This document shows, piece after piece, positions 1 through 64,000 of a stretch of DNA of 64,000 nt (position 1 is the first letter of the stretch; each line of letters starts with the position of its first letter). The stretch is from a virus. The stretch lies in the IMG/VR virus record IMGVR_UViG_3300044675_001501, positions 64,001 to 128,000 of that record, one strand, 5' to 3'. The notes beneath the pieces were generated by a model. That model did no database searches. It had not been told where the DNA came from and worked only from the letters and a program-made list of their open reading frames with translations. A program made the position numbers and the translations under genes.

Positions 1-3000
1 AAGTCTAGATGGACCAAGGTTGTATAACTGAACATGGTGTCCAACTCTTAATCCTGTTACGTTGTTAACAGTAAGAGTAAACTGTGTTGAACCTTCTGGG
101 TCAGTAATGTTATTGATTGTTTGAATAACAACTGGAGTATGAGTGTCATTACTCAACACATCACCAATCTGGAATGCTGGTTGAGCCTGACCTTCATATG
201 TTCTTGACACATCAGTAGCAACTACTCTGTCTTTAATATCTTCAGTATCAAATCTCATGAATGAAGCGCCAGAGATTCTTGTTACATTAAACGCATCAGC
301 AGGTTGACAATAAGAAGACACAGCTTCGTTATCAAAGAAAGCATAGAACTTTGTAGTTGGCTTTAAGTTCTTAGCGACAAACACAATAGGTCTTGCACGC
401 ATATATTCAGCGAAAGAAATATCAACGACTCTATCGCCATAATCTTGCTGGTTAATTGTGCTGGTTAAGGATGTTCTAATGCCATCTCTAGACTGTATAC
501 CAGTGTCTGTTGTTGTTATATTTTGTAGTTGAGTATTGCCTGACCAGAAAGCTGGACCAGCTTCAGATGAACTTCCAGTCCACTGAGTCTGCCATGCATT
601 CCACTGAGTTCCTGTAACACCAAGAGCTTCAGCCATAAAACGAATAGCATCAAAGTTGTTATCATCTTGAACCAATAGGTCTGGTCTACGATCAGTGTCT
701 TTCCAGTTATCACCTTCTGGTGTTAAAGTAACTTCTCCCTTAAACGCACCAATCTTATATGGGTTTACGTCAATGGTTCTTGTTCCATATGGATTAAATA
801 TTGAAAGCTGTTCAGTATATGGAAGAGTAATAATGTCGCCTTCTTTTCTATATGAAGAGGCGAATCTTTGATCTGAAGAAATAATGTCTTCAACAATATC
901 AACAGCATCAGTAAAGTGCATAGGACGCAGTTCTTGCTTAACTGGATCAACAGCAATTCTGTAATCGATGTTAACAACATCACCAACTCCGTGACCAGTA
1001 AATTGATCAACGATAAAACCATTCTTGAAGCGATCTAGACCAGTTACGTTGTCTTTAATTTGTAGAGATTCAGTTTCAGTCTCTAGTAATGTTAGGGAAA
1101 CATAGTACTCAAGATTTTGAATTCTTCTTTCAAGAGCTGCAATATCCTTCATTGTGTAACGACGGTTATCTCTTTGAAAAACACGAACGTCGTTGGCAGT
1201 CTTAGTGTATGCTGGGATATACAATGATGCAAGAACCATGCCATCAACTGGATCTCTTGGTTCGATTGGATCTCTTGCTGGTGTGCCGCTGATGACGGTA
1301 AAACGACCAATAGAATCTAATACGAGTTTATCCCATCTTGGTAAATAGTAAGCAAGACTTGTGTTGAAACCTTCACCGATTTTCGGTAGCTCTGGATTGA
1401 ATCCATTTGAGCCAGAAATAACTGGACGATAATCGATAACATCATGTAGATAAACAGTTTCAGTAACACCATTAGCGTTTTTTACTGGGAATGATGGGAT
1501 ATCTTCATATCCAAAATCATTATCAGTATTAGCAATAGCAGCTGCATATGAATCAACTGAGAAATAGTTACCAGTACCAGTATGATTGAAGTAATCGTAG
1601 ATAATCTTAATTGCACCAGCTGGTGGTGCTGTGCTTGGTTTAAGAGTAACTGTTCCTTGTTGATAATGAGTTGGTCTTTGACCATCATCAAATACATACT
1701 TGTCTAGAACACTTACTGAGTTAGTTTCAAGATAATTATCATAATTTCCTGGATTAACTCTAATGTCTTTAATTCTTAGAACATCAGCATGCGTTAATGT
1801 AATTGTTAATTCGCTGACATTTTTTCTACCAGTTACGATCTGACTGTAATTTGTTACAAGAGTCTTAGTCTTTTCTCCTGCAGTCGCAGCTGTTTGTAGA
1901 ATACTTGTAACAAGTTTATATTCTCTACCAGAAGTTAAAGCTGGGGACGTGTTACTAATAGTTACAAGTTTCTGAGCTGCGTCTAAAGAGATATTAGATG
2001 ATGTGATAGGAACAATAACATTGGTTGTTGAGTCAATTAATGTATAATTCTCTAAGTCTTGTGTTGACTGGAAGAATTCAGTTGGTGATGCTAAAGTAAA
2101 TGCCCAAACAACTGTTGCGCCTTCTGTTGCAGCAGTAGCAGAAATAATTCTTCTAACAGTATGTTGGCTTGACTTAATAGTGTCATTTCCAGATTCGTCT
2201 TGACCTCTTAGAGTCTTTAGTGTGTCAAAAGCTGATTTAAAAACTAGAGCATTAAATTTTGGTTCTTGAACAACAGAACGAGCTACTCCAACAACGCCAC
2301 TTCTTGCGCCTGATCCGCCAACAGCATTTGCCAAAGTAATAGAAGTGTTATTTCCTACTGCTGATACTACACCAACTTGAACACCATCAATGTAAAGAAT
2401 ATCTCCAACAAAAACTTGTTCTGTGAAAACAGTTCCAACACCAGTTACTGCAGTAGAGCTGTTTGCTATACTAGCTGAACCAACAACTACTAATTGTGTA
2501 GCAACAGCATCAGCAGTAAAGATGTTTGATGTTCCTGTTGCTAGTGATAAAGACTTAACATCTTTCTCAAACTCATAACTAGCAAAAGTTGATGGATTAG
2601 TATCCATCTTAATTTCAAACAATCCTAGTTTATACTGGGTTGAATCCCCAGCAGTGTAATCACCAGAGTGTAGTTGGAACGCTTTAACTCTTGCAGTTCC
2701 TACTTTGTAAGTTGATGATGGTGGTGTGCCATCAGTTAAGTTTGATCCATTTGGTGGTTTTCTTTTAACTGAATAAAGATTAACCAATGGGAATGCTGTT
2801 AAATCTGGATAGCCATGAACATTGTCAATTAAGATGTAATTACCAACTGGTGTTGAAATAGGATAGTCGTCTTCTCTTACGATATGACCACCTTCATCAC
2901 CAGTAATTGTATTTTCTCTTGCCTTTCTAAAGTCAATATATTGAGTTGATGTTGCCTCAATCTCAAATCCTTGAACATATGCCTTACCTGGATCTACACC

Positions 3001-4125
3001 AATAACAAACTTATCTTCATCTCCATAAGTTTGCCCTTGAATAGCATCACCAAATTGAGGAAGCGCTGGATAAACACCAGTGCCATCTTTGTTTAAGTGT
3101 TCTCTAGCTGATAACTTAAACTTCTTAACCTCATAGTTGCCAGATTCGTCGAACGTTCTTCTTGCTAGAGTTTTTTCTAACTCAGCATATGAAGATTTAG
3201 TAATAATGGTTTGAACTCTACCATCCTTAACACGTAGAAGTTCAATAAATTTAATTTCGTCTGTTGAGTCTAGAGGAAGTTTAACAAGAGATAATTCAAC
3301 TCTATAACGATGCGCACCTGGAGCAGCGAAGTTGGTTGTTCCTTGAGCATTATCCGCAAGTAATGGTTCCTCTTCTGGAGTAACAACAGATTCTGTTACT
3401 TTAAAACCAACTCTAAATGAAGGGTTTTGCGTAAAGCGACCAACGTATAAGTGCATCTCTGGGTTTCTAACAAAGAAACCATCAATGTAGTAAACACCTT
3501 CTTTAACTTCAACAGCAAAACCATAACCAACAACGTCAGTCTGAGAATTATTTGTATATGTTGTTGCAACAGTACCACCATCACCAAAAGAGCGGATGTT
3601 AACATAGATATCCGCTTGTTGGTTTGTTGTAAGACGATAGTTGTTTGCGATAGTGTTATCAGCAGCGTAAGCTACAAGAGTTTCACCTGGAACGAAACGC
3701 TTTGTTACTTCGTCCGTTCCAGTTTGCTCAATTTTGTAATAGAGAGTAGGAATGTCACGTTCTGTTGGATCAATACATTCGCAATCAGATGTGTCGATAA
3801 CAAGAGCCTTAACACCAGAAGAAAGACCAGTAACAATCTTGTTTCTAAACTGAAGAATGTAAGAACTAACAGTTTGGTTAATGTAAAGATTATCTAGTTT
3901 AGCGAAATGGATTAAGCTGTCATGATTGACGCTACCTGGAATAACCTGTGATCCATTTTTGAACACATGGTCACCAAATCTGGTGACCTGTCTTTGTAAA
4001 ATGGTTTGAAGCTGAGTTAACTCTCGAGCCTGAACTGCGTATCCAGGTCTGAAGAGTACTCTCAGGTAATTGTCATCATCACTATAATCATCATAATATG
4101 GTGCAACGTTGAAGTTAATAGCCAT
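1..4125 (-). CDS. Large virion structural protein, DUF4815 family, truncated by the window edge
   Basis: The reading frame is open from the ATG at 4125 to position 1 (1375 codons), so the C-terminus lies outside the window. The N-terminus (MAINFNVAPYYDDYSDDDNY, then RPGYAVQARELTQLQTILQ and RFGDHVFKNGS) is the hallmark start of the DUF4815 proteins of T4-like marine phages, annotated there as tail or virion structural proteins. An AG-rich Shine-Dalgarno (AAAAGAGAGACAG) precedes the ATG. It follows gp8 in the late minus-strand block, which supports a baseplate-peripheral or fibre-attachment role; that role is inferred. The rest is rich in Thr, Val, Gly and Asn, as in extended beta-structured fibres. 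Confidence 0.85.
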   Translation of the reverse strand, partial: MAINFNVAPYYDDYSDDDNYLRVLFRPGYAVQARELTQLQTILQRQVTRFGDHVFKNGSQVIPGSVNHDSLIHFAKLDNLYINQTVSSYILQFRNKIVTGLSSGVKALVIDTSDCECIDPTERDIPTLYYKIEQTGTDEVTKRFVPGETLVAYAADNTIANNYRLTTNQQADIYVNIRSFGDGGTVATTYTNNSQTDVVGYGFAVEVKEGVYYIDGFFVRNPEMHLYVGRFTQNPSFRVGFKVTESVVTPEEEPLLADNAQGTTNFAAPGAHRYRVELSLVKLPLDSTDEIKFIELLRVKDGRVQTIITKSSYAELEKTLARRTFDESGNYEVKKFKLSAREHLNKDGTGVYPALPQFGDAIQGQTYGDEDKFVIGVDPGKAYVQGFEIEATSTQYIDFRKARENTITGDEGGHIVREDDYPISTPVGNYILIDNVHGYPDLTAFPLVNLYSVKRKPPNGSNLTDGTPPSSTYKVGTARVKAFQLHSGDYTAGDSTQYKLGLFEIKMDTNPSTFASYEFEKDVKSLSLATGTSNIFTADAVATQLVVVGSASIANSSTAVTGVGTVFTEQVFVGDILYIDGVQVGVVSAVGNNTSITLANAVGGSGARSGVVGVARSVVQEPKFNALVFKSAFDTLKTLRGQDESGNDTIKSSQHTVRRIISATAATEGATVVWAFTLASPTEFFQSTQDLENYTLIDSTTNVIVPITSSNISLDAAQKLVTISNTSPALTSGREYKLVTSILQTAATAGEKTKTLVTNYSQIVTGRKNVSELTITLTHADVLRIKDIRVNPGNYDNYLETNSVSVLDKYVFDDGQRPTHYQQGTVTLKPSTAPPAGAIKIIYDYFNHTGTGNYFSVDSYAAAIANTDNDFGYEDIPSFPVKNANGVTETVYLHDVIDYRPVISGSNGFNPELPKIGEGFNTSLAYYLPRWDKLVLDSIGRFTVISGTPARDPIEPRDPVDGMVLASLYIPAYTKTANDVRVFQRDNRRYTMKDIAALERRIQNLEYYVSLTLLETETESLQIKDNVTGLDRFKNGFIVDQFTGHGVGDVVNIDYRIAVDPVKQELRPMHFTDAVDIVEDIISSDQRFASSYRKEGDIITLPYTEQLSIFNPYGTRTIDVNPYKIGAFKGEVTLTPEGDNWKDTDRRPDLLVQDDNNFDAIRFMAEALGVTGTQWNAWQTQWTGSSSEAGPAFWSGNTQLQNITTTDTGIQSRDGIRTSLTSTINQQDYGDRVVDISFAEYMRARPIVFVAKNLKPTTKFYAFFDNEAVSSYCQPADAFNVTRISGASFMRFDTEDIKDRVVATDVSRTYEGQAQPAFQIGDVLSNDTHTPVVIQTINNITDPEGSTQFTLTVNNVTGLRVGHHVQLYNLGPSRL

Positions 4126-4173
4126 TCTGTCTCTCTTTTAAAAGAAATTATACTCTATATTCTTTTATTTATT

Positions 4174-5604
4174 TTACATTTCAACAATGATTTTAATATC
4201 TTCAATCTGATCACCTGCACGATTAATCGGGCGACGGTTTTCGACGTAGATAATATCACCACTGTCTGAGTTAACATCTGGATCTGCGATAGAAAGAACA
4301 GTGCCTTGAGCAGCAGATGTTGAACCAACAATAGTTTCGCCAGCTTGGAAAAGTCTACCAGTCGTTGGATCTGGTGTTCCAAGAGTAGTTCCATCTTCTT
4401 TAGTTTGAATATAACGAAGAGTCTTAGGTGTTGACCCAGTGTTTAGAGAAACAATTCTTCCTCTTGCTCCACTTGTTTGACCTTTAACTTCTTCATCAAT
4501 TGCAAATGTTCCGCTAACTGCAGAGTAAGAAATTGTTCTGTTTGAAATCAAGGTAGCTTGGGTCGCTACGTTATTTGTACCAAAGTTGGTTGGGTCGCGA
4601 ACTAGGCAAATACGACGATAGTCGTTATCGACTGGGAAGTCACCAGCACCGTCATCATATTCTAGACGCACGTTCATCATAACATAGAAACCACCAAGTT
4701 CTTCAACAGCGTCGAAACCTTGACCACCCTTTGGTGAAATCATTGCAGTTGCTGTAGCAGTGTCAGTTCCTGTTGCTGGAGCGCCGATAGTAACACGTGC
4801 CCAAGTATAACCAGAACCAGAGTTAGTAATAGTAATTTCTCTAATACTATTTGTTGCACCATCAACTACTGCAGTAGCAGCAGCGCCAGAACCATCACCA
4901 ACAATAGTTACTGCTGGGATACCAACATAGTTAGAGCCAAAATTATTTACTTTGATGTGTTCAATTCCACCATCAACAGCAGCCTGTTCAACAAGATACT
5001 GCTTATAGTATGAGTCAGTTGATCCTGGATTTGCGCCGAGTGTTTTAACTGGAACAAAATCAGTTGATACAAACTTTAGAACATCTGATGGCGCAATAGT
5101 ATACATATACTTCCAAACATAACCGTCTGGAGTTGTAATCTTAGTAGTTTCAGTTCCTGTTGGTTTAAACGTAGAAGGAACTACAACACCATTACTTGTG
5201 TTCTTAATGCACTTATAGACATTGTATTCATCAGTAATTACATAGAAATTTGCGTCGTATAACGATGCAGGTAGAGTTGGTGCGCCTGAATCAATATTAA
5301 CACCTGTAGTAGTTCCGTTGTAATCATGACGATAAATGTCATAATACTTACCAGAAGTCCAGTTTCTACGTACAACTGATAATGATACGTCTGTTGCTTG
5401 AATACGCTTTAATGCAAGCATATCGTCCCAATTATAAAACTCATCACCAACAGTATCGTATGGTGTATTTGGTACGTTGTCGTTTGCCCATGCTTGCGGT
5501 CTACCAATGCCTAGATACATGTTCGTAGGCGCAGACTCGTTAAAGCCCTCTTTGAATGATTGCGCATTGTGAATGCGAAACTTGTTTGTAATAATTGCAG
5601 CCAC
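4174..5604 (-). CDS. gp8: Baseplate wedge subunit gp8
   Basis: 476 aa homologue of T4 gp8 (334 aa), the wedge protein that dimerises and joins gp10, gp7 and gp6 in each of the six baseplate wedges. The N-terminal AAIITNKFRIHN matches the gp8 start. The block TPDGYVWKYMYTI near residue 165 corresponds to T4 DGYVWEYLFEI. The C-terminus GDIIYVENRRPINRAGDQIE matches T4 GEMIYMENRPPIIMAMDQTE. The extra length is a central Gly/Ala/Thr-rich insertion (about residues 210-440). It sits directly after gp7, in T4-like wedge order. Confidence 0.9.
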   Translation of the reverse strand: MAAIITNKFRIHNAQSFKEGFNESAPTNMYLGIGRPQAWANDNVPNTPYDTVGDEFYNWDDMLALKRIQATDVSLSVVRRNWTSGKYYDIYRHDYNGTTTGVNIDSGAPTLPASLYDANFYVITDEYNVYKCIKNTSNGVVVPSTFKPTGTETTKITTPDGYVWKYMYTIAPSDVLKFVSTDFVPVKTLGANPGSTDSYYKQYLVEQAAVDGGIEHIKVNNFGSNYVGIPAVTIVGDGSGAAATAVVDGATNSIREITITNSGSGYTWARVTIGAPATGTDTATATAMISPKGGQGFDAVEELGGFYVMMNVRLEYDDGAGDFPVDNDYRRICLVRDPTNFGTNNVATQATLISNRTISYSAVSGTFAIDEEVKGQTSGARGRIVSLNTGSTPKTLRYIQTKEDGTTLGTPDPTTGRLFQAGETIVGSTSAAQGTVLSIADPDVNSDSGDIIYVENRRPINRAGDQIEDIKIIVEM

Positions 5605-5632
5605 TTAGATTCTCCTATTGTGTGCGTTAGAT

Positions 5633-8600
5633 TTATGCAGTCTTAAGTACCTCAACATATGCACCGACTGCAAAGTTTGATCTCTTATGCTTTCTATTTA
5701 TAATGTCGTATACGGTGACTCTGGCAAAATCTTTTATCTGCGTGTCACCTGATGACGACATAACTTCTAGTATATACTCATCGCCACTTTCTTGAAGTAG
5801 ACGATCTCCATTCTCCATCTCAAAGTATTCACTATTCCAGTAACTTCTATTTGGCGCTGGATAATGCTCGTACCAACTACCAGTAAATCCACCATCGGCA
5901 GTGTCTGGTAGATATGTTCTATCTGGTTTAGTTGGTCCAATATGTTTCAACTCTGCCGTTCCGTTAACCTGTGTTCCAGAAGTGTGGGTAGGTGCTGATG
6001 CCCCAGTTGTTCCAGCAACAACAACCTCGTACGCATTTCCACCAGAGTTTACAACACCCTTCGTTAATACAGCTGTATTTGCTTCCCAAGCAACACCAAC
6101 ATAAACTGTTCCTGGCACAACTTGCAATGAACCTTTAGCGCCAGAAGTATATGGTGGGAAGTTGAACTTTCTCTGTTCTAGGAAAGACAACGAAGATCCA
6201 ACTTGTCTAAAGGAAGCTCTAGATTGAACTGTTGATTTTCCAAGAGAAACAGTTGTCTGATATGGAACATCAATAGTGTTAAAGTTTGCACGATAAATGT
6301 ATTGCTCGTTATCGTCTTTCTTAAACTTACTTGGTTGAATGCTATACGCTAAACTAATCAGAGGCGTTTCAGTTAAAATGGCTTGAGGTAGTGGATTATT
6401 AAGTTTAATTGTAAATGTAACTGTTGACTGTCTGTAATCAACTGTTTCGAATATACCTTCGCCAAAATTTACTCTCTGCGTAAATGGTAGGGCAAAACCT
6501 TCTCTAACTGCCATTCCGGTGATTGGCTCTGTAGATAGCGAAGTCTTTGGTGCACTTCCAGTCAAGAACATTGCACCTTGTTGAGCAGCATTAATACTTG
6601 CAACATAAGTTGTTCCAGCTGGGTATGCATCTTCAGTCAACATAAAATAACCAGTTTCTAATAGCAGGTTATCGAGTTCGGTATTAGATGGGACGCACTC
6701 AATATAGAGATTTTGCTCAGACTGCTCTTTAGGTATTAATGGGTACTTACTTGATACAGCAATGTTTGATCCATCTTCAGACAATAGTCTACCACTACCA
6801 TCTTCTAGTAAGAAGAACTCGGTGTAGTAATTCATAGAAACTTTTGTCTTAATACCAAAGACAAGTTCTTTTATTACTTGTGGCGACATCTCTAAGAGAT
6901 GAACAACATTCAATGGACTTTCGTCTATGATTACTGGAGGTAGCATCTCAGATTGTAAGATGCGCATACTTGGCGCTGGCTTAGATAGCTGAATCTGATT
7001 CAGGAATCTACCACCGTCTTCAAGTAGAAGGTCATTACCTTCATCTTCAACTATACCGTCTCCGTCTAACCTTGCATTCTCAAGTTTTAGAGTATCAGAA
7101 TCGCTATACGATGGAACGAAGTCCTCGTAATATAGAGTCCACATCTCTTTTCTGACATCTGGATTTCTTGACTTAGAATGAGTGTTATCGTTTTCTAATC
7201 TAAAGAACTGATCATATTCTTGCAATAAGTGTTCAGGGAAGAATACTGACTCATATTCTTCGTTAATAATTCTTTCTCCAGTTTCTAGCAGCATTAATCT
7301 GCCATCTGGATCAGTTCTTTCAGAAATAATAATGTTACCGTCTTCAAATATTAGAGGAAATCCGTCTTCAGTTATAAACGTATCTCTGAAGCCACCTTCT
7401 AACCCAATAGTTGGATATGTGTCGCTGTTATCAACCAGTAGACGATTTGTTGTTTGCTGCCAGTTACCAGCAGCGAGCATCTTGACACTTAGTGGGTCAA
7501 GTTCTATCTTAGCAGTAAAGATAGAAGCATTGTTAACAATTTTAATCGTTGCTGCAATTAAATTAATAAGATTAACTTCACCGAACAGCGCAAGACCAAC
7601 TGGATGTAGTAACTTCTTAACAGCGTCACGATATTTGTTTACTGACTGACCGATTCTAATAACATATGAGTAATCTTGATAGTAGAAGCTGTCTTGAATT
7701 CGCTTAGATCCGTCAGAAACTTTACCATCAGAGTTTAAGAACTCACCAGTAGTTAAACCGATAGCTCCAACATTAGCTCTAATACCACCAACTGCAACAT
7801 CAACAATCTTTGCTAGTGTTCCACTGGATTTACCTCTAACGAAAGATCCATTAGTAAAAATAGCAGACTTCTCATGCGTTATAGGATTTCCGTCTTCAGT
7901 TAAAAGAGCAGAAGATCCATCCTGCAGAGTTATTCCTGTTCTATTTGCTGCTGGGTTTAATTTTAGCAATCCAACATCTGAATCATAAGAAACGACAATA
8001 CCTGACGGCTGGTTCTGACCCTCAACTAAAAACTTTTCTCCACTCTCCAATAAAAGTTCGTCAGTAGTTTTTTCTAGACATAGAGATTGAGGTAATAACT
8101 CAACTTCTTCGTTAGTTGTAAACGCTCCATTTGTTCTGTTAATTTGCAAATAAACAGGAGCAGTCATTCTGGCTGTATTATAGCCATAACCAAAGTTTGG
8201 TAGAACTACGCTTGAGATCGCACCGATCTGATTCGATACTGGTAACAGTCTTGCGTTACTATATGTTCTAATGCTATTTGGATTCGCAGATCTATCTGCG
8301 TACATCACTTGCTTTAAGAATCTGTCAGCAATACTACCAGTAACTTGATATGTTTCGTTCGCTCTAAATGTAAATTTGAACGGATTAATAATACTGTTAA
8401 CCGTCCATGTTCCGTCAACTTCTCTATTGAATGTTCCGCTGATGGTTACTTGCTGACCAAGAATTAACTCATGAAGTAGATTGGTTTCTACTGTAATTAT
8501 GTTTGAGTTTTCTGCTGTCTGAATTGACTTAATTAAGTCTGTTGATACAACAACTTTAGGTAATCTGTTGTAAGAAGATCCAGGATTTAAGATTCTTACT

Positions 8601-9841
8601 TTTTTAATTGAACCAAAGCCATTATTATCAATAGCTGGTAAATTTGCATTATAATTTCCAAACTCGTCGACTCTATAACTTCTTTTTCTTTCTAAAGAAA
8701 TCTCATCACTGTTTTCATCCAGCAATTTACTAGAAGCACGACCAACATGTTTTAGGGATGTTGTTCCACTAGGTTGAGTTCCATAAATGTGAACTGGAGC
8801 TGTGCTACCAGTGGTTCCTGAAACAGTAACTTCGTATTCATGCTGTTTGTAGATAAATCTGTCACCAGCATCATAAAGATAGTTTGGCTTAAATCTTTCA
8901 GCAGATTCTAATAGGAAAGATCCGAAATAAACTTCAGAAACTTCTGCTACTGCGCCTTCAACTTGAGAAGAAAGACCAAACCCTGCATCAGTATTATCAA
9001 ATAGAACAGGCTGACCTTCATAGTGGTTATCGCCACCATCTGCAATTATGATATCATCGACTCCACCAACTTTTACAGTGTTAATTTCTGCGCGAGCATC
9101 AACACCGTCGCCTTCAGCAATGTTAATCAAGTCTCCAGTAATATTATATCTACCACCAAGAGTAATGTCAAGATCGTTAATAAATGGGATTAACTGTACA
9201 ACAATATCAGTATTATCGTTATTGCTTACACCTGTAATTGGCTGATTTGGTTCAAAAACACCAATAATGCTATTCGCATTAAGTGTAATTTCAGTAATTG
9301 ATTGGATACCAACATTATACTTAACAACAGCTTCAACTCTAGCCTCTGCTGGATTATCAAAAACACTTATTGGTGGTTGAGTAATTGTTTGTCCAATAAG
9401 TTCAAAAGAATTACCAGTAACATCAACACCACGAAGAATATAGCTCTGACTCCATTTACCATCAGAAACTCTAAGCATATCTTGCTTAGGATAGTAAATC
9501 TGCTGTGGTTCTTCATTGAACATTAAGCGGAACAATAGATCGTAAGATCTTGGTGTTCCTTTTGCTAGGTATATCTCCTTAGCATGTTTAATAACAAGTC
9601 TTTTGTCGACAACAATTGCTTTAGGGATTGTTGCGATAAACTGATCAGCAAAATATTCTACATACTCGTCTAGGGTGGAGTCAATGTCCCCAATAGTTTC
9701 TAGCTGTCTAGTTTTATAGTTCTGTTCTAACCACTCATAATATGCTTCTAAAAACTTAATAAACTGTGGGTGATCTTCCCTAACAAACTCAGGGACATTT
9801 CTATCTACAACGGCAGATGTCTTTAACTTAACTTTTGCCAT
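5633..9841 (-). CDS. gp7: Baseplate wedge protein, gp7-like giant subunit
   Basis: 1402 aa; T4 gp7 is 1032 aa. The N-terminus (VPEFVREDHPQFIKFLEAYYEWLEQ, with a following LAKGTPRSYDLLFRLMFNEEP block) is the conserved start of the very large wedge protein located between gp6 and gp8 in cyanophage-like genomes. Assignment as gp7 rests on that start and on order. From about residue 595 to 1380 there are at least eight copies of a short motif of the type LLLEDGxxLLxEDG (for example near residues 595, 650, 820, 855, 945, 1020, 1065 and 1355). Two stretches (about residues 325-365 and 1265-1305) repeat a module with TGSTAPVH or TGASAPTH followed by GTQ and HxG, typical of fibre or carbohydrate-contacting segments. 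Confidence 0.75.
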   Translation of the reverse strand: MAKVKLKTSAVVDRNVPEFVREDHPQFIKFLEAYYEWLEQNYKTRQLETIGDIDSTLDEYVEYFADQFIATIPKAIVVDKRLVIKHAKEIYLAKGTPRSYDLLFRLMFNEEPQQIYYPKQDMLRVSDGKWSQSYILRGVDVTGNSFELIGQTITQPPISVFDNPAEARVEAVVKYNVGIQSITEITLNANSIIGVFEPNQPITGVSNNDNTDIVVQLIPFINDLDITLGGRYNITGDLINIAEGDGVDARAEINTVKVGGVDDIIIADGGDNHYEGQPVLFDNTDAGFGLSSQVEGAVAEVSEVYFGSFLLESAERFKPNYLYDAGDRFIYKQHEYEVTVSGTTGSTAPVHIYGTQPSGTTSLKHVGRASSKLLDENSDEISLERKRSYRVDEFGNYNANLPAIDNNGFGSIKKVRILNPGSSYNRLPKVVVSTDLIKSIQTAENSNIITVETNLLHELILGQQVTISGTFNREVDGTWTVNSIINPFKFTFRANETYQVTGSIADRFLKQVMYADRSANPNSIRTYSNARLLPVSNQIGAISSVVLPNFGYGYNTARMTAPVYLQINRTNGAFTTNEEVELLPQSLCLEKTTDELLLESGEKFLVEGQNQPSGIVVSYDSDVGLLKLNPAANRTGITLQDGSSALLTEDGNPITHEKSAIFTNGSFVRGKSSGTLAKIVDVAVGGIRANVGAIGLTTGEFLNSDGKVSDGSKRIQDSFYYQDYSYVIRIGQSVNKYRDAVKKLLHPVGLALFGEVNLINLIAATIKIVNNASIFTAKIELDPLSVKMLAAGNWQQTTNRLLVDNSDTYPTIGLEGGFRDTFITEDGFPLIFEDGNIIISERTDPDGRLMLLETGERIINEEYESVFFPEHLLQEYDQFFRLENDNTHSKSRNPDVRKEMWTLYYEDFVPSYSDSDTLKLENARLDGDGIVEDEGNDLLLEDGGRFLNQIQLSKPAPSMRILQSEMLPPVIIDESPLNVVHLLEMSPQVIKELVFGIKTKVSMNYYTEFFLLEDGSGRLLSEDGSNIAVSSKYPLIPKEQSEQNLYIECVPSNTELDNLLLETGYFMLTEDAYPAGTTYVASINAAQQGAMFLTGSAPKTSLSTEPITGMAVREGFALPFTQRVNFGEGIFETVDYRQSTVTFTIKLNNPLPQAILTETPLISLAYSIQPSKFKKDDNEQYIYRANFNTIDVPYQTTVSLGKSTVQSRASFRQVGSSLSFLEQRKFNFPPYTSGAKGSLQVVPGTVYVGVAWEANTAVLTKGVVNSGGNAYEVVVAGTTGASAPTHTSGTQVNGTAELKHIGPTKPDRTYLPDTADGGFTGSWYEHYPAPNRSYWNSEYFEMENGDRLLQESGDEYILEVMSSSGDTQIKDFARVTVYDIINRKHKRSNFAVGAYVEVLKTA
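5695..5702 (-). promoter_or_regulatory. Candidate T4-type late promoter box upstream of gp8
   Basis: The minus strand reads TATAAATA, identical to the T4 late promoter -10 element recognised by gp55 sigma with gp33 and gp45. It lies inside the 3' end of gp7, about 90 bp upstream of the gp8 start. The window encodes a gp33 homologue, so late-type promoters are expected. Such octamers also occur by chance in AT-rich DNA. Confidence 0.4.
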
Positions 9842-9843
9842 GA

Positions 9844-11700
9844 TTATCTGTTAGGTGTAAATATGTAGTTAGAACCACTTACGAATTCTCCAGAAGCGAC
9901 CTTATCGGCGACAGCATTGATCAAAACTTGATCTTCCGAAATACTAATTAATTGATCACGAACTGAGACAACATCATAAGATGATGGTTCTACAGTAAAT
10001 GTTACAACATTATTTGGCGCAGAAGCAATATTAATACTGTTAATTACAATTTTACCTGTTTGATAATCTACAGTTCCTGCAGCGTTATTAGTATAAATCT
10101 TTGTTCCTTCTTGAGACAAATAGAATAATCTAATGTTGCCTTGAGTGTCATCATCTAAGAAGAATTGATTTGCGTTACCACTAAGAGTAAATCCAGAAGA
10201 TGTTATGTTACTACCAGCTGTATTTCCTGGTTCATTATATATTGGATTATACAAATTAACGATGTAAGAAGATTCGAACCCAAAATTTGGTGTTATATCT
10301 CTAGTAATTTTTAGTTTTACTACGCTGCTAACAATAGAGTCGTCAGTTGTGTCGATTAATCTCTGTAACTGGGACATTCTAAATACTGTGTCAAATTTTA
10401 CTAGAGTTTCATTATATTTCGAAATAGCGTCCTTAACAAAGTTCTTTAGTGTCTCTTCAGGGAACCCAGACTTAACTGGATTGTAATAGAACGAAACATC
10501 TAGAATTAAGTTTAAGTATGTTGGATCAACAATTGTTGGTATAATAGAAACAACATTTCTGTTCCTTAGAATTTCTTCAACAATAAAAGTCTTAGCAGCT
10601 GTAGAAAGAACAAGACCAGTCTTAGGTTTAACGCAAATAAAAACTTTACCGAATACTGGTGGATCATTTTCTTCACCACCCCAAACTGACATTGTTTCGA
10701 TATTAGGATAAAGTCTAGGTAGGATAACTTTATAATCTTCAGCAGTTACAGTTCTGTTTTGAGCAGCAAAAAACTTTGGAGCATTAAATCTAATACTATC
10801 GTTCGATTCAGCTTCTGATCCACCACCAGCAACAGATGTTGTTTGAACTGTTGTTACACCACTACCTAAACTTGAACCAGTATAAGTGAAAATTCTCGCG
10901 CCATTGGCGGACTCGCCTTCACTAACAAAATATTCTAAAATAACAATATTACCTGGAACAACTGCAGCAGAAACAACACCATCGCCAAACTTAATCTCAT
11001 ACTGTCCGTTCTCAATTTCTCTCAAATAGTAAACTGCAGAATCTCTGGTGTTATTCACTAAAGATTCATTTTGGTTAAACACAACAGAAGTAGCATCAGA
11101 TGCGCTTTGCTGAACTCTAACGGATAATGTTGAAATATCTGCATTTTCGTTCGGTATAATATATCTTCTATTTCCATCTACGACATATTTAAATACTTGT
11201 GGACGACCTTGTGTTATCTCTACATTTGTAAACACATAGGTGTTATTCGCTCCTCTAAGAGCAACATGCGAAGATCTGTTATAGAAAATAAGATCAGCGC
11301 CAATACCTATATTACCAGAATTATTAGAAGCTGCAACAAAAGACTGAAACGAAGGCAAAGTTAACGAAGATGGATTTCCAACGACATTTGAAACGGTAAT
11401 ATTTACCATAGCTCTGGCTGAAGTTCTACCTTTAGGCACATATCCCAAAACATTAGAAAGGGAAGCGAGACTAGATCTTTTTGCAGCAGAATCTAAGAAC
11501 ATCTCATTAATCGCTAAGTTGGTATACAAAGCATTATAGTGAGTGTTATAAGCAAGAACATCCAAAAGGATATTCATACCACTACCCTCAAAGTCGTAGT
11601 CTGTAAACTCGTCTTGAGCCTTTAGAAAATTTTTTAAGTTATCCTTGATTGTATCGAAGTCTAACTCGCTGACTTTTATTCTTCTGTTTTCAACAGCCAT
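9844..11700 (-). CDS. gp6: Baseplate wedge subunit gp6 (Baseplate_J family)
   Basis: 618 aa; T4 gp6 is 660 aa. gp6 forms the continuous inner ring of the baseplate and links the wedges. The N-terminus (IKVSELDFDTIKDNLKNFLK, then YDFEGSGMNILLDVLAYNTHYNALYTNLAINEMFLDSA) is the characteristic gp6/gpJ wedge start. The middle segment (DSIRFNAPKFFAAQNRTVTAEDYKVIL, then YPNIETMSVWGGEENDPPVFGKVFICVKPKTG) is the conserved Baseplate_J core. The stop is 2 bp from the gp7 ATG and the start 2 bp from the gp25 stop, so the wedge genes form one transcription unit. Confidence 0.93.
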   Translation of the reverse strand: MAVENRRIKVSELDFDTIKDNLKNFLKAQDEFTDYDFEGSGMNILLDVLAYNTHYNALYTNLAINEMFLDSAAKRSSLASLSNVLGYVPKGRTSARAMVNITVSNVVGNPSSLTLPSFQSFVAASNNSGNIGIGADLIFYNRSSHVALRGANNTYVFTNVEITQGRPQVFKYVVDGNRRYIIPNENADISTLSVRVQQSASDATSVVFNQNESLVNNTRDSAVYYLREIENGQYEIKFGDGVVSAAVVPGNIVILEYFVSEGESANGARIFTYTGSSLGSGVTTVQTTSVAGGGSEAESNDSIRFNAPKFFAAQNRTVTAEDYKVILPRLYPNIETMSVWGGEENDPPVFGKVFICVKPKTGLVLSTAAKTFIVEEILRNRNVVSIIPTIVDPTYLNLILDVSFYYNPVKSGFPEETLKNFVKDAISKYNETLVKFDTVFRMSQLQRLIDTTDDSIVSSVVKLKITRDITPNFGFESSYIVNLYNPIYNEPGNTAGSNITSSGFTLSGNANQFFLDDDTQGNIRLFYLSQEGTKIYTNNAAGTVDYQTGKIVINSINIASAPNNVVTFTVEPSSYDVVSVRDQLISISEDQVLINAVADKVASGEFVSGSNYIFTPNR

Positions 11701-11702
11701 GG

Positions 11703-12092
11703 TTATCTCGTTCTATCTAGTGTTAATTCTAGGATTGTTGTGGTAATAGAGTTCAAAACCTTAAACTCGATAAGGATATCAACATTATTATTGTCTGGGT
11801 CATACTTAACATCTATTGTTATGATCTGAACACGTGGCTCAAAGTTTACAATTGTGTCTTCAATGGCACGTCTAATTATTTCTCTATTTAAAGGTCCAGG
11901 AATCTCAAACAATAACTGCCTTATGGGTGTACCGACCTCACTATGAAACGGTCTCTCATAGTAAGATGTTAGAAGCAGATTCTTTAAAGCTGTCTTCACA
12001 GCATTCTCATTAAATCTCTTTGTAATATCTTTTGAGATTGGATGAGGAGTGAAGTTTAGATCTAAGTCTGCGAATGTACGTGTAGTTGCCAT
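11703..12092 (-). CDS. gp25: Baseplate wedge subunit gp25 (gpW/gp25 family)
   Basis: 129 aa, the usual size for gp25 (T4: 132 aa), which sits at the inner wedge and contacts the sheath. The GPW_gp25 domain spans most of the chain. The family signature around GTPIRQLLFEIPGP and the invariant EPR motif (NFEPRV, about residue 90) are present. Position between gp6 and the PAAR gene agrees with conserved contractile-tail order. Confidence 0.93.
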   Translation of the reverse strand: MATTRTFADLDLNFTPHPISKDITKRFNENAVKTALKNLLLTSYYERPFHSEVGTPIRQLLFEIPGPLNREIIRRAIEDTIVNFEPRVQIITIDVKYDPDNNNVDILIEFKVLNSITTTILELTLDRTR

Positions 12093-12107
12093 ATCTTTAT
12101 TTAGGTG

Positions 12108-12404
12108 TTATGCAATAAAAGTATTAGAAGAACCCTTAGCAACTGCGTCTCCGCAAGCGATTCTGTCGCCAATTCTTGCTGCTGGAGCGCCTTCTATCCT
12201 GGTTTTACTTGAACCTGAAACAACCTTACCCATACCATGAATCTTTTTACCACAGTTATGGATCGGTCCATATCCAGTTCTACCAGTTAACTGAACAGCC
12301 CTCCCATTAACGAAAGTCTTAGTTGCCCATGGTCCAATATCTGGTCTTGGGGGAAAACAACCATGACCTGTGGATCTACCACCTTGAATAGCAACAGCTG
12401 CCAT
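12108..12404 (-). CDS. PAAR-motif spike tip protein (gp5.4-like)
   Basis: 98 aa, built almost wholly of a PAAR repeat fold: GHGCFPPRPDIGPW near residue 15, NCGKKIHGMGK near 50, and PAARIGDRIACG near 75. His and Cys residues are placed to bind one metal ion. PAAR proteins form the sharp cone that caps the trimeric beta-helix of gp5 (T4 gp5.4). Encoded two genes from gp5, consistent with this. Confidence 0.88.
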   Translation of the reverse strand: MAAVAIQGGRSTGHGCFPPRPDIGPWATKTFVNGRAVQLTGRTGYGPIHNCGKKIHGMGKVVSGSSKTRIEGAPAARIGDRIACGDAVAKGSSNTFIA

Positions 12405-12418
12405 ATTATTTCTCCTGG

Positions 12419-13195
12419 TTATGCAGTATTGGGGTTAGTAACAGTTACTGTAGTTATAGGTGTTGCTGGAACAGCGTATGTCGTTCCACCCGCAGTTGTA
12501 TTTGGATTCGGAACTTTAGGATCGTCGTAGACTTCTTCTGGACTGTTTGCGATAACATTATAAACATTTCTTTCTAACTGCTCGCCACGATTTAAATTAT
12601 CTCTAATTTGTATGAGCCTTCTTCTGTTAGCTTCCCAGTTGTTTAAAACTGTGTGCTCTCTATAGAAAGTAAAGATTCCATCTAACCCAAGCAATCCTTG
12701 ATTTATGGACTTGTCAACTTCAACCTTAACAGTAAATCCGTTCTCAAGCCAAACTCTTAAATCTGGTATATAATTGTAAGGAGCGTAATAATTATCACCA
12801 ATTTTTTCAATATCTGCGTCTTCAAGCAAACTCTCATCCTTCATTCTAATATCATATCTTCTCTGATCGAAGACTTTAGTGTAAGTACCCTTAATGGTAA
12901 CTTTACCTTGAGTTTGTGTGTTATCAATAACTATCTGGATATTACCAACATCAGTCAAGTCGGAAACGGCACTAAGAACTTTAGTCTTAATGCTTGGCTG
13001 ATCAACTTCCTCATTAAGCCCAACTGAAGTTGCCATAAACTCTATATTAATCTGCCAGTTCTCATCTAAAATCTCATAAACTGGAGGAAATCTTGCAGAT
13101 GCAGCTGCAGTACCACCAAAGAATAATCCAGCACCAGCATATTCTGGATTATCCTGAGGATAATTCGTATAGGTTATAATCGCTCTAATTCCCAT
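12419..13195 (-). CDS. Conserved structural protein of unknown function between gp5 and PAAR
   Basis: 258 aa, not recognised. Mostly beta-rich, with a KVTIKGTYTKVFDQRRYDIRM segment near residue 100 and a Pro/Thr-rich C-terminal tail (AVPATPITTVTVTNPNTA). It lies in the hub/wedge operon with 2-bp spacing to gp5, so it is probably a virion or baseplate-assembly component. Its position next to gp5 and the tip suggests a hub accessory; this is inference. Confidence 0.6.
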   Translation of the reverse strand: MGIRAIITYTNYPQDNPEYAGAGLFFGGTAAASARFPPVYEILDENWQINIEFMATSVGLNEEVDQPSIKTKVLSAVSDLTDVGNIQIVIDNTQTQGKVTIKGTYTKVFDQRRYDIRMKDESLLEDADIEKIGDNYYAPYNYIPDLRVWLENGFTVKVEVDKSINQGLLGLDGIFTFYREHTVLNNWEANRRRLIQIRDNLNRGEQLERNVYNVIANSPEEVYDDPKVPNPNTTAGGTTYAVPATPITTVTVTNPNTA

Positions 13196-13197
13196 AA

Positions 13198-15870
13198 TTA
13201 TGAAGCGAATCCTAATGCTTTACGAGCAGCTAAGTGTTCTGGAGAACCTTTCGCTGGTGGATTTTCTGGAATATAAACGAAAGTCCCAATCGGGGAAATT
13301 CTTCCATGATAGTTCATAGTAAAGTGTTGCTTTCTATTTCCAGTATATTTAAATGAAACATGAATCCAAACAGTAGTCTTACCATCATACTCAAGAAGCA
13401 GCTGATCATAAGGAATAACCTTAGAAATAGCAACGCATGCTTCATACATTTGTTTTCTATTAAATCCATTAATAACAAAGTCTGCGGCTTGTCCAGATGT
13501 ATGCTGTGATTTTTCGTTTTTATAATCAGGAGGCAAATCTCCTGGTCTTCTGAAGCCACTCGTGATATTAATTCCTGGATACAATTTACGAATTGGCTCA
13601 AGACAATTTTCAGCTAAACCTTTAAGATTACAAGCGATTTCTTGAACAGAAAGACCTTGCTGTGGTTGTAATGGTCTTGTTCCATCTTTCGTTAATACAC
13701 CAAGTGTAAAGTTTGGAGATAACTTCATAGTAGCTGGAAAAGAACTCATTCCAAAAATAGCATCGCAATTAGCACCCTTTGGCTGAACTTTATTTGGTTC
13801 AACCTTTTCCTCGGCTAATGATCCAGGGTCTTTTTGCTGTTGCGTTGGATCAATAGCACCCTTTTCAATTTCTTTCTGAATAAACGCTTCTCTTACTGCT
13901 GGATCATCATCCTCAGTCTCATAATAGATAGCAGCTCTACTTTGTCTTGTATTAACTTGTAGAGATGTTAGTTGTGGTGCTTCTTGTGGGTCTCTACCAA
14001 TAGAACTCCCAGCTGATGCGCCAGAAGCAGCAGAAGCGCCTTGTCCGAAGTTACCACGAGAGTAATCCACATTCATTGTTGAACCAGATTTAATATTCAT
14101 TGAACTGCTGGTAGAAATATTCATTCCACCTCCAGCTTTAATATTGAACGCAGAAGTAGCTTCTAAGTTTATGTTGCTTGCTTTTACATCAAAGTTTTCA
14201 GCAACATTAAGTTTTGCATTTCCACCAACTGCAATATTAGCATCATTATATACTCTGATGTTTGCAGCGCCTTTTATGTCAATATTAGCTGCACCATCAA
14301 CTAAAACATTACCATCTCCATTGACGGTTACATTTAAAGAACCACCTAGATAAACATATCCATCACGTTCATATATCTCATAACCGTCGCCAATAATTCT
14401 ATTAACTCTAGTTCCATTGTGGTCTATCTCAGTAAATGTTCCTGATTTATGATAGAGATGTATACGCTCAGCTTTAGGAGTATCATCAAATTCAAAAATA
14501 TGACCAGACTCAGTTTCTAAAACTTTATTGAACGGATAATCTGCATTATAAGGACACTCAGATTGATCCCAGCTTTTACCACCGCCTGTTTTAACATCCT
14601 TTAATCTTTGGGTTTCTTTAGTAAACACAACAGTCTTTTCAATAAATTCATGACGTGCTAATCTATTAGTGTCTGGTTCATTAACATACAGTGGATATTT
14701 TTTGTTTGGATCTCTAAACCCATATTCTGTTGATGCTCCCGCATCAGAAGTTCCTGTCGAAGTTTGTCCGCTACTATTTTTCTCACCAACTGGTGGTGTT
14801 GGTTCAGCTTTAGTGTCTCCACTTTTTATTGCTTCTTCTTTAACTGTTTCTTCGTTTGGCGTAACAGCTTTACCTTTTCCTGGTATTCCATCTCTAAGGA
14901 ATAACTCAGATTCTTCTCTTCTTCTTCGTGTTAATCCTGCGACTTCTTTTAACACACCATCTGGACCTCGAGCTTTATTATAAGATAAAAATGCGTTAGC
15001 AGCAGCAGCATAATCTCCTCTATTAAGGTTCGTAACAATAGAAGATTTCGCAAAAGATGGACCTATGTTATAGCATAAAGATGTACATGCGTCAATCATA
15101 CTTTGTGTAACGATTGCTCTAACAGATCTAGTAACTACTGGTAAATATTCTTTCTTAACTTGATCTAAGAATAACTCCTCTGCTCTTTGATTTGAGATAA
15201 TCGTTCCTGGTTGAACTGGTTTTCCGTCAATGAATGTAGTTCCGTATCCAATAGTCCAAGGAGCACCACCTGATACTGGATCTGGGTATGCTTGAACCTG
15301 ATTATTTCCAATTTTCTTAGCAAACCCCTCACCAGTTTTAATTAGTGTTAAACCTCTTTCAGAGATTGTTGTATACTGATTAGCTGGCTTTGCGTTTCCG
15401 TGAGTATCACCACTAACAACTTGATCTTTCTCTGTTGTTTTTGGTTGCTTAGGTGGGATTTCAGTAACACCTTCCCTAACTGCGTTACCGTCTTTGTCAT
15501 GCTTAATTGTGTTTTGTTGTTCCTCAGTTCCATCACCACCAGGATCTACCAGACTTAACGTCCCCTCGTCTTCTTCAATAGACCCTTCTTTCTGCGGAAT
15601 ACCACCAAGAGTTCCCATAATAATTGGAAACTGGGTATCATCATCTTGAAAAGCAACTACAACCCACGTCCCCTCAACTGGTCCAACTGGAGTATGACCA
15701 ATACCAGAAATTGCAGCAGAATTAAGTGGCTGCATTGGCATAGCCCAAGGCAAATCTGTAGTAGGTAAAACTGCTTTAACTTCTGTATGAATGCCAACAA
15801 CTCGAACCTTACAACGTCCGAGTTTTAAAGGATCCATTCTATCTTCAACAACACCTGTGTATAATCTCAT
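13198..15870 (-). CDS. gp5: Baseplate hub spike gp5 with GH24 lysozyme and C-terminal M15 peptidase domain
   Basis: 890 aa; T4 gp5 is 575 aa. Domains in order: OB fold (about 1-100, MRLYTGVVEDRMDPLKLGRC with WVVVAFQDDD); T4-type lysozyme (about 168-327) with the catalytic pattern Glu181 in TGEGF, Asp197 in YPDP and the TIGYGTT motif at 206; a beta-helix (about 440-605) with repeated GAANI/GGN strands; then an added domain (about 705-870). The added domain has SGFRRPGD, SQHTSGQAADF (His790, Asp797) and WIHVSF (His837), the zinc ligands and signature of M15 D-Ala-D-Ala or L-Ala-D-Glu peptidases. The protein therefore carries glycosidase and peptidase activities for cell-wall penetration. The M15 part is absent from T4 gp5. 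Confidence 0.9.
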   Translation of the reverse strand: MRLYTGVVEDRMDPLKLGRCKVRVVGIHTEVKAVLPTTDLPWAMPMQPLNSAAISGIGHTPVGPVEGTWVVVAFQDDDTQFPIIMGTLGGIPQKEGSIEEDEGTLSLVDPGGDGTEEQQNTIKHDKDGNAVREGVTEIPPKQPKTTEKDQVVSGDTHGNAKPANQYTTISERGLTLIKTGEGFAKKIGNNQVQAYPDPVSGGAPWTIGYGTTFIDGKPVQPGTIISNQRAEELFLDQVKKEYLPVVTRSVRAIVTQSMIDACTSLCYNIGPSFAKSSIVTNLNRGDYAAAANAFLSYNKARGPDGVLKEVAGLTRRRREESELFLRDGIPGKGKAVTPNEETVKEEAIKSGDTKAEPTPPVGEKNSSGQTSTGTSDAGASTEYGFRDPNKKYPLYVNEPDTNRLARHEFIEKTVVFTKETQRLKDVKTGGGKSWDQSECPYNADYPFNKVLETESGHIFEFDDTPKAERIHLYHKSGTFTEIDHNGTRVNRIIGDGYEIYERDGYVYLGGSLNVTVNGDGNVLVDGAANIDIKGAANIRVYNDANIAVGGNAKLNVAENFDVKASNINLEATSAFNIKAGGGMNISTSSSMNIKSGSTMNVDYSRGNFGQGASAASGASAGSSIGRDPQEAPQLTSLQVNTRQSRAAIYYETEDDDPAVREAFIQKEIEKGAIDPTQQQKDPGSLAEEKVEPNKVQPKGANCDAIFGMSSFPATMKLSPNFTLGVLTKDGTRPLQPQQGLSVQEIACNLKGLAENCLEPIRKLYPGINITSGFRRPGDLPPDYKNEKSQHTSGQAADFVINGFNRKQMYEACVAISKVIPYDQLLLEYDGKTTVWIHVSFKYTGNRKQHFTMNYHGRISPIGTFVYIPENPPAKGSPEHLAARKALGFAS

Positions 15871-15872
15871 AG

Positions 15873-17147
15873 TTAAGCATCCAAATTAAAAATTAATGAA
15901 TCTTTGATCAACTCCATATGAGTTTCGTGTCTATCTGTTTTAATTACGTGACTAAGAGCAGATATCAAATAATTTCCGCTAAACATTTTATCATAAACAT
16001 CTGGATTGTTTGGATCAGTGTGTGGCTCAAAAGTGGGCATCTTAACATTAACAACCTGCCCTGCAGTATAATCTGTTCTCCCAGCAACAGTAATGTTGAA
16101 TCTAAATGCTTGAGCCATCTTAGTTAAAGATAATCTGCTTAATGCATTTTTAGTATTGGAGATATCTCCGTAACCATTGTGAATGCCATAGTGTTTTGGT
16201 TCTGCCAGAATAAGAGCACCACTATTTCTAGCTACGTTATTAGTAAATACTGGATACTTGTTTAAGTGTGGATGATTTGGGAATTCTTCTACAACACTAT
16301 AAGTTTTGGTTGAATACTTCTTCGTTATGTAGTCATGAGTGATTATCTTAGAAGCGAACATACCACTTTGAGTTCTGTCAATATAATCGAATCCGAACGG
16401 CATTTCAAAATCAATAATTTTAGTGTAATCTAAATCAGGGTTTCTTACAGATCTTCCAGTTTGCGGGTCAATAACTCGTGTTATTGCAATTAATTGGAAA
16501 TTTTGATATGGTGGAGCTTGATATAGGTTATTTATCGTGGTGAAATTAAACCCATATCTGTTTTCAAAAAACAAATAATTAGATCTAGAAGTATTAGAAG
16601 AAGTTTTAGTTACATAATTGATTGTTCTAATTGGGCTCCAATTACAAGCGATAAATTTGTTTTTATTGGTTGTTGGTTCAACTACAGCAAGTTTCTTTTG
16701 TGTAACAAATGCTGTGTTAAAAATTTTCTGGACAACCTCAGAGCCAGTTCCCTCGAATGCTTTACTATATCTCAAATTCATGTCATAGATTGCCTCTGGA
16801 CTAACAAAGTGCAATTCGTACATAACTGCTTTGTCACCAACTTGCTCTCTATTTGACATCTTATAAAGATAGAAGGTCTCATCAATAATCTTATTCTTAT
16901 CATTGAACGCTGGGGTTCTTGCGTTTACTCTGACGAATTCTTGCCCCACGAATGGAAAGAAGTTAATTAAATCAAGGGAATCCTGGAGAATAATTTTACC
17001 TGTTACGAAAGGGGAGAATATATCTTCATATATGTGAACCTCAATTGCTAGATTTTTAATGTCTAGTAATTGACCCTTTGCTCCAATAATTTGTAGATTT
17101 ACTAAATTTACATCACCAGCAAACCTTAATGTATTTTGTTCACTCAT
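15873..17147 (-). CDS. gp27: Baseplate central hub gp27
   Basis: 424 aa; T4 gp27 is 391 aa. gp27 forms the trimeric torus that adapts the threefold spike to the sixfold tube. The N-terminal block (VNLQIIGAKGQLLDIKNLAIEVHIYEDIFSPFVTGKIILQDS) is the tube-like beta domain of the family. The C-terminal DKMFSGNYLISALSHVIKTD with HETHMELIKDSL is the conserved end of gpD/gp27 hubs. It lies 2 bp from gp5, its partner in the hub complex. Confidence 0.85.
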   Translation of the reverse strand: MSEQNTLRFAGDVNLVNLQIIGAKGQLLDIKNLAIEVHIYEDIFSPFVTGKIILQDSLDLINFFPFVGQEFVRVNARTPAFNDKNKIIDETFYLYKMSNREQVGDKAVMYELHFVSPEAIYDMNLRYSKAFEGTGSEVVQKIFNTAFVTQKKLAVVEPTTNKNKFIACNWSPIRTINYVTKTSSNTSRSNYLFFENRYGFNFTTINNLYQAPPYQNFQLIAITRVIDPQTGRSVRNPDLDYTKIIDFEMPFGFDYIDRTQSGMFASKIITHDYITKKYSTKTYSVVEEFPNHPHLNKYPVFTNNVARNSGALILAEPKHYGIHNGYGDISNTKNALSRLSLTKMAQAFRFNITVAGRTDYTAGQVVNVKMPTFEPHTDPNNPDVYDKMFSGNYLISALSHVIKTDRHETHMELIKDSLIFNLDA

Positions 17148-17149
17148 CC

Positions 17150-17662
17150 TTAAACTGCTCCTGGATTATTATCAACAAGTTCTTCTAGTTCTCTTATTAA
17201 ATTGCCAATAAATTGCGGGCGTATTACTTTAATTCTTCTTTTCTTGTCGTTTAAAGCATACTCATAATCAGCGTTAGAAACTCCAACCGCATCTAAGACA
17301 ACAGTATTGTCAACAATCAATCCGTCTTTCTCATAATGATGAACTGCGTTTCGTTGATTTCCGTATTTTGAGTTTATGTATCTTTCTAGCTGATGTGCCC
17401 CAATTGGGAAGTCATCAATATAGTCGTAGCGTTCGTTTGCCAGCATAATTACCCAATGTAGTTCTGGGTTTCCATAAAATCTTTGAGCGACTATCTCTGG
17501 AGTTTCGCCTTCTCTCATGTCATAAAAGTCATAAAGAGTGATATCAGAAAGAATTTTAGTTTTAATTCTTACGTTTGTTGTAATATCTTTAACTGCTCTA
17601 ATATGAATCTTATCTTTAATCTTATAATCATAAAAAATATCTTGAAACTTATTAAAATACAT
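17150..17662 (-). CDS. gp53: Baseplate wedge subunit gp53 (LysM-like)
   Basis: 170 aa; T4 gp53 is 196 aa. It completes the wedge on gp6 and gp25. The signature YDFYDMREGETPEIVAQRFYGNPELHWVIMLAN is the LysM-like part shared by gp53 homologues. ATG at 17662 overlaps the last base of the gp48 gene, so the two are translationally coupled. Confidence 0.9.
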   Translation of the reverse strand: MYFNKFQDIFYDYKIKDKIHIRAVKDITTNVRIKTKILSDITLYDFYDMREGETPEIVAQRFYGNPELHWVIMLANERYDYIDDFPIGAHQLERYINSKYGNQRNAVHHYEKDGLIVDNTVVLDAVGVSNADYEYALNDKKRRIKVIRPQFIGNLIRELEELVDNNPGAV

Positions 17663-18714
17663 TATAGACCTCCATCTTCTGGTCTCATACCAATTTTGTC
17701 TTTGGTCGCAAGAGCAAGTTCAACGAATGTCATATCTACATTGATCTGAACTGGCATACCACTTCGTAAAGAATTAAACTGACCCTGTGGTGTGTAGTTA
17801 ACATTCATCTCTTTTAAAACGCAAGACGTATGTCTATGGACATTTTTATTTTCTGAACCACCGCTGTAATACACAATATCAAATTCTGAAGGATAAATGT
17901 ATAAGAAACCATCGCCATCTTTAAACTCTGGGTGCATGTGGTATTTGAATGCGTGGATTATATTTCTAACATTTTTTTCTTCGTCTTCATCTACTGGAAA
18001 AAATTGATAACTTAACTGAAATGTTCTAAAATCAACACCCTTAAACACCTGTTCTTTCTTTGGGTTTGCTGCAAGACCAGATCCGAACGCTATCGCCTTT
18101 GCTGCGTTACCACCAATACCAGAAGAAAGAACGAAGTTTGAAAGAACTGGTTGAAGTTGATCACCAGCTTTACCAAAATTTCCTTGGGCTGCTTGAACAA
18201 GAGCCTGACCACCTTTAACTAACATTTGAGTTGTTGCCATACTGTCTTCTTCATACTGCATAGCATATCTAATATTCAATTGATTTGGCATATAAAGAGC
18301 AATCGCTGTCTCTAATCTCTTAACAGGTCTTGTTAACGTGCCTTTATCTGGAATGACTTCTGCAGCGGCTGCTGTTATAACTCCACCTTTAATAGCATTA
18401 GCAACATCGCCTGTCGCAATTCCTGCTTTTGCAGCGCCCTCAATACCACCAGAGAAAACAGCTTGACCATTTGTTATACCCTGCCCAACAAAATCTCCTC
18501 TATCGCTGGATGTACTTTTATAATCTTTAATGATCTTAGCAGAACCACTTGTTGCGATTTTTGAATCTGACATTACGTTAATGAAGAACATAACGAAATT
18601 ACCACCATATCTAACATTGCTTGTTAGATCTTGTGGATACTGATGTGATGAGATCTCGTATCGAGTATCTCTACCACCGCTCTCTTTTGTTGCCTGTGTA
18701 GCTTTCGTCGCCAT
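17662..18714 (-). CDS. gp48: Baseplate tail-tube cap gp48
   Basis: 350 aa, close to T4 gp48 (364 aa). gp48 sits on the hub and, with gp54, starts the tail tube. The pattern SSHQYPQDLTSNVRYGGNFVMFFINV near the N-terminus and QLSYQFFPVDEDEEKNVRNII with FKYHMHPEF near residue 235 are typical of gp48 homologues. It is the first gene of the minus-strand virion unit and diverges from gp4 across a 47-bp gap. Confidence 0.85.
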   Translation of the reverse strand: MATKATQATKESGGRDTRYEISSHQYPQDLTSNVRYGGNFVMFFINVMSDSKIATSGSAKIIKDYKSTSSDRGDFVGQGITNGQAVFSGGIEGAAKAGIATGDVANAIKGGVITAAAAEVIPDKGTLTRPVKRLETAIALYMPNQLNIRYAMQYEEDSMATTQMLVKGGQALVQAAQGNFGKAGDQLQPVLSNFVLSSGIGGNAAKAIAFGSGLAANPKKEQVFKGVDFRTFQLSYQFFPVDEDEEKNVRNIIHAFKYHMHPEFKDGDGFLYIYPSEFDIVYYSGGSENKNVHRHTSCVLKEMNVNYTPQGQFNSLRSGMPVQINVDMTFVELALATKDKIGMRPEDGGL

Positions 18715-18761
18715 TATTCTTCCCTAAATAGAAAGGTGTTTATTTATTATGTTAATTATTT
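18715..18761. promoter_or_regulatory. Divergent intergenic region gp48/gp4, probable late promoters
   Basis: This 47-bp AT-rich gap is the only space from which both the minus-strand wedge/hub operon and the plus-strand gp4-gp29 operon can start. The minus strand contains AATAAATA, one mismatch from the T4 late box TATAAATA. The plus strand has only weaker AT-rich matches. No sigma-70-like promoter of the early type is present. Confidence 0.35.
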
Positions 18762-19208
18762 ATGTTCCACAAAAGAAGATATGTTCCAGTCCATCCTGAA
18801 AAATACAAAGGAGACCCAACGAACATCATAATGAGGTCTAGTTGGGAAACTAAATTTGCAATCTGGTGCGACCACAACCCAAACGTAATAAAGTGGTCAT
18901 CGGAAGAGACAGTAATTCCCTACAGATGTCCAGTCAGAAGCACCATACATAGATATTTTGTAGACTTTAGAATTAATGTTAAAACTAAAACTGGAGAAAC
19001 CAAAGTATATTTAGTTGAGATTAAACCATTTAAGCAAACACAACCACCAGAGTTTCCAGGTAAACAGACCAAAAGGTACATACAGGAGTCTACAACTTTT
19101 ATGGTGAATCAGGCTAAATGGAAAGCAGCCAATGACTGGGCAAAAGATAGGGGTTGGAACTTCATAGTCTTAACTGAAAATGAGCTTGGAATAGGTAGAA
19201 ATAAATAA
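18762..19208 (+). CDS. gp4: Head completion protein gp4 (nuclease-fold)
   Basis: 148 aa, matching T4 gp4 (150 aa), the head completion factor needed before head-tail joining. The start with HPEKYKGDPTNIIMRSSWETKFAIWCDHNP, the YFVDFRINVKTKTGETKVYLVEIKPF core and the final FIVLTENEL are conserved. The D-x-x-x...E-x-K pattern (VDFRIN, VEIKPF) belongs to the TnsA-like PD-(D/E)XK nuclease fold. First gene of the plus-strand block. Confidence 0.93.
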   Translation: MFHKRRYVPVHPEKYKGDPTNIIMRSSWETKFAIWCDHNPNVIKWSSEETVIPYRCPVRSTIHRYFVDFRINVKTKTGETKVYLVEIKPFKQTQPPEFPGKQTKRYIQESTTFMVNQAKWKAANDWAKDRGWNFIVLTENELGIGRNK

Positions 19209-19212
19209 TAGT

Positions 19213-19809
19213 ATGGCCAAACAAAACAAATTTAGAGATGTGTTCGAAAAGTATCGTTACGACAAAAGCGCTGTAACGAGATCAAGATCATGGTTTAATC
19301 AACAGGTTAATCTGCTTAGAGCGGAGAACATCAAAAGAAACAGGTTGATGAAACCGATGGAGGCAAACCTAATCTCCGATAAGGTAACTCCTGGGTACAT
19401 GTACATGTTTGCGTACGACCCAAAGCACAAAAAGACCCTACCTTACTATGACGTGTTCCCTCTGGTGTTTCCATTCGAAAGAACTAAGAATGGATTTCTA
19501 GGACTGAACATGCACTACTTACCATATCCACTAAGAATAGCGCTGATGGATAGGCTGTTGGTTTATGCGACAGATAAGAACATGGATGAGATGACTAAGA
19601 TTAGATATTCTTGGGCTACTATTGCAAGAACTTCTAGATTCAGTTTAGCAAAACCATGTATTAAAGAATATCTAACATCTCATGTAGAGTCTCAGTTTAG
19701 AAAAGTCCCTGCTCAAGATTGGTTCACAGCTTTAATGCTTCCAGTCGAAGGGTTTGTTAAAGCATCCACAACTAAAGTGTGGGCAGATAGTAGGAAGTTA
19801 ATCAGATGA
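19213..19809 (+). CDS. Conserved T4-like virion-assembly protein, possibly DNA end protector gp2
   Basis: 198 aa. Conserved look: FRDVFEKYRYDKSAVTRSRSWF at the N-terminus, then PGYMYMFAYDPKHKKTLPYYDVFPLVFPFERTKNGFLGLNMHYLP. This protein accompanies gp4 in cyanophage-like genomes. In T4 the neighbour of gene 4 is gene 2 (DNA end protector), so gp2 is one possibility, but no T4 gp2 signature is clear enough to name it. It overlaps gp54 by 4 bp (ATGA). Confidence 0.6.
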   Translation: MAKQNKFRDVFEKYRYDKSAVTRSRSWFNQQVNLLRAENIKRNRLMKPMEANLISDKVTPGYMYMFAYDPKHKKTLPYYDVFPLVFPFERTKNGFLGLNMHYLPYPLRIALMDRLLVYATDKNMDEMTKIRYSWATIARTSRFSLAKPCIKEYLTSHVESQFRKVPAQDWFTALMLPVEGFVKASTTKVWADSRKLIR

Positions 19810-20672
19810 ACCCATCCTTAGATGAATTTATATCTGAAGTTAAACGATCTGGCATGGCTAATGCCAACAGATACTTTGTAGCGATTAAAGGAGCAGATAA
19901 AGCTGTTGGGTTGTTTTGCGATAATGCGCAACTACCTGGAACAACAATCCTATCGACTCCTGCTAGAACCTTCGGAGAAGTTAGAGAAGTTCCGTACGAA
20001 CTTCAGTTCGACCCAATCAATTTGTCTTTTTATATAGACAATAACTGGATGGTTAAAAAGTTCTTCGATGACTGGAGAATTAAAGTTTTCGATTTCCAAA
20101 CAAGGGTAGCTGGATACTATAAAGATTATGTTAGAGATGTAACAATATACTGCTACAACAAAGACAATCAAGAATCTTATACTGTTAAATTATATGAAGC
20201 ATTTCCAAAAACTATCGGATCAGTTTCTCTTGACTACGGTAGCAAAGAGGTGCCAAAACTAGCAGTAACTTTACAATATCGCTGGTGGGAGCCTCTAGTT
20301 GTTAGTGGTCCAGCATCAAGATCTGGTTCTGGGTTTGTTGAAGATCTTAAAACAGGTATATTCGGTAATGGACATAAACCAGCAAACAGTGGTGGCACAG
20401 TTGGGCAATCTGCATTTACGAGCTCATTCAGTCAAGCAATGGACTTCGCTGGTTTAGATGGTTCAGGAATGATGAATGGAATACCAGGTGGATTCAATAA
20501 TGGTAGCATCGACTTTAATAGTATCCTCGGTGGCTATTTCTCATCAGATCCATTTTCATCGACTGGAGCAAGTCAATACCTCTCTTCATTTAATGGTTTT
20601 CAAGACACCTTCAATTCCTTTAAGTCAAATCCTAAAGGCGCAGTTGGTAACCTTGGAAACTTTTTTGCGTAA
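19806..20672 (+). CDS. gp54: Baseplate tail-tube initiator gp54
   Basis: 288 aa; T4 gp54 is 320 aa. It polymerises on gp48 and nucleates the gp19 tube. The segment PARTFGEVREVPYELQFDPINLSFYIDNNWMVKKFFDDW with KLYEAFPKTIGSVSLDYGSKEVPKLAVTLQYRWW is the tube-protein-like beta core shared by gp19 and gp54. The C-terminal 120 residues are Gly/Ser/Phe-rich and low complexity. Confidence 0.8.
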   Translation: MNPSLDEFISEVKRSGMANANRYFVAIKGADKAVGLFCDNAQLPGTTILSTPARTFGEVREVPYELQFDPINLSFYIDNNWMVKKFFDDWRIKVFDFQTRVAGYYKDYVRDVTIYCYNKDNQESYTVKLYEAFPKTIGSVSLDYGSKEVPKLAVTLQYRWWEPLVVSGPASRSGSGFVEDLKTGIFGNGHKPANSGGTVGQSAFTSSFSQAMDFAGLDGSGMMNGIPGGFNNGSIDFNSILGGYFSSDPFSSTGASQYLSSFNGFQDTFNSFKSNPKGAVGNLGNFFA

Positions 20673-20681
20673 GGATTTAAC

Positions 20682-21092
20682 GTGAACGATACATTATCTA
20701 AAGTGTTTGATTTGGAACCAGCTAACCCCAACAACGAAATCATAACAAATGATGGAGAGATTCTTCCACTAGATACTGCTGTTGAGGATGACTTCAACAC
20801 TAGCAGGAAAAATCTAAGAGAACTTCTAGAGCAGGGTCAAACTGCTCTTATGCATGCTCTAGACGTAGCTCGTCAATCAGAACATCCACGTGCGTTTGAA
20901 GTCGTTGGAAATTTGATGAAGCAACTAGCGGATGTCAATCAACAACTAATGGATCTACACCAACAGAAGAAAAAGTTGGAAGAGCCAGGAAAAGAATCTA
21001 AAGAAAAACCAAAAACAGTAAACAATAATCTATTTGTTGGTACTACAGCTGACTTGAATAAATTATTAAAAGATATGACTAAAGGAGAATAA
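20682..21092 (+). CDS. gp16: Small terminase subunit gp16
   Basis: 136 aa; T4 gp16 is 164 aa. Small terminase forms rings that recognise DNA and stimulate the gp17 packaging motor. The helical core (FNTSRKNLRELLEQGQTALMHALDVARQSEHPRAFEVVGNLMKQLADVNQQLMDLHQQKKKL) matches the oligomerisation coiled coil of gp16, followed by a charged tail. The large terminase is not in this window. Confidence 0.85.
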   Translation: MNDTLSKVFDLEPANPNNEIITNDGEILPLDTAVEDDFNTSRKNLRELLEQGQTALMHALDVARQSEHPRAFEVVGNLMKQLADVNQQLMDLHQQKKKLEEPGKESKEKPKTVNNNLFVGTTADLNKLLKDMTKGE

Positions 21093-21094
21093 TA

Positions 21095-21808
21095 ATGGCT
21101 TTACCTATGCAGAAAACACCAGTATATAAAATGGTGGTTCCTTCAATCAACAAAGAAGTTACGTATAGACCTTTCCTAGTTAAAGAACAAAAAGCGCTAC
21201 TGCTGGCTCAGCAAAGCGAAGAGCAACAAACAATGATAACAACTCTGACCTCTGTGTTACAGAGTTGTGTTCAAGAACAAATCGATATTGAAAAACTTGC
21301 GATATTCGATTTAGAATACATGTTCTCACAGATCCGTGCAAAGTCTGTTGGGGAAGTAGTAGAACTCGTATTGAGATGTGATACTTGCTCGGACGAGAAG
21401 GCAAAGGTTAAAGTATCAGTAAACTTAGCAGAACTAAAAGTTGAAAAGCCTAAAGATCATAACAGTAACATTAGACTATTTGAAGATGTTGGTGTTATAA
21501 TGAAATACCCAAGGTTAGATATTATGGAGACAATTCAGAAACTTGAGAGTGGTGATATCGACTCAGTATTTAAGATTATGTGTGAGTGTATTGACGTAAT
21601 CTATGCTGGGGAAGAAGTTCATCATACTCACGAATATTCTAAAAAAGAATTGATCGAGTTCCTAGAGAATTTAACAGAAGACCAGTTTAAGAGAATTCAG
21701 AACTTTTTTGAAACTATGCCTAAACTGGAAAAGAAACTAGACTATACCTGCCCAGTCTGCTCGAAAGATCAATCTGTAGTAGTTTCAGGAATAGATAGTT
21801 TTTTTTAA
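21095..21808 (+). CDS. gp26: Baseplate hub/tail assembly protein gp26, zero-frame product
   Basis: 237 aa; T4 gp26 is 208 aa. Two CxxC pairs (CDTC near residue 92, CPVC near 222) could form a split zinc site. The start (KTPVYKMVVPSINKEVTYRPFLVKEQKALLLA) is the conserved gp26 N-terminus. It lies immediately upstream of the tape measure, where other tailed phages encode their frameshifted tail assembly chaperone. The gene ends GIDSFF on an eight-T run directly before the TAA stop (see the frameshift site). Confidence 0.85.
   Translation: MALPMQKTPVYKMVVPSINKEVTYRPFLVKEQKALLLAQQSEEQQTMITTLTSVLQSCVQEQIDIEKLAIFDLEYMFSQIRAKSVGEVVELVLRCDTCSDEKAKVKVSVNLAELKVEKPKDHNSNIRLFEDVGVIMKYPRLDIMETIQKLESGDIDSVFKIMCECIDVIYAGEEVHHTHEYSKKELIEFLENLTEDQFKRIQNFFETMPKLEKKLDYTCPVCSKDQSVVVSGIDSFF
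21799..21805 (+). promoter_or_regulatory. Candidate programmed -1 ribosomal frameshift site at the end of gp26
   Basis: The last codons of gp26 are AGT TTT TTT TAA, which gives the ideal slippery heptamer T-TTT-TTT in the zero frame, with the stop as the next codon. A -1 slip continues with TTA at 21805 and stays open to the TAA at 21991-21993, adding about 63 residues. This is the arrangement of lambda G/GT tail chaperones. Confidence 0.7.
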
Positions 21809-21846
21809 TTAACCTTTGCCACGATAATTTGCACAATTATTACAAG

Positions 21847-21993
21847 ATGAATTTTGCATTAATGCAATACCATAAATATAGTTTATCTGAGTTGGAGGAA
21901 ATGCTACCGTTTGAAAGAGAAATCTATATCGCTATGTTGGTGCAGTACCTAGAAGAAGAAAAAATGAGACAACAACAGGCAAAAAATGGCTAA
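21847..21993 (+). CDS. Small tail-assembly ORF downstream of gp26 (gp51-like or frameshift extension)
   Basis: 48 aa from ATG 21847. It contains YSLSELEEMLPFEREIYIAM followed by a charged helix, the pattern of the 'T' segment of tail assembly chaperones (a short helix-rich domain with a PFE-type motif). The frame is open upstream back to the poly-T slip site, so it may be made as a C-terminal extension of gp26, as a separate protein, or both. No strong Shine-Dalgarno is seen before the ATG. It overlaps the tape-measure start by 8 bp. Confidence 0.75.
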   Translation: MNFALMQYHKYSLSELEEMLPFEREIYIAMLVQYLEEEKMRQQQAKNG

Positions 21994-23995
21994 AGCTGCT
22001 ATAATTAGATTGTCAGAATACAGAGATAGAGTCCAGGCTGCTGGTGGCGCTGGTGGATCAGGCACTGGTGGGTTAGATGCCGAAAGAGTAGCCAAAGACT
22101 CGATCGAAGTTGAGAAGAAAAGTCTAACCTCTACCGAAATCTTAAACAAGAGTATCTTAGACCTCGCTAAGTTAATTAAAGAACAAAATAAACTTGGTAG
22201 AATTACTGACAAGGCATCAGGAACTAAGTTTTACGGTGGCGCTGGTGGTGCTGTTAAAGAGCGAGTTGAAAACATCAAAGAGTTCTTTACTCTTAGAGGA
22301 TTCCTAGATAAAACAGGAATCGTTCAAAAAGGTAGCACTGGTTTCTTCGGTGGCATAGCAGATAAAGCTCTCGAGAAGAGAGAAGCAAAACAGCAATATG
22401 TCAAAGACATGATGAAGACTGACCCAACAGTTAGACTGATGGGTCCAGAAAAAGCAAAAGAAGTTTTCGAAAAGAGATTTGACAAATCTCAAAAGGCTGG
22501 TCTAGATCTACAAGAAAATGAGAAAGAACTAAACAGGCTAAAATCTTCTGGTCTAACTGAAGATCAGATTAAACGCTCCCCAGAATACAAAAAGAAAGCT
22601 GAGTTAGAAGCAACTCTAGCAAAAGTTGACCCACGCTTTAGAGGTAAGGACACAATTGCTGATGCGAGCGCAAAGACAAGTAAAGGTGGATCAAACGTCA
22701 TCCCATTAAGAGATGCTGTGTCAAGCGAAGCAGCAGATTCGTCGTTCACTAGTGAAGAGGAAGCCGAAAATCTAAGATTAATGGATGAGCAAACTCAACT
22801 ACTAAGAAAGATTGAAGAGAACACTAGAAGTAAGTTTGGACCAAAAGCTGAACCAGAAGAACCAAAAGAGGGTGGTGGTCTTTTTGATTTGTTTGGTGGA
22901 AAGTTTTTAATGAAGTTTGCTAAGAAACTTGGTGGTTCGCTACTGCGTGGTCTAGGAAGTTTAGCGTCAATGATTGGTGAAGGTATTATGGCTGCTGGTA
23001 GATTCCTATTAAATCCAGCATTCTTAGGTAAACTTGTAACTAGAATCTTCCCAATTGCTTTAATAGTTGGTGGTTTAGTTAATGGTCTATGGGATGGTAT
23101 CAAAACTTGGCTTGATGGTGGCTCATTAGGCGACGCCATCATTGCTGGTCTTGGTGGAATTTTAGAGTTCATATCATTTGGCTTATTTGATGCAGAAACC
23201 ATTAAGAATATGGTTGATTCCTTTACTGGTTTCGTTAGCAAGTATATTACAGAACCAATAGGAAACTTCTTTAAGAATATTAAAGATTCTGTTGTTGGTT
23301 TCTTTCAGAATGTTGGTATTCCAGAAATTAGTTTTGATCTTGGCTTTAAGAAAGTAACATTCGGTCCATGGTATCCATTTAAACCAGATGACAAACCTAA
23401 AACTCCAGAAACTCCAACAGCGCCAAATCAAGGAGTCAAAGTTGGCGAAGATGGTAAGACGCAAGTAGCAACTCAACCAGTTGATGGAAATAAAGCAAAG
23501 GTATATGGCGACACTTACGAAGCAGCAAGATCTGAAGGTAAAAGTGTAAAGGATTCAAAAGCAGCTGCTGAAACGGCAAGCAAAAACTTAGTTTCTAGAT
23601 CACAGACTCTAATTGCTAATGAACCTGTAGTTCCAGGGCAACCATTATCTGATAAACAGATGGGTGTTATGGAGATGTCGATGTCGATGGGTAACAAATA
23701 CCCACCTGAAATTATGGAACAATACAATAAACAGAAGAAATCTAAAATTTCTGGTTCAGATGCTAGTAAAGTTGAAGCAGTTAAACCAGCTGTTAAATCT
23801 GCAAAGGCAACTGATGTTTATAGGGATTCTGCTAATGTTCAAGCAGCAAAAGAGCAACCGAAAGCAGTTAACAACACAGTTGTTGCTCCACAGACAAATG
23901 TGAACAACACTTCTCAACCAATTGCCGCATACTATGGTCCAAAGAACACAGATACGACAATGAACGATTATGTTCGAAGACGTGGAGTTGGTTAA
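21986..23995 (+). CDS. gp29: Tape measure protein / hub subunit gp29
   Basis: 669 aa; T4 gp29 is 590 aa and sets tail length. The N-terminal half is charged and coiled-coil-prone (SIEVEKKSLTSTEILNKSIL, repeated KAEL/KEVFEKRF). A hydrophobic Gly-rich stretch at about 345-405 (FPIALIVGGLVNGLWDG, IIAGLGGILEFISFGLF) is typical of tape measures that enter the inner membrane on ejection. The C-terminus is Ala/Lys/Pro-rich. It starts inside the upstream small ORF, so translation is coupled to the chaperone. Confidence 0.85.
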   Translation: MAKAAIIRLSEYRDRVQAAGGAGGSGTGGLDAERVAKDSIEVEKKSLTSTEILNKSILDLAKLIKEQNKLGRITDKASGTKFYGGAGGAVKERVENIKEFFTLRGFLDKTGIVQKGSTGFFGGIADKALEKREAKQQYVKDMMKTDPTVRLMGPEKAKEVFEKRFDKSQKAGLDLQENEKELNRLKSSGLTEDQIKRSPEYKKKAELEATLAKVDPRFRGKDTIADASAKTSKGGSNVIPLRDAVSSEAADSSFTSEEEAENLRLMDEQTQLLRKIEENTRSKFGPKAEPEEPKEGGGLFDLFGGKFLMKFAKKLGGSLLRGLGSLASMIGEGIMAAGRFLLNPAFLGKLVTRIFPIALIVGGLVNGLWDGIKTWLDGGSLGDAIIAGLGGILEFISFGLFDAETIKNMVDSFTGFVSKYITEPIGNFFKNIKDSVVGFFQNVGIPEISFDLGFKKVTFGPWYPFKPDDKPKTPETPTAPNQGVKVGEDGKTQVATQPVDGNKAKVYGDTYEAARSEGKSVKDSKAAAETASKNLVSRSQTLIANEPVVPGQPLSDKQMGVMEMSMSMGNKYPPEIMEQYNKQKKSKISGSDASKVEAVKPAVKSAKATDVYRDSANVQAAKEQPKAVNNTVVAPQTNVNNTSQPIAAYYGPKNTDTTMNDYVRRRGVG

Positions 23996-23998
23996 CAA

Positions 23999-24025
23999 AA
24001 AAGGGGAGCCGAAGCTCCCCTTTTT
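23999..24025. terminator. Bidirectional Rho-independent terminator between gp29 and gp32
   Basis: Perfect 7-bp stem GGGGAGC-CGAA-GCTCCCC (24003-24020), preceded by an A run and followed by five Ts. It works in both directions and separates the plus-strand tail genes from the convergent gp32 gene. Confidence 0.92.
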
Positions 24026-24029
24026 GTTA

Positions 24030-24956
24030 TTACTCGTTTGCTATCTTCTTAAAATAGCTCATCATATCCTCATCATCGTCATCATCAGACGATGCTGGAG
24101 TTGGCGCTGGTCTTTCAGGCATTTTCTTAACTTCAGCTGAAGGTTGACGCTTCGGTGGGACATAATTATCGTCCTCAGCGATCTGAGCAGCTGATTTTGC
24201 TGGAACACCAGTGTCATCAAGTACGTCAGCCAACTTTTTAGCGAGTTCTTCGTAAGTTTTGAAGTTTTTACGATCAAGAAACTCTGAAAGTTTATATTGC
24301 TTAGAAACAATCTCTAAAAGTTTATCTTCATCGCCATCAAACAGCGCTGCTGGCTCCATAAACTGAGATTGATCATAATTTGCGTAACCATCTACCTTAC
24401 GCATACGCAATTTGAAGTCTGCGCCTTCCCAAAGATCAAAAACATTGACTGGCTTCTCGTCTTCAAACGTAGGGCGAGCCTTGTCCATAATTTTGTCGAA
24501 GATTTTCTTACCAAACTTGAACAAACGCACTTGACCTTCGTTTTCTGGATGCTTAGGATCAGAAACGATCAAGACATTAGCGATGTAGGTAAGTTTACGC
24601 TTTTGTTTGCGAGCAATCTCTTTGTTTGCTTCAGAACCAGAGTTCCATAGGCGACTATTAAGTTCACCGACTGGATCTTTCTCGTCTAAAGTGGTTAGAG
24701 AGTTCTCAATATACCATTTACCAGTTGGACCCTGAAAGCTGTGGTTGAAAACACGAACCCATGGGAGTTCATCACCTTCAGTTCTTGGTAGGAAGCGAAT
24801 GACTGCGGTAGCATTTCCTGCTTTGTCTGGTTCTAGTTTCCAGACACGGTCATCTTGATAAGATTTACCCTCAGAAGGGTTTGCGATCTTTTCAAATTCA
24901 CCTGCGATCTTTGAAAAGTCATTGTTGCGCATTTTGCGGAGTGTATTAATATCCAT
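24030..24956 (-). CDS. gp32: Single-stranded DNA-binding protein gp32
   Basis: 308 aa (T4: 301 aa). gp32 coats single-stranded DNA at replication forks and organises gp59/gp41 and the polymerase. The N-terminal basic LRKMRNNDF segment is the cooperativity arm, the core holds PENEGQVRLFKFGKKIFDKI and VFDLWEGADFKL, and the C-terminal SDDDDDEDMMSYF is the acidic protein-interaction tail. The T4 zinc-binding Cys/His residues are missing: the corresponding segment (LTTLDEKDPVGELNSRLWNSG) has no Cys or His. The same segment type occurs in cyanophage gp32. Confidence 0.93.
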   Translation of the reverse strand: MDINTLRKMRNNDFSKIAGEFEKIANPSEGKSYQDDRVWKLEPDKAGNATAVIRFLPRTEGDELPWVRVFNHSFQGPTGKWYIENSLTTLDEKDPVGELNSRLWNSGSEANKEIARKQKRKLTYIANVLIVSDPKHPENEGQVRLFKFGKKIFDKIMDKARPTFEDEKPVNVFDLWEGADFKLRMRKVDGYANYDQSQFMEPAALFDGDEDKLLEIVSKQYKLSEFLDRKNFKTYEELAKKLADVLDDTGVPAKSAAQIAEDDNYVPPKRQPSAEVKKMPERPAPTPASSDDDDDEDMMSYFKKIANE

Positions 24957-24967
24957 ATGTATTTCCT

Positions 24968-25180
24968 TTATGTCGTATGTTTAACAGTATGATTTTTTGT
25001 CGTATTTGTGTCAGATGTTTCATATTCAAACTCATCAAGGTCATCATAATCTACTTCATCATCTTCCACAATACTATTTAGTACTCTCATACCACGAGTA
25101 TTAACTTTTTTTGAAGTATTTTTAGCGGCACGATTATTGCCATCGTCCCAAGTCTTCTCTTTACGAAATGTGCGTCCCAT
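24968..25180 (-). CDS. Small basic/acidic protein between gp32 and gp59
   Basis: 70 aa, not recognised. Basic N-terminal half (GRTFRKEKTWDDGNNRAAKNTSKK), acidic middle (VEDDEVDYDDLDEFEYE). It overlaps the gp59 3' end by 20 bp and lies in the gp59-gp32 replication unit, so a role near the fork is possible but unproven. Confidence 0.6.
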   Translation of the reverse strand: MGRTFRKEKTWDDGNNRAAKNTSKKVNTRGMRVLNSIVEDDEVDYDDLDEFEYETSDTNTTKNHTVKHTT

Positions 25181-25787
25181 TTTGTAACTCTTTAATCTCT
25201 GAAGTAAAGTTTTCTATTAGAGGTAAAATTTTATTACGTTCGTATTTAACGAAACCCTTACATTTTTCTATTCTACGGCATTCTTCCTCCCATAGCAAGT
25301 TTGCATTTTCTTTCCAAGAAGAAAGATAGGGTAAAAAGTCATTGAGTACCACCATAGTCTCGATAGTGACATGGTGTCCGAGATAAAGTTTAAATAATTC
25401 TGGGAAGTTTTCATCACTGAACGTGAAAATAGTTGATGGGTGTTTTCTTTCTTTCTCAAGAAACAGAATAATAGAGAACAGGTCGTTCTCAACTATCCTT
25501 GAGAGTGATTGTTTTCGTTTTTGCCAGACTATGTAGTTAGTATCAGACTCAGAGCCACTATAAGCGACGGCATCATTGCCGTAAGCAAAGTTTGCGACAT
25601 AATACTGTATAAGATCAAAGTCTTTTGGGAATTTTCTAGCAAGTTTTTCAAAAATGTAACGATCGTTACGAGAAACAAAGGCATCTCTGCTCCCTTTCAC
25701 ATTTGGATTAACAAAAACATCAAATTTATCACTTGTAAAGTGTAGCTTAGTCGCTATGTAGTAGCGATACGCTTTAAATCCGTCCAT
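25161..25787 (-). CDS. gp59: Helicase loader gp59
   Basis: 208 aa (T4: 217 aa). gp59 loads the gp41 helicase on gp32-coated forks. Similarity to T4 is clear in NDRYIFEKLARKFPKDFDLIQYYVANFAYGNDA (T4 RDKYFFQKLSEKYKLKELALIFISNLVANQDAW) and in TIETMVVLNDFLPYL near residue 145. Gene order gp33-gp59-gp32 is the T4 order. Confidence 0.85.
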   Translation of the reverse strand: MDGFKAYRYYIATKLHFTSDKFDVFVNPNVKGSRDAFVSRNDRYIFEKLARKFPKDFDLIQYYVANFAYGNDAVAYSGSESDTNYIVWQKRKQSLSRIVENDLFSIILFLEKERKHPSTIFTFSDENFPELFKLYLGHHVTIETMVVLNDFLPYLSSWKENANLLWEEECRRIEKCKGFVKYERNKILPLIENFTSEIKELQNGTHIS

Positions 25788-25789
25788 AA

Positions 25790-26014
25790 TTAAACATCTA
25801 GAGTTGCTGACTTCGGTAAATATCCGTCATCCTCAAAGTTAATTTGAATTTTCTCTTTCAACGACTTGTTAATCAACTTCTTTATGTCAGCTGGGTCGAT
25901 AAAATTCACTTTGCAGTATTCTAGCACTGCTTCTAGGTGGGTTAAACCCTTTCTCTCCCTGACCATCTTCTCAATGTAGGCAGAGAAAGAGTTTGAGTCT
26001 TCAAACATTTGCAT
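25790..26014 (-). CDS. gp33: Late transcription co-activator gp33
   Basis: 74 aa from the ATG at 26014, chosen because AGAGAAAA precedes it; the open frame extends further upstream through the neighbouring gene. FSAYIEKMVRERKGLTHLEAV matches T4 gp33 FIIEKMVEEFGMSYLEAT, and the C-terminal YLPKSATLDV matches the gp33 end, which binds the sliding clamp. gp33 links gp45 to RNA polymerase at late promoters. T4 gp33 is longer (112 aa), so the N-terminus is short here. Confidence 0.8.
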   Translation of the reverse strand: MQMFEDSNSFSAYIEKMVRERKGLTHLEAVLEYCKVNFIDPADIKKLINKSLKEKIQINFEDDGYLPKSATLDV

Positions 26015-26276
26015 ATTTTTCTCTGTAGTAGTTGACACGCTTAATACTCGCTTCAAGTTCTTGGTACTCGACAAACTTTTTGTCATACATCTTCCAAACA
26101 GGATCGTTCTTAGATGTTTTGTTCATTTTGTTGTCAAACATGTCTAGATATTTATCAAACCACGCATCTAGTTTGCGTCGTTGAGTTTTAAGATCGCTCA
26201 ACAGGGTTGTAAGACCAGAAACATCAGCAGCCATAGCAAGCTGTAGCATCTTGTTTTCAATTTCAAACTGAGTCAT
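26001..26276 (-). CDS. Small coiled-coil protein upstream of gp33
   Basis: 91 aa, unrecognised. Helix-rich with heptad character (LKTQRRKLDAWFDKYLDMFDNKM). Its stop overlaps the gp33 start by 14 bp, indicating coupled translation. T4 has dsbA in a similar position, but no sequence similarity to DsbA can be seen. Confidence 0.65.
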   Translation of the reverse strand: MTQFEIENKMLQLAMAADVSGLTTLLSDLKTQRRKLDAWFDKYLDMFDNKMNKTSKNDPVWKMYDKKFVEYQELEASIKRVNYYREKYANV

Positions 26277-26299
26277 ACTATTTCTCCTTAAATTAAATT

Positions 26300-26638
26300 T
26301 TACCTGCGCATCTTAGCAATGTCAATAGCTGCATCATCAGAAAAAATTGGGACTGCATTAGACTTATGCATAGTGCCAATACCTTTCATAGCAGTACCAG
26401 TATAAACCTTCTCATGATGGATAGGTTTGGTCGCATTACCAAGCCCACTATTCAGACTTGGATAGTGCGGTGTTTCACGGATAAGAGTTTTTGGTTGTTT
26501 GTACATAGCAGTACCCTTCGGTACAGGTTTGGTCTCATATTTCTTGAGAAGTTTTTCCCAGTCAGCCTGCAACTCACGCTGTTTTGCAGTTGGCTTTTTA
26601 GGTTTGCGCTTTTTGAATGAAGTATGAATTATTGTCAT
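26300..26638 (-). CDS. Conserved phage protein of unknown function
   Basis: 112 aa with a very basic N-terminus (KKRKPKKPTAKQREL) and a C-terminal signature YTGTAMKGIGTMHKSNAVPIF followed by AIDIAKMRR, which recurs in many lytic phages without known function. It has its own early promoter just upstream (26646-26674). Confidence 0.75.
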   Translation of the reverse strand: MTIIHTSFKKRKPKKPTAKQRELQADWEKLLKKYETKPVPKGTAMYKQPKTLIRETPHYPSLNSGLGNATKPIHHEKVYTGTAMKGIGTMHKSNAVPIFSDDAAIDIAKMRR

Positions 26639-26645
26639 AGTAATA

Positions 26646-26674
26646 ATTATACCTTAATCAATTATTAATGTCAA
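26646..26674 (-). promoter_or_regulatory. Early sigma-70-type promoter
   Basis: On the minus strand TTGACA (26674-26669), 17-bp spacer beginning TTAA, TATAAT (26651-26646). Drives the 112-aa gene and perhaps gp33-gp59-gp32. Confidence 0.85.
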
Positions 26675-27036
26675 GCAACTTGCTTGAAGTAACCATACGG
26701 AAGCCCAAGAGTATAGCAAAGATACTCATCGTCGCCATCCGTACCTTCAGCTTCGTGAACCCAACGCAAAGCCTGTTCGCGTGACTTTGCACCAGACATC
26801 ATGAGACTGAGCATACGCATTTCAAAGTCATGCGATGCACGTTCTTCGGCTTCGAGACGATCACGCTCATTTTGCTCGATCACGTTTGCAAGAAACTCGA
26901 GTTCTTTGTTGAGTTCCTCCTCGGTCATCGCCTCAAGATTCATGTGGCGAGGACGAACACCGTACGCATCCTTGTATGCATCCCAAATAATGCACTCAAG
27001 TTGCTGCTTGTTTGTCATTTCTTCCCATGCTAACAT
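26671..27036 (-). CDS. Conserved small early phage protein
   Basis: 121 aa, helix-rich and acidic; no domain recognised. SREQALRWVHEAEGTDGDDEYLCYTLGLPYG forms a compact C-terminal segment. Shine-Dalgarno GGAGAAAATT precedes the ATG. It is followed by the 78-aa gene upstream in one early operon. Confidence 0.7.
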   Translation of the reverse strand: MLAWEEMTNKQQLECIIWDAYKDAYGVRPRHMNLEAMTEEELNKELEFLANVIEQNERDRLEAEERASHDFEMRMLSLMMSGAKSREQALRWVHEAEGTDGDDEYLCYTLGLPYGYFKQVA

Positions 27037-27057
27037 AATTTTCTCCGTAAAAAGTTC

Positions 27058-27294
27058 TTAGGCTGCTACTTTATTTTCCATCATTTCAGACAAGATGAAT
27101 TTCGCGATGTTCATGTTCTTGCGACTCTGGTCCAAAGCCTGAGCATGACCAAAAGTCTGCAGTTCCTGCGCATCAGACAGCAAACCCATCACAACCATCT
27201 CAAGACCAGACAGTTTTGCGGTGATAGAACCCATGTATTCCTCACGGATATCGTTTTCGGTCATACCGTAGCAGCGTTTTTCGAACTCAGTCAT
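27058..27294 (-). CDS. Small early protein, first gene after a strong promoter
   Basis: 78 aa from ATG 27294, chosen because AAAGGAGAAAACG immediately precedes it; the longer open frame runs back through the promoter. Contains CYGMTENDIREEYMGSI and a helical C-terminus. Function unknown. Confidence 0.7.
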   Translation of the reverse strand: MTEFEKRCYGMTENDIREEYMGSITAKLSGLEMVVMGLLSDAQELQTFGHAQALDQSRKNMNIAKFILSEMMENKVAA

Positions 27295-27324
27295 CGTTTT
27301 CTCCTTTTCTTTAACTATGCAGTA

Positions 27325-27353
27325 ATTATACGCTGACCGAGTTTTAATGTAAA
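27325..27353 (-). promoter_or_regulatory. Early sigma-70-type promoter
   Basis: Minus strand TTTACA, 17-bp spacer beginning TTAA, TATAAT. Lies between the terminator at 27376-27419 and the 78-aa early gene. Confidence 0.88.
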
Positions 27354-27375
27354 GCACTTTTTTCGGGTTTTTAGA

Positions 27376-27419
27376 TGAAAAAAACCCTGAAAAATCAACG
27401 ACTTAGCGACTTTTCAGGG
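27376..27419 (-). terminator. Rho-independent terminator
   Basis: Minus strand: CCCTGAAAA, 17-nt loop, TTTTCAGGG, then seven Ts. It ends the upstream operon just before the next early promoter. Confidence 0.85.
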
Positions 27420-27428
27420 GTTTCGGGG

Positions 27429-27453
27429 ATAACCCTACGTCCTGTAGGGTCAT
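27429..27453. repeat. ATAACCCTAC palindrome, copy 1
   Basis: ATAACCCTAC-GTCCT-GTAGGGTCAT, a near-perfect 10-bp inverted repeat with a 5-nt loop. It is one of four similar elements; the other three lie just upstream of early promoters. This copy sits 75 bp upstream of the -35 at 27348-27353. Confidence 0.8.
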
Positions 27454-27479
27454 TTTTTGGGGGTTTTGTTAACTTTTTA

Positions 27480-27743
27480 TTATTTTTTGTTTGAAATAGG
27501 CATCGGTGAGGTCGGCGAGCTGTTGCCAGACGACGCATAAGCGATACAGATGATATCATCACGAGCTGAGTACGAACAACGAACCGCCATAGGGTCAATA
27601 CCCTTCTCTACAGCTGTGTCAATGTTCTTTGACATCAACTCATCCTTCTTTAAGTTGTAATAACAAACGCTGATGACGAGTGTAACAACCATAAGTGTGA
27701 TTGAAACGATCCAAGTCATACCTTCAATGTTAATCTTATCCAT
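27480..27743 (-). CDS. Small single-pass membrane protein
   Basis: 87 aa. One transmembrane helix (about 10-27, TWIVSITLMVVTLVISVCYY), then a DELMSKNIDTAVEKGIDPMAVRCSYSARD segment seen in other phage small membrane proteins. Function unknown. Confidence 0.7.
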   Translation of the reverse strand: MDKINIEGMTWIVSITLMVVTLVISVCYYNLKKDELMSKNIDTAVEKGIDPMAVRCSYSARDDIICIAYASSGNSSPTSPMPISNKK

Positions 27744-27751
27744 GAAATCTC

Positions 27752-28318
27752 CTATTTTAAGTCTTTAACAATATCGCAAATCTTAAGATCCAGTGCTTCT
27801 TCGGAACTTAACCAAACATCTTGAGGTGGTAGTAGATATTTTCTAATAACATCCTCTTTTAACCCTGTGCATTTCTTGTAGTGAGCCATAAGTCTATGCG
27901 TAATCAAATCAAATTCTTTTACTTGAGCCATAAGTTCATGCTCTTTGCCGAACGAACCCCATGTGTATTGATGGGACAGAATAGAAGTGTTCGGTGTAAG
28001 AATTCGTTGACCTTTTTTACCTGCAATAAAAATCAATAAACCAGCAGAAGCAATCTGACCAAGACCAATTGTTCTAATTGGAATGGCAGATCCACGCATA
28101 ACATCAATCAAAGAAAACGCAGCATTTAAATCACCACCTGGAGAGGTGATAATTAGATTCATTAAATCTGGTTGCTGTTCTGCAAAATTAGTTTCTAGGA
28201 TCCACTCAACTGCTGGCTTAACTGTCGCAATACTAATTTCGTCCATCAGCAAGCAAAAAGAGTGGGTACTCTCCTGATCGCTCCCCGTGGACAGTTCTAA
28301 ATTTAATTTCTTCATCAT
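27752..28318 (-). CDS. ClpP-like serine protease
   Basis: 188 aa with the chosen start at ATG 28318 (MKKLNLEL); longer and shorter starts are possible and no strong Shine-Dalgarno decides. ClpP/crotonase-fold protease: NLIITSPGGDLNAAFSLIDVM is the conserved oxyanion strand, Ser in IASAG is the nucleophile and His in SHQYTWG the base. Its 5' end overlaps the SleB gene by 86 bp in another frame. A phage ClpP homologue may act in capsid maturation or redirect host ClpX/ClpA; neither is shown here. Confidence 0.85.
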   Translation of the reverse strand: MMKKLNLELSTGSDQESTHSFCLLMDEISIATVKPAVEWILETNFAEQQPDLMNLIITSPGGDLNAAFSLIDVMRGSAIPIRTIGLGQIASAGLLIFIAGKKGQRILTPNTSILSHQYTWGSFGKEHELMAQVKEFDLITHRLMAHYKKCTGLKEDVIRKYLLPPQDVWLSSEEALDLKICDIVKDLK

Positions 28319-28904
28319 ATGTGCCATTTGGTACATCACCTTTCTTGAAGTTTTTGGTAGGCACATAGAAAATATGTCTACCAATTTTAGTTGAAACTGT
28401 TAAGTTTCTCCATTTCGGATTCACGTAATCTGCATGATAAAACAAAGCACCTCTAGAAGGATCATGCATATTCTCGTGATTCAGATAAACCATTATGGCA
28501 ATATCTACTGCCTTATTATAATATGGATCATTGATCAGTGTCAAGTATCCACTTATTGCCTTTGTTCTTTCTCGTTCTTGGCACCACCATGAAAACTGAC
28601 ATGTTGAATTAATCTTCTCTTTGACAACTCCGCAGACGCTGTCTGAATAAACATTGCTGTTTACTCGATTCATGGTAACCATTGCAACTGCAACTTTACC
28701 ATCGTGCGGTTCATGTCCAGACTCAAAATAAATGTTGTCTGCTAAGCACTTAACTTCTTTTTTAGCGTGATCGCTAAGTTGAGAGTATGAAACTCTGATC
28801 TGTGGAATTTCTATTTTGTTTACTGCCATCATCGTTGCTAGTAATATTACACTTATTACTAACACAGCAATAGACAAGATCTTTAGGTTGTTCTTTAACA
28901 CCAA
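28233..28904 (-). CDS. Membrane-anchored SleB/CwlJ-type cell-wall hydrolase
   Basis: 223 aa. N-terminal transmembrane or signal-anchor helix (about 9-28, ILSIAVLVISVILLATMMAV), then a Hydrolase_2 domain (about 45-175) with NIYFESGHEPHDGKVAVAMVTMNRV containing the catalytic Glu, and GALFYHADYVNPKW. SleB-type enzymes are lytic transglycosylases. The N-terminal helix suggests a signal-anchor-release endolysin or a membrane-tethered lysis protein. Confidence 0.88.
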   Translation of the reverse strand: MVLKNNLKILSIAVLVISVILLATMMAVNKIEIPQIRVSYSQLSDHAKKEVKCLADNIYFESGHEPHDGKVAVAMVTMNRVNSNVYSDSVCGVVKEKINSTCQFSWWCQERERTKAISGYLTLINDPYYNKAVDIAIMVYLNHENMHDPSRGALFYHADYVNPKWRNLTVSTKIGRHIFYVPTKNFKKGDVPNGTYDEEIKFRTVHGERSGEYPLFLLADGRN

Positions 28905-28962
28905 TTGAATCTCCTTAATTAGTTAAAGAGTAGGGGTGTGAAACCCCTACTCCAATCCCATA

Positions 28963-29241
28963 TCAGGTGGACTTCTTAGTAGTAGTCTTCGTAGTATCTT
29001 GGGGGATTTGACTCACGAAACCATTTAGTTGTTGCGCTTTGGCAATAATATCGGCTTCGTTTGGATAGGTCGGAAATCCAGGATGTTCTGGAGGAACCGA
29101 ACCTGCGTGACGAGCATTTTCTACTTTGACTTGCCAGTCGTTAGAAACCTGCTCACGCTTACCATAGTAATCTTCGGTAAGCATTTCTTTCGCCATTTTT
29201 AATAGTTCAAGGCGAATCTCGAACGGACTCATGTTTGACAT
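28963..29241 (-). CDS. Conserved small phage protein
   Basis: 92 aa from ATG 29241 (CACAGGAGAAAACT upstream), preferred over the longer frame. MSPFEIRLELLKMAKEMLTEDYYGKREQVSNDW and PPEHPGFPTYPNEADIIAKA are a conserved pattern in T4-like phages. The role is unknown. Confidence 0.75.
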   Translation of the reverse strand: MSNMSPFEIRLELLKMAKEMLTEDYYGKREQVSNDWQVKVENARHAGSVPPEHPGFPTYPNEADIIAKAQQLNGFVSQIPQDTTKTTTKKST

Positions 29242-29312
29242 AGTTTTCTCCTGTGTTTGTGTTTGTGTTATGAGAGTTTTGTTGGGACTCACAACCCACT
29301 GTGTAATATTAT

Positions 29313-29837
29313 TTAGGGTTTTATAAAGTTCATTTTTATATTATTTTGATCTTTTATAAAAGCCCAATTCTTGCGCCATTCAATAATTTGTCTCGCTTTG
29401 CGTTTATCGCTGGCAGTAGAAGGAACATACTGCCATGTAATACTATCTATCACTTCCTCAAAATAAGAATCGCATCCATATATATCGATCTCAGTAGCAC
29501 CAAGCTCAATTAACTGAAGAGCAGCAACATGCCCAGTGCTGTAAAATTCTTTTGGTGTATCTACTATTGCTCCAAGAAGATTCTTACTTATTAGATAGTC
29601 GGTCAATTTAATACCATCTTTTCTAAAACCCTTCAGAACATTCCAACAAATATCAGAAAGAAAAACTTGACAGCTTGGTAGTTCATTTGTCGCATAATAT
29701 CTTGCAACGGAAACATCAATCATAGTTAGCCCATCAACATCACACCATGGTATATTACATCCCATCACATAATTATAACCTTCTTTGCCGTTAAAAGCAA
29801 ATCTACTTGGTCCATTACATAAAAGCGCAGCCTTCAT
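29313..29837 (-). CDS. Sialyltransferase-like (GT42/DUF115 fold) protein
   Basis: 174 aa. Starts with a nucleotide-binding Rossmann-like motif (ALLCNGPSRF) followed by MGCNIPW, and has SCQVFLSDICWN, STGHVAALQLIELGATEIDIYGCDSY in the C-terminal half. This resembles the NGPS...CN...G.A...G..EI...G.D pattern of bacterial CMP-sialyltransferases and the related DUF115 proteins. It overlaps the methyltransferase gene by 4 bp. A role in modifying a surface glycan or a small molecule is only an inference. Confidence 0.6.
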   Translation of the reverse strand: MKAALLCNGPSRFAFNGKEGYNYVMGCNIPWCDVDGLTMIDVSVARYYATNELPSCQVFLSDICWNVLKGFRKDGIKLTDYLISKNLLGAIVDTPKEFYSTGHVAALQLIELGATEIDIYGCDSYFEEVIDSITWQYVPSTASDKRKARQIIEWRKNWAFIKDQNNIKMNFIKP

Positions 29838-30388
29838 CTTTGCTTTAACATCAATATGTTTTTGTGTTCAATTGTTGCTTTACCATGTCCATTGCCGTAA
29901 ACATACATCAGCGTGAACACATCAGAATATTTACTTGCTTTTTCTGCCCACCAACTTAACGACTTCAGTGTAACATGAGCATTTCTACCGTCTGGTAAAA
30001 TAGAACTAGCAGGAACATTGCATATACCAAGATATACAAACTTGTTAGCCTTTGAATATATCTCAGCGAGAACCGCATCTACATCTTCTTCTTCAATGTG
30101 CTCAAGAACATCAGTACAAATTACTGCGTCGAATTTTCCATCTGGGAGTTTAGAATACTGCTCAACTGCTGGGTCATATAAAGCAGGTAGTATTCCTAGG
30201 AAGTGCGTTTCGTGAATCTTCTCTTTGAAGTATTGAATACCTTTACCGCAACCATAATCAAGTATAGATTTACAATCAAGTTCAACTAAGAACTGTTGGA
30301 TAAAGTCTTTGTGGATTCTAGTTGAAGAGCCAGCATATAGACTTTCATCTTTATGCATTTCTTTATATTGATCAACTAAGTTAGACAT
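29834..30388 (-). CDS. SAM-dependent methyltransferase
   Basis: 184 aa from ATG 30388 (MSNLVDQYKEMH), preceded by TTTTGGAGCATT. The longer open frame to 30517 would translate the tmRNA and is rejected. Class I fold: motif I ILDYGCGKGIQYF (about residue 40), FDAVICTDVLEHIEEEDVDAVL (motifs II/III, about 88-110). A Methyltransf_11-type small-molecule or glycan methylase. Pairs with the sialyltransferase-like gene. Confidence 0.85.
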   Translation of the reverse strand: MSNLVDQYKEMHKDESLYAGSSTRIHKDFIQQFLVELDCKSILDYGCGKGIQYFKEKIHETHFLGILPALYDPAVEQYSKLPDGKFDAVICTDVLEHIEEEDVDAVLAEIYSKANKFVYLGICNVPASSILPDGRNAHVTLKSLSWWAEKASKYSDVFTLMYVYGNGHGKATIEHKNILMLKQR

Positions 30389-30406
30389 AATGCTCCAAAA
30401 TAAAAT

Positions 30407-30437
30407 GCCGACTGATTGGGTGATAAGGACAGTCGGC
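30407..30437 (-). terminator. Hairpin at the 3' end of the tmRNA coding piece (terminator or pseudoknot stem)
   Basis: Minus strand GCCGACTG, 15-nt loop, CAGTCGGC, followed by ATTTTATTTT. It follows the tag ORF and may terminate the tmRNA precursor. Its loop contains TATCACCC, complementary to GGGTGATA in the intervening segment (around 30640), so a tertiary contact is possible. Confidence 0.6.
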
Positions 30438-30740
30438 GAAACCTCATCTTGCTTTAAGCAGCAAGAGCGTAAACTTCTTCGTTTGCGTTTACTTTTATTT
30501 GCTTGATTTACGGTCATCGCCTACCGTGTTGCCGTCTCTACTATCTCACGCTGTCGAAACCTAGTCACCCCCATCAGAAGTGTCCTGCTGTTCACAGGTC
30601 GGGAATTCCAATCCTCAGAGTCTTGTTAAACTCTTACATATCACCCTAAACAACACTTCTGGTGGAGGTGGAGGGAATCGAACCCTCGTCCAACATGCCT
30701 TCGTTTTGAAGGGATTACAACAATTCTAAAAATCTGAATT
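30407..30740 (-). ncRNA. ssrA: Circularly permuted (two-piece) tmRNA precursor
   Basis: On the minus strand the gene starts with the acceptor piece: T-arm GAGGG-TTCGATT-CCCTC (30687-30671), acceptor strand CACCTCC, A, and CCA at 30662-30660. An intervening segment of about 87 nt follows, whose ends pair (GAAGTGT/ACACTTC). Then comes the coding piece: GGGGGTG (30572-30566), D-loop-like GACTAGGTTTCGACAG, a pseudoknot-like stem ACGGT/ACCGT, and the tag reading frame GCA...GCT TAA at 30486-30454 encoding ANEEVYALAA. The acceptor strands pair fully with a G3:U70 wobble, the alanine identity element. The extreme 5' end (about 30700-30740) is uncertain. Confidence 0.93.
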
Positions 30741-30842
30741 CTTTTTATCTTCTTCGAAATTGCTCCAGTCATATGTTACCAGTTTATACACCCAGTAAGA
30801 ATGCAGAACAATTAACAGTAGAAAAAGAATTAGATTACTCAT

Positions 30843-31358
30843 TTAACTATTTAGCACCTTGGCGACACTATTCATTACTGCGGCAATGCGACCAATGTCA
30901 CGAAGTTGTTCAACAGTATAACCTTCTTTCTTCAAAGTTTCATAATGCGCCTTGACACAAAAATGACACTTACCAACAATAGAAGCTGCAAGACTATACG
31001 CTTCAAACCTATCTTTAGTTGTACCACCATGTGAAGCGATAGCATTCATACGCAACTGTGCTGGTAGTCCTTTTAGATTTTCATCCTCAGCCATTTCAAT
31101 ATATGGATACCATACATTGTTTTGCGCCATAATCGCAGCAGCAGTAAGAGCTGACGTAAACTCTGCGCCAGTATTATGCATATCAGTTTGGATGAAAGAA
31201 ACAAGTTTACCGTTTCCAGTCATCATAGCAGCTGCTAGAGCACAACCCATAGCAACATCACCAGAAAGTGAACTTCTAGTAATGACTGCATCGAGATTAA
31301 GTTTTGTATCTTTTGCATAGTCTGGCAATGCCTCCTTAATTTGTTCTACCCAACTCAT
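30843..31358 (-). CDS. ahpD: AhpD-like alkylhydroperoxidase / AhpC reductase
   Basis: 171 aa, full AhpD length. The active-site set Glu119, Cys131-x-x-Cys134 and His138 (FEAYSLAASIVGK then CHFCVKAH) matches the AhpD proton-relay and CxxC motif almost position for position. AhpD reduces the partner peroxiredoxin AhpC and has weak peroxidase activity of its own. It overlaps ahpC by 4 bp, so the pair is co-translated. Unusual in a phage. Confidence 0.9.
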   Translation of the reverse strand: MSWVEQIKEALPDYAKDTKLNLDAVITRSSLSGDVAMGCALAAAMMTGNGKLVSFIQTDMHNTGAEFTSALTAAAIMAQNNVWYPYIEMAEDENLKGLPAQLRMNAIASHGGTTKDRFEAYSLAASIVGKCHFCVKAHYETLKKEGYTVEQLRDIGRIAAVMNSVAKVLNS

Positions 31359-31891
31359 AGCGTATCACCACCAACGGTACGGTTACATGCGCAAAGTTCG
31401 CCTGTCTGTAACGCATCTAGAACACGGAGTGTTTCCTCTGGTGAACGACCAACATTTAAGTTGTTAACAGTAACGTGCTGAATGACATTATCTGGATCAA
31501 CGATGAATGTAGCACGTAATGCTGCACCTGCTGGCGCATAGAAAACGCCAAGTTGATCGATCAACGACTTGTCCCACTCACGACTGGTGTCTGCGAATTG
31601 AATATGCTTGATCTTTGATAGATCTTCATGATGTTTCTGCCAAGCAAGTTTACAGAATTCGTTATCAGTGCTACCAGTTAGCAGAACTGCATCGCGATCA
31701 GCAAAGTCTTGGAAGAGTTTGTCATATGCTACGATTTCAGTAGGACATACGAATGTGAAGTCTTTAGGATAGTAAACAATTACTTTCCACTTACCTTCAA
31801 AAGATTTCTCAGTAATGTCGAAGAACTTATCGCTTCCTGGGTTAATCCCAGTTACGACGAACGACTCAATTTTATCACCTACGGTTTTCAT
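31355..31891 (-). CDS. ahpC: AhpC-type 2-Cys peroxiredoxin
   Basis: 178 aa. Peroxidatic Cys49 in the universal PxxxTxxC motif (PKDFTFVCPTE). C-terminal Cys167 and Cys169 (ELCACNR) are candidate resolving cysteines. AhpC reduces hydrogen peroxide, organic peroxides and peroxynitrite in the cytoplasm. Shine-Dalgarno AAGGAGAAACC precedes the ATG. It and ahpD form a two-gene unit behind a terminator hairpin. Confidence 0.95.
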   Translation of the reverse strand: MKTVGDKIESFVVTGINPGSDKFFDITEKSFEGKWKVIVYYPKDFTFVCPTEIVAYDKLFQDFADRDAVLLTGSTDNEFCKLAWQKHHEDLSKIKHIQFADTSREWDKSLIDQLGVFYAPAGAALRATFIVDPDNVIQHVTVNNLNVGRSPEETLRVLDALQTGELCACNRTVGGDTL

Positions 31892-31902
31892 GGTTTCTCC
31901 TT

Positions 31903-31936
31903 AGTCAAAAACAAATGGTGGTCAACTTCGACCACC
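31903..31936 (-). terminator. Hairpin terminator upstream of ahpC
   Basis: Minus strand GGTGGTC-GAAGTT-GACCACC followed by ATTTGTTTTTG. It would end the transcript from the 101-aa secreted protein gene; its position in the ahpC leader could also make it an attenuator. Confidence 0.65.
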
Positions 31937-32017
31937 GCATAAAATACTTATACATTAATACTATAAATGATAGGAGAAATTCCTATATTATTTTTTAATG
32001 AGGGTTATTAGTATAAC

Positions 32018-32323
32018 TTAATCGTACTTGAAAATCAACTTTGCATCTTCACCAATAGCAAGAACACAAGAAAGGTTTTGATTTATTGATGTTTGAATAA
32101 CTGTAACAGTTCTTGCGTCTTTGTTATGCCAAACAGAGATAACCATATTAGAATTATCAGGCATGACTGATTTTATAACTGGTGTTTCTCCATATTTGTT
32201 TTCAAGTTGCTCAAATGTGTATTTTGTGTCAGCGCAAGCATGTTGCAACCAAACACCAGTTGGAGTTTCTTGAGCAAATACTGTTATTGGTAGGAACAGT
32301 AATACCTTTAGTAGTTTTTCCAT
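32018..32323 (-). CDS. Small secreted (periplasmic) protein
   Basis: 101 aa with a short signal peptide (KLLKVLLFLPITVFA, cleavage after FAQE likely). Mature part contains two Cys (ACADTKY and LSCVLAI) that could form a disulphide. No family recognised. Overlaps the nuclease gene by 16 bp. Confidence 0.7.
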   Translation of the reverse strand: MEKLLKVLLFLPITVFAQETPTGVWLQHACADTKYTFEQLENKYGETPVIKSVMPDNSNMVISVWHNKDARTVTVIQTSINQNLSCVLAIGEDAKLIFKYD

Positions 32324-32961
32324 TTTCTGAAATCCTCTCTAAGAGATTTAAAGCCATCGATCCAGGCATCTCTTTTTTCTTTGAAGACGAGAGGATCGTT
32401 ATCATCTACTGCCATGATAACTACTAATCTTGGAACTGGTATACCAGTCAGTTCCTCAAACGCAACTGCGTACGCAGAGCATTGCATAAAGTATCCGTGA
32501 ATATCATCTCTAGTCTTAACTCTAGAAGATGTTTTAAAATCTATTACTGACAACTTACCTTCATACTCTGCTATGCAATCTACAGTTCCAGCAACCTGTA
32601 GATGGTCAGAATATAATGGTGTTTCTAGTGCGTGTATATTGTCTATGCGACCCAACAGTGGTTTGATCTTTTTCCAGTTGTCGAGATCAAACATATCTGG
32701 TACGACCTCCTCATTGAGCAGAAACTTCTCGCATAAACTATGCACTCTAGTTCCTCTGTTTGCTGCTCTTTTTGAGATTCGGTTTGCTTCTTGGTCGCCG
32801 ACTCTTTTTCTCCAAGCCACGATCGCATCGATGCTAAGCAATCCTGTAATCGTTGTGACGCTTGGATAGGAGAGACCCGACGGTGTTGAGTAAACTCTTG
32901 ATCCATCGGGTCCAGTCTTACGTTCAAGTTTTGGAATATCATGGCGAATATGTGTAAACAA
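32308..32961 (-). CDS. PD-(D/E)XK exonuclease (MGME1/RecB-like)
   Basis: 217 aa. Nuclease core: TVDCIAEYEGKLSVIDFKTS gives the D...(D/E)xK catalytic residues near residue 125-142, with upstream GTRVHSLCEKFL and downstream MQCSAYAVAFEE (the QxxxY motif). This is the PDDEXK_1 type seen in T4-like cyanophages. The start is TTG 32961 (AAGGAATAA upstream); no better ATG exists in frame. Confidence 0.85.
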   Translation of the reverse strand: MFTHIRHDIPKLERKTGPDGSRVYSTPSGLSYPSVTTITGLLSIDAIVAWRKRVGDQEANRISKRAANRGTRVHSLCEKFLLNEEVVPDMFDLDNWKKIKPLLGRIDNIHALETPLYSDHLQVAGTVDCIAEYEGKLSVIDFKTSSRVKTRDDIHGYFMQCSAYAVAFEELTGIPVPRLVVIMAVDDNDPLVFKEKRDAWIDGFKSLREDFRKWKNY

Positions 32962-32962
32962 T

Positions 32963-33082
32963 TTATTCCTTTGGTCTCACAATAGACAATACTTTATCTC
33001 TAATAATTTTAGCCCATGCTGGCTCTGGAAAGTGCCAGCCAATAATTGCTCCAACTAATAATAAGAAAATAGTTTCTAACAT
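32963..33082 (-). CDS. Tiny membrane protein
   Basis: 39 aa: one N-terminal transmembrane helix (ETIFLLLVGAIIGWHF) and a basic tail ending RPKE. Shine-Dalgarno GGAGATAAAA precedes the ATG. Lies between phoH and the nuclease. Confidence 0.65.
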   Translation of the reverse strand: MLETIFLLLVGAIIGWHFPEPAWAKIIRDKVLSIVRPKE

Positions 33083-33091
33083 TTTTATCTC

Positions 33092-33865
33092 CTACGTTGT
33101 TGTTAGATCTTCATATTTTAGTTTAGCCAAAATGTATTCCTTAACCAATGAACTTCTTACGATGTCATCTGGCGTAAATTCAATTCTGGTAAATGAACTC
33201 ATGTGCATGGCGATGTCGAAGAACTTTAAGATACCAGTCATATCGTTCTTCTTTTTATTTAGGTCTGTCTGACGATAGTCTCCACACCAGATAATTTTAG
33301 AGCGATAACCTACACGTGTCATAACTGTATCAATCTCTTCATAGGTAAGGTTCTGCATTTCATCAACAATAATGATAGCATCATCAAATGACATACCACG
33401 AATGAATGATGTGCTGATAAACTCAATATGGTGTTGCTCTTCTAGTCTGTCCCATGCGTCTCTTCTGCCAAATAAAGTTTCGCAGATTTGACGATATGGT
33501 TGCTGATAGATTTCCATCTTCTCGTCAACATCTCCAGGTAGATGACCAATCTCTCTTCCTTGTACTGCTGAGCGAACAACAATAATTTTATTAAAGGGAT
33601 TGGATTTATCGAGGACTTCTTCTATCGCTTTATAGAGAGCGCAGAAAGTTTTACCTGTTCCCGCTACTCCGTGTAATGCAATAAAGTAATCACCTCTTCT
33701 GTATGCATCAAAAAACTTTTTCTGATTATCCGTTAGTGGATCAAAAGTTCTTAGTTGATCAATATGAATTCGTAAGGAATTAGTTTGATGGAGACCATTT
33801 CGTTTTCCTTTTTCAATGGGGATAATATCGTCTGAGTGCTGTTGAGCTGGTGCTCTCTTCGCCAT
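33092..33865 (-). CDS. phoH: PhoH-like P-loop ATPase
   Basis: 257 aa. Walker A GVAGTGKTF (about residues 66-74), Walker B AIIIVDEMQN (about 164), sensor-like GDYRQTD. PhoH proteins are widespread in marine T4-like phages; the link to phosphate starvation is from E. coli, and an RNA helicase or ribonuclease-associated role is also proposed. Shine-Dalgarno AAGGAGCAATC. Confidence 0.93.
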   Translation of the reverse strand: MAKRAPAQQHSDDIIPIEKGKRNGLHQTNSLRIHIDQLRTFDPLTDNQKKFFDAYRRGDYFIALHGVAGTGKTFCALYKAIEEVLDKSNPFNKIIVVRSAVQGREIGHLPGDVDEKMEIYQQPYRQICETLFGRRDAWDRLEEQHHIEFISTSFIRGMSFDDAIIIVDEMQNLTYEEIDTVMTRVGYRSKIIWCGDYRQTDLNKKKNDMTGILKFFDIAMHMSSFTRIEFTPDDIVRSSLVKEYILAKLKYEDLTTT

Positions 33866-33884
33866 TGATTGCTCCTTTTTGTTG

Positions 33885-34118
33885 TTATAGATCTAATTTA
33901 CTCCCTGGAGTTCTACTGTGAATTTTCTGCAATACCTCCTTGAATCCATTATCAACTTTACGCACTCCTGCTCGGACTGGGTCCATCATCATGGGTGCGC
34001 CAGAGATAATCGTTTCTAGATTTGGATTTTCCTTCAGGAATTGTTCACGGGATGCAATAGTCATGAACTGGTCGAAGGTTTCACCAGTTTCTTTATTTCG
34101 AAAAGTGTAAGTTGGCAT
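33885..34118 (-). CDS. Conserved small phage protein (FmdB-like start, no zinc site)
   Basis: 77 aa. MPTYTFRNKETGETFDQFMTI resembles the start of FmdB regulatory proteins, but the zinc-binding cysteines are absent. C-terminal DNGFKEVLQKIHSRTPGSKL is conserved in T4-like phages. The stop lies 20 bp from phoH. Confidence 0.75.
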   Translation of the reverse strand: MPTYTFRNKETGETFDQFMTIASREQFLKENPNLETIISGAPMMMDPVRAGVRKVDNGFKEVLQKIHSRTPGSKLDL

Positions 34119-34756
34119 TAAGGATTCATCAGCATAGTTGACATAGACACAATACGGTTACGCTTTGAGTCATTCAAAATGTAACACGCTTCATTAAAAC
34201 TATTTAGAGCATTTGAGAACCAATCTGGCATCGGACGATTAGTCCATTTCGCGAATGGTCTTTTCTTCTCAATATAGTATTTATGGTAAGACGCTATTGA
34301 GTCGCCATTAATTTTACAGTCATCAGGCATAGCTGGTGTTGGTTCAGTAAATGGACCAATAGGCAAATTCCTAGGAAAGTTATTCTTAAGAGTTTGCATT
34401 AAGCCAGATTGCTCAACGCTGTGAACCTTACCATATCTATGAGTGTACTCAGCACAAGTCCACTCTAGAAGTTCAGCAAGCCACATATAGTTCTGAACAT
34501 TTGCTCGACACCAAATAGCAGAAGGATGCTTGATGTGCGATGCCTTGAATAATAGGGTCTCGAGATTTTGATCAGCTAATAGATATCTAGTGATTTTTCT
34601 ACCAGCGGCAGTCTTGTCTTCATAAATCTTTCCATCAAGAACTCGATGCGCAGTAGACAACAGCTGAGCATATTCCAAGATCATCTTAACAACATGCTTG
34701 TCAAGATGCATCTGGGCGCAAGTTTGAGGGTCACTGTCAAGATAAAAAATATTCAT
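34118..34756 (-). CDS. Conserved T4-like protein, pyrimidine-dimer-glycosylase-like fold candidate
   Basis: 212 aa. MNIFYLDSDPQTCAQMHLDKHVVKMILEYAQLLSTAHR and HPSAIWCRANVQNYMWL recur in many phages, where the protein has no proven function. The N-terminal part is loosely like Pyr_excise (DenV-type) proteins. Overlaps the HAD gene by 4 bp. Confidence 0.7.
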   Translation of the reverse strand: MNIFYLDSDPQTCAQMHLDKHVVKMILEYAQLLSTAHRVLDGKIYEDKTAAGRKITRYLLADQNLETLLFKASHIKHPSAIWCRANVQNYMWLAELLEWTCAEYTHRYGKVHSVEQSGLMQTLKNNFPRNLPIGPFTEPTPAMPDDCKINGDSIASYHKYYIEKKRPFAKWTNRPMPDWFSNALNSFNEACYILNDSKRNRIVSMSTMLMNP

Positions 34757-35253
34757 AATGATTTCATCGCATGTATTTGAAGAACAAGAGAGTTTAGTTG
34801 GTCAATAGTTCTGTTAATATATTTGTCTTCGTGAAGAATACCATGACCACCTGCCCTAGTGAAAGGTTCAGCGCAGTCAGGGCGATCATCAATTAGAATG
34901 CTCTCAGGTGTTGCGTAATTTGGCTTCTCAGAAAACATTCTAACGAAATTTGGTTTATAAGTTATACCATGCTTGTTCAACCAAAGTGTTTTCTGCCTAG
35001 CTGCCTCAGCACCCTGCATTGGATCATGAGTTCCGACTGAGGTCAAGATCTCAACATTAACAGGAAGCATTCGAACAGCTGCTAGAAGTTTAAGCGCATT
35101 TGGCATATAGTTCAAGTCTTCGAAGATTTTATATTCCATAACTGCTTTACGGAAAATCTTCTTATCATACTTGAGACCAGGATCTTTCAATGGCAAAAAC
35201 TTCTCTTCAAAATTGCAAAGAACACCGTCCATATCAAGATATAATGTAATCAT
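34753..35253 (-). CDS. HAD-superfamily phosphatase (5'-nucleotidase-like)
   Basis: 166 aa. HAD motif I LYLDMDGVLCNF (nucleophile Asp in DMDG), motif II LTSVG, and motif IV ILIDDRPDC. Similar proteins in phages are annotated 5'(3')-deoxyribonucleotidases. Starts within a 4-bp overlap of the SGNH gene. Confidence 0.85.
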   Translation of the reverse strand: MITLYLDMDGVLCNFEEKFLPLKDPGLKYDKKIFRKAVMEYKIFEDLNYMPNALKLLAAVRMLPVNVEILTSVGTHDPMQGAEAARQKTLWLNKHGITYKPNFVRMFSEKPNYATPESILIDDRPDCAEPFTRAGGHGILHEDKYINRTIDQLNSLVLQIHAMKSL

Positions 35254-35669
35254 TTACGTTTCGCTTTCTCAGCAAGTTCTTTGTATCCAGCAAAAGTGGG
35301 GTGAACGCCATCAGGTGAAATCTTATCAACTGGTCGTTCTAAAACAATATCACCCCAAATCTTTGCTACGTCTTTTATGTCTTTAAATTTCTCAGGTTTA
35401 AGTTTCTCAGAAGGTAGTATCCAATATACTCTACCCTTAATATTCTCACGAATCAAGTTTGCGTATTTAACCGTGTCGATAGTTTTCGTATCGTTTGGAC
35501 CAATACTAATAATAGTGATTCCTGTTTGCTTTGGCTCACTTAACATCTTCTTATGCTTATTATAGAAGTCCCTGCTATTGATACCAGACTTAGCATAAGC
35601 TACGCATTCTTTCTTAACTTGTGATACACCAACAGCAATAGAATCACCCATAATAAGACAGTCAATCAT
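35250..35669 (-). CDS. SGNH/GDSL-type hydrolase
   Basis: 139 aa. Block I MGDSIAVG (nucleophile Ser), block III IGPND (Asn), block V DGVHPT (Asp and His). The fold is complete but short. Substrate unknown; esterase or deacetylase activity would be expected. Cytoplasmic, no signal peptide. Confidence 0.8.
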   Translation of the reverse strand: MIDCLIMGDSIAVGVSQVKKECVAYAKSGINSRDFYNKHKKMLSEPKQTGITIISIGPNDTKTIDTVKYANLIRENIKGRVYWILPSEKLKPEKFKDIKDVAKIWGDIVLERPVDKISPDGVHPTFAGYKELAEKAKRK

Positions 35670-35670
35670 A

Positions 35671-36048
35671 TTACCTCACAAATTTTGCGAAGTCTGGTGG
35701 TTGCCATCCTTCTGGTTTAAGAATTTTTCCATCTTCCCTACGAATAACTTTACCTGTCTCTTTATCAACTTTAGAAAGGTTAGACTTAGCACCTTCATCC
35801 CAAGCATGAGTTGGACTCCAGCCACGTGCGTACATATAACCAATGATTACCCAAATCATATCAAAGCAAGCATCTAGTTGCTCAGCGTCATCGCTGGCTG
35901 CTTCAGCTTCCCAGAACTCTGTTACTTCTTCTTTAATAAGTTTCTTATACAACTCAGCAAGATCAGAAACATTAGGATCTGGCTTGTTTGGATAGTCTTG
36001 TCCGCATGCTTTTAAAAAGACAGCAACATCTAAAAATGGATTACTCAT
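35671..36048 (-). CDS. MazG-like nucleotide pyrophosphohydrolase
   Basis: 125 aa. KLIKEEVTEFWEA and the later QLDACFDMIWVIIG give the E-x-x-E ... D-x-x-D metal-binding helices of all-alpha NTP pyrophosphatases. Phage MazG-like enzymes hydrolyse (d)NTPs. Overlaps the next gene by 4 bp. Confidence 0.85.
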   Translation of the reverse strand: MSNPFLDVAVFLKACGQDYPNKPDPNVSDLAELYKKLIKEEVTEFWEAEAASDDAEQLDACFDMIWVIIGYMYARGWSPTHAWDEGAKSNLSKVDKETGKVIRREDGKILKPEGWQPPDFAKFVR

Positions 36049-36380
36049 TTGTTCCTCGAATAGTCATAGTAGTAAGTTGAGTGTTCTTCAGGCATGGTAA
36101 TGCTTGTTGTCGATCCCATATTGTCTGTATTGATAAAGAATGTGTCAGCAGTTGATCCCATACCATCATGACCATCGCCTGTAAATTCTTCTTCAGTAAC
36201 AAAATCTAGATGACCATCAAAGTGAAATCCTGCGCCTCTTAGAAATTCTTCGAATCGTTCTAGGACTTGAGTCAGGCTGAGTTCACCATTTATTTCCATC
36301 GTAATGGTTGATGGGGGAATTGATGTGTTCAACCCACTAAACCCTGTGTATTCTTGTTTGAATGTGTACTTAGTATTCAC
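36045..36380 (-). CDS. Conserved small phage protein
   Basis: 111 aa from GTG 36380, chosen because AAGGAGAGAAGC precedes it; the longer frame overlaps the upstream gene. Contains TITMEINGELSLTQVLERFEEFLRGAGFHFDGHLDFV, a pattern common in T4-like phages near MazG. Function unknown. Confidence 0.75.
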   Translation of the reverse strand: MNTKYTFKQEYTGFSGLNTSIPPSTITMEINGELSLTQVLERFEEFLRGAGFHFDGHLDFVTEEEFTGDGHDGMGSTADTFFINTDNMGSTTSITMPEEHSTYYYDYSRNK

Positions 36381-36816
36381 GCTTCTCTCCTTCTTTAGTA
36401 AAGAAAGTCTTAACCTTTTGCTCTTCGCTCCAAGATTTTGTGTAATCATTATCCTCATCGCAAATCTTAAGAGCTTCATCATATCCAACAACACGATGAC
36501 TCACGATAGTCTCGCCCAAGTGTTGCTGAGAAAACTCTTTGGCTTCCTCACACACAACAGTGTCCAGCGCCCACTCAGCTTTACCCTTTGGAACCTGAAC
36601 CATATAACGCTGACGGAATGCGCTAATACATTCAACAAGAACCCATTCTTTATTTGACTGAGTTAAAGTAAAACTACCATCACCGTTGTCTGACCATTCA
36701 AGATCATCACCAACTTTCCAGCCAGTCTCTTCTATCACCTCATCAGGCAACTCAATATATGCCTCACCATCATCGCGAACCTTAACATCTAATGTATACG
36801 ATTTCATTTCACCCAC
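36370..36816 (-). CDS. AbrB/MazE-like N-terminal domain with conserved phage C-terminal domain
   Basis: 148 aa. Residues 1-55 (DGEAYIELPDEVIEETGWKVGDDLEW) match the swapped-hairpin AbrB/MazE DNA-binding fold. Residues 58-148 (EWVLVECISAFRQRYMVQVP through GYDEALKICDEDNDYTKSWSEEQ) form a separate conserved phage domain. Antitoxin-like or regulatory role is possible; no toxin gene is adjacent. Confidence 0.75.
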   Translation of the reverse strand: MGEMKSYTLDVKVRDDGEAYIELPDEVIEETGWKVGDDLEWSDNGDGSFTLTQSNKEWVLVECISAFRQRYMVQVPKGKAEWALDTVVCEEAKEFSQQHLGETIVSHRVVGYDEALKICDEDNDYTKSWSEEQKVKTFFTKEGEKREY

Positions 36817-36998
36817 TCCTCAGCAAATTGTTTAGCACTCTCAAGGGAATCGAACTCAGAATAAAAATGCGTACCAAAATCATTCTTCATGCTGACGAGA
36901 TATCTTTTCGTGTCAAGATTTAGAATGACAAGTGCGTCTTTCTTTTTATTTTCACTTTCAAAAATAGAAAGTGTTTTATATCCCTGTGTCATCACCAT
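36804..36998 (-). CDS. Small phage protein
   Basis: 64 aa, unrecognised; a beta-alpha pattern (TKRYLVSMKNDFGTHFYSEFDSLESAKQFAEEW). Overlaps neighbours on both sides by 7-13 bp, as in early operons. Confidence 0.65.
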   Translation of the reverse strand: MVMTQGYKTLSIFESENKKKDALVILNLDTKRYLVSMKNDFGTHFYSEFDSLESAKQFAEEWVK

Positions 36999-37165
36999 GC
37001 TCCATCATCAATAACTATTCTAAACCAAATCGGTCCAAAAGTCAAAAAGACAAAATGCATGTTAGGATCCATTTCAGTTGGACCAGAACACTGCAATCTA
37101 AATTCCCAGTGGTAAGGATTGAGAACCAACCCAATCCAAACCCCTGAGTATTTAAGGTAGCTCAA
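36992..37165 (-). CDS. Conserved small phage protein
   Basis: About 57 aa from TTG 37165. LKYSGVWIGLVLNPYHWEFRLQCSGPTEMDPNMHFVFLTFGP with a final VIDDG recurs in T4-like marine phages. No good start codon with a Shine-Dalgarno is visible, so the start is uncertain; it overlaps the phosphoesterase 3' end. Confidence 0.6.
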   Translation of the reverse strand: MSYLKYSGVWIGLVLNPYHWEFRLQCSGPTEMDPNMHFVFLTFGPIWFRIVIDDGAW

Positions 37166-38090
37166 CAACTTTTGCAAGGTATGGTTCCTCTTTGTCAGAT
37201 CCACGTTCGTAGTAAACATATCCACGTGGATTGCAAACTACACGAGTGCTACCAATCATATAATCAAACAACTCATGCGTATGCCCATGAGTCCACAACT
37301 TGATCTGAGAATTATCAAGGATGAACTCATCAAGGTTTGATGAATAGCCACCATTCATCATATACTCTTCCTTATATCTTGGATGAGTAGATGCTTTGCT
37401 CGGCGCATGATGACCAACAACAACATACTTGTGAGTTGGATTATTGTCAATAACAGTCTTGATGTAGCCAACCATCTTCTTATGTTCTTCAACAGCATCA
37501 GCTGGAGAAAACTTAGCGACCTCTTCAACATGCTTCATACCGATCTCAACCATTGAGCGAATACCGTTACGTTCTTCCATAACGTAGTTACCCTCATCGT
37601 CTTTCTTATAGACTGGCACCTTGCGAGAAACTCTACGATTAGAATTCTGAACAATGCGGAAGTCATTCATCATTCCTGTCATAGAATGAAGTGTCAATGG
37701 ATCTTCCTTGTTCATGTCAGTCCACAGTGTTCCACCGATAAAGGTATAGTCTTCAATGGTAACACAATCTCTATCAAGAAAGTGAATACCATGATCCTTA
37801 CATTCTTTGCGAAGGATCTGGTGAGATACGGCAAAGTCTCCGTGATAATGCTCATGGTTGCCCATAACATAAACAACGTGCTTATAGTTTTGTTTGCAGT
37901 TTATAAAGAACTGACGGAAGAGATTACCCTTGGTATTATCCAAGAATCCATTAGGATCTTCTTGCAGTTTTTGTAAATCTTTGGCGACTAGAATGTCACC
38001 ACTAAGAATGAGAACATCTGCGTTCTCTGGATTTGACGGATACCAATCTCCGAACTCGAGATGGATATCACTTGTGATCGCGACTTTCAT
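37152..38090 (-). CDS. Metallophosphoesterase
   Basis: 312 aa with all calcineurin-like motifs: SDIHLEF (D-x-H), SGDIL, MGNHEHY (GNHE), VGHHAPS and HGHTHELF (GHTH). Binds two metal ions; substrate may be a phosphodiester or nucleotide. Similar proteins are common in large phages. Followed upstream by tRNA-Gly. Confidence 0.9.
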   Translation of the reverse strand: MKVAITSDIHLEFGDWYPSNPENADVLILSGDILVAKDLQKLQEDPNGFLDNTKGNLFRQFFINCKQNYKHVVYVMGNHEHYHGDFAVSHQILRKECKDHGIHFLDRDCVTIEDYTFIGGTLWTDMNKEDPLTLHSMTGMMNDFRIVQNSNRRVSRKVPVYKKDDEGNYVMEERNGIRSMVEIGMKHVEEVAKFSPADAVEEHKKMVGYIKTVIDNNPTHKYVVVGHHAPSKASTHPRYKEEYMMNGGYSSNLDEFILDNSQIKLWTHGHTHELFDYMIGSTRVVCNPRGYVYYERGSDKEEPYLAKVVELP

Positions 38091-38110
38091 AACAACCCTT
38101 CATGCTAAAG

Positions 38111-38184
38111 TGGAGCGGAATATCAGAATCGAACTGATAACAACAGATTGGAAATCTGTAGTTTTACCATTAAACTAATCCCGC
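38111..38184 (-). tRNA. tRNA-Gly(TCC)
   Basis: Cloverleaf with acceptor GCGGGAT/ATTCCGC, T-loop TTCGATT, anticodon loop TTTCCAA (TCC) and discriminator U, as for glycine. CCA is encoded. Separate from the main array and driven by the promoter at 38193. Confidence 0.93.
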
Positions 38185-38192
38185 ATATCTAT

Positions 38193-38221
38193 ATTATATA
38201 ACTTACCTATTCAAAAGGCAA
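38193..38221 (-). promoter_or_regulatory. Early sigma-70-type promoter for tRNA-Gly
   Basis: Minus strand TTGCCT, 17-bp spacer, TATAAT (38198-38193), 9 bp upstream of the tRNA 5' end. Confidence 0.8.
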
Positions 38222-38228
38222 GTTGCAA

Positions 38229-38450
38229 TTATTCTGGAGTTTCTTCTGCTGGGACTTCTTCGGCTGGAGTCTCAGAAACTTCTGGCGCATCAACTTCTGT
38301 TAGAAGACTTCTTGCAATCCATAGTTTCTTTTCAATCCCATTCTGCTCAGCAAGAACAAAGATTCTATTCGCATCACCTGCGAAAGTTTCCTTGATGATC
38401 CACTGACCCTGTAGGTCTTCATTACCTGGCTCTGCTGTAAATGCTAACAT
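38229..38450 (-). CDS. Small protein with acidic Pro/Glu tail
   Basis: 73 aa from ATG 38450 (AAGGAATCCTCC upstream). GQWIIKETFAGDANRIFVLAEQNGIEKKLWIARSLL followed by a repetitive PAEEVPAEETPE tail. Function unknown. Confidence 0.65.
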   Translation of the reverse strand: MLAFTAEPGNEDLQGQWIIKETFAGDANRIFVLAEQNGIEKKLWIARSLLTEVDAPEVSETPAEEVPAEETPE

Positions 38451-38484
38451 GGAGGATTCCTTATGTGAAATAAAAATAGTATTC

Positions 38485-38613
38485 TTATTTAGCGAAAAAG
38501 TCCACAATCTTTTCAAGCATCCTAGCAAACAGCAGAGATGTGACTAGTAGGATTCCTATGACTATTCCCATAGAAATCCAGTATCCAAGTATTTGAAGTG
38601 CGATTATGCCCAT
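38485..38613 (-). CDS. Tiny membrane protein
   Basis: 42 aa, one transmembrane helix (ISMGIVIGILLVTSLLFA) and an amphipathic tail (RMLEKIVDFFAK). Overlaps the upstream membrane protein gene by 10 bp. Confidence 0.6.
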   Translation of the reverse strand: MGIIALQILGYWISMGIVIGILLVTSLLFARMLEKIVDFFAK

Positions 38614-38894
38614 AGCATTCTAAACAGTCCCAGCGTATCAATAGCAGTTAACAGTATATAGTTAGCAAGCATGCCAAATGATTTCCGAGTATAAGCAGCC
38701 CAAGCATACATAGCACAGCCAGCAATCCACACAGGATAAAGAGCGAGTAGCGGAGGGTTGGGTACAGTGACTGCCATTGTAATGGAACAGCCGATACTAA
38801 CCGCCCAAGCAAGAAGCTCAACAACAAACCGCAAAGGATTACTATTCCAGTCATCACGAATCCAATCAAAAGTAGGTTTTAACAAGTCATTCAT
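38604..38894 (-). CDS. Three-helix membrane protein
   Basis: 96 aa with three hydrophobic segments (about 23-42, 48-67 and 74-95). The N-terminal FDWIRDDWNSNPLRFVVELLAW is a pattern found in cyanophage-like membrane proteins. Function unknown. Confidence 0.7.
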   Translation of the reverse strand: MNDLLKPTFDWIRDDWNSNPLRFVVELLAWAVSIGCSITMAVTVPNPPLLALYPVWIAGCAMYAWAAYTRKSFGMLANYILLTAIDTLGLFRMLWA

Positions 38895-39130
38895 TTCATT
38901 TCTTTCAGGTAGGGATTATCACCATTTCGGACGGTGATTTTAGTTTTGGGTTCGGTCGTTTTTATCTCCACCGAATCCCGATATACATTTACAGTAGCAG
39001 GAGTCCCGACCACCACATTCGTAGTCGAGCATCCCACCAGCAATAATACTAGGAATCCTAACGATAATACCATAGCGATATAAAAGGGGACCCCCATAAA
39101 TTTTAAAAATTTTACCAAAGTTTTCTCCAA
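38891..39130 (-). CDS. Small lipoprotein (o-spanin-like candidate)
   Basis: Up to 79 aa; the start is TTG 39130 or an internal ATG (39097). A lipobox LLVGC near residue 34 predicts lipidation, and the mature part is about 45 aa (STTNVVVGTPATVNVYRDSVE...). It overlaps the 52-aa membrane protein gene in another frame, an arrangement reminiscent of Rz/Rz1, but no spanin similarity is certain. Confidence 0.6.
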   Translation of the reverse strand: MEKTLVKFLKFMGVPFYIAMVLSLGFLVLLLVGCSTTNVVVGTPATVNVYRDSVEIKTTEPKTKITVRNGDNPYLKEMK

Positions 39131-39270
39131 AATTCTTTAAGACTCGCCAGAGTCTCGTTAAGACTTTCCGTCTTGTCATCAATCCAATAGTGCAGGTCGC
39201 AATAACGAAAGGCAAGCGTCAAGCCAATATTAATTGCATAGAACACTAGGAATCCTAGAATCCAAATCAT
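39112..39270 (-). CDS. Small N-terminally anchored membrane protein
   Basis: 52 aa. Transmembrane helix (MIWILGFLVFYAINIGLTLAF) followed by a short helical tail (DDKTESLNETLASLKEFW). ATGA overlap with the upstream 126-aa gene. Possible partner of the overlapping lipoprotein. Confidence 0.6.
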   Translation of the reverse strand: MIWILGFLVFYAINIGLTLAFRYCDLHYWIDDKTESLNETLASLKEFWRKLW

Positions 39271-39647
39271 GAAAACTCCCTAGAGGTAAAGGCATAACCA
39301 TCAGCATCATCCCAATCATATTCAGGATTAAACCAAGGACGCTTGTCAATCTTACCCTGAGTATTATGCTGTAGGTTTTTATGCCCATCTGGATACTCAA
39401 AGTCAGGTGCCTTGACTCCCTCAATCATTTCAACGAAATCTTCATAAGGAATCCTATCCCCATATTCATCCATGATAGTACAGCTCTTAAGGAATTCCTT
39501 CCATGCCTGCCAAGAGGTCAGACGCTCAGCTGGATATCCCTGAAAGGTAAAAGCCCAACCCCATGAAGATTTACCAATATGGTATTCCTCATCATATCTC
39601 TCACATGATTCACAGTGATTCTTAGCTACATAATAGTTAGTGCCCAT
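39267..39647 (-). CDS. Conserved phage protein with CxxC
   Basis: 126 aa. MGTNYYVAKNHCESCERYDEEYHIGKSSWGWAFTFQGY is a common start in phage and bacterial unknown proteins. The single CxxC could be part of a metal site. Function unknown. Confidence 0.75.
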   Translation of the reverse strand: MGTNYYVAKNHCESCERYDEEYHIGKSSWGWAFTFQGYPAERLTSWQAWKEFLKSCTIMDEYGDRIPYEDFVEMIEGVKAPDFEYPDGHKNLQHNTQGKIDKRPWFNPEYDWDDADGYAFTSREFS

Positions 39648-39648
39648 A

Positions 39649-39825
39649 TTACATCCCCAAAAGTGCTACCATATAATACAAAGAAATTACCACTAGGAGT
39701 CCCTCTAAAAGATAGTTAGTAAGCGGTGTAGGCTTACGCTCAATCTTGTTTATATCTCTCATAACAGACAGCTTACCTGCATAATAGGCAGAGAAGAATC
39801 CTAATGCAATGGCGAAAATACTCAT
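39649..39825 (-). CDS. Small two-helix membrane protein
   Basis: 58 aa: N-terminal helix FAIALGFFSAYYAG, short basic loop (MRDINKIERK), C-terminal helix LLEGLLVVISLYYMVALLGM. Unrecognised. Confidence 0.65.
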   Translation of the reverse strand: MSIFAIALGFFSAYYAGKLSVMRDINKIERKPTPLTNYLLEGLLVVISLYYMVALLGM

Positions 39826-39835
39826 AGGAGTCCCC

Positions 39836-40027
39836 TTACGCTATTTTTGTATAACTAGCACGATAGTAGCAATCAGGATCAGTATAATCGCTCCACTGTT
39901 CGCAAAATGCTTTAGCGTCTTGTTCGTTATCAAAGTATTTCTCACCCATAGGACGCTGACCCCATCCACGCTCATACTCAGTCATCGTCACTTTATATAC
40001 AGGGGTTTTCAGTTTAATCTCAGGCAT
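39836..40027 (-). CDS. Small phage protein
   Basis: 63 aa, unrecognised; YFDNEQDAKAFCEQW resembles the helix of other short phage proteins here. Ribosome site AAAGGGACTCCT before ATG. Confidence 0.65.
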   Translation of the reverse strand: MPEIKLKTPVYKVTMTEYERGWGQRPMGEKYFDNEQDAKAFCEQWSDYTDPDCYYRASYTKIA

Positions 40028-40115
40028 AGGAGTCCCTTTAAGGTTTGTGTTTCTTTGGATCTCGGACAGAAAAAATGAGAGCTCGGTGTAACTAGGTGCC
40101 CCGATTTTAAGGCTA

Positions 40116-40147
40116 GGAGTCCCTGGAACTGTTTTTTATGGGACTCC
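40116..40147. repeat. Hairpin with GGAGTCCC arms
   Basis: GGAGTCCC, 15 to 16 nt, GGGACTCC. The same octamer occurs four more times on the plus strand between 38999 and 40036. On the minus strand two copies overlap ribosome binding sites. Confidence 0.6.
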
Positions 40148-40160
40148 AGCCGTATCGGAA

Positions 40161-40328
40161 TTATCGCCATTTATCGAAGATCTTTTCAACCTCTCGAGTG
40201 GATATCTGCAGTTCACTCGCGATAAAGTCTACGGTGTCAGTTTCAAAGCCAAACGGATCACCGAGATCCAACGCATAAGTCTGTACTGCAATCATCGGCA
40301 TAGGTATTGTGTCAATTTCAGCAATCAT
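40161..40328 (-). CDS. Small phage protein
   Basis: 55 aa (MIAEIDTIPMPMIAVQTYAL... EVEKIFDKWR) with Shine-Dalgarno GGAGAATACG. Unrecognised; C-terminal helix looks like a small DNA-binding helix-turn-helix (ISTREVEKIFDKW), weakly. Confidence 0.65.
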   Translation of the reverse strand: MIAEIDTIPMPMIAVQTYALDLGDPFGFETDTVDFIASELQISTREVEKIFDKWR

Positions 40329-40340
40329 CGTATTCTCCAA

Positions 40341-41267
40341 TTAAGCAGTCAACATGTAGGTAGCCAGATCTTTCCAGTCTTTGTTGCTGGCACGAACCTT
40401 GGCAACAGAGATCAGCGTACGCAGGGAAATTTCCTTAACTTCTTCCTTGATCTCACGGATCAGAGCCAGAGCATCTGCCTTCACAGCAGCATCATACTCA
40501 GGCAGGAACTCAGGAGCAGCAGCGATAGTCTCCATACGCTCGATCTTCTGATCAGTGGTCATGCTCAGGTCGATCATCATGCTACGTGAACGAATCGCCT
40601 GATCAATCTTACCCTCATCCATATTGGAGATGAAGATAACACGACCTTCGAAGTTGAACGAACGTGGCAGGTCATCATCACGCATGTCAGCGTTCCAGCT
40701 GATAATACGCTTACCGTAGCTGTCCAGAGCAGACTTCAGAATGTTCAGTGCAACTGGATCTTTCAGAACCGAGTCACAGTCATCGAACACAATGATCGAC
40801 TTGTTGTTCTCGAACAGAGTACGATACAAACCTTTCGGAGTGCTATAACCTTTGATGAAGGTAAAGCATTTACGAATGTTCATGACCGAACCCACCTGGA
40901 AGTCAGCCAGATCAGAGATATCTTTGTAACCTTTGGACTCAAGAGTCTTGGTCACAGTATAGGTCTTACCCAAGCCACCTTCACCAGTGATAATCGCACT
41001 TGGCTGAACACCATCAGCAACCATCGAGACCAGTTTCTCAACGAAACCGAAGCGAGCATTAATACCGAACTTATCTTCTTTTGGAGTGTATCCAGCAACG
41101 ATCTTGTTATAAGGCAATTTGGTTCCAGTCAGTTTGTTGAAGTGATATTCTACGACCTTCTCCAGATCGACACCAGTCTTGCTGGTGGTAAAGGTACGAT
41201 CACCGATGGCAATCACGGTCTTACCAGTCTTCTTATCGGTCGAGAGGGAGGCTTTCACTGTAGTCAT
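40341..41267 (-). CDS. AAA+ ATPase (early)
   Basis: 308 aa from ATG 41267 (AAGGAAAACCCA upstream). Walker A GEGGLGKT (about residue 95), Walker B SIIVFDDCDS, then a FEGRVIFISNMDE sensor-1 and RSRSMMIDL arginine-rich sensor. Such single-domain AAA+ proteins recur in large myophages with unknown substrates. Expressed from tandem early promoters. Confidence 0.85.
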   Translation of the reverse strand: MTTVKASLSTDKKTGKTVIAIGDRTFTTSKTGVDLEKVVEYHFNKLTGTKLPYNKIVAGYTPKEDKFGINARFGFVEKLVSMVADGVQPSAIITGEGGLGKTYTVTKTLESKGYKDISDLADFQVGSVMNIRKCFTFIKGYSTPKGLYRTLFENNKSIIVFDDCDSVLKDPVALNILKSALDSYGKRIISWNADMRDDDLPRSFNFEGRVIFISNMDEGKIDQAIRSRSMMIDLSMTTDQKIERMETIAAAPEFLPEYDAAVKADALALIREIKEEVKEISLRTLISVAKVRASNKDWKDLATYMLTA

Positions 41268-41304
41268 TTGGGTTTTCCTTAGTAGTTTCAATCAATTACC
41301 AGTA

Positions 41305-41332
41305 AGTATACCCGAATTTGCATTAATGTAAA
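41305..41332 (-). promoter_or_regulatory. Early promoter, AAA+ gene, proximal
   Basis: Minus strand TTTACA, 16-bp spacer starting TTAA, TATACT. Confidence 0.8.
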
Positions 41333-41346
41333 GGACTATTTTCACA

Positions 41347-41370
41347 TAACCCTACGTCCTGTAGGGGTAT
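41347..41370. repeat. ATAACCCTAC palindrome, copy 2
   Basis: ATAACCCTAC-GTCCT-GTAGGGGTAT with one mismatch, 14 bp upstream of the -35 at 41327-41332. Confidence 0.85.
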
Positions 41371-41428
41371 CTGTAAGTCATTGATTTGTAAGGGTTTTCT
41401 GATCCTTAACATCAACCCCTACACCGAG

Positions 41429-41457
41429 ATTTTACTCCCCTGTCAAGGGTTTGTCAA
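41429..41457 (-). promoter_or_regulatory. Early promoter, AAA+ gene, distal
   Basis: Minus strand TTGACA, 17-bp spacer, TAAAAT. Gives a tandem pair with the promoter at 41305. Confidence 0.65.
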
Positions 41458-41476
41458 GATTGCAAGATAAAAAAGA

Positions 41477-41782
41477 TCAGTCATCCTGGGTCCAAAGATC
41501 GCGACCAGAGACAAACTGATTGTTACCGATCGGGTCAGGCACCTGCGGTAATGGTAAACCTTCTTCGCGTTCATCCTGAGATGCTTGAAGTGACCATATA
41601 ATCTTCTCCGCAGTCTCATTCCCTGATGTCATGAACTTACTCATCGACTCCGACTGTTTCTGCTTAGTCTCCTGGGTGACGATGCGTGCTTTATTAGAAC
41701 ATACCTTTGAACAGTATGGTCCACGCTTGCGATGCTCAGAGTAGCACTCGGGGCACACCTTCTTTTTATACACTGAAGGCAT
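41477..41782 (-). CDS. Zinc-ribbon early protein
   Basis: 101 aa. Four cysteines in CPECYSEHRKRGPYCSKVC form a likely zinc ribbon at residues 9-27. C-terminal half acidic and Gln/Pro-rich. Function unknown. Confidence 0.7.
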   Translation of the reverse strand: MPSVYKKKVCPECYSEHRKRGPYCSKVCSNKARIVTQETKQKQSESMSKFMTSGNETAEKIIWSLQASQDEREEGLPLPQVPDPIGNNQFVSGRDLWTQDD

Positions 41783-41835
41783 TATTTATCTCCTTTGCGA
41801 GAGCGGAACAGGAAGAACGCCAAGATCAAATTTGC

Positions 41836-41997
41836 CTATTTCCGTTCACTACCCTTCCCCTTTCGAACTTTCTTCTCTAGATTAGCGAGAACAGCATCTT
41901 GGTACTTATCCTCATTGGTTCGAATGTCCTTTTCCTTATAGGTATGACCGAACAGCTTATGCCCTGACCATGTCTTCTCAGTCTTTGTTTTTCTCAT
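41836..41997 (-). CDS. Small basic protein
   Basis: 53 aa, highly basic (RKTKTEKTWSGHKLFGHTYKEKD...KKVRKGKGSERK). Unrecognised; may bind nucleic acid. Confidence 0.6.
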   Translation of the reverse strand: MRKTKTEKTWSGHKLFGHTYKEKDIRTNEDKYQDAVLANLEKKVRKGKGSERK

Positions 41998-42013
41998 AGT
42001 GATTCAACCAATA

Positions 42014-42193
42014 TTATTCATATTGGTCTTCCTTTATTACTCTCTCAACCGATCTCAGCCCACACCAGTGACACCAATAGTGTACCTTCCCTGGCTCTAT
42101 ATACGGATTTCGTTCCATCTTATGCCAGTCATGCCTATGGGCAAATACCATCAATCTTCTATAGAGGAACTTATAATAGAGAGACTTAATCAT
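42014..42193 (-). CDS. Small CxxC protein
   Basis: 59 aa from ATG 42193 (AGAGAAGA upstream). Basic N-terminal half and CHWCGL motif. ATG overlaps the upstream stop. Confidence 0.6.
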   Translation of the reverse strand: MIKSLYYKFLYRRLMVFAHRHDWHKMERNPYIEPGKVHYWCHWCGLRSVERVIKEDQYE

Positions 42194-42341
42194 TCTTCTC
42201 TCCGAATTCACACATACAGAACTGCCACTCAGAGCAGGTTTCATCTATGGGTAGATAATCAAACTCAGGACAGTAATGTTTAAAAACACCCTTCAGTGGC
42301 TTACCATAGTGATGAATGCAGTCTTGTTCAAATTCGGTCAT
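42186..42341 (-). CDS. Small Cys-rich protein
   Basis: 51 aa (TEFEQDCIHHYGKPLKGVF... CSEWQFCMCEFGEKND) with five Cys and two His; possible metal site. ATGA overlap with the 134-aa gene. Confidence 0.6.
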   Translation of the reverse strand: MTEFEQDCIHHYGKPLKGVFKHYCPEFDYLPIDETCSEWQFCMCEFGEKND

Positions 42342-42742
42342 ATGCCCTGCTCCATTACGGTACGGAAGTCGGATGCTATTGGTTGCTTCATCTCAATCTC
42401 TAATGATACATAGGGTGAGCCCAGTTCTTTCCATGCTTCTACTGCCCAGTCATGAGAACGATAAACATCAGCCACATAGCCAATGATGCTCTGATACTTG
42501 ACGCAGTCCATATAATCTCTGGTGACTTCCTTGGCTTTCTCTAGATCCCAGGTCCAATGATTAGCGTCAACTTCCTTGGTCTTATCGCATACGATCAACG
42601 TATCATCTCGAACTTCCAGAACAACAAAGTATGGACAAAACATCTCATTCCAATAGTCTCCTGGTAATGGATTTGCCCATGCGATATTGTTCTTCTGATC
42701 GCTTGGCTTCACTTCAGTAAACGGATTATAGTCATCACTCAT
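42338..42742 (-). CDS. Phage protein of unknown function
   Basis: 134 aa, unrecognised. NPLPGDYWNEMFCPYFVVLEV near residue 23 and a helical C-terminus. Overlaps both neighbours by 4 bp. Confidence 0.65.
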   Translation of the reverse strand: MSDDYNPFTEVKPSDQKNNIAWANPLPGDYWNEMFCPYFVVLEVRDDTLIVCDKTKEVDANHWTWDLEKAKEVTRDYMDCVKYQSIIGYVADVYRSHDWAVEAWKELGSPYVSLEIEMKQPIASDFRTVMEQGI

Positions 42743-42933
42743 GGTAATTCGGGTAACGGCATCCAGTGTGTTACCTCTCCTCCTCCGAAAAATCCACTCT
42801 TGCTTATAAATGAACCATCATCGTAGTAGCCGATCCACATCTGCGGTCCAGTTTCAAATATGCCTGGAGCATGATATAGAATCCACTGATCTGATGGTGG
42901 TAGCCTATCCTTTGTTGATATCCAATTAGACAT
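42739..42933 (-). CDS. DUF551 protein
   Basis: 64 aa. WISTKDRLPPSDQWIL at the start and VTHWMPLPELP at the end are the DUF551 signature, common in phages. Function unknown. Confidence 0.85.
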   Translation of the reverse strand: MSNWISTKDRLPPSDQWILYHAPGIFETGPQMWIGYYDDGSFISKSGFFGGGEVTHWMPLPELP

Positions 42934-43168
42934 AGTACACCATGTTGCTTTTTCTATAGATTTCTATTGTGTTTAGCATTCCCTCAGCTCTGGCTATTGC
43001 TCGTTCCTTGGCTTCAAACTGATTACAGTAGTGGACTGGGTTTCTTGGATTCTCATCCCACTTATAGCAACTGTCATACTTCCAGAATAGAAAGGTTTTA
43101 TATTCAACTTGATACTCTTTCCTGTGTGCATCGAGCACGACACGAACGCTTTTATACAAGGGTTTCAC
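42926..43168 (-). CDS. Small phage protein
   Basis: 80 aa from GTG 43168, chosen for the GGAGGTAAAACA site; GTGA overlap with the upstream gene. Basic, with an EAKERAIARAEGML helix. Confidence 0.65.
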   Translation of the reverse strand: MKPLYKSVRVVLDAHRKEYQVEYKTFLFWKYDSCYKWDENPRNPVHYCNQFEAKERAIARAEGMLNTIEIYRKSNMVYYV

Positions 43169-43308
43169 TGTTTTACCTCCACTGATACAGGTTTGTTGTA
43201 CCACTTAATAAATTCCATCACACCACCATAGGCTAGACCAGCCATGGTTATAGCCAGCACTGGAGCAATAAAGACAATATAGAACAGAATGAATAACTTA
43301 CTGAACAT
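43165..43308 (-). CDS. Small membrane protein
   Basis: 47 aa from ATG 43308: one long transmembrane helix (KLFILFYIVFIAPVLAITMA). The upstream extension lies inside the preceding gene and is rejected. Confidence 0.6.
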   Translation of the reverse strand: MFSKLFILFYIVFIAPVLAITMAGLAYGGVMEFIKWYNKPVSVEVKQ

Positions 43309-43525
43309 CGGTGCTTTCCCATGCCCAGTTAACAACCACCCAGTCATCGATACAATCCTGAAAGGTATGAACCTCTGGATCTTTTCCTGCTTCATACATA
43401 CGCTTACACCAGTAATCCCAGTAGCGATCTAGAATTTCTTTTTCTGATAGCGTAACGACATAACCACCAGTCTCATCGGCTAGTGGTGAGTCAGGATCAT
43501 ATTCATTGTAAGACCAGTATTTCAT
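43298..43525 (-). CDS. Small acidic phage protein
   Basis: 75 aa from ATG 43525, ATGA overlap with the upstream gene. LSEKEILDRYWDYWCKRMYEAGKDPE pattern is shared with other T4-like phage small proteins. Confidence 0.65.
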   Translation of the reverse strand: MKYWSYNEYDPDSPLADETGGYVVTLSEKEILDRYWDYWCKRMYEAGKDPEVHTFQDCIDDWVVVNWAWESTDVQ

Positions 43526-43725
43526 TCCATCCAATTTGTATTGTTGTCAGCCCAAACCATTGCCTCATGCTCATTGTTGAAAAATGGAGACACGATCTTT
43601 TGACTAGAGTTTTCGTTGGGCTTCGGTTTATCTGTTTCTCTTACCCAGAACCAAGTATAGGTCGGCAGTCCTGGATCTCTTAATGAAAGAAGAACATAAT
43701 GCCCTATACGCTTTTCCTCTTTCAT
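43522..43725 (-). CDS. Small phage protein
   Basis: 67 aa, unrecognised. Trp-rich (YTWFWVRETD, VWADNNTNW). Confidence 0.6.
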   Translation of the reverse strand: MKEEKRIGHYVLLSLRDPGLPTYTWFWVRETDKPKPNENSSQKIVSPFFNNEHEAMVWADNNTNWME

Positions 43726-43784
43726 TTGCGCTTTCCCAACTCATAACCGATAAGAAACTCTTTGAGTAATCCCCTTGCTATCAT
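43722..43784 (-). CDS. Possible 20-aa ORF in an overlapping chain
   Basis: ATGA overlaps at both ends place this 20-codon ORF (MIARGLLKEFLIGYELGKRK) neatly between two genes. That is its only support; it may be a re-initiation spacer. Confidence 0.35.
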   Translation of the reverse strand: MIARGLLKEFLIGYELGKRK

Positions 43785-44056
43785 TGTAGTTTCCTTTCTA
43801 GATTTGGAACACCCATCTCCTCTAGTTCTTCCTTTGAGCAGAGAGCATGGGCTAACAGCTGCAGCTCATCCTCACTGAGTTCATCTAGATCAAGAGGACG
43901 ACTCTCAAGTTTCATTTGCTCTGGTGTCATGTTTTGAAACTTCTCAGTGATATCCTTCATTAACTGATCCAGCTCTTCCTGTGTTCCTTCGAAGTCATCA
44001 AAGCAACCAGGAGCAAATTTAATTTGAATTGGCTTTTCTTGTTCGCTCATCTTCAA
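43781..44056 (-). CDS. Small acidic protein
   Basis: 91 aa, very acidic and helical (LDLDELSEDELQLLAHALCSKEELEEMG). Start at 44056 or 44050. Unrecognised. Confidence 0.65.
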   Translation of the reverse strand: MKMSEQEKPIQIKFAPGCFDDFEGTQEELDQLMKDITEKFQNMTPEQMKLESRPLDLDELSEDELQLLAHALCSKEELEEMGVPNLERKLQ

Positions 44057-44171
44057 CCTTCTTTTCTACCTTTGTTTCATTTTTTGGAAAGTATGGTTCT
44101 ATTACAAAATAATTGGCACTCCACCAGCCAACTGCACTAAAGAATCCCCATACAAGTATTTCAGCTATCAT
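44019..44171 (-). CDS. Small membrane protein
   Basis: 50 aa from ATG 44171 (GGGAGGAAC upstream). Transmembrane helix AEILVWGFFSAVGWWSANYF, charged tail. Confidence 0.65.
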   Translation of the reverse strand: MIAEILVWGFFSAVGWWSANYFVIEPYFPKNETKVEKKVEDERTRKANSN

Positions 44172-44451
44172 GTTCCTCCCATCTTCGTTCGATTGGATTC
44201 CAATGACGGTCATCATAGAAATTTATATCACCATACCAACCTAGCAATCCGAAACTGATACTTAGACCAGCATGGTCTTGCCTATGTGTCAGAGAAATTC
44301 CAATATCAAATAACATTCCTCGATGTCGATAGAAACCAACATCGAGGTGCTTGTGCTCGCCTTCCTTCAGTAACCAGTGACGCTGCCAAATTTCTTTATA
44401 TTCAGTTTGACGTGTCCATGGGTTGAACAGGCTTATGGTAAAATGTAGCAT
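44161..44451 (-). CDS. Conserved phage protein
   Basis: 96 aa. HKHLDVGFYRHRGMLFDIGISLTHRQDHAGLSISFGLLGWYGDINFYDDRHWN recurs in phages; beta-rich, function unknown. Confidence 0.75.
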   Translation of the reverse strand: MLHFTISLFNPWTRQTEYKEIWQRHWLLKEGEHKHLDVGFYRHRGMLFDIGISLTHRQDHAGLSISFGLLGWYGDINFYDDRHWNPIERRWEEHDS

Positions 44452-44452
44452 A

Positions 44453-44572
44453 TCAGTACCAGAACAGTGCAGGTATCAAAGTCGCCAAAGCTGCAACAAC
44501 CAGCACAATGTCTTTAAGAAAGAATGCCAAAACAGCAGAAATAACAGTAAGGATTAGAAGAGAAATCTTCAT
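44453..44572 (-). CDS. Tiny hydrophobic protein
   Basis: 39 aa, almost entirely two hydrophobic segments. ATG overlaps the last base of the AAA+ gene stop. Confidence 0.6.
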   Translation of the reverse strand: MKISLLILTVISAVLAFFLKDIVLVVAALATLIPALFWY

Positions 44573-45624
44573 TAGAACGCATCCCAATGCCAAGTCTTCT
44601 GCTGTTTACGTGTTAGAACAACTTTGTTCTCGTCATCACCAAAGATAAACTTACCTTCTTTGGGGTGCATTTCTAACAAGTGCTCCTGCGTCAGATAGAG
44701 TGACTGCCAATCCACTTCGTCGTTGCCTGGATCCAAGTCGAAGTCCAGGCGAATGCCCTTTGGGGATAGTGGGCTGCCCTCCCAAACAGAAGGAGCGATT
44801 GTTTCAACAAGTTTAGATTTATGGGTAAGCACAACATCAAAACTAGAACCACCATCAAACTCAACCTTCACATTCAGCATACGCAATGCTTGCTGAGGTG
44901 TTTCATTGTATCGATTCATTTCCTCAACGACTGCTTTTAACATGTCGAAGTTGAACTGATCAAACAATGCTGCGATTTGAGTCAGCTTTTCGATGTGCTT
45001 TTTGTCTTTCAGATTATCATTGCAGTATTCAACAATGAAGTCAGCATCAAGACCCTTATAATCCAGAGCATAATAAATCCTACCTGGACGATTACGCATA
45101 TGACGATCAACACGCCATTTATCATTGCAGGTTAGAATGAACAGCTTCTGTGTTGGATAAACTCCATCAAGTAAAGTCAACATTACTTGTTGTTCGTCCT
45201 CATCGTATACCTTTTCGAACTCATCGAAAAGAACAATGCAGGGTTGATCAATATCTTGAATTAGTTTATTGAATCGGTCACCATGCCATGGTTGGTTGAT
45301 GACGATTGTTGGGATACCACCTAATGCTCCGTGAATAGAAAGCATTTTAGCAAGCAGAGTTTTACCTGAACCCTTCTCGCCTGACAGTAGTACACCTGTT
45401 GATGCATTGCGATCAAGGAAGGTACGAATGATACGCTCTACGTTCTGTAATGTATCACCATAAATTTTCTTTGGTGGTTCAAATGCGTCAATTCCCTCAA
45501 GAAACAAATTTCCGTACTCATCTGATTTAACAGTATAAGTGCCGATGGGCAACTTTCGATGAATGTCTAATGATGCCTCATCGGCGACACGAAAAGTATT
45601 TCCATTACGAATAAAGTGTGACAT
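44572..45624 (-). CDS. AAA+ ATPase (early, second)
   Basis: 350 aa. Walker A LLSGEKGSGKTLLA (about residue 80), Walker B CIVLFDEFEKVYDE, sensor 1 LFILTCNDKW, arginine finger-like RNRPGRIYY. Resembles the FtsH/Cdc48-like single AAA+ proteins of T4-like phages. It lies downstream of the TROVE-VWA gene on the same strand with its own promoter. Confidence 0.88.
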   Translation of the reverse strand: MSHFIRNGNTFRVADEASLDIHRKLPIGTYTVKSDEYGNLFLEGIDAFEPPKKIYGDTLQNVERIIRTFLDRNASTGVLLSGEKGSGKTLLAKMLSIHGALGGIPTIVINQPWHGDRFNKLIQDIDQPCIVLFDEFEKVYDEDEQQVMLTLLDGVYPTQKLFILTCNDKWRVDRHMRNRPGRIYYALDYKGLDADFIVEYCNDNLKDKKHIEKLTQIAALFDQFNFDMLKAVVEEMNRYNETPQQALRMLNVKVEFDGGSSFDVVLTHKSKLVETIAPSVWEGSPLSPKGIRLDFDLDPGNDEVDWQSLYLTQEHLLEMHPKEGKFIFGDDENKVVLTRKQQKTWHWDAF

Positions 45625-45650
45625 AAAAACTCCATTAAAAACTTGAGGTA

Positions 45651-45680
45651 ATTATACCTCGACAAATGCCATTTGGTCAA
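45651..45680 (-). promoter_or_regulatory. Early promoter for the second AAA+ gene
   Basis: Minus strand TTGACC, 18-bp spacer, TATAAT; lies in the 3' end of the upstream zinc-ribbon gene. Confidence 0.7.
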
Positions 45681-45915
45681 ATTTCTTTTCTTGAATAGTT
45701 TTTTCTTTGAAAAACTTTCTTGGGTTGCCACACATTGCACACTTCGAATCACCGCAGTTCAATATGTGTTTCTTATGATTGCGATGCGGTTGTTCAAGAT
45801 ACTTCCACTTCTCACTCATATGGTAGCCTTTTGCAATTCTAACCTGTCGAGCAATTGCACGCTCATCAGCTTGAATACGTTTTGCCTTTTTTGCTTTGCT
45901 ATAATCATCACTCAT
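45652..45915 (-). CDS. Basic protein with C-terminal zinc knuckle
   Basis: 87 aa. HRNHKKHILNCGDSKCAMCGNPRKFF gives a CxxxxCxxC zinc motif conserved in phages; basic N-terminal helix. Function unknown. Confidence 0.75.
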   Translation of the reverse strand: MSDDYSKAKKAKRIQADERAIARQVRIAKGYHMSEKWKYLEQPHRNHKKHILNCGDSKCAMCGNPRKFFKEKTIQEKKFDQMAFVEV

Positions 45916-45925
45916 AGTTATCCCC

Positions 45926-46165
45926 TTAATGAATGAATTTTTGTGTTGACGGAGTTGCTACATCTCCATCAGCTACCTTTCTCAAAAGATTTTTAAAATC
46001 GTCTTCAGAGCCAGTTTCTTTTGTGAGCCACATTAATCGAGCAAGCACAATCGAAGCAACAGACAACGGAGGCAACTCTGTTATCTCTGTCATCGAGAAC
46101 AAAACATTATCAACATTCTGCGCGATTCCTACCATTTCTTCTTCTGTTAATTGGTCAACTCTCAT
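45926..46165 (-). CDS. Small helical phage protein
   Basis: 79 aa, helical (VGIAQNVDNVLFSMTEI, LARLMWLTKETGSEDDFKNLLRKV). Overlaps the 45-aa gene by 4 bp. Unknown. Confidence 0.65.
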   Translation of the reverse strand: MRVDQLTEEEMVGIAQNVDNVLFSMTEITELPPLSVASIVLARLMWLTKETGSEDDFKNLLRKVADGDVATPSTQKFIH

Positions 46166-46299
46166 GACCTCTCCTTATAGTATTTGTACAGTTTGAGATA
46201 GTACGCAAATCGTTTAGGTTCTTGCTCAGGATTTGGTAGTGGACCAAGCATTCGCTCCATATCCTCTACCAATTTCTTTATTTGTTCTTCAGTAATCAT
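46162..46299 (-). CDS. Small helical protein
   Basis: 45 aa (MITEEQIKKLVEDMERMLGP...LKLYKYYKERS). ATGA overlaps on both sides support translation. Confidence 0.65.
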   Translation of the reverse strand: MITEEQIKKLVEDMERMLGPLPNPEQEPKRFAYYLKLYKYYKERS

Positions 46300-46430
46300 C
46301 TACCCTGTCCACGATACCTTTTGAAAGTACGCTTCTGGGTCTTATTCATTGCTGATGTTTTTGGGTTTCTACCACCCTGTGATGTGTGCTTATGCACACG
46401 TTTGTGACCACTACCAGATTTGGTTGCCAT
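46296..46430 (-). CDS. Small very basic protein downstream of TROVE
   Basis: 44 aa, rich in Lys, Arg, His and Gly (GSGHKRVHKHTSQGGRNPKT...TFKRYRGQGR). Good Shine-Dalgarno AAGGAGATATT. Its charge suggests RNA or DNA binding; it follows the TROVE gene directly. Confidence 0.7.
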   Translation of the reverse strand: MATKSGSGHKRVHKHTSQGGRNPKTSAMNKTQKRTFKRYRGQGR

Positions 46431-46480
46431 AATATCTCCTTAGAGTTGTTGAACAGAGGGAGTTACCCCTCTGTTTTTAT

Positions 46481-47890
46481 TTAGACATCGTAACGTGGGA
46501 TCATCACTGCCTTACGCATTACGCCTTCAGGAGTGAAGTTCTCCGCATTACCAGCAAGAACTGCTTTCATGATTGCTGGGCTGAAACCAGAAACCAATGC
46601 CGCACCTTTCTTGTCATACTTCACTGGCACGTTGTCGTGCGAGTTCAGATTCCAGAAAACAATTTGAGGAACAGTGTAACCTGCTGCTTCAAACTTACGT
46701 TCGATCATACGCATTGCGCTGTCATCGAAACTTGCACATTGGTCGAACTGCATATCAGACAGAATCAACAGCATGCTTGGCATTTCTTCTTGAGGAACAT
46801 TACCTTCTACGGCAGTCTTCAGGATTTTATCCATCGCCTTAACCAAGTTGGTATTCATTTCCCAGTTAGAAGATACCATTTGCTTTACCTTCTGAAGAAT
46901 AGTACCCTTCAGATTCAGCAGTTGTGGGTTGCCAGAGAAAGTCAAGAAAGTATCCTTGAACTTACCTTGGTTCTTGTCTGCTAGATATAAACCCAGCGAC
47001 ACTGCTACAGTCAAGCAAGTTACGTTTGCGTTCTTACCTGCTGGGCAAGACATAGAACCAGACACGTCAACCAGTGGCAACACATTAGCATCACCAACAA
47101 AGTTTTCCAATGCATCCCATTGCTTTTCAACAAGATCAAGCTGAGTCTTGTTGTAGCTAGTTTGGTAATGACCGATAACACCCTTCAGTACATCATATGG
47201 ATATACTGCGCCAGCATTTACCTTGACCTTTGGGTCATCGCCCTTAACAAGAGCAGAAACATATTCCGCATACTTTTCAGTGTTACGGTAGAATGCCTTC
47301 TTGTATCGAGCAGCAGCAACAGAAGGAACATGGCTGAAATTGATTTCATCCCAACGCTTTGCGCACATGTCTTGTTCAACTACCTTAGTCATTTCGACTA
47401 GGGACTTACGATAGAACTTTGGAGACATGCCGAAAAACTTACGGATCTCAGCAGCCAACTTACCTTGACGTGGAGTCCACTTTGCTGCTAGACCATTGCG
47501 TTCACGCAAGGCATCACCAAGCATAGTGAATGCAGTAGCCTTATTGGTTTCAACAACAAAGATGTCATCCCAGCGACCGATCTCTGGCACCTTGCGAAGC
47601 AAGATAGCAGCGTCTTCAGGGTTGTGCTTGTCTAGATACTTTAAGATTTGACGGAACAACTCACGTTCGCCAGCACCACCACGTGCATCACGTGCCCACT
47701 GAGCAATACGCAATGCCACTTCTCTGTCTTCAACGTATGCTGCGACAAAGTCTTTGGTGATGTCCTTACCACGAGAGGCACCGATTTTGAAGAACAAGTC
47801 TACACATGCAGATGCAGTAGACTTACGAGCACGCATGCCGTTAGTAGTGCGTGCAGATTGATTTTGTACGGCAGATACAAAAGTATTCAC
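46481..47890 (-). CDS. TROVE-VWA protein (Ro60/Rsr-like RNA-binding protein)
   Basis: 469 aa from GTG 47890, chosen for AAAGGA six bases upstream. TROVE ring of helical repeats at about residues 5-250 (ALRIAQWARDARGGAGERELF, KYLDKHNPEDAAILLRKVPEIGRWDDIF, SHVPSVAAARYKKAF), then a von Willebrand A domain with an intact MIDAS, DVSGSMS (about 275-281), and LILSDMQFD. Ro60 homologues bind Y RNAs and misfolded RNAs and work with 3' exonucleases in bacteria. The long 5' untranslated region upstream is structured and may encode the RNA partner. Confidence 0.93.
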   Translation of the reverse strand: MNTFVSAVQNQSARTTNGMRARKSTASACVDLFFKIGASRGKDITKDFVAAYVEDREVALRIAQWARDARGGAGERELFRQILKYLDKHNPEDAAILLRKVPEIGRWDDIFVVETNKATAFTMLGDALRERNGLAAKWTPRQGKLAAEIRKFFGMSPKFYRKSLVEMTKVVEQDMCAKRWDEINFSHVPSVAAARYKKAFYRNTEKYAEYVSALVKGDDPKVKVNAGAVYPYDVLKGVIGHYQTSYNKTQLDLVEKQWDALENFVGDANVLPLVDVSGSMSCPAGKNANVTCLTVAVSLGLYLADKNQGKFKDTFLTFSGNPQLLNLKGTILQKVKQMVSSNWEMNTNLVKAMDKILKTAVEGNVPQEEMPSMLLILSDMQFDQCASFDDSAMRMIERKFEAAGYTVPQIVFWNLNSHDNVPVKYDKKGAALVSGFSPAIMKAVLAGNAENFTPEGVMRKAVMIPRYDV

Positions 47891-48254
47891 TTCATTTCCT
47901 TTCAACAGAATAGTTTCCTACTTTTTGATTAGACTGAGAAATTCGAAACTCAGTATCTTTGGAGATGGCATTGCAGCCATCAAGTAAGTTGTTGCTGTAC
48001 CTATTCTAAGCTACATAAACTACGGGATGATCGGGTTGATATTGAATTGGTTCTTTAACCACAGTGTCCCTTTCGGCAGCCCCACTGAAAGCAGATAGTC
48101 TACTATCATCTTGCTGTCTTTCCAGCGCCAGATCTTGATTCGGGTTGATCACCCCTAGTCAGTTAAAAATTGCACCTTTCGGTGGTCCTCCTGTTTACTG
48201 ACACTCTCTTTAGCGTTATCTAAAGTGCTGTACTCATCCCATTTCCATACTGTA
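47891..48254 (-). ncRNA. Structured leader or candidate Y-RNA-like region upstream of TROVE
   Basis: No supported ORF in 389 bp between TROVE and dCMP deaminase. A consensus promoter at 48255 would start a transcript here. Minus-strand structure: GTCAGT...ACTGAC closing CACC-GAAA-GGTG (about 48175-48205), a D-arm-like TAGCTTAGAATAGGTACAGC (about 48000), a perfect hairpin GATGGC/GCCATC (about 47965-47985), and ACTGAG-TTTCGAATTT-CTCAGT containing a T-loop-like TTCGAAT (about 47930-47955). tRNA-like D and T modules near a Ro60 gene recall bacterial YrlA RNAs, but the fold is not proven. Confidence 0.4.
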
Positions 48255-48283
48255 AGTATATTACTTATATAGATTTATGTCAA
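48255..48283 (-). promoter_or_regulatory. Early promoter for the TROVE transcript
   Basis: Minus strand TTGACA, 17-bp spacer, TATACT. It lies at the end of the dCMP deaminase gene and gives TROVE an independent start with a leader of about 355 nt. Confidence 0.8.
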
Positions 48284-48681
48284 ACTTGCATAACTTTAAC
48301 CTCACATTTTTCTAAAAATTTCACACCATCATCATTGCGATATTGTTGTCGATAGTACACATTCTTAATACCTGCGCCATAAATCATTTTAGCACACTGT
48401 ACGCAAGGAGCATGAGTACAAAATAAACTGGCACCATCGCCTCCGTCATTAGACTTGGCAAGTTTAAGTATAGCATTCGCTTCAGCATGAATCACCTCAT
48501 CTTTGGTTTTAAAATTTTCATCTTCACATACATTAGTCCATCCTGCTGGCATGCCATTGTATCCGATAGAAATAATTCTATGTTCTTTAACAACGACAGC
48601 ACCAACCTTCAACCGAACAGCACTAGAGAGTTGAGCAAACCTCTCAGCTGTGTCCATATATGCAGCAATCCATTTATTCAT
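48280..48681 (-). CDS. dCMP/cytidylate deaminase
   Basis: 133 aa. Zinc site: HAEANAIL (His plus catalytic Glu) and CTHAPCVQCAKMI (PCxxC). The chain is shorter than T4 Cd (193 aa) but complete for the fold. Supplies dUMP for dTMP synthesis. Confidence 0.93.
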   Translation of the reverse strand: MNKWIAAYMDTAERFAQLSSAVRLKVGAVVVKEHRIISIGYNGMPAGWTNVCEDENFKTKDEVIHAEANAILKLAKSNDGGDGASLFCTHAPCVQCAKMIYGAGIKNVYYRQQYRNDDGVKFLEKCEVKVMQV

Positions 48682-49691
48682 CGTATATAAATCTGTACGT
48701 TGTTGATACGCTTCATCAGTTCATTGTTTACATCAAACTTCACTTGCATCTTTTGCGACTCTTTCTCATACACCATAAATGCTGGCTGATTCATAGTCGT
48801 CTTATGCTGCGGGAAGAACTTATTATACCTCACGTCACCAGCTGAAGCAAACGTGTAAAGTTGCATGTCAACATATTGTTCATAAAGTTGTATTTGCTGC
48901 CCATCAACAGTCGCAATCATGACAAGTTTAGGATTTCTTGGGATATATGCAAAGTCAACATCGATGTTATAACAATCAACAGTTGAGTTGCGATATGCGC
49001 CAAAGCAAACCATTTGGTTATCACGCCATTCTGGCGCAGGTGCAGGTTTCGCAGCCTCCCACGCTAACCAGCCAAGCAAACCATTACCAGTAGCACTCTT
49101 CACCGCATTAGAAACACCAGCTGCTATCTCACCATGAGTATTAGTGCTAGTAGAACCTTTCTCGTTGATCGTTGTGCTGAATGCACGCATATCAGAAACC
49201 CACTTCTGTTGCCATGATATAACTACGTCAGCATAAACAGTAGTGTTAGTGCGACCAATCTTGTAGTTTGGATTCTGTACATCAGCATACAATGCATGAC
49301 CCACGTTGTCTAAACGACTAACAATCTTTTCTCTACGCTCATACTCAGTGAAGTCAGGAGAGAAAGATGATTGCTTTCCCTTCTTGATTGTGTTATCTTT
49401 AGGAACAACATCAGCAATGATAGTTACCTCATAGCCAAGTGTGTTCTGTTGCTTAGATACGACTTTATACGATTTGATCACACCACTGGTGTACTCATCA
49501 ATACTTTCGGTGACATGATTAGATCTAGCATTACGCTCGCTCATAACGAAAGTGCTTGCGCCTTGCTCTAGTGCTGCTACCTTTGCGTTCTCCAGAGCAG
49601 CATCATAATTAGATCCATATCCAGTAACCTTCACCTCTGCCGCATTGGCAAAGGTAGCAGCAAACAACAGAGCAAGTGCAGTCTTTTTCAT
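48678..49691 (-). CDS. Secreted FlgT/LPP20-like protein
   Basis: 337 aa with a clear signal peptide (KKTALALLFAATFANAAEV). Residues 20-100 (VTGYGSNYDAALENAKVAALEQGASTFVMSERN...SYKVVSKQQNTLGYEVTIIADV) resemble the FlgT N-terminal domain, a fold shared with LPP20-type envelope proteins. C-terminal half beta-rich. It follows the lipoprotein gene by 1 bp; together with the entericidin-like gene it forms an envelope operon. Confidence 0.75.
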   Translation of the reverse strand: MKKTALALLFAATFANAAEVKVTGYGSNYDAALENAKVAALEQGASTFVMSERNARSNHVTESIDEYTSGVIKSYKVVSKQQNTLGYEVTIIADVVPKDNTIKKGKQSSFSPDFTEYERREKIVSRLDNVGHALYADVQNPNYKIGRTNTTVYADVVISWQQKWVSDMRAFSTTINEKGSTSTNTHGEIAAGVSNAVKSATGNGLLGWLAWEAAKPAPAPEWRDNQMVCFGAYRNSTVDCYNIDVDFAYIPRNPKLVMIATVDGQQIQLYEQYVDMQLYTFASAGDVRYNKFFPQHKTTMNQPAFMVYEKESQKMQVKFDVNNELMKRINNVQIYIR

Positions 49692-50360
49692 TTAGAATCC
49701 ATTCATCATTGTACGAACTTGAGCAGCAGTATTCATGCTTTTCTTAGAAACCATAATGGTCACAGCTACCATGTTACTGTCACGATCAACATCACGTCGT
49801 GCGACATAAGCACCCTTCAGAATAAACTGAGAGTTGTCGCTGATTGTTTCGGTAACTGATTGAGCAATCTTACTAGCACGCTTGCGTTCTTCTTCGCTAT
49901 ACATACCACCTGCGACATCACCATCACTACCGAACAGTGAATCATTTTCTTTCTTAGAATCACGACGACGATCTTCAGTGTTCTTGTTGCTAACGATATC
50001 ACGCATCGCAGTCTTAGTTACGTTCTCTGCTACTTTACCAGACTTAACATCGTTGGTCAGAAACTCAACGAGATTACGTTTGGCACGCATAGTTGCCAGC
50101 ATGAACGCATCCTCACGACCCTGCGGATGGTTGAAGTTGATTGGTGCAGTACCAGTTGTTTTGATAGCAACCCAATCGCCATCTTCAGAGAACTGAAGTT
50201 GTAGAGTGCCCGAAACTTCCAGGAATTCTGCTTCCGCTTTCTTGATGTCAGGCTTTTGCTCTAGTTTATTCTCAACCTTTGTTACAGGCTCAGGTTTATT
50301 AGACGCACAACCAGTTGCTAGAGCAGCAACAATTGCGATCGTCAACAGTTTAAGTTTCAT
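49692..50360 (-). CDS. LPP20-like outer-membrane lipoprotein
   Basis: 222 aa. Lipobox LATGCAS at residues 15-21. The mature chain has ATMRAKRNLVEFLTNDV and KIAQSVTETISDNSQFILKGAYVARRDVDRDSNMVAVTIMVSKKS, an LPP20/FlgP-like pattern. Asp-free Ala/Ser at +2/+3 favours outer-membrane sorting. Confidence 0.75.
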   Translation of the reverse strand: MKLKLLTIAIVAALATGCASNKPEPVTKVENKLEQKPDIKKAEAEFLEVSGTLQLQFSEDGDWVAIKTTGTAPINFNHPQGREDAFMLATMRAKRNLVEFLTNDVKSGKVAENVTKTAMRDIVSNKNTEDRRRDSKKENDSLFGSDGDVAGGMYSEEERKRASKIAQSVTETISDNSQFILKGAYVARRDVDRDSNMVAVTIMVSKKSMNTAAQVRTMMNGF

Positions 50361-50479
50361 CGTTCTTTAATCCATTTCCCTGCTTTTTGCAGATCTTCAC
50401 CAGCACCACTAACCAAACCACCTGCTGTTCCGCATGCGGTCAGCATAGTAGCAACCATTACAGCTATAACAAACTTCAT
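50357..50479 (-). CDS. Entericidin-like small lipoprotein
   Basis: 40 aa. Signal with lipobox LTACGTAGG, then GAGEDLQKAGKWIKE, the amphipathic helix pattern of entericidins A/B (host stationary-phase lipoproteins linked to lysis). Overlaps the LPP20-like gene by 4 bp and the upstream gene by 4 bp. Confidence 0.8.
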   Translation of the reverse strand: MKFVIAVMVATMLTACGTAGGLVSGAGEDLQKAGKWIKER

Positions 50480-50724
50480 TGAACACCTCCCAACGTAAAC
50501 TTGCTCAGATATTCTTGCGCTTCAGTCAGTTCAAACTTACCTTCCTCAAGCATAATCTGTTCTTTTTCTTCTAGGATTCTGATAACTTCACGCATGCTTG
50601 CTGCTTCAAGCAACTCGATAGCATAGTCATGGTCATCTTCATCAACATTCTCATACCAGTCAGCAAGAACTTCAGGCGAAGAGAGAAGGAGAAACCTTAG
50701 ATTCTGAAAGTCATGTTCATTCAT
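50476..50724 (-). CDS. Conserved phage protein
   Basis: 82 aa. FLLLSSPEVLADWYENVDEDDHDYAIELLEAA recurs in T4-like phages. Unknown function. Confidence 0.75.
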   Translation of the reverse strand: MNEHDFQNLRFLLLSSPEVLADWYENVDEDDHDYAIELLEAASMREVIRILEEKEQIMLEEGKFELTEAQEYLSKFTLGGVQ

Positions 50725-50909
50725 TATTCAACTCCAAAATGTTCTTCTAACTGTTCTGCAGCAAAATGATCATCTAGATCATCTCTCAAAAAACCAGCAC
50801 ATTCATGTACAATCAATTCAGCAAATCTTTGGTAGGTAGCTTGAACATCCATAAGTCTGCCAGTCTCTGTCATTGCCTGGATCATTAGTTCTTTAATTCG
50901 TTCGTTCAC
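50724..50909 (-). CDS. Widespread small phage protein
   Basis: 61 aa. MNERIKELMIQA followed by FAELIVHECAGFL is one of the commonest small phage protein patterns. Function unknown. Confidence 0.8.
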   Translation of the reverse strand: MNERIKELMIQAMTETGRLMDVQATYQRFAELIVHECAGFLRDDLDDHFAAEQLEEHFGVE

Positions 50910-51034
50910 TTCGATGTTTCCTTCATAACTTGTTGCATCTTAACAACACCATGGTCAGCAATCTTTGCTATGCCAGCGAAGCCAACAGTACACACAGCGA
51001 CACCAAGAATAAACCCAACAATCAAATTACCCAT
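50906..51034 (-). CDS. Tiny membrane protein
   Basis: 42 aa from ATG 51034 (GTGAGGCTGACA upstream). Transmembrane helix MGNLIVGFILGVAVCTVGFA. Confidence 0.65.
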   Translation of the reverse strand: MGNLIVGFILGVAVCTVGFAGIAKIADHGVVKMQQVMKETSK

Positions 51035-51428
51035 TGTCAGCCTCACAAAAGTTTTCAAAGTCTTCAACATTACCAGCGAACAAAACATTACCACTGTAAT
51101 CTTTTACCTTCACTTCGATACCTTTGTCAACGCAAGCACGAACGTAGTATTCATAATCTTGCCAAGCATCAGTGGTAGTAATTGGATATACATAGATACC
51201 ACCGACACCATCTTTAAGTTTGGCAATCAGTTGAGCAGCCAAGCAACCAGCACCATTTGCTATTTTAGCTGGTCCATTGCTAGGAATACCATTGACGATA
51301 GTCATGTTCTTTAGGAAAAAAGCAAGTTCAGAACCATGACCAGATGGGTAACCATCAAACTGTCGATAGATACAAACAAGTTTCTCACCGACACCATTCT
51401 CAACATAAGTCAAACAACGTGTACCCAT
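51027..51428 (-). CDS. Conserved phage protein
   Basis: 133 aa from ATG 51428. MGTRCLTYVENGVGEKLVCIYRQFDGYPSGHGSELAFFL is a conserved start in phage and bacterial unknown proteins. No activity known. Confidence 0.8.
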   Translation of the reverse strand: MGTRCLTYVENGVGEKLVCIYRQFDGYPSGHGSELAFFLKNMTIVNGIPSNGPAKIANGAGCLAAQLIAKLKDGVGGIYVYPITTTDAWQDYEYYVRACVDKGIEVKVKDYSGNVLFAGNVEDFENFCEADNG

Positions 51429-51430
51429 AA

Positions 51431-51664
51431 TCAACCCCAATCTTTCTTATCACCAAACTTTTCGTTGTACTCATATCCAGCCATGTACTCAACAATCTGT
51501 TCTGGGGTCATATCTTTACCCTCTACACGTTCAGACTGAGAAGTTGCGCCGACGTAGTAGTGAATATCGATACCACGACCATAGTAAGAATCAGCCGAAC
51601 CACGATCGAATGGACCACCGTGGCGAGTGTCGTATAGTTTGCCATTATAAAATCCGTACATCAT
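51431..51664 (-). CDS. Conserved small phage protein
   Basis: 77 aa. GFYNGKLYDTRHGGPFDRGSADSYYGRG with MTPEQIVEYMAGYEYN is common in phages. Unknown. Confidence 0.75.
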   Translation of the reverse strand: MMYGFYNGKLYDTRHGGPFDRGSADSYYGRGIDIHYYVGATSQSERVEGKDMTPEQIVEYMAGYEYNEKFGDKKDWG

Positions 51665-51909
51665 TCGTCTCCGTAGTAGCCGTAATCTTCATCAGTACCG
51701 AACCCTGCCGATGCCATTGCTGAATCAAAGTCACCGTCCATGCTGTCATCGTAATCAGAATCAAAGTCATCAACGATGCCGTAGTCAGCAGCGATTTGAT
51801 CAATCGTCTCAACCTGCTCGCCGAAGTAGTTCGCTACTTCGGTAGTAGTATAACCTTCGCACAGCATAGTAACGATGTCAGTAACCTTTTGTTTCATCAC
51901 ACCCATATT
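51661..51909 (-). CDS. Small protein, HTH-like N-terminus, acidic tail
   Basis: 82 aa from ATG 51909 (GGGAGATTAAT upstream). VTDIVTMLCEGYTTTEVANYFGEQVETIDQIAADY looks like a helix-turn-helix; the last 40 residues are Asp/Gly/Tyr-rich. Could be a small regulator; unproven. Confidence 0.65.
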   Translation of the reverse strand, partial: NMGVMKQKVTDIVTMLCEGYTTTEVANYFGEQVETIDQIAADYGIVDDFDSDYDDSMDGDFDSAMASAGFGTDEDYGYYGDE

Positions 51910-52195
51910 AATCTCCCGAATCAATTTGATAACGATCACCACAATGTTTGCAGGTATATTCAGTCAAACAACGACCAACATTTTTGCTAGAATACTCATG
52001 AGTGCAGGGAGTACCATCAGGTCTAGCATTCACTTCACCAGTAGGGCGACCAAACATATATTGACCACCGCAATTAGTACACTCAAAGGTATCAGTTACT
52101 TTATCGTAACCAGCGATAACGCTTTTATACTTGTTATCACCAGCAGGTACACGACCAGAACCATTACAAACAGGACAAACACATTTCAACATCAA
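51908..52195 (-). CDS. DnaJ-type zinc-finger small protein
   Basis: 95 aa. CPVCNGSGR, CTNCGG and CKHCGD repeats, the CxxCxGxG style of DnaJ zinc fingers. Function unknown. Confidence 0.7.
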   Translation of the reverse strand: MMLKCVCPVCNGSGRVPAGDNKYKSVIAGYDKVTDTFECTNCGGQYMFGRPTGEVNARPDGTPCTHEYSSKNVGRCLTEYTCKHCGDRYQIDSGD

Positions 52196-52353
52196 ACTTT
52201 CTCCATGGCACGAACGCCAGAAAACATAATCAATAAACCTACCGAAGCCAACGCAGCTTGAACCAGAAGATCAGCATTCGGATCAAAGTCAAGAGTGCCA
52301 ACTGCACCGAATGCGATCAGGAAACCAACAGCCAAACGAATAGAACCCTTCAT
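52192..52353 (-). CDS. Small membrane protein
   Basis: 53 aa: helices RLAVGFLIAFGAVGTL and LASVGLLIMFSGVRA. ATGA overlap downstream. Confidence 0.65.
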   Translation of the reverse strand: MKGSIRLAVGFLIAFGAVGTLDFDPNADLLVQAALASVGLLIMFSGVRAMEKV

Positions 52354-52598
52354 TATACAAACTCCTCATCGCGAGACATCATCTCAAACTGCTTTTCGCG
52401 TTCCTCATAGTTCAAGCGAGTCTCAAACTCATCGATAGATTGCTTCAACATCTTAGCAGCAAATTCCTTGTTGGTATAACCATCAAGCAGGTTAGACGTC
52501 AGAGACTGCAGATAACCAGAGGAATGAGCATAGTTACCGTAAACCTTATACGACAGGTCAACAAACTGCTTCACAAGATCAGAGTAGTTAGTCTTCAT
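52353..52598 (-). CDS. Small early protein
   Basis: 81 aa from ATG 52598 (AAAAGGAAAAGAA upstream). NKEFAAKMLKQSIDEFETRLNYEEREKQFEMM is helical. First gene behind a strong promoter. Confidence 0.7.
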   Translation of the reverse strand: MKTNYSDLVKQFVDLSYKVYGNYAHSSGYLQSLTSNLLDGYTNKEFAAKMLKQSIDEFETRLNYEEREKQFEMMSRDEEFV

Positions 52599-52628
52599 TT
52601 TCTTTTCCTTTTCAACTTTCATGCAATA

Positions 52629-52657
52629 ATTATACCGCAACCCTGAATTAATGTAAA
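52629..52657 (-). promoter_or_regulatory. Early sigma-70-type promoter
   Basis: Minus strand TTTACA, 17-bp spacer beginning TTAA, TATAAT. Confidence 0.88.
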
Positions 52658-52662
52658 GCACT

Positions 52663-52857
52663 TTATTGCGCATCTCCGAAAACAGCCGAGCGAGTCGGGA
52701 AACCAGCAGCGATGCCAGTTGACAGTTGGAAAGTTTTTGTTTGCTTCGCACGTGCCTTTGACTTTGGCGCTTTGCGTGGTTTGTAGACCGTAACCTGAAC
52801 ACCCAGTTCTGGGTCGGTATAGGTATAGAGGACGTTTCTTTGTTTACGCTCAGACAT
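52663..52857 (-). CDS. Small basic early protein
   Basis: 64 aa from ATG 52857 (AAAGGAGATGCAAAA upstream). Central basic run (KPRKAPKSKARAKQTK) suggests nucleic-acid binding. Confidence 0.7.
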   Translation of the reverse strand: MSERKQRNVLYTYTDPELGVQVTVYKPRKAPKSKARAKQTKTFQLSTGIAAGFPTRSAVFGDAQ

Positions 52858-52890
52858 TTTTGCATCTCCTTTATCAACTTTCATACCTAT

Positions 52891-52919
52891 ATTATACAGG
52901 AAAGCCGAATTAAAGGCAA
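52891..52919 (-). promoter_or_regulatory. Early sigma-70-type promoter
   Basis: Minus strand TTGCCT, 17-bp spacer beginning TTAA, TATAAT. Confidence 0.85.
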
Positions 52920-52931
52920 GCAAAATGTAGC

Positions 52932-52956
52932 ATACCCCTACGGTTTGTAGGGGTAT
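52932..52956. repeat. ATACCCCTAC palindrome, copy 3
   Basis: ATACCCCTAC-GGTTT-GTAGGGGTAT, perfect 10-bp stem, 12 bp upstream of the -35. Confidence 0.88.
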
Positions 52957-52993
52957 AAAAGTCCTTTAAAATCAAGGACTTGTGTGGGGGTAA

Positions 52994-53035
52994 GAAAAAA
53001 ACCCCTGCAGGAAGGTAATCCAACAGGGGTTTTTA
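52994..53035 (-). terminator. Rho-independent terminator after the tRNA array
   Basis: Minus strand AACCCCTG, 18-nt loop, CAGGGGTT followed by five further Ts. A second, weaker stem (AAGTCCTT/AAGGACTT) follows at about 52960-52982. Confidence 0.85.
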
Positions 53036-53074
53036 TAGCCAAAAGGGACGGTGATCCGCCATTGGCTCGGTTTT

Positions 53075-53157
53075 TGGTGCCCCAAGCGAGACTCGAACTC
53101 GCACGCTTGCGCACTGGCTTCTAAGACCAGCGTGTCTACCAATTCCACCATCGGGGC
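53075..53157 (-). tRNA. tRNA-Leu(TAG)
   Basis: Class II tRNA; anticodon loop CTTAGAA, long variable arm, T-arm GCGAG/CTCGC, encoded CCA. Confidence 0.92.
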
Positions 53158-53163
53158 ATTTCC

Positions 53164-53239
53164 TGGTGCTGGTTGTCGGATTCGAACTGACGACCTACTG
53201 CTTACAAGGCAGTTGCTCTACCAACTGAGCTAAACCAGC
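53164..53239 (-). tRNA. tRNA-Thr(TGT)
   Basis: Acceptor GCTGGTT/AACCAGC, anticodon loop CTTGTAA, T-loop TTCGAAT, encoded CCA. Confidence 0.94.
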
Positions 53240-53240
53240 A

Positions 53241-53417
53241 TTAATCTTTTAAATCTTCATCATCATATTTTGTTTCATCAATTGGTCTTCCCATTAATTT
53301 CTCGCCATCTTCATTTCGCTTATCTTTTTTCTTGAAGATATTGTTCCAATTGTTGTCGAACTCTTCTTTTGATACGCTAAATGGGCGAGGTGAACTTCCC
53401 TTTCCACCGTCACTCAT
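53241..53417 (-). CDS. Conserved small phage protein inside the tRNA array
   Basis: 58 aa (MSDGGKGSSPRPFSVSKEEFDNNWNNIF... DETKYDDEDLKD). This start and length are common in T4-like phages. Shine-Dalgarno AGGAGTAAAAA. Unknown function. Confidence 0.8.
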   Translation of the reverse strand: MSDGGKGSSPRPFSVSKEEFDNNWNNIFKKKDKRNEDGEKLMGRPIDETKYDDEDLKD

Positions 53418-53434
53418 TTTTTACTCCTAAAGCA

Positions 53435-53509
53435 TGGAGCGGATAGTCGGGTTCGAACCGACGACATTCTGCTTGGCAAGCAGACATTCTACCACTGAAT
53501 TATATCCGC
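53435..53509 (-). tRNA. tRNA-Gly(GCC)
   Basis: Acceptor GCGGATA/TATCCGC, anticodon loop TTGCCAA, discriminator U, encoded CCA. Confidence 0.94.
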
Positions 53510-53516
53510 ACTAAAT

Positions 53517-53594
53517 TGGTCGGAGTGGCAGGATTCGAACCTGCGACCCCCTGCTCCCAAAGCAGGTGCACTAGCCAGACTGTGCTACACTCCG
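53517..53594 (-). tRNA. tRNA-Pro(TGG)
   Basis: Acceptor CGGAGTG/CACTCCG, anticodon loop TTTGGGA, T-loop TTCGAAT, encoded CCA. Confidence 0.94.
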
Positions 53595-53603
53595 AATGAA
53601 CTT

Positions 53604-54167
53604 TTATTTATATCTTACTTCAGCATTAAATGCTAAAGAAATTCTATCATCTTTATTTTCGTTTGGCACTACATAGTGCATCAACCACGAAGGAAAGATA
53701 ATCAAACTGCCTGTCTTTGGTTGAACCGAAACGACAGACTGCGTAAAACTATTTTGTTCTTTGATCATACTACTATACAAAACATGGTGATGCGCATTGT
53801 TTGGTGTCATGAATTCTATCAACGAACAACCATCTTCTGCCTTTGGATAATACACACCAGAGAAAACGGTATTCGGTCTCTCACCATGGTTGTGTGGTAT
53901 ACCGATATACTGATTACTGTTTATGTTAGCCCAAGCCATATAGACTGCCTGGTATGCCTTATCAGTCAAACCAAAATGCTTATGAAGACCATTTAATCTA
54001 ACTGTTATTTCTTGAAACAACTTGTTGAGCTCAGGCTCAGCACCAGTAAAGTAGATACTTGTTTCTGATGTTTTCTGTTTCTCGTAGCACAACTTAATGA
54101 TTGAATCGTTATCTATATTCAAATCATCAGAGGCAATAAAGTTAGTAAATATATGTTCAATCTGCAT
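53604..54167 (-). CDS. 2OG-Fe(II) oxygenase family protein
   Basis: 187 aa. Double-stranded beta-helix core with an iron-binding pattern: HNHGERPNTVFSGVYYP near residue 90 and SLIIFPSWLMHYVVPNENKDDRISLAFN near 155 (His plus distal Arg for 2-oxoglutarate). This is the TIGR02466-like type frequent in marine T4-like phages. Substrate unknown. It sits within the tRNA array on the same strand. Confidence 0.85.
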   Translation of the reverse strand: MQIEHIFTNFIASDDLNIDNDSIIKLCYEKQKTSETSIYFTGAEPELNKLFQEITVRLNGLHKHFGLTDKAYQAVYMAWANINSNQYIGIPHNHGERPNTVFSGVYYPKAEDGCSLIEFMTPNNAHHHVLYSSMIKEQNSFTQSVVSVQPKTGSLIIFPSWLMHYVVPNENKDDRISLAFNAEVRYK

Positions 54168-54178
54168 AAGAATTTTGT

Positions 54179-54254
54179 TGGTAGGGGTACAGGGACTCGA
54201 ACCCTGAACTTATCGGTTAAAAGCCGATTACTCTAGCCATTGAGTTATACCCCC
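54179..54254 (-). tRNA. tRNA-Lys(TTT)
   Basis: Anticodon loop CTTTTAA; acceptor GGGGGTA/TACCCCT (G1:U72 wobble), encoded CCA. Confidence 0.9.
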
Positions 54255-54257
54255 ATA

Positions 54258-54333
54258 TGGTCCCTGCGGTGAGAATCGAACTCACTCCTCATTGATTAAG
54301 AGTCAAGTGCGCAAACCTTTACGCTACACAGGG
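54258..54333 (-). tRNA. tRNA-Lys(CTT)
   Basis: Anticodon loop CTCTTAA gives CTT; acceptor CCCTGTG/CGCAGGG, encoded CCA. The outer anticodon pair is a mismatch. Confidence 0.85.
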
Positions 54334-54445
54334 TTGGATCGTACTGTTTTGATTTTACGTGCCAACCCTAGACCATACGGGAATCTAGAGTGACACTAGA
54401 GTTTACCTCGTTTCATGTCATTCTCCTAAAAATTAAACTACTAAA

Positions 54446-54517
54446 ACAACAGGATGTCTTTTTGCGTTTTACAATTACAAGTTGTATGCATTTTGATTGC
54501 TGCAAACATCCTAAAAC
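54446..54517 (-). other. Inter-tRNA hairpin element 1 with anticodon-arm mimic
   Basis: On the minus strand it follows tRNA-Met CCA directly: GTTTTAGGATGT ... ACATCCTGTTGT (7-bp outer stem, 54451-54457 with 54506-54512), CAGCA after the 5' arm, and a central TACAA-CTTGTAA-TTGTA (54470-54486), a perfect 5-bp stem with a 7-nt loop carrying U33 and triplet TGT. Confidence 0.65.
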
Positions 54518-54594
54518 TGGTAGCGGGAGCAGGAATCGAACCTACCTCATTCAAGCGTATGAAACTTGCTAGTTACCCAGAACTATATCCCGCA
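54518..54594 (-). tRNA. tRNA-Met(CAT), possibly initiator-like or Ile2-type
   Basis: Anticodon loop TTCATAC; acceptor TGCGGGA/TCCCGCT with a mismatched 1-72 pair, a feature of initiator tRNAs, but the three G-C pairs of initiator anticodon stems are absent. Encoded CCA. Confidence 0.85.
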
Positions 54595-54708
54595 ACAAAA
54601 TCGTGCTATGTTCAACCTTGCAAGTAGAACTCTCGTCGCAGTCTGAGAAGCATCCATCCTAGGAAGGAGAGGCTATCCTGCCATACCGTAAAGCGACGGT
54701 ATGCATCT
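54595..54708 (-). other. Structured spacer between tRNA-Met and tRNA-Asp
   Basis: 114 bp without an ORF. Minus strand contains ATACCGT-CGCTTT-ACGGTAT and TTCTC...GAGAG stems. It may be a degenerate tRNA or a processing element; no cloverleaf can be closed. Confidence 0.4.
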
Positions 54709-54783
54709 TGGCGGTCCCAAGGGGTAACGATCCCCTTCTTTATGCGTGACAGGCATACGTGCGTCCATGAACACTTTGGAACC
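54709..54783 (-). tRNA. tRNA-Asp(GTC)
   Basis: Acceptor GGTTCCA/TGGGACC, D-arm GTGT/GCAC, anticodon loop CTGTCAC, T-loop ATCGTTA, discriminator G, encoded CCA. Confidence 0.92.
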
Positions 54784-54788
54784 AGATT

Positions 54789-54911
54789 CATTTTGTTGAG
54801 TACTCTGCACTATATGCCTCGCTCAACAGCTTTACTCGAGTTTACTGTTTATTGCTTCGGTTACATAACGCTTGATCATGCCTCTGTGCTTACAAAGCAC
54901 TCAACAAAATG
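54789..54911 (-). repeat. Spacer bounded by a 13-bp perfect inverted repeat
   Basis: CATTTTGTTGAGT (54789-54801) and ACTCAACAAAATG (54899-54911); the right arm overlaps the CCA of tRNA-Ala. The inside includes GTGC-TTTGTAA-GCAC, another anticodon-arm-like hairpin. Confidence 0.8.
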
Positions 54912-54985
54912 GTGGAGGATAACGGGATCGAACCGATGACCTTTAGCTTGCAAAGCTACTGCTCTCCCAGCTGAGCTAATCCCCC
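54910..54985 (-). tRNA. tRNA-Ala(TGC)
   Basis: Acceptor GGGGGAT/ATCCTCC with G3:U70, anticodon loop TTTGCAA, encoded CCA. Confidence 0.93.
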
Positions 54986-55110
54986 ACGGTGTTCGGTCAG
55001 CCCCACCAGCGCTACCGAACAGATGTCGTTCTCACAACGAATCCCCACATCATGCCTCAAGCGTAGTTTTCGACCCACGACTTAGAGAGGACTTATCGAA
55101 CTATACAAGT
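54986..55110 (-). other. Structured leader upstream of tRNA-Ala
   Basis: Between the promoter at 55111 and tRNA-Ala. Minus-strand hairpins: GATGT...ACATC (about 55023-55054) and TGTTCGGT...ACCGAACA (about 54989-55022). No ORF. Confidence 0.5.
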
Positions 55111-55139
55111 ATTATATAACAAGTAGCATTTAAAGTCAA
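55111..55139 (-). promoter_or_regulatory. Promoter for tRNA-Ala and downstream tRNAs
   Basis: Minus strand TTGACT, 17-bp spacer beginning TTAA, TATAAT; overlaps the HNH gene end. Confidence 0.85.
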
Positions 55140-55690
55140 GCATGCAATCTACTGTTTTTTGGCACACCTGACAATAGATACTCCATTTGGTCAGCAAGAA
55201 TGTTGCGATTCAACAGAATCATATGTTCGTAATGATTTGGTTCATATGGAACATACAATAATTTCATGTTGATGTCTTCAAGCAATCTCCGACCTTTCTT
55301 CATGTTACATGGTTTACATGCAGTAACTACGTTAGTCCAAGTATCTTCACCACCTTCACATCTAGGTATGACATGGTCACGAGATAGATGCGGTGTAGTA
55401 AAATGATCACCACAGTAAGCACAAACATGTTTGTCTCTAGAGAACAAAGATTTGTTAGTTAGCACAACTCTACCAAACTTTTCGATAGAGAATCCGCTAC
55501 CCTTTACCGCAATGATAGATGGTGTTGATAACACAGACTCAACCCCATGGTTGTTTACACCACCACGGAATGTTGCTAATGTTTCACCGAGAGACCACAC
55601 AACCATGCCTTTCGCATGATACGTGATAGCATCTTCAAAATTTATCCATCTTCTAGGTAAACCAGAAGCGTCTAGTGCTAGGACATTCAT
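55136..55690 (-). CDS. HNH endonuclease
   Basis: 184 aa. HNH domain at about 90-145: CAYCGDHF, LSRDHVIPRCEGGEDTWTNVVTACKPCNMKKGRRL, with both CxxC pairs and the catalytic DHVIP His. N-terminal NVLALDASGLPRRWINFEDAI is the usual start of free-standing phage HNH proteins. It interrupts the tRNA array, as homing endonucleases often do. Confidence 0.92.
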   Translation of the reverse strand: MNVLALDASGLPRRWINFEDAITYHAKGMVVWSLGETLATFRGGVNNHGVESVLSTPSIIAVKGSGFSIEKFGRVVLTNKSLFSRDKHVCAYCGDHFTTPHLSRDHVIPRCEGGEDTWTNVVTACKPCNMKKGRRLLEDINMKLLYVPYEPNHYEHMILLNRNILADQMEYLLSGVPKNSRLHA

Positions 55691-55725
55691 CTCATCTCCT
55701 TGTTCCTCTTAAAGAAAATATTTAT

Positions 55726-55800
55726 TGGTGGTGATAGTAGGATTCGAACCTACGATAACTTCCGTATGAAGAAAGCGCATTACCACTTTGCTATATCACC
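55726..55800 (-). tRNA. tRNA-Met(CAT), second
   Basis: Acceptor GGTGATA/TATCACC, anticodon loop TTCATAC, T-loop TTCGAAT, encoded CCA. One of the two CAT tRNAs could be the Ile(AUA) type. Confidence 0.9.
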
Positions 55801-55852
55801 ATGGTTGCTGATTACTTATCCTACTATACGCCATCAGCAAAGGCGAGTTCTT

Positions 55853-55928
55853 TGGGGTGTCCTATGGGGAACGATCCCATACTATCGCTTTCACAGAGCG
55901 AGGTGCGAACCTCTACACTAAGGACACC
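55853..55928 (-). tRNA. tRNA-His(GTG)
   Basis: Anticodon loop CTGTGAA; extra G-1 paired with discriminator C73, the histidine identity pair; acceptor GTGTCCT/AGGACAC. An 8-bp inverted repeat (TTGCTGAT/ATCAGCAA, 55805-55840) lies just downstream. Confidence 0.94.
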
Positions 55929-56041
55929 ATAGATTCGAAAACTAACAAGGAACTGACTATTACATGATGCCGAAGTCATTACCACATCAAACCCTTGCTA
56001 AACTCTTTTCAGAGACGGATCGTTTCTTTCCGTTTTATTTT

Positions 56042-56116
56042 TGGCAGGGATGCTAGGATTCGAACCTAGTCTAGTTGAGTCAAAGTCAACTGTGCTCGCC
56101 GATACACTACACCCCA
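56042..56116 (-). tRNA. tRNA-Gln(TTG)
   Basis: Anticodon loop CTTTGAC, acceptor TGGGGTG/CATCCCT (1-72 unpaired), discriminator G, encoded CCA. Confidence 0.9.
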
Positions 56117-56122
56117 ACAGCT

Positions 56123-56198
56123 TGGCACCCCATGAAGGAATCGAACCTCCACCACGACGTTCGTAGCATCGTATGATTATCCATTTCACCAATGGGGC
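56123..56198 (-). tRNA. tRNA-Arg(ACG)
   Basis: Anticodon loop CTACGAA, acceptor GCCCCAT/ATGGGGT, T-loop TTCGATT, encoded CCA. A34 would need TadA editing to inosine. Confidence 0.9.
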
Positions 56199-56267
56199 AA
56201 TACAACAGGATTCGCTTTTGCTTTATTTCCAGTAAAGTTATTTGTATGCTGAAAGAATCCTAAAACT
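56199..56267 (-). other. Inter-tRNA hairpin element 2 with anticodon-arm mimic
   Basis: Follows tRNA-Val CCA: GTTTTAGGATTC ... GAATCCTGTTGT (7-bp outer stem, 56207-56213 with 56255-56261), CAGCA, and a central CTTTA-CTGGAAA-TAAAG (56221-56237), a 5-bp stem with a 7-nt loop and triplet GGA after U33. Confidence 0.65.
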
Positions 56268-56342
56268 TGGTGCATCGTGAGAGGGTTGAACTCCCGACCT
56301 CCACTTTGTAAGAGTGGCACTCTACCACTGAGTTAACGATGC
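56268..56342 (-). tRNA. tRNA-Val(TAC)
   Basis: Acceptor GCATCGT/ACGATGC, anticodon loop CTTACAA, T-arm GGGAG/CTCTC, encoded CCA. Confidence 0.93.
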
Positions 56343-56538
56343 GAAATTATTGCTTAGGCTACGTGGTTTCTAGTCATCGCCCCTATGCTGAGTTGTTACT
56401 CTGTCCACATTATGTTGAATATCTGTCACGCATAATGAACGCTGCTATGTTGTCTGCTCTGCATTGCGCTGACGGTGCCATAGCCACCGAGCTACTATCG
56501 TCGCCACACGCCACTTTCAGGAAAGTGGTAACCAGAAC
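56343..56538 (-). other. Structured spacer between tRNA-Asn and tRNA-Val
   Basis: 196 bp without a supported ORF. Minus strand shows a perfect CCACTTT-CCTG-AAAGTGG hairpin (about 56509-56526) and a GGTGGC...GCACC-type stem. Nature unknown. Confidence 0.4.
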
Positions 56539-56614
56539 TGGCTGCCAAGGTAGGGATCGAACCTACGACCAATTGATTAACAGTCAACTGCTACTACCGC
56601 TGAGCTACTTGGCA
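56539..56614 (-). tRNA. tRNA-Asn(GTT)
   Basis: Acceptor TGCCAAG/CTTGGCA, anticodon loop CTGTTAA, discriminator G, encoded CCA. Confidence 0.94.
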
Positions 56615-56623
56615 ATAAACTTT

Positions 56624-56698
56624 TGGTACCCATGGGTGGGAACGATCCACCGACCCTCGCCTTATCAAGACGATGCTCTACCACTGAGCTACATGGGT
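56624..56698 (-). tRNA. tRNA-Ile(GAT)
   Basis: Acceptor ACCCATG/CATGGGT, anticodon loop TTGATAA, T-loop ATCGTTC, encoded CCA. Confidence 0.92.
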
Positions 56699-56700
56699 AT

Positions 56701-56788
56701 TGGTGGGTGGTGATGGTAACGCTCCACGAACTCGACTTCCTATCTCTTAGAGTAACGGTTTTACAGACCGCCGACAGGGGCACCACCC
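56701..56788 (-). tRNA. tRNA-Tyr(GTA)
   Basis: Class II tRNA with long variable arm; acceptor GGGTGGT/ACCACCC, anticodon loop CTGTAAA, encoded CCA. Confidence 0.9.
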
Positions 56789-56792
56789 AATA

Positions 56793-56873
56793 ACCATACT
56801 AAAGCACACTATCTCAACTTAATGTTTATCAATTCGCCGAAGCAGTCTGACACACAGTGTGCTTTAGTATGGT
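56793..56873 (-). repeat. Spacer bounded by an 18-bp perfect inverted repeat
   Basis: ACCATACTAAAGCACACT (56793-56810) and AGTGTGCTTTAGTATGGT (56856-56873). The right arm contains the CCA and discriminator of tRNA-Glu. The loop is 45 nt with a GC-TTCG-GC tetraloop. Confidence 0.88.
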
Positions 56874-56944
56874 ACACGGTACGGGAATCGAACCCGTCTT
56901 CCTACCTTGAAAGGGTAATGTCCTAACCAATAGACGAACCGTGC
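56870..56944 (-). tRNA. tRNA-Glu(TTC)
   Basis: Acceptor GCACGGT/ACCGTGT, anticodon loop CTTTCAA, T-loop TTCGATT, encoded CCA. Confidence 0.92.
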
Positions 56945-56987
56945 ATTGCGTATCAAATTTTTAAAGAATCTTAACAACTTAGACGAT

Positions 56988-57016
56988 AGTATATACGAAT
57001 TAAAAATTAAAGTAAA
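56988..57016 (-). promoter_or_regulatory. Promoter for tRNA-Glu and downstream tRNAs
   Basis: Minus strand TTTACT, 17-bp spacer beginning TTAA, TATACT. Confidence 0.8.
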
Positions 57017-57025
57017 GCACTTTTT

Positions 57026-57100
57026 TGGAGCACGCAGTAGGAATCGAACCTACGAACATCTGTTTTGCAGACAGCTACCTTACCATTCAGTCATGCGTGC
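57026..57100 (-). tRNA. tRNA-Cys(GCA)
   Basis: Acceptor GCACGCA/TGCGTGC, anticodon loop CTGCAAA, discriminator U as for cysteine, encoded CCA. Confidence 0.94.
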
Positions 57101-57185
57101 ATTATCGTATATCTTTTATCACCAACCACAACATAAACAAAAGGACTAACACTACCATTCCCCCATGATTGTTCTCCTTGTTAGT

Positions 57186-57280
57186 TGGTACTCCCGACAG
57201 GATTCGAACCTGTATCATCCCCTCATCTAGAGGCATCGCCGAGGTATAAGCTCGGAGTTTTACCGTTAAACTACAGGAGC
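57186..57280 (-). tRNA. tRNA with TAT anticodon (Ile-AUA) and long variable arm
   Basis: Acceptor GCTCCTG/CGGGAGT, D-arm GTTT/AAAC, anticodon arm CCGAG-CTTATAC-CTCGG, a variable region of about 25 nt that can form its own stem (GCCTC/GAGGG), T-arm ACAGG/CCTGT, encoded CCA. A TAT anticodon and a class II variable arm are both unusual for tRNA-Ile. Confidence 0.8.
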
Positions 57281-57285
57281 ACATT

Positions 57286-57377
57286 TGGCGGTGAGTGTGG
57301 GATTCGAACCCACGGTCCACATTTCTATGAACGACAGTTTAGCAAACTGCTGATTTAAGCCACTCATCCAACTCACC
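57286..57377 (-). tRNA. tRNA-Ser(GCT)
   Basis: Class II; acceptor GGTGAGT/ACTCACC, anticodon loop TTGCTAA, discriminator G, encoded CCA. Confidence 0.93.
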
Positions 57378-57385
57378 AAAATAAC

Positions 57386-57480
57386 AGAATCGTTTTAAGG
57401 TGGGAATCGAACCCACTCCGTTTGCTTGGAAGGCAAATGCTCTACCGATGAGCTACATAATTGTTTGCTGAACCGATTCT
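57386..57480 (-). pseudogene. Degenerate tRNA-Gly(TCC) inside inter-tRNA element 3
   Basis: D-arm GCTC/GAGC, anticodon arm TTTGC-CTTCCAA-GCAAA and T-arm GTGGG/CCCAC are intact, but acceptor strands AATTATG and CTTAAAA pair at only four of seven positions and there is no CCA. The whole is enclosed by AGAATCG/CGATTCT (57386-57392 with 57474-57480), the element-3 outer stem. An intact tRNA-Gly(TCC) is at 38111. Confidence 0.7.
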
Positions 57481-57486
57481 TAAACT

Positions 57487-57576
57487 TGGCGGAAGCGGTG
57501 AGATTCGAACTCACGGAACATTTCTGTTCGTCTGTTTTCAAGACAGGTGCAATAAACCAGACTCTGCCACACTTCC
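57487..57576 (-). tRNA. tRNA-Ser(TGA)
   Basis: Class II; acceptor GGAAGTG/CGCTTCC, anticodon loop CTTGAAA, discriminator G, encoded CCA. Confidence 0.92.
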
Positions 57577-57705
57577 ATAAACAACAGGATACTTTTTTAG
57601 TGCACTAACCAATTGTGCTATTTTTCCAATGGAAAAAGTTGGACTCGAACCAACAACCTCTCGCTCTATATGCGAAAATGTTTTTGCTGCAAGTATCCTA
57701 AAACT
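57577..57705 (-). ncRNA. Circularly permuted tRNA-like element (inter-tRNA element 4)
   Basis: Minus-strand order: outer stem AGGATACTT (57699-57691); anticodon arm TTCGC-ATATAGA-GCGAG (57676-57660); T-arm GTTGG-TTCGAGT-CCAAC (57654-57638); acceptor 3' strand TTTTTCC; A; TT; acceptor 5' strand GGAAAAA (57627-57621); TA; D-arm GCAC-AATTGGTTA-GTGC (57618-57602); outer stem AAGTATCCT (57594-57586). The acceptor strands pair 7/7 across a 3-nt loop. All tRNA parts are present but rotated, with the ends between D and anticodon arms. Confidence 0.75.
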
Positions 57706-57789
57706 TGGTGCGAGTAGTGGGACTCGAACCCACATACCTTTCGGCGGCAGATTTTAAGTCTGCTGTGTATACCATTCCACCACACTCGC
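57706..57789 (-). tRNA. tRNA-Leu(TAA)
   Basis: Class II; acceptor GCGAGTG/TACTCGC, anticodon loop CTTAAAA, encoded CCA. Confidence 0.93.
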
Positions 57790-57797
57790 ATATATAC

Positions 57798-57873
57798 TGG
57801 CGTGACTGGCAGGACTCGAACCTGCGACCCACTGCTTAGAAGGCAGTTGTTCTATCCTCTGAACTACAGTCAC
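57798..57873 (-). tRNA. tRNA-Arg(TCT)
   Basis: Acceptor GTGACTG/CAGTCAC, anticodon loop CTTCTAA, discriminator G, encoded CCA. Confidence 0.94.
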
Positions 57874-57881
57874 ATAAACTT

Positions 57882-57957
57882 TGGTGTCGCCTCGTGGAAT
57901 CGAACCACGTTCCGAAGCTCTTCAGGCATCTGCTATGACCACATCAGCTAAAGCGAC
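57882..57957 (-). tRNA. tRNA-Phe(GAA)
   Basis: Acceptor GTCGCTT/AGGCGAC, anticodon loop CTGAAGA, T-arm CGTGG/CCACG, encoded CCA. One mismatch in the anticodon stem. Confidence 0.9.
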
Positions 57958-57959
57958 AT

Positions 57960-58033
57960 TGGCTACGGTGGAGAGACTCGAACTCCCACTAACAGTTTTG
58001 GAGACTGCAGTGCTGCCATTACACCACACCGTA
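57960..58033 (-). tRNA. tRNA-Trp(CCA)
   Basis: Acceptor TACGGTG/CACCGTA, anticodon loop CTCCAAA, discriminator G, encoded CCA. First tRNA of the array. Confidence 0.94.
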
Positions 58034-58075
58034 ATTGTATATACTAACGTCTAAATTTTTAAGGAACGAACTGCT

Positions 58076-58104
58076 ATCATATAGCAGTGGGAATTTAATG
58101 TCAA
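58076..58104 (-). promoter_or_regulatory. Promoter at the head of the tRNA array
   Basis: Minus strand TTGACA, 17-bp spacer beginning TTAA, TATGAT. A perfect 7-bp palindrome CTGCTAT-CAT-ATAGCAG (58071-58087) covers the -10 and could be an operator. Confidence 0.85.
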
Positions 58105-58112
58105 CTCCCAAA

Positions 58113-58149
58113 ACAAAAAACCCTCGAAGACTTTCATCATCGAGGGTTT
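58113..58149 (-). terminator. Rho-independent terminator of the small RNA gene
   Basis: Minus strand AAACCCTCG, 14-nt loop, CGAGGGTTT, then TTTGTTTT. Lies directly upstream of the tRNA-array promoter. Confidence 0.92.
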
Positions 58150-58280
58150 GGAATTCTAGTAACCTGTTACGTTACATTTTCAAACCCTCAGCTGAATCTC
58201 TACGTGATGCATTCCAGCTACCTGTAAGATTAAAAATCTCAGGCTGGCAATAAAAGGAATGTAACTGTATCGATTTCATA
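58118..58280 (-). ncRNA. Candidate small RNA gene with its own promoter and terminator
   Basis: About 160 nt from the start site predicted by the promoter at 58287 to the terminator. Minus strand folds: CATT...CCAGC / GCTGG-AATG (about 58205-58260) enclosing AGATT-TTT-AATCT. A 35-codon ATG frame begins at 58279, within a base or two of the predicted start site, so a leaderless peptide is possible but has no ribosome site. The stretch 58034-58382 has no other gene. Confidence 0.6.
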
Positions 58281-58286
58281 GAAGTA

Positions 58287-58315
58287 ATTATAGTCCAGGT
58301 TAAAATTAAAAGCAA
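58287..58315 (-). promoter_or_regulatory. Promoter of the candidate small RNA
   Basis: Minus strand TTGCTT, 17-bp spacer beginning TTAA, TATAAT. Confidence 0.82.
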
Positions 58316-58382
58316 GCACTTTTTCTTGCTTTCATCTATTTATATGATTTATTTCCTATTTTTTAACTTTTTTTAAAAATTT

Positions 58383-58673
58383 TTAAGTTTTGCATGCACC
58401 ATTGACACATCGATCAACAGCCCAGTAACCACGTGGTTTTCTAACACGCTCAACTCTTTGAGGTGCTACCATGTTGAACACAAGATCGCCACTCACTTCA
58501 AATTCATCATTCTCATAGTTCTTGCTCTCTTCATTATACGACATAGTAATCTGTGTCATCTGAGATGCATCGAACGGTCTATACATTACAAGGATGTTTC
58601 TCTTTAGTGTTACCTGTCTAACCTCAGTTACGATAACACTGCCGCCATCTTTCTTTGTAATTTCTAAGATCAT
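58383..58673 (-). CDS. Small conserved protein
   Basis: 96 aa, beta-rich (VTEVRQVTLKRNILVMYRPFD), two Cys near the C-terminus (DRCVNGACKT). Overlaps DUF6433 by 4 bp. Unrecognised. Confidence 0.65.
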   Translation of the reverse strand: MILEITKKDGGSVIVTEVRQVTLKRNILVMYRPFDASQMTQITMSYNEESKNYENDEFEVSGDLVFNMVAPQRVERVRKPRGYWAVDRCVNGACKT

Positions 58674-59065
58674 AGAAGTCCTAAGTCTGTTACCAGTTTC
58701 TTTGTAATTTTTGGATACAGCTTCTGTAACTTTTGATCCTTGACCGCAAGAAGAACCTTCGCTTCAGATTGCTCAATGGATTCAAGCAAGTCTATAAACA
58801 GCTGTTCTCTCTTTGGCTTAGTCAAGTCTTTTCGAGTAAATACATATAGACGTTTAGACTCGAAGATCAAAGTTGTTGGAGCCATACCAATTGGACTTTT
58901 ATCTGCCTTGTACGGAGGATCTGTTTCAGGAAGAAGGAATTTCTTCTCTGGATCGAATGCGTACTGCAAAATAAGTTTAAGTCCAGTTGTTGTTTTATAT
59001 TTAGTAGTCAGCAGGGTTGTGTCCTTACTGACATCATCTAAGATCTCGTTGATCAATTTCGACAT
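58670..59065 (-). CDS. DUF6433 family protein
   Basis: 131 aa. Helical N-terminus then ILQYAFDPEKKFLLPETDPPYK and LFIDLLESIEQSEAKVLLAVKDQKL, the DUF6433 pattern of T4-like marine phages. Overlaps RNase H by 1 bp; always found near it. Function unknown. Confidence 0.82.
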   Translation of the reverse strand: MSKLINEILDDVSKDTTLLTTKYKTTTGLKLILQYAFDPEKKFLLPETDPPYKADKSPIGMAPTTLIFESKRLYVFTRKDLTKPKREQLFIDLLESIEQSEAKVLLAVKDQKLQKLYPKITKKLVTDLGLL

Positions 59066-59937
59066 TAAAAATCCTCCAATTCATCTAAGAGCAATCTGCA
59101 ACGATGCTCCATAAGATAGTTCATAATCGACATCTTGTCGCCTTTAGGACTATTTAGTTCAAAAGACCCAAGGATCTCTTTCTGAACATCCTCAGGGATA
59201 AACTTAAAGTCCACCAGAGTTGCATTACGATGCCAGTTGCGACGCTCAGAATCATTACGACAAGCAATGAATCCATTATCAATAAACTCTTGAAGACGTT
59301 TAGAAGAAACTGGCGCTTGACGACCCTCAACAAGAAAGATGTCATCAGGTGACAGAATGTTAGGAACACCATCACCAGCATCACCCTTCACGATATGCTC
59401 AATGGTGAAAGGATGAATCTCTTTCTTAGCAATTGTCACTTGCTTTTTCTGCATAGGTGACCACTGCTTCACATTGTCATAAGCATGAAGTTGCTTGAAG
59501 TCTTTATCGCTAGAGACAATCATAACATCTTCAGCTGTCCCGAACTCATTGCATCGAGCAGTCAGAATTGCGATGATATCGTCCGCTTCGGCTCGTTCAA
59601 TATGCATAACCTTATATGGGAAATGCTTTGCCAAGTCCTCACGAATTTCACTCAATGTGTTAAAGATCAAGTTCCAATCAAGATCGGAATCTTCACGACT
59701 CTTCTTACGTGCTGCTTTATAGTTTGGAAAAAAGTCCTTACGCCAATACTTTTTACCGTCGCAACAAATAACCATCTCACCATACTGCTTTGAATACTTT
59801 TTCTTGTAGTATTTCAAAGTAGAAAGTGTAGTGTGACGAATCAAGTTTTTGATATCACCTTCGCTGCCCTGCACCAAATCCTTCTTAAACGAAAGGATGT
59901 TGGCAAGAGCAACTTGACTGTAGTCGATAAGAATCAT
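59065..59937 (-). CDS. rnh: RNase H / 5'-3' exonuclease (T4 Rnh, FEN family)
   Basis: 290 aa (T4: 305 aa). Acidic metal ligands: LIDYSQ near the start, CCDGKKYWRKDFFPNYKAARKK, ERAEADDIIAIL and VSSDKDFKQL, then HIVKGDAGDGVPNI (H3TH). It removes RNA primers behind the fork together with gp32. T4 Rnh has the same layout. Confidence 0.95.
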   Translation of the reverse strand: MILIDYSQVALANILSFKKDLVQGSEGDIKNLIRHTTLSTLKYYKKKYSKQYGEMVICCDGKKYWRKDFFPNYKAARKKSREDSDLDWNLIFNTLSEIREDLAKHFPYKVMHIERAEADDIIAILTARCNEFGTAEDVMIVSSDKDFKQLHAYDNVKQWSPMQKKQVTIAKKEIHPFTIEHIVKGDAGDGVPNILSPDDIFLVEGRQAPVSSKRLQEFIDNGFIACRNDSERRNWHRNATLVDFKFIPEDVQKEILGSFELNSPKGDKMSIMNYLMEHRCRLLLDELEDF

Positions 59938-59938
59938 T

Positions 59939-61036
59939 TTAAAATACCTTCAGAATAATGCACTCTTCATTAATACGACCATTCGGCTGAGACGCTTTAG
60001 TCGTCAACTGTTTGAACGCACTGTTCAGTGCACGTTTACCCATAGCAGCAAAATCTTTCACGACCTCAGGCTTACGTAATGTTTTAGTAATAGAAGCAAC
60101 AATGTCAAAGTTAACAAGAGTTGTTCCCTTAACTGTCATCAAACCATTGTCAGCAGGTTTATACACAGTCAGACGACGATACTTCGTGTTATAAATCCAG
60201 ACTTCCTCAGAGTTAACAAGTTTACTAGCATGCTCAGACTTCAAACCAAGTTCAGCGAACTCGGGCATATACTTAACCTTAGATGCTACCACACCAGCAG
60301 GTTTCTCTTTGCGAGCACGTGGTTTACGTTGTGCCTTAGCACTAACCACACGCTGCTGACAGTCTTGAATAACTGACTCAATGAAAGCAAGCAATCGCTT
60401 CAACTCCATTTTCTTGAAGTTGCTGTAACCTTCAACAAGTTGCTCGTCATCGCCTTTGATAGTTTGTTCAAGTTCTTTCTTCAGAGGAACCCAAGCTGTT
60501 GACAAATACTTAACGATCGGAGCACCATAACTCTTGATTGGTGTCTTCAGTTTATAGCCTTTCGGACAACCAGCAGCAATAAAGTCATCAATCTCACCTT
60601 CAATTTCGCCAGCAACTTCACGTGCCTTTTCTAGGATACGATCTTGAATCGTAACAACCTGAGCAGAAACAACCTTCGGCTGATCAACTTTCGCAGGAAT
60701 GTTTGCTTTAATTTCAGCAAGCATTTCATTCATACGCAACATGTGCGCATCAGACAAAATCTGTCCTCGGCTCAACAAACGTGCGAGAGTACCATAACTA
60801 CGGAAACGCCAATCATCAACTCGCTCTAGGTCGCCAGTGATCTTAGGATTAAAAGTTGCGACATAATTAATCGCCCACTTTTTCTTTTCCTTGTTGTCAT
60901 GATTTGCGTTGTAATAATTCAGCGCAAATGTCACGTCTTTGTTGTACGACTCAGTTGAGAGTTTCGGCTCGTTGTCAACCTTTGCTTTGGTCACACGCTC
61001 AACAAACTTTTTTCGCTTGGCTGTATTCATAGACAA
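59939..61036 (-). CDS. Conserved T4-like phage protein of unknown function
   Basis: 365 aa, strongly basic, helical. SYNKDVTFALNYYNANHDNKEKKKWAINY near the N-terminus, a KAQRKPRARKEKP linker near 240, and a small C-terminal domain (EVWIYNTKYRRLTVYKPADNGLMTVKGTTLVNFD). Conserved upstream of RNase H in cyanophage-like genomes; nucleic-acid binding is plausible only. Confidence 0.75.
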   Translation of the reverse strand: MSMNTAKRKKFVERVTKAKVDNEPKLSTESYNKDVTFALNYYNANHDNKEKKKWAINYVATFNPKITGDLERVDDWRFRSYGTLARLLSRGQILSDAHMLRMNEMLAEIKANIPAKVDQPKVVSAQVVTIQDRILEKAREVAGEIEGEIDDFIAAGCPKGYKLKTPIKSYGAPIVKYLSTAWVPLKKELEQTIKGDDEQLVEGYSNFKKMELKRLLAFIESVIQDCQQRVVSAKAQRKPRARKEKPAGVVASKVKYMPEFAELGLKSEHASKLVNSEEVWIYNTKYRRLTVYKPADNGLMTVKGTTLVNFDIVASITKTLRKPEVVKDFAAMGKRALNSAFKQLTTKASQPNGRINEECIILKVF

Positions 61037-61055
61037 TCTCCTAGTTTAGATTATA

Positions 61056-61084
61056 ATTATACCTGATTCCTGAATTAAAGGCAA
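61056..61084 (-). promoter_or_regulatory. Early promoter for the 365-aa gene and RNase H
   Basis: Minus strand TTGCCT, 17-bp spacer beginning TTAA, TATAAT. Confidence 0.85.
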
Positions 61085-61096
61085 GCGAAATCTTGT

Positions 61097-61121
61097 ATAA
61101 CCCTACACCCAGTAGGGTTAT
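61097..61121. repeat. ATAACCCTAC palindrome, copy 4
   Basis: ATAACCCTAC-ACCCA-GTAGGGTTAT, perfect 10-bp stem, 12 bp upstream of the -35. Confidence 0.88.
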
Positions 61122-61318
61122 TTGCGGGACTTAAAAGATAGGATTGGACCTGTCAGCAAGCCAGTTATCCAAAGCGCAGCTGCCCATGTGGCAGCGTTGT
61201 AAGGAATTGCAAGAACTGGGAAAAGCATGTTCAGAGACCAAATCGTAACAAGTGGACCAGCAATAAAAATTATTGCGATGACTGCGATTGCCAAAAGAAT
61301 TACTGAAAGGTCTTTCAT
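61118..61318 (-). CDS. Small two-helix membrane protein
   Basis: 66 aa: two transmembrane segments (SVILLAIAVIAIIFIAGPLV; AATWAAALWITGLLTGPIL) and a basic C-terminus KSRK. Unrecognised. Confidence 0.7.
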   Translation of the reverse strand: MKDLSVILLAIAVIAIIFIAGPLVTIWSLNMLFPVLAIPYNAATWAAALWITGLLTGPILSFKSRK

Positions 61319-61319
61319 A

Positions 61320-61643
61320 TTACCACTCGATTCGTTTCAAATTAGAGATGTTAAAGCTACGCCATTCCTGAATGTCAGTGTCGAATACACGAACAGCATC
61401 AGTTGTTGATTTCTCAAGAGTTCCCTTTGGTTGCTTATCGCTGGGGATAGAAGAATAGTTGCGAGTGCACTTCATAATACGATCGCTACCATCTTTCTTG
61501 GTGAAGTGTACAGTAAGTGTGTTCTCTGAAAGATAGTCATCTAACCACTCACGAAACTCTGGAGTTTGCATATGTGTTGCAGGATCAACTCCAGAAGCAC
61601 GCATTACTGACATAAAATCTACACTTGAATTGCTACTAATCAT
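61320..61643 (-). CDS. Sm-like SH3 / WYL_2 (DUF2693) protein
   Basis: 107 aa from ATG 61643 (GGGAGAGAGAA upstream). TLTVHFTKKDGSDRIMKCTRNYSSIPSDKQPKG...DAVRVFDTDIQEWRSF is the conserved small beta-barrel of this phage family. Unknown role, possibly nucleic-acid binding. Confidence 0.82.
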   Translation of the reverse strand: MISSNSSVDFMSVMRASGVDPATHMQTPEFREWLDDYLSENTLTVHFTKKDGSDRIMKCTRNYSSIPSDKQPKGTLEKSTTDAVRVFDTDIQEWRSFNISNLKRIEW

Positions 61644-61843
61644 TTCTCTCTCCCTGTTTGAAACCATAAAAAATTTGCCATATTACGAAACTGCGCATCT
61701 TCCAAAAACATTTGAAACTTACTATCAACTATGCTACCCTCAAGTTTCTTATGAAAGGTAACATGGTGTAGATCTCCATGTTTCTCATGCGACACAGTAA
61801 TTGTGTACGCTTCATCCGAAAATCGAATTATATGTTCACTCAT
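61640..61843 (-). CDS. Small phage protein
   Basis: 67 aa, mixed alpha/beta, unrecognised (YTITVSHEKHGDLHHVTFHKKL). Overlaps neighbours by 4 bp. Confidence 0.65.
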   Translation of the reverse strand: MSEHIIRFSDEAYTITVSHEKHGDLHHVTFHKKLEGSIVDSKFQMFLEDAQFRNMANFLWFQTGREK

Positions 61844-62031
61844 GCTTTACTCACTTTCACTTTGATTGAATCTCTAAGGATGCCATTGGTTCTTAATGTA
61901 ACTTCTCTAGTTCCTATCTGCTCAAAATCAGCAAGTGCGATATACGCATGTTTCGTTTTAGTGTTAGTGATTGTAATTTCAGAATCACGAACCTTTGGTC
62001 TGAATAAAGCAGGTATTTGTCGATCGTTCAT
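61840..62031 (-). CDS. Small phage protein
   Basis: 63 aa from ATG 62031. DSEITITNTKTKHAYIALADFEQIGTREVTLRTNGI, beta-rich; unrecognised. Confidence 0.65.
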   Translation of the reverse strand: MNDRQIPALFRPKVRDSEITITNTKTKHAYIALADFEQIGTREVTLRTNGILRDSIKVKVSKA

Positions 62032-62032
62032 A

Positions 62033-62719
62033 TTAGTCCCATAGTCCTCTGTAGTATTTACCGAATAAGCGAAGCCCACTTTCAATTCTCTTGTTGTGAG
62101 CAGTTATACCATCCCAATCTGCTTTCCATGTATGATTTGGTCCATCTTCCATTTTAAACAGTTTAGGTTTTCCGCTTTCGTCCCACTCACAGGGAACCAT
62201 CTTAGTGTCATGGTTGCCAGTGTAGTACTGTTCTTCCCAATCATTGTCTGGTTGAAGTTGTTCAAATGTCCAGATCAATTCATTCATCACCCATTCCCAA
62301 CGCTTGTGATGGTTATCGTCAATATCGTAATCGTTTTCTTTCTCTGGTGCTGCTGTTGAACGTAGATGCTCAGGGACATCCTCATCATCAACATGAGGAG
62401 AACCATGCTTAGTTGCTTGAAGCTGCTTCAGCATTGGCAGAATGATATAGGAAAGGGTTGAATCCATGCTCCAAGTATCATACTTGTCAATACGAATCTT
62501 TACCTTGCGCTTACGCTTACTGTCAATCCAGAGCATAAACTTATAAAGTAGAGATTCTTTATCGTCACCACCAGCCAACCAAGTGCCGAAGTTGTGAACC
62601 CACTCTGGCTTTGACATGAAGCCATGCTCATCTGGCACTTCCTTTACCCAGAAGCACAGAGTCTCAGCAAGCTGATATGGACCGTACCAGTTTTTATATG
62701 GACCGATATAAATCTTCAC
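62033..62719 (-). CDS. Conserved T4-like phage protein
   Basis: 228 aa. MKIYIGPYKNWYGPYQLAETLCFW and KRKVKIRIDKYDTWSMDSTLSYIILPMLKQLQATKHGSPHVDDEDVPEHLR are widespread in large phages. Function unknown. Confidence 0.85.
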   Translation of the reverse strand: MKIYIGPYKNWYGPYQLAETLCFWVKEVPDEHGFMSKPEWVHNFGTWLAGGDDKESLLYKFMLWIDSKRKRKVKIRIDKYDTWSMDSTLSYIILPMLKQLQATKHGSPHVDDEDVPEHLRSTAAPEKENDYDIDDNHHKRWEWVMNELIWTFEQLQPDNDWEEQYYTGNHDTKMVPCEWDESGKPKLFKMEDGPNHTWKADWDGITAHNKRIESGLRLFGKYYRGLWD

Positions 62720-62949
62720 CAGTTTTTCCTACCTTTCTGTTCTTCTATCCAAGAAATTACTTTATGAATTGCTTCTTCTTTACTGCCAGCAACAAGTGTT
62801 ATCTTTGCTTTGTTATCTTCACCAATTTCTATATTATACGGTATGACTCCATTAAAAGTAAAGTCATCTGGGAGTTCTACAACAATCTCCCAGGTTTCCA
62901 AACTTTTAATGCGTTCCCAAATTGGAGCAAATCCATTACTGATCGTCAT
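62716..62949 (-). CDS. Small phage protein
   Basis: 77 aa from ATG 62949 (MTISNGFAPIWERIKSLETW). The longer frame runs into the upstream gene. Unrecognised. Confidence 0.65.
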   Translation of the reverse strand: MTISNGFAPIWERIKSLETWEIVVELPDDFTFNGVIPYNIEIGEDNKAKITLVAGSKEEAIHKVISWIEEQKGRKNW

Positions 62950-63499
62950 CCTCTGCCCACTCACCAGTTTTGTTACGATAGTGTGCAGCTTCTTCGCCGT
63001 ATGCTTCATCAGCATGTTTATCGCACAGAGTGCGATGCCAACCAATGCCATAATGCCTACCTTCAGCACCACATTCTTCGCAAGTGCGATAACTCATGCT
63101 CTCAGCGAAAGTGATGTAACCGTAATGCTTATCGGTAGCACGATCTACATAAAAACGCAGACCACCAAATTTTTCTTTAACTTGAACAGCAACAGGAACA
63201 CGCTCACGTGCTTCTTCCATGGCTAGTCGTTTCTCTTCGACTTCCTCAGCAGTAATTTCTTTACCACCTTTCCATGGATATTTACCGTCAGCATCAAAGT
63301 ATTGTTTTGTGTACTCATAGCGGTCTTTGGCTTGACGATATTCACTGCTAAGCAATCCACAGAGAACATCAATAATGTTGTACCAACCATCACCACATGA
63401 GAAACCCCAACACATAGCAGTTTGTGTCATAGGTGCACGACGATCTCTGAATATCTCGGGATACTTTGCGCATAGTGCGCTATCAAGTTCTTCTCTCAT
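62936..63499 (-). CDS. Conserved phage protein with zinc-ribbon C-terminus
   Basis: 187 aa from ATG 63499 (4-bp overlap). VKEKFGGLRFYVDRATDKHYGYITFAESMSYRTCEECGAEGRHYGIGWHRTLCDKHADEA has a CxxC...CxxH zinc site. Conserved in many phages; role unknown. Confidence 0.8.
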   Translation of the reverse strand: MREELDSALCAKYPEIFRDRRAPMTQTAMCWGFSCGDGWYNIIDVLCGLLSSEYRQAKDRYEYTKQYFDADGKYPWKGGKEITAEEVEEKRLAMEEARERVPVAVQVKEKFGGLRFYVDRATDKHYGYITFAESMSYRTCEECGAEGRHYGIGWHRTLCDKHADEAYGEEAAHYRNKTGEWAEDDDQ

Positions 63500-63984
63500 A
63501 ATTCTTCCTCGTTTGATTCTTTCCAATATTCATGCTCTTCACGAAGTCCACCATATTCAATCAGATCTTCAGGTAATGCTTCAATAGATTCTAGATCCCT
63601 GATATCATATTCAAACGACTCATCAATACCATCTATGTACTGCCCAATATAACCCATTCCTGGCTCATAATATTGCGCTTCAACATTCCAACCATCATTA
63701 GTAACAGTATCATAAAAAGCAATCGGTGGTGACCATGCGGTATCGAATGAAACAAAGATTTCGTTATCGCTTGTTCGTTCCCAATCGATGATACTTGCTT
63801 CCCATTTCGTACCCCAGTTAGTAATATTCCAGTTGTACCAATTTTCTTCTTCATCAGCAGGGCGAGGCACAAGTAAGTTAAACAACTGATGATCTTCTTT
63901 CTTCATCAGTTGTTGCTCAAGCGCATCCACCTTAGTCTTATCTTCATTGCGAATGAATAACGAATTACTGCACCAGTTAGGCAT
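63496..63984 (-). CDS. DUF1281 / YubB ferredoxin-like protein
   Basis: 162 aa. MPNWCSNSLFI start, LFNLLVPRP, NITNWGTKWEA and FDTAWSPPIAFYD are the Api92/YubB ferredoxin-like family signature, common in phages and plasmids. Function unknown. Shine-Dalgarno AAGGAGATGGCAT. Confidence 0.9.
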   Translation of the reverse strand: MPNWCSNSLFIRNEDKTKVDALEQQLMKKEDHQLFNLLVPRPADEEENWYNWNITNWGTKWEASIIDWERTSDNEIFVSFDTAWSPPIAFYDTVTNDGWNVEAQYYEPGMGYIGQYIDGIDESFEYDIRDLESIEALPEDLIEYGGLREEHEYWKESNEEEL

Positions 63985-64000
63985 ATGCCATCTCCTTAAT

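Follow-up and report, generated by a model that had tools for sequence, protein, structure and literature searches.

Organization of the gp26 locus

The window analysed here is the whole 64,000-nt stretch from position 64001 to 128000 of a virus record 169,497 bases long, in which T4-like genes are present. The features of the gp26 region are:

20682-21092, plus strand: terminase small subunit (gp16-like; PHROG 445, 8.5e-39; Pfam DNA_Packaging, 1.9e-8), the upstream neighbour, for context only
21095-21808, plus strand: gp26-like gene, 237 aa, putative short tail assembly chaperone (gpG-like product)
21787-21790, plus strand: SD-like AGGA (weak), 8 nt before the heptamer, duplex energy -4.3 kcal/mol
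21799-21805, plus strand: slippery heptamer T_TTT_TTT, by direct reading, in frame at the gp26 3' end
21805-21993, plus strand: -1-frame extension, 62 aa plus a stop at 21991-21993; joined to gp26 it would give a gpGT-like product
21986-23995, plus strand: putative tape measure protein, 669 aa, by position, length and a hydrophobic segment

Read directly, the gp26-like gene ends AGT TTT TTT TAA, to the base as originally noted: the heptamer lies within a run of eight T (21799-21806) and is followed immediately by the stop TAA (21806-21808). No stop interrupts the -1 frame before that at 21991-21993, again as first noted, and the fusion of gp26 and extension would have 299 aa; the putative tape measure ORF, from its ATG at 21986, overlaps the end of the extension, stop included, by 8 nt. 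Poly-T is under-represented in this DNA (7 matches to TTTTTTT over the 64 kb, versus 41 expected from dinucleotide shuffles). Window ORFs of at least 100 aa contain just two in-frame heptamers of the form T_TTT_TT(T/C/A), and only that of gp26 is near a stop. The second, T_TTT_TTC at 51321 in a minus-strand ORF of 137 aa (51027-51440), lies 95 codons before its stop and is probably incidental.

Elsewhere in the window (13198-15870, minus strand) is a gp5-like hub lysozyme consisting of an OB domain and a phage lysozyme. Its C-terminus weakly matches M15-type peptidases, and the protein may combine two cell-wall enzymes.

Assignment of the two parts and of the putative tape measure ORF

The window gp26 matches both Pfam T4_baseplate (PF12322; 4.4e-60, residues 9-237) and PHROG 150 (6.9e-64) over its full length, and PF12322 is matched by 37 of 37 relatives. 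The match to Pfam Phage_TAC_12 (E 0.046) is below the cut-off. For the extension, the matches are to PHROG 634, "baseplate hub assembly catalyst" (gp51), over the C-terminal half of that profile (4.8e-25), and to the C-terminal end of PHROG 150 (2.3e-5). The PFE-type motif that had been noted in it is real, reading PFER in the window and PFER or PWER among relatives.

Structure models were obtained for the window gp26 (mean pLDDT 85.8) and for a T4-type gp51 (mean pLDDT 84.4), in which the extension corresponds to three helices (206-221, 226-230, and 234-248). The highest-probability match of the gp26 model in a fold search of the PDB is the HK97 tail assembly chaperone (2OB9; probability 0.57, rmsd 3.3 over 59 columns), but with an E value of 1.5 this modelled likeness is suggestive only. 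The gp51 model had no match in the PDB fold search, and a sequence search found no related solved structures.

The 669-aa ORF is putatively assigned as the tape measure protein from its position and character; its sequence could not be matched reliably to T4 gp29. Homologues are found at the same place in most relatives.

Conservation of the heptamer and of the -1 phase

Relatives of gp26 are found in 661 phage records, and relatives of the extension in 567. Alignment across T4-like phages had been proposed as a test of whether heptamer and phase are conserved, and both are: all 156 IMG/VR loci where both parts were found have the extension in -1 phase, and an in-frame T_TTT_TT(T/C/A) is present at the gp26 3' end at 176 of 178 gp26-family loci, a set that includes alpha- and betaproteobacterial phages. 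(Heptamer-to-stop distances of 25 or more in the 178-locus alignment are mostly an artefact of alignments that overran the stop.) Of the 68 representatives left by clustering at 80% identity, 66 have the heptamer. In every one of these the first Phe codon is TTT, and the codon preceding the Phe-Phe pair ends in T (AGT, GAT, TCT, AAT, GCT, or GGT). Other Phe-Phe pairs in the same genes are encoded as T_TTT_TTY in just 2 of 72 cases (Fisher p ~8e-35 versus the junction), and the naive log10 probability of the heptamer codon choice, given the X-F-F residues, is -33; these values are nominal, since lineages were treated as independent.

Heptamer carriers include Kyanoviridae, several genera of Straboviridae (nt-1, Aer65.2, AS-zj, and AsFcp_1), and phages of Sinorhizobium, Rhizobium, Agrobacterium, Caulobacter, Stenotrophomonas, Acidovorax, Delftia, and Pelagibacter; a variant in a Rhizobium phage has T_TTT_TTA, with the stop nine codons further on. 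Heptamer-bearing loci range from 33% to 60% GC. A poly-T run would not be expected from composition at the loci of ACP17 (60% GC), PhiW-14 and V45v66 (both 56%), or YB07 (54%), because of their high GC content. Homopolymers are error-prone, and the junction might in principle be an assembly error, or a chance poly-T between two unrelated genes. The same junction is, however, found in independent isolates and in metagenomes, down to 24-35% gp26 identity, which already refutes this reading and leaves its probability negligible.

A second alternative is transcriptional slippage, in which an added base in the eight-T run would bring the extension into frame in part of the mRNA. The eight T of the window, and of members in which a stop codon follows TTTTTTT, are consistent with this. 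But 40 of the 66 representatives have TTTTTTC, with a run of only six T, in the same phase and position, and the site conserves T_TTT_TTY, the layout for tandem slippage, not the longest possible run. Slippage at the level of transcription accordingly seems very improbable.

It is also unlikely, if somewhat less so, that the extension is a separate small gene (the annotated gp51), with its own start or with reinitiation coupled to the gp26 stop. GenBank records do annotate it in this way, starting at internal ATG codons, and the stop-ATG overlaps found in some lineages (TAATG or TGATG) would also yield a -1 phase. One argument against it is the position of the possible starts: the first ATG in the window, at 21847, lies 14 residues into the conserved region and has no strong SD sequence, and among representatives the first ATG can be anywhere from codon 3 to codon 34. 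The residues before it are conserved, as is the heptamer; the consensus, F-F-(R/L)-I-x-L-x-H-x-x-L-x-N-Y-Y, begins straight from the slip site and in many members lies ahead of any ATG, evidence against an independent start. A separate gene would also leave unexplained the rarity of T_TTT_TTY at other Phe-Phe pairs.

Ribosomal slippage, by comparison, is very probable: as judged from the sequence, gp26 of this phage is a chaperone gene decoded in two ways by -1 slippage at the poly-T. The conserved phase and heptamer support the original proposal of a frameshifted tail chaperone in this lineage. Most ribosomes would terminate at the TAA at 21806, producing the 237-aa short form. A minority would shift back one base on U_UUU_UUU, the tRNA-Phe in the P and A sites re-pairing with UUU UUU, and would go on to produce the 299-aa long form, whose 62 added residues are predicted to be a small helical domain. 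On the model of lambda gpG and gpGT, coating of the tape measure protein would fall to the short form, and recruitment of the tube or baseplate-tube protein to the long form. The sequence and phase at the junction, their conservation, and the homology to T4 gp26 and gp51 are observed; that slippage takes place in vivo, how often it does so, and what each form binds are inferred.

Possible stimulatory elements

Two kinds of element accompany the heptamer in the family. Upstream, SD-like motifs are found in 46 of the 66 representatives, versus 27.7 expected under synonymous recoding. In many members a GGAGG or GAGGG begins 14-15 nt before the heptamer, with the motif end mostly 9-11 nt away, and at the SD-like codon GAG is favoured over GAA (31 of 48, versus 28% elsewhere; p ~1e-7). 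Downstream, the RNA is predicted to fold more stably than synonymous recodings (mean z -1.55, with z below -2 in 28 of 66 representatives; for gene-body control windows the mean is -0.38, with 12% below -2). The spacer between heptamer and fold is most often 5 nt, while the stems themselves differ among lineages (P-SSM2, S-WAM1, and L011). For the window itself, Rfam returned only sub-threshold chance matches. Across the family, heptamer type was not associated with hairpin strength (p 0.51). Long stems of ~9-12 bp, starting 5 nt 3' of the slippery site and with lineage-specific sequences, are seen at four loci (L190, L194, L058, and L011).

Neither element is clear in the window. The duplex energy of its AGGA is weaker than the mean of -7.1 kcal/mol over the 66 representatives, and stimulation by this motif in this phage is uncertain; the RNA downstream of the heptamer shows no excess stability over shuffles (z -0.09). 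The slip may depend on the eight U and the adjacent stop, or else on some further element that escaped detection. Given the weak SD-like motif and the lack of a stable downstream fold, the slippage rate could be low.

Relatives lacking the heptamer

The two of the 178 loci without a heptamer are those of Cygsa01 and D528 (L165 and L168); K475 (L205), looked at separately, likewise lacks it. Homologues that keep the ORF while losing the slippery run or changing phase had been named beforehand as evidence against frameshifting, and the first kind does exist, in this small PhiW-14-like group; a change of phase was not seen: in all three the extension is still in the -1 phase, and the junction has a TAATG overlap. 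For these phages, with the heptamer gone, expression of the extension as a separate coupled gene is the likely route. In the tree of gp26 cores, Cygsa01 and D528 are near PhiW-14, and PhiW-14 and YB07 carry both a heptamer and a stop-ATG overlap. The pattern suggests that frameshifting may have given way to coupled translation, and Cygsa01, D528, and K475 may represent a third way of expressing the chaperone pair.

Comparison with T4 and lambda

T4 gp26, which ends GLKEFF, is homologous to the window short form over its full length, while T4 gp51 has a gp26-like core and the same C-terminal extension, fused in frame; its C-terminus is colinear with the window FF-LINLCHDNLHNYYKMNFALMQYHKYSLSELEEMLPFEREIYIAML. 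Each of the two T4 proteins matches PF12322 across the whole profile, and gp51 additionally carries the PHROG 634 extension, so that one T4 gene is the short form and the other the long. A profile-profile comparison between gp26 of the window group and T4-type gp51 gives an E value of 7e-8. The ORF corresponding to what is annotated as gp51 in relatives of the window is the extension only, whereas full-length T4 gp51 carries its own copy of the core. In T4 the short and long forms are thus encoded by two divergent genes, 26 and 51, and a frameshift is not needed. The suggestion that the locus would unify T4-type and lambda-type tail assembly therefore stands in altered form: T4 gp26 and gp51 are truly separate genes, and the unification consists in gp51 being the in-frame long form.

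As proposed for the window, lambda gpG and gpGT are a short and a long product obtained by a -1 frameshift just before the tape measure gene, and lambda T overlaps H by 8 nt, the same length as the overlap of extension and putative tape measure ORF in the window. The slip site of the window differs from that of lambda in being at the stop codon; the slippery sequences also differ. There is no detectable sequence homology between lambda gpG and gp26.

In the gp26-core tree the frameshift group, T4-type gp26, and T4-type gp51 are separate, but the tree is unrooted and has long branches, and so neither proves nor contradicts a direction of change. The frameshift layout is probably ancestral in the gp26 family, to judge from its use by Straboviridae outside the T4-type group (nt-1, Aer65.2, AS-zj, and AsFcp_1). 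The family may have three states, a scheme for which the chances seem about even. In the first, probably ancestral, one gene would be frameshifted at T_TTT_TTY with lineage-specific stimulators, as kept even among Straboviridae (for example nt-1 and the Aeromonas Emmerichvirinae). In the second, T4-type, state the short and long forms would have become two genes. In the third, PhiW-14-like, state the heptamer would have been lost, with the extension probably a separate coupled protein.

Relation to earlier work and implications

A 2016 review describes the tail chaperone frameshift as widespread "except T4" (PMC5009743). More recent papers, both citing Vladimirov, Gautam & Davidson (2022), state that some T4-like phages do not frameshift but have a short gene plus a longer fusion gene (PMC10885494), and that poly-T runs are known to act as -1 signals in the TAC-N genes of T4-like phages (PMC12846349). 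TAC loci of the Vandenendeviridae and Andersonviridae have a conserved poly-T -1 site and a -1 frame that stays open ahead of the tape measure gene, a layout resembling that proposed for the window, although their motif is GTTTTT as opposed to the T_TTT_TTY of the gp26 family (PMC12846349). Going by the papers that cite it, the core of the present finding, the unification with T4 included, appears to have been published already (Vladimirov, Gautam & Davidson, Virology 2022; doi 10.1016/j.virol.2021.11.003). Its novelty is therefore limited; the observation is confirmed and its interpretation well supported. In the literature covered, no description was found of the near-invariant T_TTT_TTY, the two kinds of stimulator, or the heptamer-less group, all of which Vladimirov et al. 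(2022) may contain.

In several cyanophage and pelagiphage records (L162, L170, L190, L194, and others) the extension is annotated as a short "gp51" with an internal start, and it is omitted from the public records of S-WAM1, Aer65.2, AS-zj, and ACP17. Because cyanophage and related records commonly either list it as a short independent gene or omit it, the fusion protein is missing from databases.

On the comparative data, many relatives of T4 would use frameshifting to make a pair of products that T4 itself encodes as separate genes. If the scheme of three states is correct, an unfused extension would suffice.
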